A stretch of 39,087 bases of DNA. It comes from Marinobacterium profundum (GTDB lineage Bacteria > Pseudomonadota > Gammaproteobacteria > Pseudomonadales > Balneatricaceae). Shown in pieces: positions 1-39,087 of the stretch. Location of the stretch: the NCBI RefSeq assembly GCF_001528745.1, contig NZ_BCNS01000093.1, forward strand, positions 1 through 39,087, read 5' to 3'. Below the pieces are notes generated by a model. It saw only the letters and a list, made by a program, of their open reading frames with translations, was not told the origin of the DNA and searched no databases. Within the stretch, counting starts at the first letter, position 1, and every line of letters starts with the position of its first letter. Made by a program: the position numbers and the translations under genes.

Positions 1-131
1 GGGGATAAGGGTGGGGAGGGGGGCCTTGAGCCGCCTAAGGGGGAGTTGAAGATTAAGACGTTGATAGGCGGGGTGTGTAGGCGCGGGAGGGCGTTGAGCT
101 AACGCGTACTAAGTGGCGGTGAGGATTGAAC
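1..131 (+). rRNA. rrl: 23S ribosomal RNA, 3' end (partial)
   Basis: The stretch has the recognisable order of the last 23S helices: gttgaag, gacgttgatagg, gggtgtgta, gcgttgagctaa, gtactaa, gtgagg. The rest of the gene lies left of the window. Many normally invariant positions differ, and most changes are to G: ctaacgcgtacta where ctaacc..tacta is expected, gtgtgtagg where gtgtgtaagc is expected, and a G-rich run in the first 45 bases. Some changes break the expected stem pairing. I read this as the true 23S end with low-quality bases at a contig edge, not a functional variant. The exact 3' end is approximate. Confidence 0.8.
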
Positions 132-322
132 ATATGACGGCCAAGACGTTTGGTTGCGTGCTGAGTTGAAAGGCCAGCAGGCGAAAAGCACGAGAGACAA
201 GATTTTAGCATTGGCACGAGCTTGTGCTGCAGACAGACATAGAGTGAACGCTCAGCCTCGAATTAAGGTACGTCGCGACAGGCCATACGCTGTCGAGGCC
301 AGAATCCATATTGTACAAGTTT

Positions 323-441
323 TGCTTGGCGACAATAGAGCTGTGGAACCACCTGATCCCATCCCGAACTCAGTAGTGAAACGCGGTATCGCCGATGGTA
401 GTGTGGGGTTTCCCCATGTGAGAGTAGGTCATCGCCAAGCA
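323..441 (+). rRNA. rrf: 5S ribosomal RNA
   Basis: This is a full-length 5S gene of about 120 nt. It contains the hallmark block ctgatcccatcccgaactca near 353-372 and the later gatggtagtgtgg and gagagtaggtc-type segments. Its ends pair with each other: tgcttggcga at the start with tcgccaagca at the end. It lies about 190 nt after the 23S end, with no tRNA in the spacer, and is followed at once by a terminator. The sequence looks clean, unlike the 23S tip. Ends are set by the terminal stem and could be off by 1-2 nt. Confidence 0.95.
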
Positions 442-452
442 TTTATTCAACG

Positions 453-486
453 AAAACGCCTCAGCCTCTGGTTGGGGCGTTTTTGT
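453..486 (+). terminator. Rho-independent terminator of the rRNA operon
   Basis: Fourteen bases, aaaacgcctcagcc (453-466), pair with ggttggggcgtttt (470-483) across a 3-nt loop, allowing G-T pairs, and a T run follows. It starts 12 nt after the 5S gene, as expected for an rrn operon end. A separate 14-bp palindrome (ggattttaaaatcc, 492-505) follows and may be incidental. Confidence 0.88.
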
Positions 487-538
487 ATGTGGGATTTTAA
501 AATCCTAGATTTTCAATGAAGTCATTTCAAGACATTGG

Positions 539-567
539 TTGCTGACTTCTAACTTAAGTGATAAAAC
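539..567 (+). promoter_or_regulatory. Candidate sigma-70 promoter for sdhE-ygfX
   Basis: TTGCTG (539-544) and TAAAAC (562-567) are separated by 17 nt, about 37 nt before the sdhE start. Matches to consensus are partial (3/6 and 4/6). The placement after the rRNA terminator and before sdhE is the main support. Confidence 0.3.
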
Positions 568-603
568 GCCTGCACAATTCACAGCAATCGTATTGAGAGC
601 CCT

Positions 604-858
604 ATGTACAGTGATGAGGATATTCGACGTCTGAAATGGCAGAGCCGGCGCGGCATGCTTGAGTTGGACGTTCTGCTGGTGCCTTTCGTTGATGAGGCGT
701 TCAGGCAATTGTCACTGGAGGATCAGTTGAGGTTTGAGAAACTGCTTGCCTGTGAAGACCAGGACCTGTTTGTCTGGTTCATGCAGCGTGAGGTCGCGAG
801 CGATCCTGAAATTGCCCGGATGGTGAAGATGATACTGGACCGTGTTCAGCCCGCTTGA
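604..858 (+). CDS. sdhE: SdhE, FAD assembly factor (YgfY/CptB family)
   Basis: A small cytoplasmic protein of 84 aa, the usual length for SdhE (Sdh5 family). The family promotes covalent attachment of FAD to the flavoprotein subunit of succinate dehydrogenase and fumarate reductase. The N-terminal signature [15 protein letters not shown] is present, with the conserved RGxxE at residues 16-20, followed by the acidic helical segment typical of the family ([20 protein letters not shown]). The stop overlaps the next gene, ygfX, by 17 nt in another frame, which suggests coupled translation. The sdhE-ygfX pair followed by opposing nadB is a common gammaproteobacterial arrangement. In older literature the E. 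coli homologue was called the antitoxin CptB; the flavinylation role is the better supported one. Confidence 0.92.
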
Positions 859-1285
859 AGTTACGCTCAAGCCTTCGCGCAGGCTCTGGTGGCTGCAGCT
901 ATCGAGTCACCTGGCGCTGGTTGTGCTGCTTGTTATCTCGGTACTCCCGTTCTATCTAATTCTGTGTCTGATTGGTGTTGCAGGGCTGAATCTTTGGTTG
1001 AGTTACCGTCAGCGCAGGGGTGCTATCCGGGCGTTGCGCTGGGATGCGGACCTACATACAGTTGCGATCTACGAGGCGGGGCAGGGTTGGGTATCCGCCG
1101 ATGCGCTGGAGTCGGTGCTGGCCTGGCGCTGGTTGCTGATTTTGCGGATACAGGCCGGTGGCCGACGGCGTCGGCTGGTGCTCTTGCCCGACAGTATGAC
1201 CCGCGATGCCTTCAGGCGTCTGAGTGTGGTTGCCAAGCTCGCCCCCTTGCAGCTTAGTGCACCTGATCAGGCCACTCGTAGTTAA
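842..1285 (+). CDS. ygfX: YgfX/CptA-like small membrane protein
   Basis: A 147-aa protein with a GTG start inside the end of sdhE (17-nt overlap). Residues about 16-35 and 36-53 form two hydrophobic membrane segments close together, followed by a basic loop ([13 protein letters not shown]) and a soluble C-terminal half rich in Trp, Leu and Arg. This matches the YgfX family, encoded next to sdhE in many gammaproteobacteria. In E. coli it was proposed as a toxin (CptA) affecting cytoskeletal proteins; its physiological role is unsettled. The last 32 bp overlap the end of nadB on the other strand. Family call is from context and topology more than from strong motifs. Confidence 0.78.
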
Positions 1286-2864
1286 CCGGCGTCAGAATGG
1301 TATCGCGTGCCTCGGGGGCGAGATCCGGATAATCGAGAGTGTAATGCAGGCCCCGGCTTTCGGTGCGCTGCATGGCTGAACGAATAATCAGGTCTGATAC
1401 CAGTGCAAGGTTACGCAATTCCAGCAGGTCGCGGGTGACGCGGTAGTTGCTGTAATACTCGGTGATTTCCTGTTGCAGCAGGTCGACACGGTGCTTTGCT
1501 CGCTGCAGGCGCTTGTTGGTTCTAACGATGCCGACATAGTCCCACATGAAGCGGCGCAGCTCTTCCCAGTTATGGGAGATGATAACGTCCTCGTCGGAGT
1601 CCGTGACCTGGGATGAGTCCCAGGCTGGCACGCTGATGCTGCTGTCCGGCGATATCGTTTGGCTGGCGGCGATGTCGGTCGCAACCGCGCTGGCGAACAC
1701 CAGGCATTCAAGCAGCGAGTTGGAGGCAAGCCGGTTGGCGCCATGCAAGCCGGTGAAGGCGGTTTCGCCGATCGCATAGAGCCCTGGAATGTCGCTACGT
1801 CCGCGGATGTCGGTAACGATGCCACCGCAGGTGTAGTGAGCAGCGGGCACTATGGGGATGGGCTGGCGTGTGATGTCGATGCCCAGTTCCAGACACTTGG
1901 TGTAAATGGTTGGAAAGTGCCCTTTGATAAAGTCGGCAGGCTTGTGGGAAATATCGAGATACAGGCAGTCGCAGCCCAGGCGTTTCATTTCGTGGTCAAT
2001 GGCTCTGGCGACAATGTCGCGTGGGGCCAGTTCTCCTCGATCATCAAAGCGCAGCATAAAGCGTTCGCCATCCGGTAGCAGCAGGTGTCCACCCTCACCT
2101 CTGACTGCTTCGGATACCAGGAACGACTTGGCCTGCGGGTGGTACAGGCAGGTGGGATGAAACTGATTGAATTCCATGTTGGCAACCCGGGCGCCTGAGC
2201 GCCAGGCCATGGCAATACCATCCCCGGAAGCGCCGTCAGAGTTGCTGGTATAGAGATATGCCTTGGATGCGCCACCGGTGGCGAGCACAACCTGGGCGGC
2301 CCGGAACAGCTGAACCTCGCCGGAGGAGCTGTCCAGTACATAGGCGCCGACACAGCGATTGTTGGCCAGACGGAGTTTTTCACGGGTAATAAGATCAACC
2401 GCGATGCAGTTTTCAAACAGTGTGATGTTGCTGGCGGACTGAGCCTGTTGAATCAGCGTTTCCTGAACAGCCCTGCCGGTTGCATCGGCGGCATGGATAA
2501 TTCGCCGATGGGAGTGGCCGCCCTCCTGGGTCATGTGCAGCTGGCTGTCTTCGCGGGTGAAGGGGACACCCTGCTCAATCAGCCACTGAACGCTGCGGGT
2601 GCCCTGGGTCACCGTATACTCGACCGCCTGCTGGCGACTCAGATCGGCGCCGGCGATCATGGTGTCAGAGTAGTGAGACTGAGTCGTGTCATCTGCATCG
2701 AGCACGACAGCAATGCCGCCCTGGGCCAGCCAGGTCGAGCCGGAAGTCAGTTGTCCCTTGCTTAATACTGCGACGCTCAGGTGCTTGGGAAGCTGCAGAG
2801 CCAGCGTCAGGCCTGCCGCTCCGCTGCCAATGATCAAAACGTCATGTATATGTTCGCTGGTCAT
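1254..2864 (-). CDS. nadB: L-aspartate oxidase NadB
   Basis: A 536-aa flavoenzyme that oxidises L-aspartate to iminoaspartate, the first step of de novo NAD synthesis. The FAD-binding GxGxxG motif is at residues 13-18 (GSGAAG), followed by the conserved blocks [40 protein letters not shown], and the C-terminal GLYAIGE and [12 protein letters not shown] flavin-contact motifs. Length equals the usual 530-540 aa. It is transcribed away from rpoE, the classic nadB/rpoE divergent arrangement. The stop is a TAA on the minus strand, and the gene end overlaps ygfX by 32 bp tail to tail. Confidence 0.97.
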
Positions 2865-2974
2865 GCTTAACCCTGAGAGCCGTAATGCGGAATGCCAAAC
2901 AGCAATTATGCAATGCAGGGGCTGTCTGCGTGAACCTTTTGTGTCGGTTGAGGGGATATTTTTACAATTCAGTC

Positions 2975-3002
2975 GGAACTAACCATTCACCCCAGGTTCA
3001 TA
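2975..3002 (+). promoter_or_regulatory. Candidate sigma-E (AlgU) autoregulated promoter of rpoE
   Basis: GGAACTA (2975-2981) resembles the sigma-E -35 element GGAACTT, and TCATA (2998-3002) resembles the -10 TCTGA, with 16 nt between them. This spacing is typical of sigma-E promoters. It lies about 122 nt upstream of the rpoE GTG start in the 259-nt divergent region with nadB. Autoregulation of rpoE/algU is well established in E. coli and P. aeruginosa. Confidence 0.5.
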
Positions 3003-3123
3003 TTGTTTAGCTTGCGATACCCGGCTCTTGAGAGGTTGCAATGACGCCATCGGCACAGCCATACTCTCGTCATTAAATCCCCTGTCGTAGGGGACGTAGT
3101 ACCTTGGAAGATAAGGATCTGGA

Positions 3124-3711
3124 GTGTCAAACGAGAGTCAGAGCGCGATTGACGGGCAGCTGGTGAAGCGTGTGCAGGCGGGTGACAGTCGAGCTTATGA
3201 TCTGCTGGTGAAAAAGTACCAGCACAAGATCATCGGCCTGATTGGGCGTTATGTGTATGACCACCACGAAGCGCTGGATGTATCCCAGGAGGCTTTCATC
3301 AAGGCTTATCGAGCCTTGCCGAAATTTCGTGGCGACAGTGCCTTCTATACATGGTTGTACAGAATTGCCATTAATACGGCCAAAAATCACCTGGTTGCCA
3401 AGGGGCGCCGTCCGCCGGATGTTGATGTGGCGGTGGAGGATGCACATTATTTTGGTGGAGACAGTCAGCTCAAGGATATTGAGAGCCCCGAGAACAACCT
3501 TTATCGGGATGAGCTTGAAGCCATTGTTAAGCGTGTGCTGGACAAATTGCCCGAGGACCTTCGGGTTGCGCTGACGCTACGCGAGTTCGATGGTTTGAGT
3601 TACGAAGATATCGCCAATGTCATGGATTGCCCGGTGGGAACGGTTCGTTCCCGGATTTTCAGGGCGCGAGAGGCGATCGATAAAGAGATAGTGCCTTTTC
3701 TTGCGGAATGA
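3124..3711 (+). CDS. rpoE: Extracytoplasmic sigma factor sigma-E (RpoE/AlgU)
   Basis: A 195-aa ECF sigma factor that directs RNA polymerase to envelope-stress promoters. Region 2 is visible around residues 25-95 (EALDVSQEAFIKAYRALPKF, FYTWLYRIAINTAKNHL) and region 4 around residues 135-190 (LPEDLRVALTLREFDGLSYE, then VGTVRSRIFRAREAI). It is very close to E. coli RpoE and P. aeruginosa AlgU in pattern and length. The start is GTG preceded by aaggatctgga. The next gene encodes its anti-sigma factor, so the pair is held inactive at the membrane until stress proteolysis. Confidence 0.97.
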   Translation: MSNESQSAIDGQLVKRVQAGDSRAYDLLVKKYQHKIIGLIGRYVYDHHEALDVSQEAFIKAYRALPKFRGDSAFYTWLYRIAINTAKNHLVAKGRRPPDVDVAVEDAHYFGGDSQLKDIESPENNLYRDELEAIVKRVLDKLPEDLRVALTLREFDGLSYEDIANVMDCPVGTVRSRIFRAREAIDKEIVPFLAE

Positions 3712-3757
3712 CGGAGCGCCGCTGGGAACATGATGAGAATGTGTTTGAGGGAAAACC

Positions 3758-4606
3758 ATGAGTGATGAGTTCAACGATACCCTGTCGGCGCTTGTGGACG
3801 GTGAAGCCAATGACTTTGAAACGCGTCGGCTGCTGTCAACGCTGGATGAGCAGCCGGCGATGGGTGAAAAATGGCGCCGCTACCACCTGACACGCTCGGC
3901 CCTGAAGGGGGAGCGGGATACGGTGATTGCTGATATCAGTGCCGGTGTGATGGCGCAGATTGCCAGTGCCGATGTGGAGCCGCTGCTGGATACTCCAGCG
4001 GATGTTGCAGAGAAGGAGGCTGTGCCCCGAAAAGTGGAGTCCGGGCGCTACTGGAAGCCGCTCATCAGTATGGCCACGGCAGCCTCTGTTACGGCTGCGG
4101 TGATTCTGGGTGTACAGGGCTTCAATGCCGAGTCTGTCAACACGGTTGCCAGTAACCAGCCGCAATACCTGTTGCCGTCGGTAAGCAGTTCCGCCGATTT
4201 CGTGAGAGCCCGCTATGGGCATGAGAGTGGCTATTCAGCCCAGGGTGCTCAGCAGGCGGATGTGATTCGCCTGTCACGGGGCCTTGAACGTTACATTGAA
4301 CAGCACCAGCATATGCTTGGTGCCAAGCAGCCTGGCTGGCGTGCCCAGTGGCTGCCGGATGGCTTTACCAAGGTACGTCACGAAGTAATGCCCGGCGCCG
4401 AAGTTATGCTGTTTTCCGATGGGCGCCATTCGGTATCCGTCTGCATAGAGCCGTTCGGGCGTCAGACGGTTGCCTCCGGTGCGGCGCAGTCCAAGGACAT
4501 GATAGCGGTCGGCAAGCGTCGCGGCGATGACTTCGTGACCGTTGTGGGTGATGTGCCGCTGATGATCGCGGATCGTATTGCCGCTTCAGTTCAGGTTAAC
4601 CAGTAA
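3758..4606 (+). CDS. rseA: RseA/MucA anti-sigma factor fused to an RseB/MucB C-terminal domain
   Basis: A 282-aa intact ORF, versus about 195-215 aa for usual RseA/MucA. Residues 1-75 are the cytoplasmic anti-sigma domain (SALVDGEANDFETRRLL, WRRYHLTRSALKGE). Residues about 102-120 form one membrane helix. Residues 121-190 are a MucA-like periplasmic part ending in RGLERYIEQHQ, which matches the extreme C-terminus of MucA. From about 192 the sequence changes to the signature of the RseB/MucB C-terminal domain: WRAQWLPDGF, LFSDGRHSVSVCIEP, then a GDDFVTVVGDVPLMIADRIA block. The large lipid-sensing N-terminal domain of RseB is absent, and no rseB gene follows. The stop abuts the rseC start. Domain assignment is by recognised motifs; the regulatory consequence is inference. 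Confidence 0.85.
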   Translation: MSDEFNDTLSALVDGEANDFETRRLLSTLDEQPAMGEKWRRYHLTRSALKGERDTVIADISAGVMAQIASADVEPLLDTPADVAEKEAVPRKVESGRYWKPLISMATAASVTAAVILGVQGFNAESVNTVASNQPQYLLPSVSSSADFVRARYGHESGYSAQGAQQADVIRLSRGLERYIEQHQHMLGAKQPGWRAQWLPDGFTKVRHEVMPGAEVMLFSDGRHSVSVCIEPFGRQTVASGAAQSKDMIAVGKRRGDDFVTVVGDVPLMIADRIAASVQVNQ

Positions 4607-5041
4607 ATGCTGCAGGAAGACGCAGTGGTGGTGGCAGTGGATGGCGAGGGTGTCTGGGTTGAGTCCGACCGCACAGGCACCTGTCAGAGCTGCAGTGCCA
4701 GTAAGGGATGCGGCCAGCGCGCACTGGCAGAATACGCCAGCAAGCGCAGCGAACGTCTGCTGATTGATAACCCGCATGGCCTTGTTACACGCGTAGGCGA
4801 CAGAGTCACTATTGGTATTGAGGAAGGCAGTTTCCTGCAAGCCTCGGTGCTGCTCTATACCCTGCCGCTTGTCTTGCTCTTCCTTGGCGGGTATCTGGGG
4901 TCCTTTTACGGTACGTCCGAATTACCTTCGATTATTGGCAGCTTCTGTGGTCTGGCAGCAGGTTTGCTGCTGGTCAGAGGTGCCGGTCAACGTTTGGCGC
5001 GCTCATGTCGATACCAGCCTGTACTGATGAATATTATCTAG
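4607..5041 (+). CDS. rseC: RseC/MucC inner-membrane regulator of sigma-E
   Basis: A 144-aa inner-membrane protein of the RseC/MucC family, a mild positive modulator of sigma-E linked in some species to reduction of SoxR. Cysteines 26, 29 and 35 form the CQSCSASKGCG cluster typical of the family. Two hydrophobic membrane segments lie at about residues 79-96 and 107-128. The ATG follows the rseA stop directly with no gap, so translation is probably coupled. It ends 25 nt before mucD. Homology call is strong; the biochemical role of the family is less settled. Confidence 0.92.
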   Translation: MLQEDAVVVAVDGEGVWVESDRTGTCQSCSASKGCGQRALAEYASKRSERLLIDNPHGLVTRVGDRVTIGIEEGSFLQASVLLYTLPLVLLFLGGYLGSFYGTSELPSIIGSFCGLAAGLLLVRGAGQRLARSCRYQPVLMNII

Positions 5042-5065
5042 TGTGCCCTCAAAAGGTCTGAATCC

Positions 5066-6463
5066 ATGCAGTCAATGAAAGTAGTACTCAGCATTCTGTT
5101 GTGTCTGGTGTGGTTACCTGCGCATGCCGAATTGCCTGACTTTAAAAGTCTGGTGAAGGAAGCCGCGCCTGCAGTGGTTAATATCAGTACGGTACCGAAA
5201 GAAAAGACCGGTCAGGCGTCTGCGCTTAATCCGTTCGAGGGGGCTGATGCCGAGCAAATTCCGGAAATGTTCCGGCATTTCTTCAAGCAGCTACCGGAGC
5301 TGAGTGAGCAGCCACGTCCTGCGCCGCGCTCGCTGGGTTCAGGTTTTGTGATTAGCGAAGACGGTTACATCCTTACCAATCATCATGTGGTCAAGGGGGC
5401 TGGCAAGGTGCTGGTACGCCTGAGTGACCGGCGCGAGCTTGAAGCTGAGGTGATTGGTTCGGATGAACGCGCTGATGTAGCTGTGCTGAAAATTGATGCA
5501 ACCGAGCTGCCACATGTGCGCATCGGCTCGTCCGATGCGCTGGAAGCAGGCGAGTGGGTACTTGCCATTGGCTCGCCCTTTGGGTTTGATCATTCAGTCA
5601 CCGCCGGTATCGTCAGTGCTACCGAGCGCGCGCTGGCCAACGAAACCTATGTGCCTTTTATTCAGACCGATGTGGCGATTAACCCGGGTAACTCCGGTGG
5701 CCCGCTGTTTAACCTCAATGGCGAGGTTGTCGGCATAAACTCGCAGATTTACACCCGTTCAGGCGGTTTTATGGGGCTGTCGTTCGCTATTCCAATCGAT
5801 GTTGCCATGGATGTTGCCGAGCAACTCAAGACCCAGGGACATGTTACCCGCGGCTGGCTGGGCGTGATCATTCAGGAAGTGAGTCGGGATCTTGCCGAGT
5901 CCTTCGGCCTCGACAAGCCCGCCGGGGCCCTGATTGCAAAAGTATTGCCAGGCAGCCCCGCAGAGAAATCAGGCTTCATGGAAGGTGATGTTATTTACCG
6001 CTTTGATGGTCGGGATATCGATTTGTCGTCGGATCTTCCACCTCAGGTGGGTCGCGTCAAACCCGGCGAGTCAGTGCCTATTGATATAGTACGCAACGGC
6101 AAGCATGAACGACTGGATGTCACCATAGAAGCGCTGCCTGAAAACAGCGATCAGCTTGCCGCATCCGGTTATGTTGACGAGCACAAGAGTAATCGTCTTG
6201 AGCTGGTAGTGGGCGAGCTTGATGCCGAGCGCAAGGAAAAGTGGAATCTGCGTACAGGCGTGGTGATACGAGCGGTCAATCCGGGTGCCGGTGCGGATGC
6301 AGGACTTGTGGTCGAAGACGTTATTACCATGGTGAACGGCGAGGTGATCGAGAGCGTGAAGCAGTTTGAACAGGCGCTGGAAAACCTTCCGGTTGACCGG
6401 CCGGTGCCTCTGCGCATCGTGCGACGGGGAAGCCCGATGTTTATTCCGCTCAAGCTCGAGTAA
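5066..6463 (+). CDS. mucD: Periplasmic serine protease MucD (DegP/DegQ family)
   Basis: A 465-aa HtrA-type protease. Residues 1-21 are a signal peptide (hydrophobic [16 protein letters not shown]). The trypsin-like domain carries the triad His107 (in TNHHVV), Asp137 (in ADVAVLKI) and Ser210 (in NPGNSGGP). Two PDZ domains follow, at about 265-355 ([29 protein letters not shown]) and 375-460 ([20 protein letters not shown]). In Pseudomonas MucD degrades misfolded envelope proteins and dampens AlgU activation. It closes the sigma-E operon and is followed by a strong terminator. A second ATG lies three codons in; the first is chosen because it keeps the full signal peptide n-region. Confidence 0.95.
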
Positions 6464-6469
6464 CTAAAG

Positions 6470-6495
6470 CAGGGGGCCATCTGGCCCCCTGTTTC
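6470..6495 (+). terminator. Rho-independent terminator after mucD
   Basis: cagggggcca (6470-6479) pairs perfectly with tggccccctg (6482-6491) over a 2-nt minimal loop, followed by tttcgtt. It begins 7 nt after the mucD stop and marks the end of the rpoE operon. Confidence 0.88.
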
Positions 6496-6648
6496 GTTCT
6501 GACTGTCGATTCGGGTCCAGAGTTTAGCGCCGGGTGCCCGTGCGGTGCATGTGCATTCGATAGCCGCGCTGCGGTAAATACGGTAAACTTCGTCGCTTTG
6601 AATTATCGCCCTAACATCCAGGGTCTGCTGATCCCGAGTATCCTACAC

Positions 6649-8448
6649 GTGAGCAATCTCGATCATATTCGCAACTTCTCCATCATTGCCCATATCGACC
6701 ATGGTAAATCGACCCTGGCCGACCGCTTCATTCAGACCTGTGGTGGTCTGGCCGAGCGTGAAATGGCCGCGCAGGTTCTGGACTCAATGGACCTGGAACG
6801 TGAGCGAGGCATTACGATCAAGGCCCAGAGCGTTACGCTCAAGTACAAGGCCCTGAATGGCGAAACCTATCAGCTGAACTTTATCGACACCCCCGGACAC
6901 GTCGATTTTTCGTACGAAGTGTCCCGTTCTCTTGCTGCCTGTGAGGGCGCGCTGCTGGTAGTGGACGCAGCTCAGGGTGTGGAAGCGCAATCCGTGGCCA
7001 ACTGTTACACCGCGCTGGAACAGGGTCTGGAAGTGCTGCCCGTCCTGAACAAGATGGACTTGCCCCAGGCCGAGCCTGAGCGAGTGCGCGAAGAGATTGA
7101 AGAAGTTATCGGAATCGATGCCAGTAATGCTGTTGCCTGCTCGGCCAAGAGTGGCATGGGCGTTGGTGAAGTGCTGGAAGCCCTGATCACACATATTCCC
7201 CCGCCGGTCGGCGACCTGGAGGCACCGCTCCAGGCGCTGATCATCGATTCCTGGTTTGACAAGTATCAGGGTGTCGTCTCCCTGGTGCGGGTCAAGCACG
7301 GCGTGCTGAGGCGCAAGGAAAAGGTACTGGTCAAGTCCACTGGGCTGTCCTACCCGGTTGAACAGGTGGGTATCTTTACCCCCAAGCAGACACCGACGGA
7401 TGCGCTCAAGGCGGGTGAGGTGGGTTACATCATCGCTGGCATCAAGGACATCCACGGCGCTCCGGTCGGTGATACTCTGACCCACGCAAAGACACCGAAT
7501 ACGCCTATTTTGCCGGGATTCAAGAAGGTTCAGCCGCAGGTCTATGCCGGGCTCTTCCCGACGGATGCGGATGATTACCAGGATTTCCGTGACGCCCTCG
7601 ACAAGCTCACACTCAATGATGCCTCGCTGTTCTTTGAACCTGAAACCTCTGATGCCCTGGGCTTCGGCTTTCGCTGCGGTTTCCTTGGCATGCTGCACAT
7701 GGAGATCATTCAGGAGCGACTGGAGCGTGAGTATGACCTCGATCTGGTCACCACGGCCCCTACGGTTGTGTACGAACTTGAACTCAATACCGGTGAAGTA
7801 GTACATATCGACAGCCCCTCCAAGCTGCCTGACCCCGGTGCAGTGCGTGAAATGCGCGAGCCTATCGTCGAAGCCAATATCCTGGTGCCACAGGAGTTCC
7901 TCGGCCAGGTTATCGGTCTGTGCGTGGAAAAACGTGGCACTCAGAAAAATATGCATTATGTCGGCCGACAGGTGCAGGTGAAGTATGAGCTGCCCATGGC
8001 GGAGGTTGTACTGGACTTCTTTGACCGGCTTAAGTCGGTCAGCCGTGGCTATGCGTCGCTTGAATACAACTTCGTTCGTTTTGAAGCAGCACGTTTGGTG
8101 CGTATGGATATTCTCATCAACGCCGAGAAGGTTGACGCGCTGGCGGTGATTCTGCACAAGGACAACGCCGAGTATCGTGGCCGTCAGCTGTGCGAAAAGA
8201 TGAAGGAGCTGATTCCGCGACAGATGTTTGATGTCGCAATTCAGGCGGCGCTCGGCGGCAAGATTATTGCTCGCAGTACAGTGAAGGCGCTGCGCAAGAA
8301 CGTACTGGCCAAGTGCTATGGCGGCGACGTGAGCCGCAAGAAAAAGCTGCTCTCCAAGCAGAAAGAAGGCAAAAAGCGCATGAAACAGGTCGGCCGGGTC
8401 GAGATTCCGCAGGACGCATTCCTTGCCGTACTGAAAGTAGACAGTTAA
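6649..8448 (+). CDS. lepA: Elongation factor 4 (LepA GTPase)
   Basis: A 599-aa ribosome-associated GTPase, the standard LepA length. With a GTG start at 6649 the protein begins [21 protein letters not shown], matching family N-termini; an upstream in-frame TTG (6598) would add 17 non-conserved residues. G1 is [10 protein letters not shown]3 is DTPGHVDF and G4 is NKMD, followed by EF-Tu-like domain 2, EF-G-like domains ([20 protein letters not shown]), and the LepA-specific lysine-rich C-terminal domain ([21 protein letters not shown]). LepA affects translation and 30S biogenesis. lepB follows after 9 nt, so the two form the usual lepA-lepB operon. Confidence 0.97.
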
Positions 8449-8457
8449 GGACAGACG

Positions 8458-9270
8458 ATGAATTTCGATTTTGCTTTGGTGCTTGTGGTTGCGACTTTTC
8501 TGGCCGCGATTGGCTGGTGTGTGGACAAGTTCTGGCTCGCGCCGGCTCGCAGTGCCAGGATAGAGAAAGCTCAGCTGCAGCTGTCGGCTGCACTGCCGCA
8601 GGAAACGCTGACCAAACTCAACCATGTACCGGGCTGGATCGACCTCTCCCGTTCGCTGTTCCCGGTGCTCTTCGTAGTATTGGTATTGCGTTCCTTTTTG
8701 GTTGAACCGTTTCAGATCCCGTCGGGCTCCATGCTGCCGACTCTGAAAATTGGCGATTTCATACTGGTGAACAAGTATCACTACGGTCTGCGCCTGCCGG
8801 TGCTGAATACCAAGGTCGTCGATCTGAACACGCCTAATGCTGGCGATGTTGTAGTCTTCAAATATCCGAAAGACCCATCGGTCAATTACATCAAGCGCGT
8901 TATTGGCCTGCCGGGTGACCGTATCCGGTATCAGAACAAGACCGTATTCGTGAATGGAAAGCCGCAGCAACAGCAGCTTTTGGCCCAGCTTCCACCCCTG
9001 AAACCGCAGCAGTTGCTGCTGGCGGAGAATCTGGACGGGGTTCAGCACCAGGTCTACCATGATGTTTCCGCTAATGGAATTGTCGGCGAGTGGGTTGTGC
9101 CACAAGGGCAGTACTTCGTTATGGGCGATAATCGCGATAACAGTAATGACAGTCGTTACTGGGGCTTCGTGCCAGACGAGCTGCTGGTAGGCAAGGCTTT
9201 CGCCGTCTGGATGCACTGGGAAACCTTCTTCAGCCTTCCGTCCTTTGGTGATGTGCGCCTGATCGAGTAA
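8458..9270 (+). CDS. lepB: Signal peptidase I LepB
   Basis: A 270-aa inner-membrane protease that removes Sec and Tat signal peptides at the periplasmic face. Two membrane segments are visible (residues about 3-20 and 64-82). The catalytic dyad is Ser91, in PSGSMLPTL, and Lys146, in NYIKRVIGLPGD. The C-terminal GDNRDNSNDSRYWGFV box is intact. It sits directly after lepA, and rnc follows after one small gene, as in Pseudomonas. Between the dyad and the GDNRDNS box is a Gln-rich insert (KPQQQQLLAQLPPLKPQQLL), a variable loop in this family. Confidence 0.97.
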   Translation: MNFDFALVLVVATFLAAIGWCVDKFWLAPARSARIEKAQLQLSAALPQETLTKLNHVPGWIDLSRSLFPVLFVVLVLRSFLVEPFQIPSGSMLPTLKIGDFILVNKYHYGLRLPVLNTKVVDLNTPNAGDVVVFKYPKDPSVNYIKRVIGLPGDRIRYQNKTVFVNGKPQQQQLLAQLPPLKPQQLLLAENLDGVQHQVYHDVSANGIVGEWVVPQGQYFVMGDNRDNSNDSRYWGFVPDELLVGKAFAVWMHWETFFSLPSFGDVRLIE

Positions 9271-9302
9271 TAACGTAGTTGCCTGGTGAATAGGGGATTT
9301 AA

Positions 9303-9686
9303 ATGTTCAAAGCTGTGAAAAGGGAACAGGGTGCGTCTTTCGTTTCTATCTTGATGGGAATGATCGTCATAGGCATCTTTATGGCCGTGGCCTTTAAGCT
9401 GTTTACGCCGTACAAGGAACACGCCACCGTTAAGTCCATAATTGAAGGTGTGATTAACGATCAGGATCAGGTATCCAAGGACTTTCGCTCCATTCGGCGT
9501 GCTATCCAAGATCGTTCTATTATCAATCAGGTGCGGCTTGAATTGTCTCGGGAAGAGTTCCTCAAAATTGAGAATATAGACGGCAAGATTCATTTTGATC
9601 TTGTCTATGAAGAGCGGGTTCCGATGTTTTATAACGTGGATGCCGTGGTTAAATTTAACGAGCATTACGAAGTCATAAAACCTTGA
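9303..9686 (+). CDS. DUF4845 pilin-like small membrane protein
   Basis: A 127-aa protein of unknown function conserved between lepB and rnc in Pseudomonas and relatives (DUF4845). The N-terminus, [20 protein letters not shown], resembles a type IV pilin-like helix: a short basic leader, a Gly-Ala-Ser start, and a long hydrophobic stretch to about residue 35 ending in LFTPYKEH. The remainder is a soluble domain with mixed charge. There is no classical GFTLIE pilin cleavage motif, so it may be a simple N-anchored periplasmic protein. The stop overlaps the putative rnc TTG start (TTGA), implying coupling. Function is not known to me. Confidence 0.75.
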
Positions 9687-10369
9687 TCAAACCGACCGCA
9701 GATCTTAGCCGACGTCTGGGCTATAGCTTTAACGATCCGTCTTTGCTGGAGCTGGCACTTACCCACCGCAGCTGTGGCAAACGCAATAATGAGCGGCTGG
9801 AGTTTCTCGGTGATTCCATCGTTAACTTTGTTATCGCCGATGCGCTCTTTCGGCAGTTCCCCGAGGCGCGTGAAGGTCAGCTGAGCCGCTTGCGGGCGCG
9901 CCTGGTGAAGGGCGAGACCCTGGCTGAAGTGGCCCGTGAACTGGATTTGGGTGAGTACCTGCGTCTGGGGTCGGGCGAGTTGAAAAGCGGCGGTTTTAGA
10001 CGTGACTCGATTCTGGCCGATGCGAGCGAAGCTGTGATGGGGGCCATCTATCTGGATAGCGACCTGGAAACCTGTCGTGGCTTTATCCATGGCTGGTTCA
10101 AGGAACGTCTGGAAGAGCTCGATCTGAACGAATCTCTCAAGGACGCCAAGACTCGGCTGCAGGAACATCTGCAGTCACGGCGTCTGGCATTGCCGGACTA
10201 TGAGCTAATAGCGGTCGATGGTGAAGCCCACTCCCAGACTTTCTTTATTCGCTGTCATGTGGCCGGTTTGAAGGTCCCGAGTGAAGGCGAGGGCAATAGC
10301 CGTCGCCAGGCGGAGCAGGAAGCGGCAAGGCTTGCGCTGATCGGGTTACAGGTGGAGAAAGGCGAATGA
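9683..10369 (+). CDS. rnc: Ribonuclease III
   Basis: A 228-aa double-strand-specific endonuclease that matures rRNA precursors and many mRNAs. The catalytic signature ERLEFLGDS is at residues 37-45 (Glu40, Asp44), and the second acidic pair is in [15 protein letters not shown] (Asp113, Glu116). The C-terminal dsRNA-binding domain runs from about 152 ([13 protein letters not shown]) to 225 ([17 protein letters not shown]). The TTG start overlaps the preceding stop, and the aligned N-terminus fits other RNase III proteins; a clear Shine-Dalgarno is lacking, consistent with translational coupling. Its stop overlaps the era ATG. Confidence 0.95.
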
Positions 10370-11316
10370 GCGACGAATTTGAAATGCCGGAAATGCCGGA
10401 AATACCTGGTGCTGAGCCTTACGAGGGCGAACAGCGCTGCGGTTTTGTGGCAATTGTCGGGCGACCCAATGTAGGCAAGTCGACGCTGTTGAACCATATT
10501 CTCGGTCAGAAACTGAGTATTACATCGCGCAAGCCCCAGACCACACGGCACCAGATTCTGGGTATCAAGACTGAAGAAGACCTGCAGGTCATCTATGTCG
10601 ATACACCCGGCCTGCACCGTGACCAGGGCAAGGCCCTGAACCGCTATATGAACAAAACGGCCGCAGATGCGGTACGTGATGTCGACCTGGTGGTGTTTGT
10701 GGTTGACCGCACCGCCTGGACCGACGAAGACGATCTGGTGCTGGAGAAACTCACCTGGGTGCCGTGCCCGGTGGTGCTGGTAGTCAACAAGGTGGATCAG
10801 CTTAAGGACAAGGCTGAATTACTGCCGCATCTTGAGATGGTTACCGCCAAGCGTGAGTTCGCTGAAGTCATCCCCATTTCCGCCAAGAACGGACATAATG
10901 TGCCGCGCCTGGAGGAACTGGTGGAACAGCATATGCCCGCCGCTGAACACTATTACCCTGAAGATCAGATCACCAATCGCAGCTCGCGTTTTGTCGCCGC
11001 GGAGCTTGTGCGCGAAAAATTGATGCGTAACCTGGGGGAGGAAATCCCCTACGGCACGACCGTCGAGATCGAGCAGTTTGTACAGGATGAATATGGCCTG
11101 CTAACGATCAGTGCGCTGATACTGGTCGAGCGCGAAGGGCAAAAGCGTATTGTGATCGGTGACAAGGGCGCACGGATGAAAACCATCGGGCGGGATGCGC
11201 GGCTGGACATGGAGCGCATGTTCGATAGCAAGGTCATGCTCAATCTTTGGGTCAAGGTACGCAAGGGCTGGGCGGATGATGACCGGGCGCTGCGCAGCCT
11301 GGGTTATGACGACTAA
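10366..11316 (+). CDS. era: GTPase Era
   Basis: A 316-aa GTPase needed for 16S rRNA maturation and 30S assembly. G1 is GRPNVGKS (residues 32-39), G3 is DTPG (79-82), G4 is NKVD (141-144) and G5 is ISAK (171-174). The C-terminal KH domain includes [20 protein letters not shown]. The N-terminus is about 16 residues longer than usual and contains a short acidic repeat ([13 protein letters not shown]), encoded by tandem 9-bp units. The start is chosen because ATGA overlaps the rnc stop, a widespread rnc-era arrangement; internal ATGs in the repeat (10384, 10393) are alternatives. Confidence 0.96.
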
Positions 11317-11417
11317 GGCGGGCAGTTTCTGCCTAGCCCCCGCGTTCGGCGTAGCCGCGCAGTCATCGTTGGTCTGATCAGCATTTCGGAAGCGGCCATG
11401 CATACTGAGCATTTCTG

Positions 11418-12143
11418 ATGGATTATCGTGTTGATGGGCAGGCGGCCTATGTGTTGCATGCCCGTCCCTACCGTGACACCAGCCTGCTGGTGGACTGCTT
11501 TACGCTGGAGCACGGCAAAATCAGCCTGGTCGCCAGGGGCGCGCGTCGTCCGGGTTCCCGCTCCCGTTCCAGTATTCAGGCATTTGTGCCATTGCAGCTG
11601 AGCTGGTCCGGGCGCAGCGAACTGAAAACCCTAGGCCAGGCGGAGGCGGTGGCGCCGCCCGTCTTTCTGCAGGGGCGGGCACTGCTTTGTGGCCTCTACC
11701 TCAATGAACTCTTGCAGCGCCTGCTGCAGCCCATCGACCCGCACCCCAGGCTCTATGTTTATTACCAGTACGCGCTGACCGAACTGCTCTCTGGCCAGGA
11801 TATTGAGGGTGCACTGCGCACTTTCGAGCGGCACCTGCTAAGTGAGATCGGCTATGCGCTTGAGCTGAGGGATCTGGATGCCCACACGCTGTATTTTTTA
11901 CGTCCCGAAGGCGGGCTGCGGCCTGTAACCGCGCCGCGTGAGATCGATAGGCCGCGTTGCTTTGGTGGCCTGCAGCTGCTGGCCATCGGCGAGGATGACT
12001 ATTCGGAACCACAGACAAAACGTGCGGCCAAAAGGCTGATGCGCCTGGCACTGGATCAGATGCTTGGTGGCAAGGTTCTGCGCAGTCGTGAACTTTTTCA
12101 GCGTCCTGCCGTGCCTGCGGGCATGGTGACAGGGCACTCTTGA
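11418..12143 (+). CDS. recO: DNA repair protein RecO
   Basis: A 241-aa recombination mediator that, with RecR, loads RecA onto SSB-coated single strands. The N-terminal OB-fold block is clear (AYVLHARPYRDTSLLVDCFT, GKISLVARGARRPGSR), and the helical C-terminal part includes LLQPIDPHPRLYVYYQYALTE-type sequence and LSEIGYAL. As in gammaproteobacterial RecO, no four-cysteine zinc finger is present. It sits between era and pdxJ, its usual place. The 101-nt gap from era to recO is longer than most gaps here and could hold a weak promoter, but I see no clear one. Confidence 0.93.
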   Translation: MDYRVDGQAAYVLHARPYRDTSLLVDCFTLEHGKISLVARGARRPGSRSRSSIQAFVPLQLSWSGRSELKTLGQAEAVAPPVFLQGRALLCGLYLNELLQRLLQPIDPHPRLYVYYQYALTELLSGQDIEGALRTFERHLLSEIGYALELRDLDAHTLYFLRPEGGLRPVTAPREIDRPRCFGGLQLLAIGEDDYSEPQTKRAAKRLMRLALDQMLGGKVLRSRELFQRPAVPAGMVTGHS

Positions 12144-12159
12144 ATAGAAGGAGATAAGT

Positions 12160-12933
12160 GTGATTGAGCCAAGCCGCTTGTTGCTGGGAGTCAATATCGA
12201 TCATGTCGCTACACTGCGCCAGGCCCGGGGCACCCGTTACCCCGATCCCGTGCAGGCTGCGCTGCTGGCTGAGGAAGCCGGTGCCGACGGCATCACAGTG
12301 CATCTGCGCGAGGACCTGCGTCATATTCAGGAGCGTGATGTGCGACTGCTGAAGGAAACGCTGCAGACCCGCATGAATCTGGAAATGGCCGTTACCGATG
12401 CAATGCTGGCCTTTGCCGAAGAAATTCGTCCGGCACACAGCTGTCTGGTGCCGGAAAAGCGCGAAGAGCTCACCACCGAAGGCGGTCTCGATGTTGCAGG
12501 GCAGGAAGGCAAGATGAAGGCAGCCTGTGACCGCCTTGCCGCCGCCGGTATAGAAGTATCGCTGTTTATCGACCCCGACCGCGCCCAGATCGACGCGACG
12601 CTGCGCTGCGGTGCGCCTGTCATTGAATTGCACACCGGCGCCTATGCTGATGCGACGACCGCCGCTGCACAGCGGGCCGAGCTTGAGCGCATCCGCGATG
12701 CCGCCAGCTATGCCTGGGACAAGGGTTTGATCGTCAATGCGGGTCACGGGCTGCATTATCACAATGTCGAGCAGATCGCCGAAATTCCTCATTTGAATGA
12801 GCTTAATATAGGCCACGGCCTGATCGCCCGCGCCGTCTTTGTCGGGCTCAAGGAAGCGGTTGCCGAGATGCGCCGCCTGATGCTTGAAACCCAGGCACGG
12901 GTGCAGCCACAGCGGGATGCGCTGAGCCGATGA
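12160..12933 (+). CDS. pdxJ: Pyridoxine 5'-phosphate synthase PdxJ
   Basis: A 257-aa TIM-barrel enzyme that condenses 1-deoxyxylulose 5-phosphate with 3-amino-2-oxopropyl phosphate to give pyridoxine 5'-phosphate (vitamin B6 synthesis). Family motifs are the N-terminal [16 protein letters not shown], then [44 protein letters not shown] and the C-terminal [12 protein letters not shown] and [17 protein letters not shown]. The start is GTG with a strong aaggagata ribosome site. The stop overlaps the acpS ATG (ATGA), the classic pdxJ-acpS coupling. Confidence 0.97.
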
Positions 12934-13310
12934 TAGTCGGCATCGGTACTGATCTGGTGCAGATCGACCGTATTGCCGCAGCTCTGGCGCGCACACCGCG
13001 CCTGGCACAACGCATCCTCAGGCCACAGGAACTGGCGGGTTTTGAAGCCAGTCGAGATCAGGCACGTTATCTCGCCAAGCGTTTCGCTGCGAAGGAAGCG
13101 GCGGTCAAGGCGCTGGGCACAGGTATCGGCCATGGCGTGAGCTGGCAACACCTTGAGATCGGGCATGATGCCTTGGGCAAACCCGGCCTGCAGCTCAGTG
13201 GCGGGGCTCATGTACGCGCCCTTGAACTGGGTATCAGCCGGTTGCACCTTTCCTACAGCGATGAGCAACAGCTGGTGGTCGCCTTTGTGGTGGCCGAGCA
13301 GGATAGCTGA
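12930..13310 (+). CDS. acpS: Holo-[acyl-carrier-protein] synthase AcpS
   Basis: A 126-aa enzyme that transfers 4'-phosphopantetheine from CoA to a serine of acyl carrier protein. The two metal-binding motifs are present: [12 protein letters not shown] with Asp8, and [17 protein letters not shown] with Glu56. Length equals the E. coli enzyme (126 aa). The ATG overlaps the pdxJ stop by 4 nt. It is probably the last gene of the long lepA-acpS run. Confidence 0.97.
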
Positions 13311-13366
13311 AGCTTGGGTGCCGCCCGTGTTTCGTCAAATTACGTAATTAGTCACCGGTGATAGAC

Positions 13367-14266
13367 ATGACTCCAGAATTTCCAACCATCGAGCACTATG
13401 TAGGCAAAACGCCGCTGGTGCAGTTGCAGCGCCTGCCGGGCGAGACCTCGAACATTATTCTGTGCAAACTCGAGGGCAATAATCCCGCGGGCTCGGTCAA
13501 GGACCGCCCGGCGCTGGGGATGATTCAGCAGGCCCAAGCGCGTGGTGATATTCGTCCGGGGGACACCCTGATTGAGGCGACCTCGGGTAATACTGGCATT
13601 GCCCTTGCCATGGCGGCGGCCATCAAGGGGTACAAGCTGATCCTGATCATGCCGGACAACTCCAGTGCCGAGCGCAAGTCCTCCATGACCGCCTACGGCG
13701 CCGAGTTGATTACGGTGACACAGGAGCAGGGCATGGAAGGCGCGCGGGATCTGGCACAGCAGATGGAAGCTGCTGGCAAAGGTCGGGTGCTGGACCAGTT
13801 CGCCAACCTCGATAACCCCGATGCACACTACCTGGGCACCGGACCTGAGATCTGGCAGCAGTCCCATGGCCGTGTGACCCATTTCGTATCATCCATGGGT
13901 ACGACAGGCACCATTATGGGGACTTCCCGCTATCTCAAGGAGCAGAATCCGGCGATACAGGTCATCGGTCTGCAGCCTAGTGATGGCTCCCAGATTCCGG
14001 GTATCCGACGCTGGCCCAAGGCTTATCTGCCGAAAATTTTTGATCCGGCGCGGGTGGACCAGGTAATGGATATCGAGCAGCGTGAAGCCGAAGACTGCAT
14101 GCGGGCACTGGCGCGTCAGGAAGGCATTTTCTGCGGTGTATCCTCGGGCGGTGCGGTGGCGGGTGCGCTGCGACTCTCTGCAAAGCTGGAGAATGCAGTG
14201 ATTGTCTGCATTATCTGTGATCGCGGCGATCGTTATCTGTCGACCGGTGTCTACAGCCCGGCCTGA
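13367..14266 (+). CDS. cysM: Cysteine synthase B (CysM)
   Basis: A 299-aa PLP enzyme that makes cysteine from O-acetylserine with sulfide, or S-sulfocysteine with thiosulfate. The PLP lysine is Lys45 in NNPAGSVKDR, and the substrate loop EATSGNTGIALAM and phosphate loop SSMGTTGTIMG are intact. The CysM-specific C-terminus, ICDRGDRYLSTGVY, favours CysM over CysK. An in-frame GTG 9 nt upstream (13358) is an alternative start. Thiosulfate use by CysM may be relevant given the soxYZ pair later in the window, but they are not linked in an operon. In Pseudomonas the next gene is rlmD, which is missing here. Confidence 0.95.
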   Translation: MTPEFPTIEHYVGKTPLVQLQRLPGETSNIILCKLEGNNPAGSVKDRPALGMIQQAQARGDIRPGDTLIEATSGNTGIALAMAAAIKGYKLILIMPDNSSAERKSSMTAYGAELITVTQEQGMEGARDLAQQMEAAGKGRVLDQFANLDNPDAHYLGTGPEIWQQSHGRVTHFVSSMGTTGTIMGTSRYLKEQNPAIQVIGLQPSDGSQIPGIRRWPKAYLPKIFDPARVDQVMDIEQREAEDCMRALARQEGIFCGVSSGGAVAGALRLSAKLENAVIVCIICDRGDRYLSTGVYSPA

Positions 14267-14456
14267 ACATTGCAGGGCAAATTTCCTTGCAAGAGCGCTA
14301 GCGCCAGCTGATGCCGTTGCGGTGCCTGCGCATGGAACTTACTCGCGATCACCAGTCTTAACGACTAGAATGTGCCGCTTGTTGGCAGGGGCGCGCCGAT
14401 TTTGGAGTTATTGCCAGCGGCGTCTGACCCCGAAGAAGAATAATACAAAAGGAATT

Positions 14457-14528
14457 ATGGCAGACCGACGATACCGGGACAGGCTCGGCAGCTCGCCCGG
14501 AATCCTGTCCTCGGTACCCGGAATTTAG
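14457..14528 (+). CDS. Possible relA leader peptide (23 codons)
   Basis: An ATG at 14457 is preceded by aaaaggaatt, a good ribosome site with proper spacing, and opens a 23-codon frame beginning MADRRYRDRLGSS and ending at TAG (14526-14528). The stop overlaps the relA ribosome site (taggag), and the relA start lies 13 nt further on. A hairpin lies inside the frame. It could be a leader peptide that affects relA translation, or a chance ORF. There is no homology support. Confidence 0.3.
   Translation: MADRRYRDRLGSSPGILSSVPGI
14472..14516 (+). promoter_or_regulatory. Hairpin in the relA leader
   Basis: taccgggacagg (14472-14483) pairs with cctgtcctcggta (14504-14516) with one bulged base. The hairpin ends about 10 nt before the relA ribosome site. 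There is no T run, so it is not a standard terminator. Its effect is unknown. Confidence 0.45.
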
Positions 14529-14541
14529 GAGTGGCTGTACC

Positions 14542-16812
14542 GTGGTGAAAGTTAGAGAAGACCATCCGGTTCGTGAAGATGGCTCCGTGGACCTTGATCT
14601 GTGGCTGCTGAATCTGCAGCAGCAGGTCGACATTACCGATTTTGCTCAGATCCGCCAGGCCTGTGAGTTGGCCAAGGCATGTGAAGAGCGTGCCCATGCA
14701 GTGAACGAAGACGATATGTGGTCCAAAACCAGCCTTGGCAGCTATCGTACGGGGCTGGACATGGCCTGCATTCTGGCTGAGCTGCAGCAGGATGCCCTGA
14801 CCCTGATTGCCGCCATCCTTTACCGTGCGGTGCGCGAGAACAAGCTTAGTCTTAAACAGGTGAGTGATCAGTTTGGTGCTGAGGCTGCGCAACTGATTGA
14901 TGGCGTGCTGCAGATGGCGGCCATAGGTACCCGCAAGAATCCCCGTTTCGAAGAAGCCGTGCTGGGCACAGGGACTAATCAGGTCGATAACGTCCGCAAG
15001 ATGCTGGTGGCGATGATCGACGATGTGCGCGTTGCGCTGATCAAGATAGCTGAACGCACCTGCGCCATTCGTGGCGTCAAGACCGGCACGCGCCGCAAGC
15101 GCTATCTGGTGGCCCGCGAAGTTTTCGATATCTACGCTCCCCTGGCACACCGGCTGGGCATCGGTCATATCAAGTGGGAACTGGAAGACCTGTCGTTTCG
15201 TTATCTCAAGCCCAACGACTACAAGGACATCGCCACGCTGCTGGATGAAAAGCGGCTGGACCGGCAGGACTTCATCAATACCGTCGTCGCCAAGCTCAAA
15301 ACGGATCTGGCGGCCGTCAATATCGATGGCCAGGTGATGGGCCGAGCCAAGCATATCTACAGTATCTGGCGCAAAATGCAGCGCAAGAACATCGAATTCA
15401 GCCAGGTCTATGATGTGCGGGCGGTACGCATACTGGTGCCTGAAACCCGCGACTGCTATACCGCGCTGGGCATAGTGCACGGTCTGTGGCGTAATATTCC
15501 CCACGAGTTTGATGATTATATCGCCTCACCCAAGCCTAATGGCTACCGCTCCCTGCACACTGCGGTGATAGGTCCGGAAGGCAAGGTGCTGGAAATTCAG
15601 ATCCGCACCCAGGCAATGCATGACGAAGCGGAACTTGGGGTCTGTGCACACCATCTGTACAAGGGCACCGACCTTAATAGTCGCAGCTCCTCTTACGAGG
15701 ACAAGATTGCCTGGCTGCGCCAGGTACTCGAATGGCACGATGATCTGGGCCAGAGCGAAGCCTTTGGCGACATGCTGCGTGGCGATGTCACCCAGGACAG
15801 GGTCTATGTATTCACCCCAGAAGGCCATGTACTGGACTTGCCCCACGGTGCCACAGCGCTGGATTTTGCCTATCGTGTGCACACAGAGATCGGTCATCGC
15901 TGTCGCGGTGCCAAGGTCAACGGCCGCATTATTCCACTGACCCGTGCGCTCAAAACCGGGGATCAGGTCGAAATAATGACCGCCAATGAAGAGCGGCCCA
16001 GACGAGACTGGCTCAACACCAACCTTGGGTACGTCACTACATCCCGGGCACGGGCCAAGATCGCGCATTGGTTCAAGGAGCAGGCACGGGATCAAAATGC
16101 CGAAGCGGGTCGGTTGATCGTCGAGCGGGAGTTCAAGCGCCTGGCGCTGGATATCCGCGAGATCAATCTGGCACAGATTGCCCACGAGCTGAATTACCGT
16201 CAGGTGGATGAAATGTTTGCCGGCCTTGGCGCCGGGGATCTGCGCCAGTCCCAGATTATCAATGCGGCCCAGCGCCAGGTTGAGGTCGAACATGCCGACG
16301 AGCAGCTCGATCTGGCTCTGCCGGCGATAAGCCGCAGCAAGGTAACCGGTGGTGACAACATCCGGATTCGCGGTGTCGGCAGCCTGCTGACCAAGATGGC
16401 AACCTGCTGCAAGCCAGTTCCAGGCGATCAGATTGTCGGCTATATCACCCAGGGGCGGGGCGTGTCTGTGCATCGCGAAGACTGCAGCAATGCCCTGGCG
16501 TTGCGTGAGCAGGAACGCGAACGCATGATCGAGGTCGACTGGGGCGAGGAGGGCGAAGCCACCTACCCTGTGGATATCTTTATCGAAGCCTACGATCGTT
16601 CCGGTTTGCTGCGGGACATCATGATGGAACTGGCAAACAGCAGCGTTAATGTGCTGGCGGCCAACACTCTGACGGATCGCAATAGTAATGTGGCGCGCCT
16701 GACGATCACGGTGGAAATTTCCCGCCTTGAGTTGCTTGGGCGCATCATGGACAAGATCAACCAGATACCCAATGTTATTGACGTGCATCGTCAGCGCAGT
16801 GGATCCGCCTGA
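14542..16812 (+). CDS. relA: GTP pyrophosphokinase RelA ((p)ppGpp synthetase I)
   Basis: A 756-aa stringent-response enzyme that makes (p)ppGpp on stalled ribosomes with uncharged tRNA. The N-terminal pseudo-hydrolase domain lacks the HD metal site (AAILYRAVRENKL where an HDxxED would be), as expected for RelA and unlike SpoT. The synthetase domain has YDVRAVRILV and the RelA-type EFDD (Glu322-Asp325) in a DDYIASPKPNGYRSLHT block. TGS follows at about 420-480, a Cys-rich zinc-finger domain near 622 (CCKPVPGD), and ACT from about 680. The start is GTG with aggag upstream; a second GTG follows immediately. mazG comes 24 nt later, as in many gammaproteobacteria. Confidence 0.97.
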   Translation: MVKVREDHPVREDGSVDLDLWLLNLQQQVDITDFAQIRQACELAKACEERAHAVNEDDMWSKTSLGSYRTGLDMACILAELQQDALTLIAAILYRAVRENKLSLKQVSDQFGAEAAQLIDGVLQMAAIGTRKNPRFEEAVLGTGTNQVDNVRKMLVAMIDDVRVALIKIAERTCAIRGVKTGTRRKRYLVAREVFDIYAPLAHRLGIGHIKWELEDLSFRYLKPNDYKDIATLLDEKRLDRQDFINTVVAKLKTDLAAVNIDGQVMGRAKHIYSIWRKMQRKNIEFSQVYDVRAVRILVPETRDCYTALGIVHGLWRNIPHEFDDYIASPKPNGYRSLHTAVIGPEGKVLEIQIRTQAMHDEAELGVCAHHLYKGTDLNSRSSSYEDKIAWLRQVLEWHDDLGQSEAFGDMLRGDVTQDRVYVFTPEGHVLDLPHGATALDFAYRVHTEIGHRCRGAKVNGRIIPLTRALKTGDQVEIMTANEERPRRDWLNTNLGYVTTSRARAKIAHWFKEQARDQNAEAGRLIVEREFKRLALDIREINLAQIAHELNYRQVDEMFAGLGAGDLRQSQIINAAQRQVEVEHADEQLDLALPAISRSKVTGGDNIRIRGVGSLLTKMATCCKPVPGDQIVGYITQGRGVSVHREDCSNALALREQERERMIEVDWGEEGEATYPVDIFIEAYDRSGLLRDIMMELANSSVNVLAANTLTDRNSNVARLTITVEISRLELLGRIMDKINQIPNVIDVHRQRSGSA

Positions 16813-16836
16813 TGGAGCGCTTTACAGGGGAAATCG

Positions 16837-17646
16837 ATGGCTGAGTACGATCTGGATGACCTGCTCACCCTGATGGCGCGCCTGCGTGACCCCAGGGACG
16901 GCTGTCCCTGGGATCTCAAGCAGAGCTTCGACAGCATAGTGCGGCATACACTGGAAGAAGCCTACGAGGTGGCGGACGCTATAGAGCGGCAGGACTGGTC
17001 CCATCTTAAAGATGAGCTCGGTGATTTGCTGTTCCAGGTGGTTTTCTACGCCAGGCTCGGTGATGAAAGTGGTCGTTTTAATTTTGCGGGTATCGTCGAT
17101 AACCTGGTGCGAAAACTGCTTCGGCGTCACCCCCATGTGTTTCCGGGCGGCACTCTCGCGTCCCGCGCCGGTGACATGCAGCGCAGCGAGCAGGAGGTTA
17201 GCGAAACCTGGGAGCTGATCAAGCAGGAAGAGCGTGAAGGCAAGGCCAGCCTCGGGGTACTGGATGATATTCCGGCGGCGCTACCGGGCCTCAGTCGAGC
17301 GCTGAAGCTGCAAAAACGTGCCTCCGGGGTGGGCTTTGACTGGAATGATCCGTTGCTGGTGCTCGACAAGATCGAAGAGGAAATCGGCGAGCTGCGTGAA
17401 GCTATTCATCGTGGCAAGCAGGCCGAAATTATTGATGAAATGGGAGATCTGCTGTTCGCCCAGGTCAACCTGGCACGCCACCTTGGGGTGGATCCTGAAA
17501 CCGCGGTACGCAGCACCAATGCCAAGTTTGTGCGTCGCTTTGGCTATATAGAAAGTGTCGTCACGGCCTCCGGGCGGGACTGGGACAGCTTCAGCCTCGA
17601 CGAACTCGATGGCTTCTGGAATCAGGCCAAAAAGCTCGGTCTCTGA
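16837..17646 (+). CDS. mazG: Nucleoside triphosphate pyrophosphohydrolase MazG
   Basis: A 269-aa two-domain all-alpha NTP pyrophosphatase that hydrolyses NTPs and dNTPs to monophosphates; in E. coli it lowers ppGpp after mazEF activity. The first domain has GCPWDLKQSFDS, EEAYEVADAI and DELGDLLFQVVFYA; the second has GFDWNDP, EEEIGELREAI and DEMGDLLFAQVNLARHL. The E-E..E..D metal pattern is intact in both. It follows relA at 24 nt with a gggga ribosome site, so the pair is probably cotranscribed and links ppGpp synthesis with nucleotide clean-up. Confidence 0.96.
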   Translation: MAEYDLDDLLTLMARLRDPRDGCPWDLKQSFDSIVRHTLEEAYEVADAIERQDWSHLKDELGDLLFQVVFYARLGDESGRFNFAGIVDNLVRKLLRRHPHVFPGGTLASRAGDMQRSEQEVSETWELIKQEEREGKASLGVLDDIPAALPGLSRALKLQKRASGVGFDWNDPLLVLDKIEEEIGELREAIHRGKQAEIIDEMGDLLFAQVNLARHLGVDPETAVRSTNAKFVRRFGYIESVVTASGRDWDSFSLDELDGFWNQAKKLGL

Positions 17647-17853
17647 TACCGCTAGAACTGCCAATTCAGCTCTTCTTTGCACCGCCCTGGTGCGCCCTGT
17701 GCCCCTTGTTATGGCCTGATGCTGCGGTCACTTGGGGCATGGCCAGTGAAGCCTCATTTCCGTGTAAAAAAATTACCGATTTCGGCATTTTTCTGTGTTT
17801 TGCGTTTACCTTCCTGACCGAGAATCCATTATGCTCGAAGAGCCGATGTGACT

Positions 17854-17870
17854 CCGGGCATAGCGCCCGG
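17854..17870 (+). promoter_or_regulatory. Small GC hairpin in the ppc leader
   Basis: ccgggc (17854-17859) pairs with gcccgg (17865-17870) over a 5-nt loop, followed by ctgatttt, about 27 nt before the ppc start. The 251-nt gap from mazG to ppc is AT-rich in its middle and presumably holds the ppc promoter, but I could not fix its elements. The hairpin may be incidental. Confidence 0.25.
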
Positions 17871-17897
17871 CTGATTTTCATCTAAGGGAGAGAGTGG

Positions 17898-20501
17898 ATG
17901 GCTGATCTGCACGAATCGTTGCGCGATGATGTTCGAATGTTGGGGGACTGCCTGGGGCAGACCATTGAAACCCAGCTTGGCGAGGCTTTTCTGCAAAAGG
18001 TAGAACGTATCCGCAAGCTGGCCAAAGCCGGACGCCAGGAAGACAACAGTGAGTATCACGAACTGCTGAGCGCTCTGGGCGAACTGAGCGAGGATGAAGT
18101 GCTGCCGGTGGCCCGCGCCTTCACCCAGTTCCTGAATCTGGCCAATATTGCCGAAGAGCACCACCGTGTACGCCGGCGTCTGGAAGACAGTGGCAAGGAC
18201 GCCCCCGAGTCCCTTGGTCAGCTGTTTCGCCGCCTGAGCGATCGCGGTTTCAGTGTGCGCGAGATTGCCGATGGACTGGGAAAATTGAGTGTGGACCTGG
18301 TACTGACTGCCCACCCGACCGAAGTGAATCGCCGCACCCTGATTCACAAGTTTGATGATATTGCCGATTGTCTCAAGCGGCTGGATCGGGGCGAAAAGGT
18401 GCAGCATCGTCTGCGTGAACTCGTCAGCCAGATCTGGCATACCGACGAGATCCGCCAGCAGCGGCCGACCCCGGTAGAAGAGGCTAAATGGGGCTTTGCG
18501 GTGATCGAGAATTCCCTCTGGCAAGCTGTGCCCAAGTTCCTGCGAACCCTGGATGAGCAATTGCAGGAAGTGCTGGGCGAAGGTCTGCCACTGGATTGCT
18601 GTCCGGTGCGCTATTCCTCCTGGATGGGTGGAGACCGGGACGGTAACCCCAATGTGACCGCCAGGGTAACCCGCGAAGTGCTATTACTGTCTCGCTGGAT
18701 GGCGGCGGATCTGTATTACCGCGATATAGACCAGCTGCGTGCCGAGCTGTCGATGAGTCAGTGCAATGCCGAGCTGCGCGAACGAATCGGGGAGGTGCCT
18801 GAGCCCTACCGTGAACTGCTGGGTAACGTACGCGCGGCTCTGGGGCGGACCAAGGTGTGGATCAAGGCGCAGCTCGATGGTAATCCAGTGCCGGCCGAAG
18901 GCGTATTGATGCACGAAGATGAGCTGCTGCAGCCGTTGCTGCTGTGCCACAGATCCTTGCAGGATTGCGGCATGCAGATCATCGCCCAGGGGCGGCTGCA
19001 AGACATGATCAGGCGTATTGCCTGCTTTGGCATGACGCTGGTCAAACTGGATATTCGCCAGAATGCCGATCGTCACGCCGGCGTCTTTGATGAAATCACC
19101 GCGTTTTATGAGTTGGGCTGCTACAGCGACTGGGATGAAGCCCGTCGGCAGGAATTCCTGCTGGCTGAGCTGAGCAGCCGCCGCCCGCTGTTGCCAAGGG
19201 CCTGGCAGCCGTCGGCTCTGGTGCAGGAAGTGCTGGATACCTGCAAGGTGGTCGCCGCTTCAGAGGAGAACTCCCTTGGCAGCTATGTAATCTCCATGGC
19301 CAGCCAGCCCTCCGATGTGCTGGGTGTCATTCTGCTGCTGCAGGAAGCGGGCATCGGCCACAAGATGCGTGTGGTGCCATTGTTTGAAACCCTGTCGGAT
19401 CTACAGGGTGCCCATGGCTGTATCGATGCATTGCTGTCGCTCGACTGGTACCAGGATTATATTCAGGGCCAGCAGGAAGTCATGATTGGCTATTCGGATT
19501 CCGCCAAGGATGCCGGCCAGCTGGCCGCTGCCTGGGGGCAGTTCCAGGCCCAGGAAGAGCTGACCGCGGTTTGTCGTCGGCATCAGGTGCACCTGACCCT
19601 GTTCCACGGCCGTGGCGGTACTGTGGCCCGTGGCGGTGGCCCTAGCCATACCGCCATCCTGGCTCAGCCTCCAGGGTCAGTGGATCACGGCCTGCGGGTG
19701 ACCGAGCAGGGCGAGATGATTCGCTTCAAGTTCGGCATCCCCGAAATCGCCATCCGCAATATGGAGCTTTATACCGCCGCTGTGTTGCAGGCAACGCTGG
19801 ACCCGGTACCGGGACCCCAGCCGCAGTGGCGCAGTCAGATAGAGCGCATGGCCCTGCGGGGTCTGAAGGAATACCGTGCCGTGGTGCGGGAAGATGAGCA
19901 CTTTGTGCAGTACTTCCGTGCAGCGACACCTGAGCAGGAACTGGCCAAGTTGCCGTTGGGATCACGTCCGGCCAAGCGGCGTACCGATGGTGGTATCGAG
20001 AGCCTGCGTGCCATTCCCTGGATTTTCGCCTGGACCCAGACTCGTCTGATGCTGCCGGCCTGGCTGGGCTCGGACAGTGCCCTGCAGGAGGCGGTGGCGG
20101 ATCAGCTGCCGCTGTTGCACAGCATGTACCGTGACTGGCCGTTTTTCCGCGCCAATATCGACATGCTGGAGATGGTGCTGGCCAAGAGTGATCCGGATAT
20201 CGCGGCCTACTACGATGCGCGGCTGGTGTCTGAAGAACTGCGGGTGCTGGGTTCGAGTCTGCGCAGTCGCCTGCGTGACAGTGTAGAGCTGGTGAAGCAG
20301 ATCAAACAGCAGACACAGCTGCTGGCCGAGAATCCGGTGATCCGCCAGTCCATTGAGGTGCGCAATCCCTATATAGATCCGCTGCACTTTCTGCAGGCCG
20401 AACTGCTGCTACGTGACCGTACTCAGCCCGACAGTCGGCTGGAACGAGCGCTGATGGTGAGCATGTCCGGAATATCGGCGGGGATGCGCAATACTGGCTG
20501 A
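17898..20501 (+). CDS. ppc: Phosphoenolpyruvate carboxylase
   Basis: An 867-aa anaplerotic enzyme that forms oxaloacetate from PEP and bicarbonate (E. coli 883 aa). Catalytic His139 lies in VLTAHPTEVNRR. The substrate and metal region GYSDSAKDAGQLAA and the glycine loop FHGRGGTVARGGGPSH are intact, as are SWMGGDRDGNPNVT and the C-terminal RNPYIDPLHFLQAELL, ending in ISAGMRNTG, the conserved NTG tail. The ATG has agggagag upstream. It stands alone with its own terminator. Confidence 0.97.
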   Translation: MADLHESLRDDVRMLGDCLGQTIETQLGEAFLQKVERIRKLAKAGRQEDNSEYHELLSALGELSEDEVLPVARAFTQFLNLANIAEEHHRVRRRLEDSGKDAPESLGQLFRRLSDRGFSVREIADGLGKLSVDLVLTAHPTEVNRRTLIHKFDDIADCLKRLDRGEKVQHRLRELVSQIWHTDEIRQQRPTPVEEAKWGFAVIENSLWQAVPKFLRTLDEQLQEVLGEGLPLDCCPVRYSSWMGGDRDGNPNVTARVTREVLLLSRWMAADLYYRDIDQLRAELSMSQCNAELRERIGEVPEPYRELLGNVRAALGRTKVWIKAQLDGNPVPAEGVLMHEDELLQPLLLCHRSLQDCGMQIIAQGRLQDMIRRIACFGMTLVKLDIRQNADRHAGVFDEITAFYELGCYSDWDEARRQEFLLAELSSRRPLLPRAWQPSALVQEVLDTCKVVAASEENSLGSYVISMASQPSDVLGVILLLQEAGIGHKMRVVPLFETLSDLQGAHGCIDALLSLDWYQDYIQGQQEVMIGYSDSAKDAGQLAAAWGQFQAQEELTAVCRRHQVHLTLFHGRGGTVARGGGPSHTAILAQPPGSVDHGLRVTEQGEMIRFKFGIPEIAIRNMELYTAAVLQATLDPVPGPQPQWRSQIERMALRGLKEYRAVVREDEHFVQYFRAATPEQELAKLPLGSRPAKRRTDGGIESLRAIPWIFAWTQTRLMLPAWLGSDSALQEAVADQLPLLHSMYRDWPFFRANIDMLEMVLAKSDPDIAAYYDARLVSEELRVLGSSLRSRLRDSVELVKQIKQQTQLLAENPVIRQSIEVRNPYIDPLHFLQAELLLRDRTQPDSRLERALMVSMSGISAGMRNTG

Positions 20502-20519
20502 TTTTTGATCAGCCTGCAG

Positions 20520-20545
20520 GCGGGGTTGATGACAACCCCGCTTTT
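20520..20545 (+). terminator. Rho-independent terminator after ppc
   Basis: gcggggtt (20520-20527) and aaccccgc (20534-20541) form an 8-bp stem with a 6-nt loop, followed by tttt, 18 nt after the ppc stop. Confidence 0.85.
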
Positions 20546-21477
<932 letters not shown>

Positions 21478-21495
21478 TTCTGTGTCACCGCATAT

Positions 21496-21525
21496 AAAAG
21501 GCCGCTGATTTCAGCGGCCTTTTTG
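21496..21525 (+). terminator. Rho-independent terminator after adk
   Basis: aaaaggccgctga (21496-21508) and tcagcggcctttt (21511-21523) form a near-perfect stem with A and T tracts on either side, which makes it potentially bidirectional. It starts 19 nt after the adk stop. Confidence 0.9.
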
Positions 21526-21622
21526 TTGCCGGTTGCTTGTCGGTGCCTGATCGCAAAAGCTGCCTGGGCCCGGCCTTTAAGGTATTCTCGCCTTTGAGAC
21601 CAAAACGCTACGGAGCCCCTTG

Positions 21623-22090
21623 ATGCATCGGCGACTGTTTATTCGACGCTTGGGAGTCGCCGCGACTGCGCTGTTGCTGGCGCCGCTGCAAGCTCTGGCC
21701 AACTGGAACCGTCGGGCGTTCGAAAGCCCGGCCATTGATGCTGCGCTGACCGAAGCCTTTGGTCGCAGTGATACGGTTAGGGCGCTGGAGATTGAATTGA
21801 AGCTGCCCACCACGGCGCATCTGGGGGAGCTGGTACCGGTCATGGTGCTGACCCATCTGCCAAAAGTAACCCGTCTTGCGCTGCTGGTGCACGACAACCC
21901 CAGGCCGCTGGCGGCCCTGATTGAGTTCGGGCCCAATACCTTGCCAGAGCTTGCTGCACGCATTCGTTTATCCAAATCCAGTGAGGTTTCAGTCGTGCTG
22001 GAGTCTGATGGACAGCTGTTCCGAAACAGCCAGCCGGTGCAGATCGTACTGAGCGGCTGTGGCCCAGGCAGCGACGGGGCTGTATCTTGA
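21623..22090 (+). CDS. soxY: SoxY-like sulfur carrier protein, atypical C-terminus
   Basis: A 155-aa protein of the SoxY family, the periplasmic carrier that holds sulfur intermediates on a C-terminal cysteine arm in the Sox pathway. Residues 1-26 look like a Tat or Sec signal (HRRLFIRRLGVAATALLLAP, then LQALA). The core has AIDAALTEAFG, IELKLPTTAHLGELVPVMV and ALIEFGP. The C-terminus reads QIVLSGCGPGSDGAVS. Family members end in GGCGG, so here the cysteine (Cys146) is followed by a changed and longer tail. The ATG is chosen over a TTG one codon earlier because of the cggag site. No soxA, X, B or C is nearby. The 3' end is duplicated downstream. Confidence 0.8.
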   Translation: MHRRLFIRRLGVAATALLLAPLQALANWNRRAFESPAIDAALTEAFGRSDTVRALEIELKLPTTAHLGELVPVMVLTHLPKVTRLALLVHDNPRPLAALIEFGPNTLPELAARIRLSKSSEVSVVLESDGQLFRNSQPVQIVLSGCGPGSDGAVS

Positions 22091-22283
22091 ACACCGAGAC
22101 GTCGATCAAGGACAACATCACCAGGGTGCGGCTGTTTCTGAAACATGACATGGCGCTGCAGATAGCGCTGAGCGGCTGTGGCCCAAGCAATGCCAATGAC
22201 GAGGTTGCATCTTGAGAGTCGAGACTTCGATCAAGGATGACGTTATTACAGTGCGGCTGTTTCTGCAGCATGGGATGGCCGGG
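22040..22283 (+). repeat. Tandem duplication of the soxY end/soxZ start junction
   Basis: Unit A (22040-22158, 119 bp) and unit B (22159-22283, 125 bp) lie head to tail. Both begin with a cagat..ctgagcggctgtggccca block, the end of soxY with its Cys codon. Both continue through a cttga stop/start overlap into a gtcgagac-type block, then atcaagga and gtgcggctgtttctg, the start of soxZ. Unit B has a net 6-nt insertion near the tail codons. I estimate roughly three quarters identity by eye. Confidence 0.9.
22087..22215 (+). CDS. 42-codon SoxZ-N/SoxY-C chimeric mini-ORF
   Basis: A TTG start overlaps the soxY stop (TTGA), and the frame stays open for 42 codons to a TGA that overlaps the soxZ TTG in the same way. 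The first half, TETSIKDNITRVRLFLKHDM, mirrors the SoxZ N-terminus; the second, LQIALSGCGPSNANDEVAS, mirrors the SoxY C-terminus with its cysteine (residue 31). It arises from the tandem duplication. It has no stop codon inside despite sequence drift, and it keeps both stop/start overlaps, so it could carry ribosomes from soxY to soxZ. Whether the peptide is stable or functional is unknown. Confidence 0.5.
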   Translation: MNTETSIKDNITRVRLFLKHDMALQIALSGCGPSNANDEVAS

Positions 22284-22502
22284 CAGGCGGGCTGTGCGGC
22301 CGATGCGGTTGATGCCCTGTTCATTCGAGAGCTCAGTGTGCGTTACCGGGGCGAGAAGGTGTTTGGCGCTGCGCTCTCGCCGGCCATGTCGGCGGATCCC
22401 TTTGTGCGCTTTCGTTTTCTGGGCACCGGCGGGGGTAGCCTGGTGATCAGCTGGAATGACAGTCAGGGTGGGGGCGACACCTACAGCCATGAGATCGCCT
22501 GA
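22212..22502 (+). CDS. soxZ: SoxZ-like sulfur carrier subunit
   Basis: A 96-aa protein of the SoxZ family, the partner of SoxY in the SoxYZ carrier. Visible family features are the N-terminal beta strand VRLFLQHGMAGQAG (aligning with the HPMETG region), FIRELSVRYRGEKVFGAAL, SPAMSADPFVRFRF and the C-terminal LVISWNDSQGG. No signal peptide, as usual; SoxZ is exported with SoxY. The start is TTG, overlapping the stop of the preceding mini-ORF. Orphan soxYZ pairs without the rest of sox are known in several proteobacteria, where the role is less clear. Confidence 0.85.
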   Translation: MRVETSIKDDVITVRLFLQHGMAGQAGCAADAVDALFIRELSVRYRGEKVFGAALSPAMSADPFVRFRFLGTGGGSLVISWNDSQGGGDTYSHEIA

Positions 22503-22758
22503 CAGACGCTACAGTATCATCGGCAATTCTTAATTCTTCGCCGTTTCTGGCGTGCAATGACCCGGTTTTCTACTTCTGAGCGCAGGCCAAGCACCTTTTG
22601 TTATCGGGTCTCAGGTACAGGTCCTGCGGCGCTGGGTTTTTAGGCCCGAGTTGGGGATAATACGCGGCCGCGCGGCACCGGGTCCTATCAAGCCCAGGCA
22701 TCATGCATGATCTCCCTGGTGGCTGCGCCACGGCACATACGATTAACCCGAGCGGGAT
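22503..22758 (+). other. Intergenic region after soxZ
   Basis: No gene is seen between soxZ and the fold-back element. The 256 nt contain short palindromic pieces (for example catcatgcatgatc near 22700) but no clear terminator with a T run. Confidence 0.4.
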
Positions 22759-22927
22759 CTAGCAGCCTGTCGGACTTACCACTGATCTACTGCGGAAAAG
22801 CCGTTTTTGGTCATTTTTCGTCCTCTTTTTTGTTAAATAGAACCACTATTTGACTCAAAAGAGCTCAAAAACTGCCTCAAAACAGACTTTCCCTCGCTAC
22901 GATCGGCCAAGTCCGACAGGCTGCTAG
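22759..22927. mobile_element. 169-bp MITE-like fold-back element
   Basis: The ends are perfect 19-bp inverted repeats: ctagcagcctgtcggactt (22759-22777) and its complement (22909-22927). CTAG at each tip may be a 4-bp target duplication or part of the repeat. The two 82-nt arms align without gaps over their full length: identical at the tips, poor in the next 18 positions, and about two thirds identical toward the centre, where aaatag (22835-22840) and ctattt (22846-22851) meet around 22843. The element is too short to encode a transposase and is more AT-rich than its surroundings. Parent family not assigned. Confidence 0.75.
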
Positions 22928-22976
22928 GATCCTGCCCCGGCATCCCGGCTATTGGCCGGGTACAGGAGCATATCCA

Positions 22977-23720
22977 TTGGAAGACGAAATTCTGTTCGGT
23001 CAGCATGCGGTGCGTACGGCGCTGAAACGCGACTCCAAGCGCATCAAGCGTCTGCTGGTGCAGCAGGGCCGTAATGATGAGCGTATTCAGCAGGTGATCG
23101 ATCTGGCGGCGCCTGTGCATGTACGCCCCGAGCGGGTGAGCCGTCAGGAGCTGGATCGGCTGTCTGATGGCGGCGTGCATCAGGGGGTACTGGTACTCTG
23201 CGATCCGATTCTTTCCAAGGATGAGGCCTTTCTCGATCAGTTGCTCGATGGCCTCGAGGCCGCGCCCTTTTTGCTGGTGCTCGATGGCGTCACGGATCCC
23301 CACAACCTGGGGGCCTGTCTGCGCACCGCCGACGCCGCCGGAGTACAGGCGGTGATTGCGCCCAAAGACAAATCAGCGCCGCTGAATTCCACTGTCTCCA
23401 AGGTAGCCTGTGGTGCCGCTGAAGTAGTTCCCTATGTGCAGGTCACTAACCTGGCCCGCACGCTGCAGATGCTGCAGGAGCGCGGCATCTGGATTACCGG
23501 CACCGCCGGGGAAGCCGAGCAGCTGGTGTATGATGCCAGCCTCACAGGTCCGATGGCATTGATCATGGGCGCTGAAGGCAAGGGCATGCGCCGCCTGACC
23601 CGCGAACACTGTGATCACCTGGTCAAGATTCCAATGTCTGGTGAAGTCAGCAGCCTGAACGTTTCTGTGGCCGCAGGTGTCTGCCTGTTTGAAGCCGTAC
23701 GTCAGCGCAGACAGGCCTGA
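22977..23720 (+). CDS. rlmB: 23S rRNA (guanosine-2'-O-)-methyltransferase RlmB
   Basis: A 247-aa SpoU-family enzyme that methylates Gm2251 in the peptidyl-transferase loop of 23S rRNA. The N-terminal substrate-binding domain begins LFGQHAVRTALKRDSKRIK. The knotted SPOUT domain has motif 1 DPHNLGACLRTADAAGVQAV, motif 2 LIMGAEGKGMRRL and motif 3 VKIPMSGEVSSLNVSVAAGV. The start is TTG with aggag upstream, 50 nt after the fold-back element; the protein begins exactly where homologues do. In many relatives rlmB follows rnr, which is not here. Confidence 0.95.
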   Translation: MEDEILFGQHAVRTALKRDSKRIKRLLVQQGRNDERIQQVIDLAAPVHVRPERVSRQELDRLSDGGVHQGVLVLCDPILSKDEAFLDQLLDGLEAAPFLLVLDGVTDPHNLGACLRTADAAGVQAVIAPKDKSAPLNSTVSKVACGAAEVVPYVQVTNLARTLQMLQERGIWITGTAGEAEQLVYDASLTGPMALIMGAEGKGMRRLTREHCDHLVKIPMSGEVSSLNVSVAAGVCLFEAVRQRRQA

Positions 23721-23751
23721 GAGGCCGGCCTGGCGCCGCCAAGTGCACCGC

Positions 23752-24930
23752 TCAGTCCGGCATTTCGTGGCAGTGCTGGGCGATCATGGCGCCTTCATGG
23801 GTTGGAATTACCAGCACTTCTATGCGGCTGTTCGGGTGGCTGATCAGCGTATCTCCTGCAATGTTGGCTGCGGCGTCCAGCTCTACACCGAGCCACTTCA
23901 GGCGCTTGCCGATGCGGGCACGAATATCGGCATCGTTTTCACCCACTCCTCCGGTGAAAACGATGCGATCCAGACCTTCCATGGCAGCACCAAGACGGCC
24001 GGCCTCAAGTGCGGCGCGATAGCAGAACATGTCGATCGCAAACTCGGCCGCATCGGCGTCGCTGCGGTGTAGTTCGAGCATGTCTGAACTGATTCCCGAA
24101 ACTCCCAGCCAGCCACTTTCCCTGTTAAGTATCTGCTCCAGTGCATCCATATCCAGCCCATAGTGACGTTGCATGTACAGCAGCACGCCGGGGTCTATAT
24201 TGCCGCAACGGCTGCCCATGGGCAGGCCATCGACGGCGGTAAAGCCCATGCTGCTGGCCACCGAGCGGCCATCCTTTAGCGCGCACATGCTGGCACCGGA
24301 ACCAAAGTGACAGACCAGGCTGTGCCCGAGCCCCCGATCCTGTGCTGCCAGCTGGCGTTGAATGAACTCGTAGGACAGGCCGTGGAAGCCATAGCGCTGA
24401 ATCCCGTCCTGGGTAAAGCGGGCGGGGATTGCATACTGGCGCTCCAGGCTCGACTGGCCAGCGTGGAACATGGTATCAAAGCAGGCCACTTGCTCCAGCC
24501 CTGGCAGCCGTGCCCGGCACGCCTGGATAAGCTCTATGTTAAAAGGCTGATGCAGGGGCGCGAGTGGGCTGAGTTGATGCAGGGCGACAATCAGGTCGTC
24601 ATCAACCCTGACAGGGGCTGAAAACTGCTGTCCACCGTGCACAACACGGTGCCCCACCCTCTCGATGCTGCAGTCGGGCAGGTTCTCATCGATCCAGTCG
24701 AGCACCAGCGTCAATGCCATCAGGTGGCGCTGGTTTGAAGCGATGTGGCTAAAGTCGGGGTGAAGCAGGGCGAGCTCTTGCCCCCGGTCGCCGGTAATGG
24801 AGAGCTCCGGTGTACCCAGGGCATCGCCCAGCTTGAAACGGTAGCGCAGCTGGGGGACGCCGGCGCCAGGTTCATAGAGGCCGCACTTTAGGCTGGAGGA
24901 ACCGCCGTTAACCGCCAAAATACACTTCAT
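23752..24930 (-). CDS. ackA: Acetate kinase
   Basis: A 392-aa kinase of the acetokinase family (acetate plus ATP to acetyl phosphate). Family motifs are the N-terminal LAVNGGSSSLKCGLYE, then VGHRVVHGG, CFDTMFHAG, FGSGASMCALKDGRSVASSMGF-type phosphate loop residues, GLPMGSRCGNIDPG and the C-terminal FTGGVGENDADIRARIG. The loop reads FGSGAS and GSRCGNIDP where E. coli AckA has LGNGAS and GTRSGDIDP, a variant seen in other proteobacterial acetate/propionate kinases, so the acyl preference is not certain. It follows pta by 14 nt on the same strand, forming a pta-ackA operon. Confidence 0.93.
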   Translation of the reverse strand: MKCILAVNGGSSSLKCGLYEPGAGVPQLRYRFKLGDALGTPELSITGDRGQELALLHPDFSHIASNQRHLMALTLVLDWIDENLPDCSIERVGHRVVHGGQQFSAPVRVDDDLIVALHQLSPLAPLHQPFNIELIQACRARLPGLEQVACFDTMFHAGQSSLERQYAIPARFTQDGIQRYGFHGLSYEFIQRQLAAQDRGLGHSLVCHFGSGASMCALKDGRSVASSMGFTAVDGLPMGSRCGNIDPGVLLYMQRHYGLDMDALEQILNRESGWLGVSGISSDMLELHRSDADAAEFAIDMFCYRAALEAGRLGAAMEGLDRIVFTGGVGENDADIRARIGKRLKWLGVELDAAANIAGDTLISHPNSRIEVLVIPTHEGAMIAQHCHEMPD

Positions 24931-24944
24931 GAATCCACTGTTCC

Positions 24945-25895
24945 TTATCGCTTCAGGTTGAGAGCGTTGCGTTGATGCACAATATGGGAGGCAAGGGCAC
25001 AGGATGCCATGCGGGTCAGGGTATTGTCTGCGCGGCTGGTCAGTATGATCGGCACCCGGGCGCCGAGGGCGATGCCGGCGGACTCGGCATTGGCAAGGTA
25101 CACCAGCTGCTTGGCAATCATGTTGGCGGATTCAAGATCGGGCGCCAGCAATATATCGGCCTCTCCTGAAACCTCTGATTTTATGTGCTTGTCGAGCGCA
25201 GCCTGGCGTGAAATGGCATTGTCGAAAGCCAGTGGGCCGTCCAGTATGCCACCGCTTATCTGTCCTCGCTCAGCCATCTTGCACAGCGCAGCGGCGTCCA
25301 GTGTACTTTGCATGCTCGGGACTATTTTCTCGACCGCCGCCAGTATGGCAACGCGGGGGCTGGGGATCCCCAGAAGCTGGCAGAATTCGATGGCATTCTG
25401 CACTATGTCTCGCTTGATCGACAGATTCGGCGCTACATTGATGGCCGCATCGGTAATCACCAGTGGCTTGTGGTAGTTGGGAATATCAAACACAAACACA
25501 TGGCTGAGGCGGCGCTCGGTTCTGATGCCCAGGGTTTTGTGCAGCACGGCGCTCAACAGCTCGGAGGTGGCCTGAGCGCCTTTCATCAGCGCTTCGACGC
25601 GGCCCTGGTGCACCAGCTCGCAGGCCTTTTCGGCCGCGGCATGGCTATGGGGTACATGGATGATTTCAATCCCTGTCAGATCGAGCTCTTCCAGCTCTGC
25701 AAGGGCTCTGATGCGCTCCTCGGGCCCTATGAGTATCGGCTCGATCAAGCCCTCTGAGGAGGCGGACAGGGCGCCTGTCAGAGAGTTGTGATCAACCGGA
25801 TGTACCACCGCCGTGCGGATGGGTCTGGCCTGGCGGGCCTGCTGGATAAAAAACTCCAGCTGCTGCTGTGCGGGGGCCTGTTCAATTTTGATCAT
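24945..25895 (-). CDS. Short phosphate acetyl/butyryltransferase
   Basis: A 316-aa single-domain PTA/PTB family enzyme that exchanges acyl-CoA and acyl phosphate. Motifs include TAVVHPVDHNSLTGAL, EALMKGAQATSELLSAVL, then RRLSHVFVFDIPNYHKPLVI, TDAAINVAPNL and the C-terminal SAGIALGARVPIILTSRADN. It lacks the long N-terminal regulatory part of E. coli Pta (714 aa) and resembles the C-terminal half of the so-called bifunctional enoyl-CoA hydratase/phosphate acetyltransferase. With ackA downstream it would form an acyl-CoA to carboxylate ATP-yielding pair. Acetyl versus butyryl specificity cannot be read from sequence alone. Confidence 0.88.
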   Translation of the reverse strand: MIKIEQAPAQQQLEFFIQQARQARPIRTAVVHPVDHNSLTGALSASSEGLIEPILIGPEERIRALAELEELDLTGIEIIHVPHSHAAAEKACELVHQGRVEALMKGAQATSELLSAVLHKTLGIRTERRLSHVFVFDIPNYHKPLVITDAAINVAPNLSIKRDIVQNAIEFCQLLGIPSPRVAILAAVEKIVPSMQSTLDAAALCKMAERGQISGGILDGPLAFDNAISRQAALDKHIKSEVSGEADILLAPDLESANMIAKQLVYLANAESAGIALGARVPIILTSRADNTLTRMASCALASHIVHQRNALNLKR

Positions 25896-25991
25896 TCGAT
25901 GAGAGTCCTGTCGTTTTCCAGCAACTGGAAGATTCGATTATTATGCTGCAGATCAAAAAAGCCTAGCCTGATCTGGATCATATAGGAGGCT

Positions 25992-26912
25992 TTATGGGTG
26001 TGTCAGGACAGGGTGGGCGGAAAAGGGTTCCAGCAGTTTTTCCGCGCCCTGCAGCAGTGTTTCCGTCAGGCGCCGTGCCAGCGGTGTTTTCAGGTTCCAG
26101 ACGTGCCAGTAAAGCGGCACGGCCAGATAATTACCGGGGGCCAGATCGACCACCAGCCCCTTGGCCAGAAAAGGGCCGCTTTGCTGATCCGGCACCATGC
26201 CGGCACCAAAACCACGCACAATCAGATCGATAAAGGCATCGGGAGAGGGGACGCGGTGGCGCGGGAAGTCACCGGCTGCCAGACCATAAAAGTGCTCCAG
26301 ATAGCGGCAATGCAGTGCATCCTTGTGATTATATTCCACCGCCGGCGCCTGGCGCAGGCCTTCGGAAGTTACCTTGCCGCCGAGGTAATGCCTGATATAG
26401 GACGGTGCCACCAGGCAGCGATAGGGCATGACGCCCAGGGGAATGCAGTTGCAGCCCTGCATCGCCTGCGGGCTGGCGGTGATACAGCCAATGACTTCGC
26501 CGGTGCGCAGCAGGTGGTGGGTTTGATCCTGATCATCGACCTTTAGCTCCAGCAGGATTTTTTCCTGCTCCAGCAAGGGTTGCAGTGCTGGTAAAAACCA
26601 GCTGCTGAGGCTGTCGGCATTGAGCCCCAGGGGCAGGCGGGTAAAGCTGCTGTCTTCGCCATCATATACCTCCCTGAGCAGTTCCTTTTGCAGCAGGCTC
26701 ACCTGGCGATAGTGTTTGAGTACCTGTTGGCCCGCCGGTGTCGCCCGCACCGGGCTGGATCGGATCACCAGCGCCTGACCAAGGCGTTCTTCGAGCTGCT
26801 TTAGACGCTGTGACACCGCCGACTGGGTTATATGTAGCGAGGCGGCGGCGCGCTCGAAACTCTGTTCTTCGATCACGGCGGCCAGGGCCTGAATCTGTCG
26901 ATAATCCAGCAT
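25992..26912 (-). CDS. argP: LysR-family regulator ArgP
   Basis: A 306-aa LysR-type regulator. The N-terminal winged helix is clear (residues about 3-62: YRQIQALAAVIEEQSFERAA, then LHITQSAVSQRLKQLEERLG), followed by a periplasmic-binding-like effector domain. The N-terminus LDYRQIQALAAVIEEQSF is characteristic of ArgP (IciA), which activates the arginine exporter argO in response to arginine and lysine. It is divergent from argO, whereas in E. coli the two genes lie in the same direction. Regulation through the shared 126-nt region is likely. Confidence 0.9.
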   Translation of the reverse strand: MLDYRQIQALAAVIEEQSFERAAASLHITQSAVSQRLKQLEERLGQALVIRSSPVRATPAGQQVLKHYRQVSLLQKELLREVYDGEDSSFTRLPLGLNADSLSSWFLPALQPLLEQEKILLELKVDDQDQTHHLLRTGEVIGCITASPQAMQGCNCIPLGVMPYRCLVAPSYIRHYLGGKVTSEGLRQAPAVEYNHKDALHCRYLEHFYGLAAGDFPRHRVPSPDAFIDLIVRGFGAGMVPDQQSGPFLAKGLVVDLAPGNYLAVPLYWHVWNLKTPLARRLTETLLQGAEKLLEPFSAHPVLTHP

Positions 26913-26942
26913 TATTAGTTCTGCTAATCGGTTATAAAAAAT

Positions 26943-26961
26943 ATAAGTTTTACTTACTTAT
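26943..26961. promoter_or_regulatory. Candidate ArgP operator in the argP-argO region
   Basis: ATAAGT (26943-26948) and ACTTAT (26956-26961) form an exact inverted repeat with a 7-nt spacer and contain a T-N11-A pattern, the usual LysR half-site geometry. It lies 30 nt from the argP start. Binding is inferred from position and symmetry. Confidence 0.45.
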
Positions 26962-26998
26962 CGCTGCCGGTCAATATCGCGCCCATCTTTAAACGTGC

Positions 26999-27021
26999 AG
27001 CCCGTTGCGGACGGGCTTTTA
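26999..27021 (+). terminator. Terminator-like hairpin in the argO leader
   Basis: agcccgt (26999-27005) pairs with acgggct (27011-27017) over loop tgcgg, followed by ttta. It lies between the argP start and the argO ATG (27039), pointing toward argO, so it could act as an attenuator. The T run is short. Confidence 0.5.
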
Positions 27022-27038
27022 TAACGGGAAACGGTTTG

Positions 27039-27653
27039 ATGAACAGTGCACTTCAGTCCAGTGTCATGTTGCAGGGGTTTGTGACCGGCGGCGGTTTGAT
27101 TATCGCCATAGGTGCGCAGAACGCTTTTCTGCTGGCCCAGGGGGTACGACGCCAGTATCACTGGCCCATTGCCCTGCTGTGCAGCCTGAGTGATGCCTTG
27201 CTGATCTGCCTGGGCGTACTGGGCATGGGGGCTCTGATCAGCGAGTCGCCGATGCTACTGGAGTTGGCACGGATATTCGGCGCGATTTTTCTGTTTTACT
27301 ACGGTTATAGAGCACTGCGCAGTGCGTTGCAGCCGGCGGGGCTGGATATGGCCAGTCGTGGGGCCGGTTCCCTCAAGTCGGCGCTGCTGACGACCCTGGC
27401 GGTCAGCCTGCTGAACCCCCACGCCTATCTGGATACGGTGGTGCTGGTGGGGAGTATCGCCACCCAGTACGGTGACAGCCTGCGCTACTGGTTTGGCGCC
27501 GGTGCCGTACTGGCTTCTTTTACCTGGTTTCTTATGCTGGGTATGGGCGCGCCCAAGCTTGCCCCGCTGTTTCGCAACCCGCGTGCCTGGCGGGTGCTCG
27601 ACAGCCTGGTATGTCTGATGATGTGGGGCATAGCCCTGAGCCTGGTGCTCTGA
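27039..27653 (+). CDS. argO: LysE-family amino acid exporter ArgO
   Basis: A 204-aa inner-membrane exporter of the LysE/ArgO family with about five or six membrane segments. Family motifs are GGGLIIAIGAQNAFLLAQGVR near the N-terminus (split across positions about 11-31), CSLSDALLICLGVLGMG, and the central LLNPHAYLDTVVLVGS. The family exports basic amino acids such as arginine, canavanine or lysine. An in-frame TTG lies one codon upstream; the ATG is preferred. It is divergent from argP, its expected activator. Confidence 0.92.
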   Translation: MNSALQSSVMLQGFVTGGGLIIAIGAQNAFLLAQGVRRQYHWPIALLCSLSDALLICLGVLGMGALISESPMLLELARIFGAIFLFYYGYRALRSALQPAGLDMASRGAGSLKSALLTTLAVSLLNPHAYLDTVVLVGSIATQYGDSLRYWFGAGAVLASFTWFLMLGMGAPKLAPLFRNPRAWRVLDSLVCLMMWGIALSLVL

Positions 27654-27713
27654 ACTCTATGCTCCCCGGACCTGACTGCTACTATTGAGGGTGTCTGATT
27701 GGTCGGGAAGCCC

Positions 27714-28124
27714 ATGATACATATACGCGAGATTGACCATCTGGTGCTGCGGGTAAAGCAATTGGAGCCCATGCTGGACTTTTACTGTCGGGTGCTGGGC
27801 TGTGAACTCGAGCGGGTCAAGCCGGAGCTTGGGCTCTATCAGCTGCGCGCAGGGCGGGCGCTGATTGACCTGATCACGGTCGATGGTGAACTGGGGGCGG
27901 CCGGTGGCAGGGCTGCTGGCACCGAGGGGCGTAACCTGGATCACCTGTGTCTGCGGCTGGAGCCGTTTGACGCAGAGGCGATTCGTGTCTACCTGAACGC
28001 AGAGAATATAGAAGTAGGCCCTATTGAAGCGCGCTATGGGGCCGAGGGCATGGGGCCCTCGTTCTACATTCAGGATCCGGAAGGCAACACCCTGGAACTG
28101 AAGGGCCCCTCGCAGCCAAGTTGA
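27714..28124 (+). CDS. VOC-family (glyoxalase/fosfomycin-resistance fold) protein
   Basis: A 136-aa vicinal oxygen chelate protein. His and Glu metal-ligand positions are visible: IDHLVLRV near the start, DHLCLRLEPFD in the middle and EGNTLELKGP at the end, together with the typical LDFYCRVLGCELER and GPSFYIQDPEG blocks. Proteins of this type are often annotated as VOC family virulence protein; the substrate is unknown. The ATG at 27714 is favoured over TTG 27699 because the conserved strand begins right after it. It lies 60 nt after argO in the same direction. Confidence 0.82.
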   Translation: MIHIREIDHLVLRVKQLEPMLDFYCRVLGCELERVKPELGLYQLRAGRALIDLITVDGELGAAGGRAAGTEGRNLDHLCLRLEPFDAEAIRVYLNAENIEVGPIEARYGAEGMGPSFYIQDPEGNTLELKGPSQPS

Positions 28125-28244
28125 CCCACGCTTTACTATGCATGGTTGCCAGTATTATCCCGCTTGGCCTGAACGACCATCGGTTTCTATTGTCGGTTAA
28201 AGTGGCGCAGCTTGCGGCTGCTTGGCGGTAACGAGGGAGCGATT

Positions 28245-30941
28245 ATGAACAATAGCTTTGGCGCACGTGATTCGCTGGATGTCGGTGGCAAGACTTATGA
28301 AATCTTCCGGCTGGATGTCCTGGAGGCGCAGTACGGTATCAGCCGCCTGCCTTACAGCCTTAAAATTCTGCTGGAAAACCTGCTTCGCCTCGAAGACGGC
28401 CTGAATGTACAGCCATCGGATATCGAAGCCTTGTGCCGCTGGAGCCCAACCGCTGAGCCCAGCGACCAGGTTGCCTTTACCCCGGCGCGGGTGGTGCTGC
28501 AGGACTTCACCGGCGTGCCGGTGGTAGTGGATCTTGCCGCAATGCGCGATGCCATGGTCCGACTCGGCGGTAACCCTGAGCTGATTAACCCGCTGCAACC
28601 GGTGGACTTGGTGATCGATCATTCGGTGATGGTGGATCACTACGGCACGGCCCAGGCGCTGGATCTCAATACCCGCATCGAGTTCCAGCGCAATGCTGAA
28701 CGCTACCAGTTTCTGCGCTGGGGCCAAAAGGCCTTTGCCAATTTCCGCGTGGTGCCGCCCGGCACCGGTATCGTGCATCAGGTAAACCTCGAATACCTCG
28801 CCCAGGTGGTGATGACCAAGGATCATAACGGTGTACTGCAGGCCTACCCCGACACCCTGGTGGGTACCGACTCCCACACCACAATGATTAACGGCCTGGG
28901 GGTGCTGGGCTGGGGTGTGGGTGGCATAGAGGCGGAAGCCGCGATGCTGGGGCAGCCTGTGACCATGCTGTTGCCCAAGGTTGTCGGCATGCGCCTAAGC
29001 GGGCGCCTGTCGGAAGGCGCCACGGCTACGGATCTGGTGCTGCGGGTGACACAAATGCTGCGCAGCCATGGGGTCGTTGGCAAGTTTGTCGAGTTCTTCG
29101 GCGCAGGCCTGGCCGAACTGCCGCTGGCGGATCGTGCCACCATTGCCAATATGGCGCCCGAGTACGGTGCGACCTGTGGTATTTTTCCGATCGATAGTGA
29201 AACCCTGCGTTATCTGGAGCTTACCGGGCGCAGTGCCGAGCAGTGCACGCTGGTGGAGGCCTATGCCCGCGAGCAGCGACTCTGGCATGACGACACCAGT
29301 GCCCAGGCAGACTACAGCGAAGTACTTGAGCTGGATCTGGCTTCAGTGGTGCCGAGCATCGCAGGTCCCAAGCGCCCTCAGGATCGTATCGCCCTTACTG
29401 ATGCCAAGCGCGCCTTCCTGAGCCTAATGCGCGAGCATCAGGGTACGTTAGACCCGGAGGTGCCAATGCAGGACGGTGGCGTCGCCTTTGAGCTGGATGG
29501 TGAACAGCATCTGCTGCGCAACGGGGATGTTGTCATTGCAGCCATTACCTCCTGTACCAACACCTCCAACCCTGCGGTCATGCTGGCGGCCGGGCTGGTG
29601 GCCAAAAAGGCGCGGGATCTGGGACTGAAAACCAGGCCCTGGGTTAAAACCTCACTGGCACCGGGCTCCCAGGTCGTGAGCGCCTATCTGCAGGCCGCCG
29701 GGCTGATGGAACCGCTGGAAGAGCTGGGGTTCAATCTGGTGGGTTTTGGCTGCACCACCTGTATAGGCAACTCAGGGCCGCTGCGACCCGAAATCAGCCA
29801 GGCGATCAGCGACGGTGGCTTGATGGTATCGTCTGTGTTGTCGGGCAATCGCAATTTTGAGGGGCGGATTCACCCGGAGGTAAAAACCAACTACCTGGCA
29901 TCACCGCCGCTGGTGGTGGCCTATGCACTGGCGGGCAATATGACTCTGGATCTGTATCAGGACATGCTGGGCCAAAGTTCTACCGGCAAACCGGTTTATC
30001 TAAAGGATATCTGGCCGACGCAGCAGGAAATACAGACACTGCTGCGCACATGCATCAATGCGGAGATGTTCCGCAGCCGTTACGCCGATGTGTTCGAGGG
30101 GCCTGACTCCTGGCGCACGCTTCCGTTGCCCGAGGGCACCACCTATCAATGGCCAGATTCCAGTTACATCAGGCATCCGCCGTATTTCGATGGCATGAGT
30201 GCAGAGCCGGTGCCACCGCAGGCCGTAACGGGCGCGCGTTGCCTTGTTCGTGTGGGGAATTCCATTACCACCGATCATATTTCGCCGGCCGGAGCCATCA
30301 AGGCTGATAGCCCGGCGGGTCTGTATCTGCAGCAGCTAGGCGTACAGCCGGCCGACTTTAACAGCTACGGCTCCAGGCGCGGCAATCATGAAGTGATGAT
30401 GCGCGGCACCTTTGCCAATATTCGCCTACGCAACCAGCTGGCGCCGGGTACAGAGGGCAGCTGGACGACGCATTTCCCCTCCAGCGAAGAACTCAGCATC
30501 TTCGATGCAGCAATGCGTTATCAACAGGAGGCGGTACCGCTGGTGGTGCTGGCAGGCAAGGAATATGGCACGGGTTCCAGCCGGGACTGGGCGGCCAAGG
30601 GCACGCGGCTGTTGGGTATTGCTGCGGTTATTGCCGAGAGTTTCGAGCGCATTCACCGCTCCAACCTGATCGGCTTTGGTGTGCTGGCGCTGCAATTCAG
30701 GGACGGTGAGTCAGCAGACAGTCTCGGGCTGCATGCCCAGGCGCAGTTTGATATAGACCCGGTTGATGATCAGCCGACGGAGGTCGGGGTCACGGCGAGC
30801 GCGCCAGATGGCAGCCAAGTGAGCTTCAGGGCAACAGTGCGGATTGATACACCGGTAGAGTGGGACTACTACCGCCATGGTGGCATCTTGCAGTATGTGC
30901 TGCGCAATCTGGCCGGCGCAGGGCGGCCAAAGGCCAGCTGA
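28245..30941 (+). CDS. acnA: Aconitate hydratase AcnA
   Basis: An 898-aa [4Fe-4S] enzyme of the TCA cycle, isomerising citrate and isocitrate (E. coli AcnA 891 aa). Cluster ligands are Cys437 (SCTNTSNP), Cys503 and Cys506 ([11 protein letters not shown]). Other motifs are [32 protein letters not shown], and the C-terminal swivel domain with [20 protein letters not shown] and [16 protein letters not shown]. The ATG is preceded by acgaggga; an earlier in-frame start at 28212 would add eleven unconserved residues. It ends 20 nt from the opposing MFS gene. The IRP/AcnA type fits better than AcnB by domain order. Confidence 0.96.
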
Positions 30942-30961
30942 GCCACCGCACCTAAGGTTCG

Positions 30962-32173
30962 TCAGGCGGCCTTGTTAACCGGGATATCGGCTTTTGCGTC
31001 AAGCGCCGGTTGACCGGCTGCCAGGAAGGAAATGATGGCCAGAATGCCGCACACCGCCATGACCGAAGTCATCGGCAATGCGGTACCGTCGTGGAATAAG
31101 CCCACAGCGGCGCCGCCGAATGAGCCGACACCAAAGCGCAGTGAGCCGCCCAGTGCCGATGTGCTGCCGGATATATTCGCAAAACGATTCATGACTTCAG
31201 ACAGCGTGTGTGCGCTGATAATGCCGTAGGTGCCAACAAAGAGGACACAGGCCAGTACGACCAGCGCTAGCGCTGGTTGTGACAGAAGGCTGAGAGCGAT
31301 CAGTAGCAGGCACACCAGGCCTATCAGCCCAAAGGTCAGCTGCAGAACACGCTTTGAGCTCAGGTGCCTGCAGCGATTGGCCAGGGCAGTGAGGGCCATC
31401 AGGGCGATGATATTCAGGCTGAACAGCAGTCCGTAGTATTGTTCGGCCACGCCAAACAGCTCGATATATACGAACGGAGAGGCCGCGACAAAGGCCATCA
31501 TGCCGGCAAACATGAAGCCTGCGCTCAGCATGTGGCCGAGTGCGTGTCGATCCCGCAGCAGGATGCCATAGTTGTGCAGCAGCACCGCCGGGCGCAGCGG
31601 AATACGCTGCGGGGCAGGCAGGGTTTCATTGATCTTGCAGTAAAACAGCGCCATACCAACGACTGCGATCAGTGCCAGTACCCAGAAAATCATGCGCCAG
31701 CCACTGACCACGAGCACCAGCGCGCCCAGCATGGGGGCGATCAGGGGGGCGACCGCCATTACCATCATGATAACGCTCATGGTGCGGGCGAAATCACTGC
31801 CCTGGAAACGATCCCTCACCAATGCCGGCACTGTGACGGCCATGGCGGCGGCGCCGGTGGCTTGCAGGGTACGGGCCATCAGTAGCCAGTGAATATCGGG
31901 CGCCAGTGCACAGAGGATGCTGCCGAGGATAAACAGCAGCACGCCGGTAATAATCACGAAGCGCCGCCCCATGGCATCGGACAGCGGGCCGAAAATAAGC
32001 TGTGGCAGAGAAAATCCGATCAGGAACACGGTCAGGCTCTGCTGTACTGCTTCGGTCGAGGCACCTAGCCCGGTGGCGATGGCGGGCATGCTGGGCAGGT
32101 ACATGTCGATTGCCAGCGGAGAAAGTCCGATGAGCAGGCCCAGAATGATAATAAAGGCTTTGTCCGTGGTCAT
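30962..32173 (-). CDS. Bcr/CflA-type multidrug efflux MFS transporter
   Basis: A 403-aa major facilitator with about 12 membrane segments. The N-terminus LIGLSPLAIDMYLPSMPAIA is diagnostic of the Bcr/CflA drug:H+ antiporter family. Motif A is seen as GPLSDAMGRRFVII after segment 2, and motif C-like glycine-rich sequence lies in segment 5 (APLIAPMLGALVLVVSGWR). E. coli Bcr exports bicyclomycin and other compounds; substrates here are unknown. It converges with acnA at only 20 nt, with no clear terminator between them. The 289-nt gap to the next gene presumably contains its promoter. Confidence 0.9.
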   Translation of the reverse strand: MTTDKAFIIILGLLIGLSPLAIDMYLPSMPAIATGLGASTEAVQQSLTVFLIGFSLPQLIFGPLSDAMGRRFVIITGVLLFILGSILCALAPDIHWLLMARTLQATGAAAMAVTVPALVRDRFQGSDFARTMSVIMMVMAVAPLIAPMLGALVLVVSGWRMIFWVLALIAVVGMALFYCKINETLPAPQRIPLRPAVLLHNYGILLRDRHALGHMLSAGFMFAGMMAFVAASPFVYIELFGVAEQYYGLLFSLNIIALMALTALANRCRHLSSKRVLQLTFGLIGLVCLLLIALSLLSQPALALVVLACVLFVGTYGIISAHTLSEVMNRFANISGSTSALGGSLRFGVGSFGGAAVGLFHDGTALPMTSVMAVCGILAIISFLAAGQPALDAKADIPVNKAA

Positions 32174-32462
32174 AAATTGGCGATCTGCAGTGTAAATGTG
32201 GTGATACAGGCGTGAAATACGCTGGTAATAACGCGGAGAGCCGAGTCAGTCCACAGCAAAATGCTTCTGGTGTCGCTGCAAGAGCGACGCGGGTAATCAC
32301 GCAAACTGAAATAAACTGAGGCCAGTCGAACTAGACTGCACAGGGACACCGATTTTAGCACTCATGGCGTGCTTTTGCCGGCGGTGTTTTACGAACTGAC
32401 TGTTGCAATAATTGCGCTAATTCGGGTTAGTTCTGATTCGATAAATGCACAGAGGAATGGAC

Positions 32463-33224
32463 ATGACAGACACTCCATTGGCTGATCGTCTGGTAGCGCA
32501 CCGCGGCTATGCGGCGCGCTACCCTGAAAATACCCTGCTGGCGGTGCGCGAGGCGCTAAATGCCGGCGCCCAGTTTGTGGAGGTCGATATCCAGCTCAGC
32601 GCTGATCATGTTGTCGTGGTATTTCACGATGATGATACCCAGCGCTTGTGCGGACAGGGAGGTGCTGTGCAGGCACTGCATAGGGCAGAACTCGCCGCGT
32701 TATCCTGCCATTATCCCTCCCGCTTTGGCGAAAACTACAGGGGCGAAACCCTGGCAACCCTGGCGGGCCTGCGCCTGCTGATGCAGCAGTTTCCCGATGT
32801 GGTGTTCTTCATCGAGTTCAAGCGCGGGTCCATAGAACATTTCGGCCGGCGCGAATTCCTGCAGGCCGCAGCTTCGGGGCTGGCGGCGGTGCGTGATCAG
32901 GTGGTGCTGATCAGCTATGATCGCCCGATTCTGCAGCAGGCGGCAGAGCTTGGCTGGCGTATAGGTGCGGTACAGGATCACTGGCCAGAGGCAGATGATC
33001 AGGTGCTACAGCAGCTCAAGCCCGAATTTTTGTTTCTGGATGTCACGGCTTTGCCGGACGGCCCGCTGGCCTGGCAGGGGTTGCGTTTGGCGGTGTTCGA
33101 GGTGGCCGATGCTGACCAGGCACTGGCGTTGATGCACCGGGGCATCGAGCTGGTGGAGACCTTTGATATTGGCGAGATGCGCTATGCGCTGACCTGCAAG
33201 CAGGAGGCGCTTGACTCACAGTAG
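32463..33224 (+). CDS. Glycerophosphodiester phosphodiesterase (GDPD family)
   Basis: A 253-aa TIM-barrel phosphodiesterase that releases sn-glycerol 3-phosphate from glycerophosphodiesters. The catalytic core is intact: His13-Arg14-Gly15, Glu40 and Asp42 in FVEVDIQLS, and His55-Asp56. The region VVFFIEFKR contains the further metal-ligand Glu and a Lys. No signal peptide is seen, so it resembles cytoplasmic UgpQ more than periplasmic GlpQ. The ATG at 32463 is preferred because agagga sits 6 nt upstream; in-frame ATGs at 32445 and 32457 are alternatives. Confidence 0.9.
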   Translation: MTDTPLADRLVAHRGYAARYPENTLLAVREALNAGAQFVEVDIQLSADHVVVVFHDDDTQRLCGQGGAVQALHRAELAALSCHYPSRFGENYRGETLATLAGLRLLMQQFPDVVFFIEFKRGSIEHFGRREFLQAAASGLAAVRDQVVLISYDRPILQQAAELGWRIGAVQDHWPEADDQVLQQLKPEFLFLDVTALPDGPLAWQGLRLAVFEVADADQALALMHRGIELVETFDIGEMRYALTCKQEALDSQ

Positions 33225-33283
33225 ATAAAAGTAGCAGATCAGACTACAGCCTTAATTCGGTATATAGCGGCAGAGCGAGCCCC

Positions 33284-33310
33284 CGGATGCAGTTTTGTTT
33301 GCTGCATCCG
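33284..33310. terminator. Hairpin between convergent GDPD gene and hinT
   Basis: cggatgcag (33284-33292) and ctgcatccg (33302-33310) form a 9-bp perfect stem over a T-rich 9-nt loop, in the gap between two converging genes. It lacks a clear T run after the stem in either direction, so terminator function is uncertain. Confidence 0.4.
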
Positions 33311-33329
33311 CAGGCCTTCAGATCTTTGA

Positions 33330-33692
33330 TCAGAGGGTCTTGAGCTTGGCCTGATAGGGCGGCCATCCCATGGCTTTGCCACCGAGTACATGCAGGTGAA
33401 TATGATAAACCGTTTGGCCGCCGTGGTTATTGCAGTTAAACACGGTGCGATAGCCATCACTGGCAAAGCCCTGTTTCTCTGCGAGTCTTGCGGCCACCAT
33501 GACCATATGGCCCACGACTTCACGGTCCTGTTCCGAGATATCATTCAGCGTACTGATGTGCTGGCGCGGAATAACCAGCGCATGGAAGGGCGCCTGTGGA
33601 TTTATATCGTTAAACGCGATCACCTTGTCGTCTTCGTAGATGATTCCCGCCGGGATTTCCTTTTGCAGTATTTTGCAGAACAAACAGTCCAT
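33330..33692 (-). CDS. hinT: HinT-type HIT-family nucleotide hydrolase
   Basis: A 120-aa histidine-triad protein that hydrolyses purine nucleoside phosphoramidates and adenylated lysine. The active-site HIHLHVLGG motif is at 97-105, with the nucleophile expected at His99. Cys3, Cys6 and His45 follow the metal-site pattern seen in many bacterial HIT proteins (DCLFCKI). Length matches E. coli HinT (119 aa). It lies 45 nt after spoVR on the same strand and may be cotranscribed with the prkA module. Confidence 0.94.
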   Translation of the reverse strand: MDCLFCKILQKEIPAGIIYEDDKVIAFNDINPQAPFHALVIPRQHISTLNDISEQDREVVGHMVMVAARLAEKQGFASDGYRTVFNCNNHGGQTVYHIHLHVLGGKAMGWPPYQAKLKTL

Positions 33693-33737
33693 ATCAGCCC
33701 TCGTGGCGCCGGATTTAAGTCGTCCGCCGCCATGGGT

Positions 33738-35267
33738 TCATAGCGTTTCGAGAATTTCCCGTGGCGGACAATGATATTGCGCACAGACGGTATCGTCGGA
33801 CTTAACGGACTCAAGGTGAACGTCAAAACCCCAGAGCCTGTGCAGGTGCCGGAGGACTTCTTCCGAACTCTCTCCCAGCGGCTGATTATTATACATGTAG
33901 TGGCGCAGCGTCAGGGAACGATCACCGCGTACATCGACGTTATAAACCTGAATGTTGGGCTCGCGGTTACCCAGGTTGTACTGCGCCGACAGGTCTTCGC
34001 GGATGCGCTGGTAGCCGGCTTCGTTGTGAATGGCTGAAACCTTGAGAGTCGGACTCTCGGCGTCATCGTAAATTTCGAACAGCTTGAGCTCGCGAATCAG
34101 TGCTGGTGACAGGTATTGCTGAATGAAGCTCTCGTCCTTGAAGTTTTCCATGGCGTAGTGCACTGCATCCAGCCAATCGGTGCCGGCCAGCTGCGGGAAC
34201 CATTCACGGTCCTCATCCGTCGGATGTTCACAGATCCGGCGGATGTCCTGCATCATGTGATACCCCAGGGTATAGGGGTTGATGCCACTAAAGTAGGGTG
34301 AGTCAAAGGGGGGCTGGTAGACCACGCTGGAGTGGCTGTGCAGGAACTCCATCATGAAGCCATCGGTGACCAGGCCCTCGTCGTACAGACCATAGAGCAG
34401 ATTGTAGTGCCAGAAGCAGGCCCAGCCTTCGTTCATGACCTGAGTCTGTTTCTGTGGGTAAAAGTACTGCGAGATCTTGCGCACTATCCGCACGACTTCC
34501 CGTTGCCAGGGCTCCAGCAGCGGGGCGTTTTTCTCGATGAAATAGAGTATGTTTTCCTCCGGATCCTTGGGAAAGCGTGAAACCCGAGCGGTTTCCTGTT
34601 CTTCTTTCTGCGGGATGGTATTCCAGAGGTCATTGAGGTGGCGCTGGATATATTCTTCGCGGTCGCGCTGGCGCTGGCGTTCTTCCTCGGCAGTCCGCGG
34701 CTGCGGACGCTTGTAGCGGTTAACACCATAATTCATCAGGGCGTGGCAGGAGTCGAGCAGTTCCTCTACCGCTTCGGCACCGTAGCGCTCTTCGCAGTCG
34801 GCGATGTATTTCTTGGCAAACACCAGATAGTCGATAATGGCGGAGGCGTCGGTCCAGGTTTTGAACAGGTAATTACCCTTGAAGAAGGAGTTGTGCCCGT
34901 AGCAGGCATGGGCAATGACCAGCGCCTGCATGGTCATGGTGTTCTCTTCCATCAGGTAGGCGATGCTGGGGTTGGAGTTGATAACGATCTCGTAGGCCAG
35001 CCCCATCTGGCCGCGCTTGTAGCGTTGCTCGGTCTCGACAAATTGTTTGCCGAAGGACCAGTGATTGTAATTCAGCGGCATGCCGATGGATGAGTACGCA
35101 TCCATCATCTGCTCGGAGGTAATGATTTCGATCTGGTTGGGGTAGGTATCCAGGCGAAAACCTTTCGCCAGGCGGGCTATTTCCTTGTCATATGCCTCGA
35201 TCAGCTCAAAGGTCCATTCTGAGTCGGTCGACAGTGGTGCTTTTTTCTTCGCTGGACGACTCGTCAT
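33738..35267 (-). CDS. SpoVR family protein (YcgB)
   Basis: A 509-aa SpoVR/YcgB family protein. Family blocks are [101 protein letters not shown] and [13 protein letters not shown]. Function is poorly known; B. subtilis SpoVR affects spore cortex, but Gram-negative homologues go with prkA and yeaH and are linked to stationary-phase and stress physiology. The His and Glu residues in [10 protein letters not shown] and NEGWACFWH could bind metal, which is inference. The start overlaps the yeaH stop (ATGA), so the two are coupled. Confidence 0.94.
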
Positions 35268-36550
35268 GCAGCACCTTCCATTTTCCGTGCAAACAGTTTG
35301 CGAAAGACGGGATAGATGTCGGCGGCTTCCTCGATCTGATGCATCGCAAAGGTTTCGGGGTAGGCTTCGCGCACCCGTTCATATTCCAGCCAGAGGTTCT
35401 GGTGAGGGCCGGTGGTGATTTCGACGTAGGCATAGTACTGCACATGGGGCAGTACCTTGTTGATCAGTATCTGGCGGCAGGCGTCGGAATCGCCATCCCA
35501 GTTATCGCCATCTGAGGCCTGGGCGACATAAATGTTCCAGTCACCGGCAGGGTAGCGGTCGCGAATAACATCGCCCGACAAGGTCAGGGCACTGGAGACG
35601 ATAGTACCGCCGGTTTCCCGGGAATAGAAGAACTCCTCCTCGTCCACTTCCTTGGCGTGGGTGTGGTGGCGGATAAAAACCACTTCAATCTGTTTGTAGT
35701 TTCGGGTCAGGAACAGGTAAAGCAGAATAAAGAAGCGTTTGGCCATGTCCTTGATGGCCTGGGTCATTGAGCCGGACACGTCCATGACGCAGAACATGAC
35801 CGCCTTGCTTGAAGGTACCGGCACGCGCACCAGATTGGTGAACTTGAGATCAAAATCGTCGATAAAGGGCAGCTTGCGGATTTTCTTTTCCAGCGCCTCT
35901 ATTTCGGCTCGCAGCAGCTCGCGGAGCTTGGCATTTTCAGGGTTGGAGGGAGCATCTTCCAGCTTCCAGAGTTCTTTCTTCAGTTCCCGCACCTGGCGCC
36001 TGTCCTTGCCGGACAGCGCTATGCGCCGCGCATGGGCGGCACGCAGAGAACGTACAATATGAAGCTTCTCCGGTGAACCTGAGGTGGTGAAGCCTGCACG
36101 CCGGGTTTCGGTCTGGGTTGCGTCGCGCAGCTTTTTCTTGACCATATAGGGCAGCTCAAGGCCTTCAAACAGGAAGTCGAGAAACTCTTCCTGATTGATA
36201 TTGAAGGTGAACTCGTCCATCCCCTCGCCCTGGTTGCTGGCCTTGCCCTTGCCACTTCCACCGCCGCCACCGCCTTGGGGCCGGCGGAATTCATCGCCCT
36301 CCATGTATTCCTTGTTACCTGGGTAAATACGCTGCCGCTGGCCGCCATCACCATGGTGAAATACCGGTTCGGAAATGTCATGGTTGGGGATCGTGACCTG
36401 ACCGCCCTGTTCTATTTCCCTGATGGAACGCTGATTGACCGCTTCTTCCACCGCTCGCTTGATGTGCTTGCGGTAGCGGCGCAGGAAGCGCTGCCGATTC
36501 ACGGTGCTTTTCTTCTTTGCGTTAAGCCGTCGATCAATAATGTAACTCAT
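35264..36550 (-). CDS. yeaH: YeaH/DUF444 VWA-like protein
   Basis: A 428-aa protein of the DUF444 family. The N-terminus is basic ([20 protein letters not shown]). A glycine-rich linker lies at about 93-100. The C-terminal half is a von Willebrand A-like domain whose MIDAS motif is Asp257-Val-Ser259-Gly-Ser261 (CVMDVSGSM). It is always found with prkA and spoVR in this module; E. coli yeaGH responds to nitrogen starvation and stationary phase. The start has ggagcagg upstream. The stop overlaps spoVR by 4 nt; prkA lies 106 nt upstream. Confidence 0.95.
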
Positions 36551-36656
36551 ACCCTGCTCCTTAGCCGGCGCTCCTCACTACAGCCGCTGTTGCGGTGAAG
36601 TCTGGGGCGCCGAGCCCGTGTGGGGGCGACAGCAACCAGTAACAGACGCGGGGCCG

Positions 36657-38579
36657 TTACTGGGACTTACGTACGCGGATATACCATTCGCTCAGCAGGC
36701 GCACCTGCTTCTCGGTGTAGCCGCGATTGATCATGCGTTTGACAAACTCGCCATGTTTGCGCTGATCGTCGGACGAAGCCTTGGCGTTGAAGGAAATGAC
36801 CGGTAGAAGATCCTCGGTATTGGAGAACATCTTTTTCTCGATCACGCTACGCATTTTCTCGTAGCTCATCCAGGTGGGGTTGTTGCCGTTGTTGTTGGCC
36901 CGGGCGCGCAGCACAAAGTTGACGACTTCGTGGCGGAAATCCTTCGGATTGCTGATACCCGCCGGTTTTTCGATTTTTTCCAGTTCCTCGTTGATCGCCT
37001 GGCGATCCAGAATATCGCCGGTTTCGGGGTCGCGGTATTCCTGATCCTGAATCCAGAAATCGGCGTAGGTGCAGTAGCGATCGAAGATATTCTGGCCGTA
37101 TTCCGAGTAGGATTCGAGATAGGCTGTCTGCACTTCCTTGCCGAGAAACTCAATGTACTTGGGTGCGACAAATTCTTTCAGATAGCCAATGTAGCGTTCC
37201 TGGGTTTCCGTCGGGAATTGCTGCTGCTCTATCTCTTTTTCCAGTACATAGAGCAGGTGCACCGGGTTGGCGGCGACTTCGCTTGGGTCGAAGTTGAAAA
37301 CCTTGGACAGAATCTTGAACGCAAAGCGGGTCGAGAGGCCGTTCATGCCTTCGTCCACGCCGGCGGCGTCCTTGTACTCCTGCAATGACTTCGCCTTGGG
37401 GTCGGTGTCTTTCAGATTTTCGCCATCATAGATGCGCATTTTCGAGTAAAGGCTGGAATTATCCGGATCCTTGATGCGGGACAGCGTCGTGAACTGGGCC
37501 AGCATGTTCAGGGTGTCAGGCGCGCAGGGCGCCTGGTTGAGCGAGCTGTTTTCCAGCAGTTTTTCGTAGATTTTGACTTCCTCGGAAACCCGGGTGCAGT
37601 ACGGCACCTTGACGATATAGACACGGTCTATGAAGGCTTCGTTGGTCTTGTTGTTCTTGAAGGTTTGCCATTCCGACTCATTGGAGTGGGCCATGACGAT
37701 ACCGTCATAGGGAATGGCGCCCATGCCCTCGGTGCTGTTGTAGTTGCTTTCCTGGGTGGCGGTCAGCAGCGGATGCAGCACCTTGATGGGCGCCTTGAAC
37801 ATCTCGACGAACTCCATCATGCCCTGGTTGGCGCGGCACAGAGCGCCGGAGAAACTGTAGGCATCGGGGTCGTGCTGCGGAAACTCTTCCAGTTTGCGGA
37901 TATCGACCTTGCCCACCAGGCTGGAAATATCCTGGTTGTTTTCGTCTCCTGGCTCGGTTTTGGCCAGCGCAATCTGGTTCAGAATAGAGGGGTAGAGTTT
38001 GACTACCCGGAACTGGCTGATATCACCGCCGAACTCCTTCAGTCGCTTCACAGCCCAAGGAGACATGATGCCCTTGACGTAGCGCCGCGGCACGCCGAAT
38101 TCCTGCTCCAGAATCTCGCCGTCTTCTTCCGGGTTGAACAGCCCCAGTGGAGACTCGAACACCGGCGAGCCCTTGATGGCGTAAAAATGCACATGTTCCA
38201 TCAGGTGTTTCAGTTTTTCGGCCAGGGAGGATTTGCCGCCGCCGACAGGGCCGAGAAGGTACAGAATCTGTTTGCGCTCTTCCAGTCCCTGGGCGGCGTG
38301 CTTGAAGTAAGAGACGATATTTTCGATCGCTTCTTCCATGCCATAGAATTCGTTGAAAGCTGGATAGCGCTTGATGACCTTGTTGGAAAAAATGCGGCTT
38401 AAGCGTGAATCTCGGGAGGTATCGACGGACTCGGGTTTTCCGATTGCCTGAAGCATGCGTTCCGCCGCGCTGGCATAGGCCGTTGGGTCTTCCTTGCACA
38501 TGGCAAGGTACTCCTGCAGGCTCATTTCTTCCTGTTGCGTCGAGGAATAACGCGCTTTGAAGTGCTCAAAAATACTCAT
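36657..38579 (-). CDS. prkA: PrkA AAA-type serine kinase/protease (YeaG)
   Basis: A 640-aa PrkA-family protein. The N-terminal AAA+ domain has Walker A GPVGGGKSS (110-118), and residues near FESPLGLFNPEEDG and GMMEFVEMFKAP are family typical. The C-terminal part is the PrkA-specific kinase-like domain (PTWMSYEKMRSVIEKKMF). The family was described as a serine protein kinase; a B. subtilis homologue has also been reported to act as an AAA+ protease. It heads the prkA-yeaH-spoVR module. The start fits homologues (MSIFEHFKARYSS). Upstream 508 nt hold no gene. Confidence 0.96.
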   Translation of the reverse strand: MSIFEHFKARYSSTQQEEMSLQEYLAMCKEDPTAYASAAERMLQAIGKPESVDTSRDSRLSRIFSNKVIKRYPAFNEFYGMEEAIENIVSYFKHAAQGLEERKQILYLLGPVGGGKSSLAEKLKHLMEHVHFYAIKGSPVFESPLGLFNPEEDGEILEQEFGVPRRYVKGIMSPWAVKRLKEFGGDISQFRVVKLYPSILNQIALAKTEPGDENNQDISSLVGKVDIRKLEEFPQHDPDAYSFSGALCRANQGMMEFVEMFKAPIKVLHPLLTATQESNYNSTEGMGAIPYDGIVMAHSNESEWQTFKNNKTNEAFIDRVYIVKVPYCTRVSEEVKIYEKLLENSSLNQAPCAPDTLNMLAQFTTLSRIKDPDNSSLYSKMRIYDGENLKDTDPKAKSLQEYKDAAGVDEGMNGLSTRFAFKILSKVFNFDPSEVAANPVHLLYVLEKEIEQQQFPTETQERYIGYLKEFVAPKYIEFLGKEVQTAYLESYSEYGQNIFDRYCTYADFWIQDQEYRDPETGDILDRQAINEELEKIEKPAGISNPKDFRHEVVNFVLRARANNNGNNPTWMSYEKMRSVIEKKMFSNTEDLLPVISFNAKASSDDQRKHGEFVKRMINRGYTEKQVRLLSEWYIRVRKSQ

Positions 38580-38951
38580 ATCGGCTACCTTCTCTGTCTC
38601 ATTACCGCTTGATTAGTAAGGTTTTTAGTCGGTTGACCTATACTGTTGCCTTCTGTTAATTCAAGTGTAGCCCACCTTTGGTGTGCCGGTGGATGTTCGC
38701 GTTAATTTTGCCAGAAGCCTTTCCGTCACCCCTTTGATAGCGCCGTCCAAAGCAAGTTCAGGGCAGCCATTAATACCATTTTCAGGTGGCCTGATTTTCT
38801 TCATTAGTGCAGGAATCGGGCCGTTTCGTTATCTTGATTACATGACAGCGGCAGTCGGTTTGCGGCTGATCGCTACTGTCGCTATGGGTGCATCGGTACT
38901 AAGGCCCCTGGCAGCTATTAGAGCATACGTTTTTTAGCCTGGCCTGGTTCA

Positions 38952-38999
38952 GGTTCTGACCGCTAAACAGTCTGATTCCAAGGATCCAGGGTCAGAACC
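38952..38999. repeat. Inverted repeat with 30-nt spacer
   Basis: ggttctgac (38952-38960) is repeated as gtcagaacc (38991-38999), a perfect 9-bp inverted pair. Such sequences occur as REP-like or IS-end motifs; with one copy I cannot tell. Confidence 0.45.
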
Positions 39000-39018
39000 C
39001 GGCGGCCAGCACGCTCTG

Positions 39019-39047
39019 ATTATATGAGGTCCAAGCTGTACTATTAA
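39019..39047 (-). promoter_or_regulatory. Candidate sigma-70 promoter, minus strand
   Basis: Reading the minus strand, TTAATA (39042-39047) and a perfect TATAAT (39019-39024) are 17 nt apart. It points toward prkA, about 440 nt upstream, so it would give a long leader unless it serves something else. Confidence 0.35.
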
Positions 39048-39052
39048 CCCGG

Positions 39053-39082
39053 CGGACAAATAGATCCCTCCCTATTTGTCCG
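39053..39082. repeat. Perfect 11-bp hairpin at the right edge
   Basis: cggacaaatag (39053-39063) pairs with ctatttgtccg (39072-39082) over loop atccctcc. It has no T tract, so a simple terminator is unlikely. It could be a terminator part, protein site or repeat end; the window stops 5 nt later. Confidence 0.55.
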
Positions 39083-39087
39083 TCACG

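Follow-up and report, generated by a model that had tools for sequence, protein, structure and literature searches.

The sigma-E pathway is a textbook two-signal switch of the envelope-stress response, in which outer-membrane protein tails act through the protease DegS/AlgW and lipid or LPS acts through RseB. A reading frame in the 39,087-nucleotide stretch of Marinobacterium profundum DNA analysed here (the window) raises the question of what becomes of this switch when the anti-sigma factor RseA (MucA in Pseudomonas aeruginosa) and the C-terminal domain (CTD) of RseB (MucB) are made as one chain and the N-terminal domain (NTD) of RseB is missing. Lineages that keep the RseA-gripping domain of RseB without its lipid sensor are natural experiments separating the two RseB functions, and the fusion makes both the role of the CTD alone and the dispensability of lipid input directly testable. 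Each part is already known by itself; the literature searched, which mostly left out subscription journals, contains no published description of the fusion as one chain lacking the sensor, of its spread through the family or of its second origin.

The fusion is an intact single reading frame of the forward strand (3758–4606) that starts with ATG and encodes 282 residues, and Pfam together with sequence matches to chains of solved structures identifies it as mucA/rseA joined to the mucB/rseB CTD. Residues 6–93 (3773–4036) match RseA_N, the cytoplasmic sigma-binding domain (PF03872, E = 4.5e-15; 56.4 bits against a curated cut-off of 24), and residues 190–279 (4325–4594) match the MucB/RseB CTD (PF17188, E = 4.9e-17; 62.3 bits against a curated cut-off of 30.1), an assignment to which Foldseek matches of a cropped model also point. 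A sequence search of solved structures pairs residues 4–74 with MucA (E = 3e-8) and residues 172–279 with chains of MucB from P. aeruginosa (E = 8.4e-10). The preliminary description of this DNA had read RseA and the RseB CTD in one intact frame, with the latter in residues 190–282, and both domains are borne out by these scores. The NCBIfam equivalog models give 69.3 bits for RseA (NF008116, cut-off 263, covering residues 7–150 only) and 41.9 bits for RseB (NF006990, cut-off 368), and because NF008116 falls below its cut-off the fused protein is not RseA in the strict equivalog sense, though it has an RseA domain. A probable transmembrane helix (residues 99–118; 4052–4111), read from the sequence rather than from a predictor, contains A108, A109, S110 and G118, all invariant in the 108 complete fusions of the family described below. 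Upstream on the same strand lies the ECF sigma factor gene rpoE/algU (3124–3711; TIGR02939 RpoE_Sigma70, 304.3 bits, cut-off 236.15), and downstream are rseC/mucC (4607–5041; PF04246, E = 3.1e-32), which directly adjoins the fusion at 4606/4607 with no gene between them in the window, and a mucD/degP-type serine protease gene (5066–6463; TIGR02037, 492 bits, cut-off 416.2). With the sigma gene upstream, rseC touching the stop and mucD following, this is therefore the usual operon, in which rseA and rseB have been merged and the RseB NTD is missing.

The missing domain was sought in the source genome, which comprises 5.64 Mb on 226 contigs and is listed as 100% complete. The RseB NTD family, a LolA-like lipid sensor (PF03888), is absent from the fused ORF by Pfam and has no match in the genome at E ≤ 0.001 or E ≤ 0.01, with E. 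coli among the controls that matched; the single CTD match of the profile search in this genome is the fusion itself. At HMM sensitivity the RseB NTD is lost from this genome, in keeping with the initial reading that the large sensory domain is gone and that there is no separate rseB; the complete rseB that would have spoken against that reading was not found anywhere in the genome. In a draw of 293 genomes from the order, 12 of them from the fusion family, 245 matched the CTD and 243 matched the NTD, and when the two listings were compared by eye, 232 of the 233 CTD-bearing genomes outside the family also had the NTD, whose model scores in ordinary members of the order reach 208 bits. MucA and MucB are separate ORFs at all 15 of the order loci inspected outside the family. 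The sole non-family CTD genome of the draw without the NTD (G228, family code f14) may be either a third instance of the fusion or the result of a gap in its assembly.

Within the family, a group of marine bacteria, a profile search matched the CTD in 112 of 116 genomes (16 genera). All 112 loci were inspected and 108 are complete fused ORFs. Every one of these has an RseA_N match and a MucB_RseB_C match at E ≤ 0.01, and none of their Pfam matches at this threshold is to the NTD family. The four incomplete loci are explained by runs of N (L008 and L143), a contig end (L128) and a frameshifted tail (L120, in a genome listed as 78% complete). The carriers include Marinobacterium sedimentorum (L031), M. 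rhizophilum (L032) and two Neptuniibacter records (L033 and L034); Marinobacterium is placed in Oceanospirillaceae by NCBI, and its GTDB family we take to be Nitrincolaceae. With complete fusions at 108 of the 112 family CTD loci, the survey of related genomes called for in the preliminary description shows a family-wide trait and not a local deletion.

NTD-model matches at E ≤ 0.01 do occur in 20 of the 116 family genomes, all of them partial and the best at 32.1 bits, with 12 genomes over the curated cut-off of 22.3 bits. Of eight such loci retrieved, two were inspected as candidates for a relocated NTD (L035, ORF 1309–2193; L042, ORF 1360–2292) and were rejected, both being other LolA-like proteins that match the NTD model weakly, with MMPL-like or ABC-permease-like transporter genes and a probable beta-barrel gene as neighbours (names from translations, not from HMMs). 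Additionally, at seven loci of one genus (g16; L149–L151 and L193–L196) the rseC frame starts 191–427 bases past the fusion stop. A replacement gene in this gap was rejected on L151, the one complete locus read, where the operon strand holds no ORF of at least 60 residues; at L193 no ORF is listed past the fusion on the operon strand, rseC itself being unlisted and running off the stretch.

To look beyond the order, 369 genomes sampled from the class were searched with a profile built from the 108 fusions, and 255 matched. The 29 loci taken from the best of these matches outside the order or family of the window (L215–L243, of which L215, L217 and L218 do belong to that order) comprise 22 loci with separate MucA-like and MucB-like ORFs, six with the MucA-like part only and one that is fused (L237, group f148); as these are the best matches only, weaker fusions elsewhere in the class could be missed. 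The order of f148 is represented by six genomes, with the CTD in five and the NTD in none, and each of the five CTD loci matches both halves of the fusion profile (RseA and CTD), used here instead of Pfam, in one frame. A maximum-likelihood tree of the AlgU, RseA, CTD and RseC parts (57 rows, 540 columns; 22 family, 5 f148, 19 order and 11 class rows) sets the family apart by a branch of 99/94 and f148 by one of 100/100, with f148 among distant class rows (95/60) and a branch of 85/98 separating it from the family. When both fusions are held together the tree is worse by 32.5 log units, and a single origin of the two lineages is rejected at p-AU = 0.0127 (0.0375 in a quick run containing a duplicate row), in a test that is not decisive because f148 has a long branch (0.88) and only 95/60 placement support. 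As judged from this tree, the fusion most likely arose twice. The in-frame deletion between mucA and mucB that was first proposed as its source is still the simplest origin, because gene order is kept and the junction lies between MucA alphaI and the MucB NTD/CTD border, but the event would be ancient and most likely happened twice.

The position of this junction gains meaning from the MucA–MucB and RseA–RseB complexes as reported in the excerpted text of PMC7400510. There, the alphaI helix of MucA/RseA binds the CTD, a contact termed a universal determinant, and by itself still binds RseB, MucA residues 145–158 pair with a CTD strand, and alphaII contacts the NTD but is dispensable for binding. 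In the structures 6jau and 3m4w, alphaI lies in the groove of the CTD. The same excerpts place lipid A on the NTD and, in the solved RseA–RseB complex, show the RseA cut region 142–151 buried in a hydrophobic pocket of RseB with an NTD strand over it. The fusion keeps the equivalents of the cut region and of alphaI, drops alphaII, and enters the CTD at the NTD/CTD border. In a profile alignment with a canonical MucA (L200), its putative site-1 (AlgW/DegS) cut region, V149-R-A-R-Y153 (4202–4216), falls on V-L-A-G-Y; the AlgW sites given in the excerpts of PMC8545111 are 134-VLAG-137 in MucA and 211-TVAW-214 in MucB, and MucB W214 corresponds to W194 of the fusion. In those excerpts, AlgW of P. 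aeruginosa is itself responsive to lipid. This region is partly conserved in the family, with A151 in 60 and G154 in 92 of the 108 fusions. The alphaI equivalent (residues 169–187; 4262–4318) is recognised by the conservation of H183, and its role in CTD binding is taken from the excerpts of PMC7400510. Its motif is R171-L-S-R-G-L-E-R-Y179-I-E-Q-H183, where the preliminary description had given RLxxYIxQH, and the "full RseA/MucA" of that description was too strong, the canonical tail after alphaI (such as GQGxLPFARV, alphaII) being missing. Y179 and H183 align on a Y and an H that by position are Y166 and H170 of MucA, and H183 is present in 93 of the 108 fusions, is Y in one, and is missing with the whole Y-I-x-Q-H segment in 14 (L122 of g4 and the 13 g13 members L144–L147 and L184–L192), all of which keep the CTD. 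According to the excerpts of PMC7400510, W158, R162 and H170 of MucA are needed for MucB binding in P. aeruginosa; as W158 is replaced by R171 (kept in 102 of 108 fusions) and R162 by G175, so that only H170 is kept of the three, the old MucA–MucB interface cannot simply be assumed.

With the P. aeruginosa MucA–MucB and E. coli RseA–RseB systems the fusion has in common RseA_N, a probable membrane anchor, a site-1-like region, alphaI and the CTD, as well as the operon order sigma, anti-sigma, (RseB), RseC, MucD and the presence of a DegS-like protease and RseP in the genome. It differs in being one polypeptide in place of two, without the NTD, the alphaII tail or a separate RseB. The class I anti-sigma factors with fused domains described in the excerpts of PMC7406223 likewise join an anti-sigma domain to a conserved fused domain; compared with these, the domain added here comes from a negative regulator of the very same pathway.

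Judged by its substitutions, the CTD of the fusions is under purifying selection. Pooled pairwise dN/dS for the CTD is 0.08, 0.04, 0.20 and 0.14 in four genera (7, 8, 8 and 13 sequences), that of alphaI is 0.02, 0.14 and 0.12, with 0.32 in the genus without the motif, and that of the cytoplasmic linker is 0.29–0.57, all rough values because synonymous sites are near saturation. To see how the CTD surface has changed, 75 distinct ordinary CTDs (strong matches from the order and class, none from the family) were compared with the 108 fused CTDs and the five of f148. The position of MucB D247, an inter-domain residue in the excerpts of PMC7400510, is D in all 75 ordinary CTDs, and is not D in 81 of the 108 fusions (N 75, K 5 and S 1, with D in 27) and in four of the five f148 proteins (N 4, D 1). 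Position 249 is L, M, V or I in all 75 ordinary CTDs, charged in 74 of the 108 fusions (R 42, K 14, E 10 and D 8, followed by V 7 and S 6) and E or D in all five of f148 (E 4, D 1). We read this as a release of the NTD-facing surface once the NTD had been lost, with parallel changes at two positions in the two lineages. Compared with MucA–MucB, an NTD-facing CTD residue is thereby changed in most family members and kept in the window protein, which has D at 247 and R at 249. We also read the changes at NTD-facing residues as evidence against a separate, docking NTD. Two other positions are not parallel: 255, which is F or Y in all 75 ordinary CTDs, has S or C in most family members and F in all five of f148, and 295, which is E in 73 of 75 ordinary CTDs and in all five of f148, has D in most of the family. 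Among the residues that the family has newly fixed are F at position 289 (107/108) and G at position 278 (103/108).

Structure prediction was of use for the CTD. AlphaFold2 (five sequences) gave a mean pLDDT of 41.5 for the full-length protein and 56.5 for a crop starting at residue 150 (again five sequences), with block means of 70–82 in the CTD core. The top 15 Foldseek matches of the cropped model in the PDB are all MucB/RseB chains (E = 8.5e-5 to 0.011), but their TM-scores stay below 0.5 and most RMSD values are large. AlphaI is predicted as a helix, most of it with pLDDT below 50, and because of these low values the predictions give no answer on whether alphaI packs on the CTD; the cropped model supports the CTD fold only, and not a contact in cis.

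The proteases that act on the ordinary pathway have counterparts here. The source genome encodes a DegS-like protein (L103) that scores 347.9 bits over model positions 4–350, against a curated cut-off of 422.95, and whose ORF reads as an N-terminal hydrophobic anchor, one protease domain and one PDZ domain, and it encodes RseP (L109; TIGR00054, 398.8 bits, cut-off 147.55). HtrA-type matches are found in all 116 family genomes, and by an eye count the best DegS-model match has E ≤ 3.1e-93 in 93 of them, with lower-scoring HtrA-type matches only in the other 23; no DegS-model match in the 116 genomes reaches the curated cut-off. In g13 (15 genomes, alphaI lost) the DegS-model matches are lower, with best E values of 5.7e-88 to 1.4e-79. 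It is possible that the loss of alphaI and the lower DegS-model scores in g4 and g13 reflect a joint change of substrate and protease.

From these observations we lean, by a little more than an even balance, toward an anti-sigma factor that caps itself, with the CTD covering alphaI in cis, the lipid input gone and AlgW/DegS as the main trigger. The cytoplasmic part would hold sigma-E/AlgU, as RseA_N suggests, and the tethered CTD would clamp the neighbouring alphaI of its own chain in place of a separate RseB; in ordinary systems the CTD binds alphaI in trans, and here both are on one chain. With the loss of the NTD, the domain that senses lipid A and contributes to burying the cut region, the lipid/LPS release step would be absent. 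The main remaining trigger would be AlgW/DegS, switched on by the tails of outer-membrane proteins, with RseP acting next. The folded cap may also keep RseP off the uncut protein, in line with the PDZ domains of RseP acting as a size filter in the excerpts of the review PMC10202637. Pointing this way are a junction that keeps alphaI and drops the deletable alphaII, the two domains in one ORF with no NTD found in the source genome, two likely origins, and both domains matched in every complete family fusion, with low dN/dS for the CTD (0.04–0.20) and, in three genera, for alphaI (0.02–0.14). The altered positions 247 and 249 in both lineages, the retained DegS-like protease and RseP, the site-1 region aligned with VLAG, and the ability of alphaI alone to bind RseB in the PMC7400510 excerpts are consistent with it as well. 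Set against it are the replaced W158 and R162 equivalents, the 14 members that keep the CTD without alphaI, the poor predictions in which packing in cis is not seen, DegS-model scores below the cut-off throughout the family with 23 genomes limited to lower-scoring HtrA-type matches, the 12 genomes with an NTD-model match over its cut-off, and the window protein's own D at 247.

Some of these same points suit other explanations. The 14 members without alphaI would be at home with a fused CTD that has been re-specialised as a built-in sensor, whether it binds a new ligand, a new partner or some other stretch of MucA: in one clade that lost alphaI the CTD is still constrained (dN/dS 0.14), and the fusions of the family share residues that are not fixed in ordinary CTDs (F259 in 107, E215 in 99, G252 in 103 and G241 in all 108). 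We nevertheless consider such a sensor unlikely, with alphaI, the known CTD ligand, kept in most members (H183 in 93 of 108), no other ligand known, and no residues of the F259/E215/G252/G241 type in the second lineage. The permanent cis-shielding put forward in the preliminary description, in which AlgW/DegS would always be blocked and sigma-E freed by another protease or only under extreme stress, appears less probable again. Some steric hindrance is plausible, since in MucA–MucB a CTD strand pairs with the stretch just past the cut site (MucA 145–158), but the RseA cut region is buried with the help of an NTD strand that is gone here, and a VLAG-like region retained alongside DegS-like proteases would make little sense as a site that is never used. 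On this comparison, the CTD more probably caps alphaI than occludes the cut site completely.

A split RseB, with the NTD surviving as a diverged protein of its own and docking onto the fused CTD, we regard as highly improbable. Diverged LolA-like folds can escape HMM searches, and the 20 family genomes with NTD-model matches, 12 over the curated cut-off, would suit this explanation, yet none is found in the source genome, the two matches inspected (L035 and L042) belong to LolA-like proteins with transporter and beta-barrel genes as neighbours, most members of both lineages have an altered NTD-contact residue, and the window has no gene between the fusion and rseC. The frameshifted tail in one family genome (G017) is what an assembly error, or a CTD decaying after deletion of rseB, might leave; complete ORFs at 108 of 112 loci from different genomes, a CTD under purifying selection and two likely origins make an artefact or relic barely credible. 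Returning to self-capping by the CTD, we offer one extension as a tentative and rather doubtful proposal, namely that two lineages each collapsed RseA–RseB into a self-clamped chain without the lipid sensor and that the larger lineage re-shaped the CTD face into a conserved surface, so that the strength of the cis clamp (or a new CTD ligand) would set how easily AlgW/DegS cuts. The architecture suggests a simpler wiring of a textbook envelope-stress pathway.

Two further observations concern the DNA around the operon. One loose sigma-E-like promoter pattern, based on what we take to be the consensus, has three matches in the window, an uninformative number (shuffled sequences average 1.0, and 11 of 100 reach three); none lies upstream of algU on the forward strand, and one is at 2973–2999 on the reverse strand. 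Between the 5' end of the window and nadB, a name read from the ORF, positions 604–1285 hold an sdhE-like gene followed by a CptA-toxin-like gene (PF07254).
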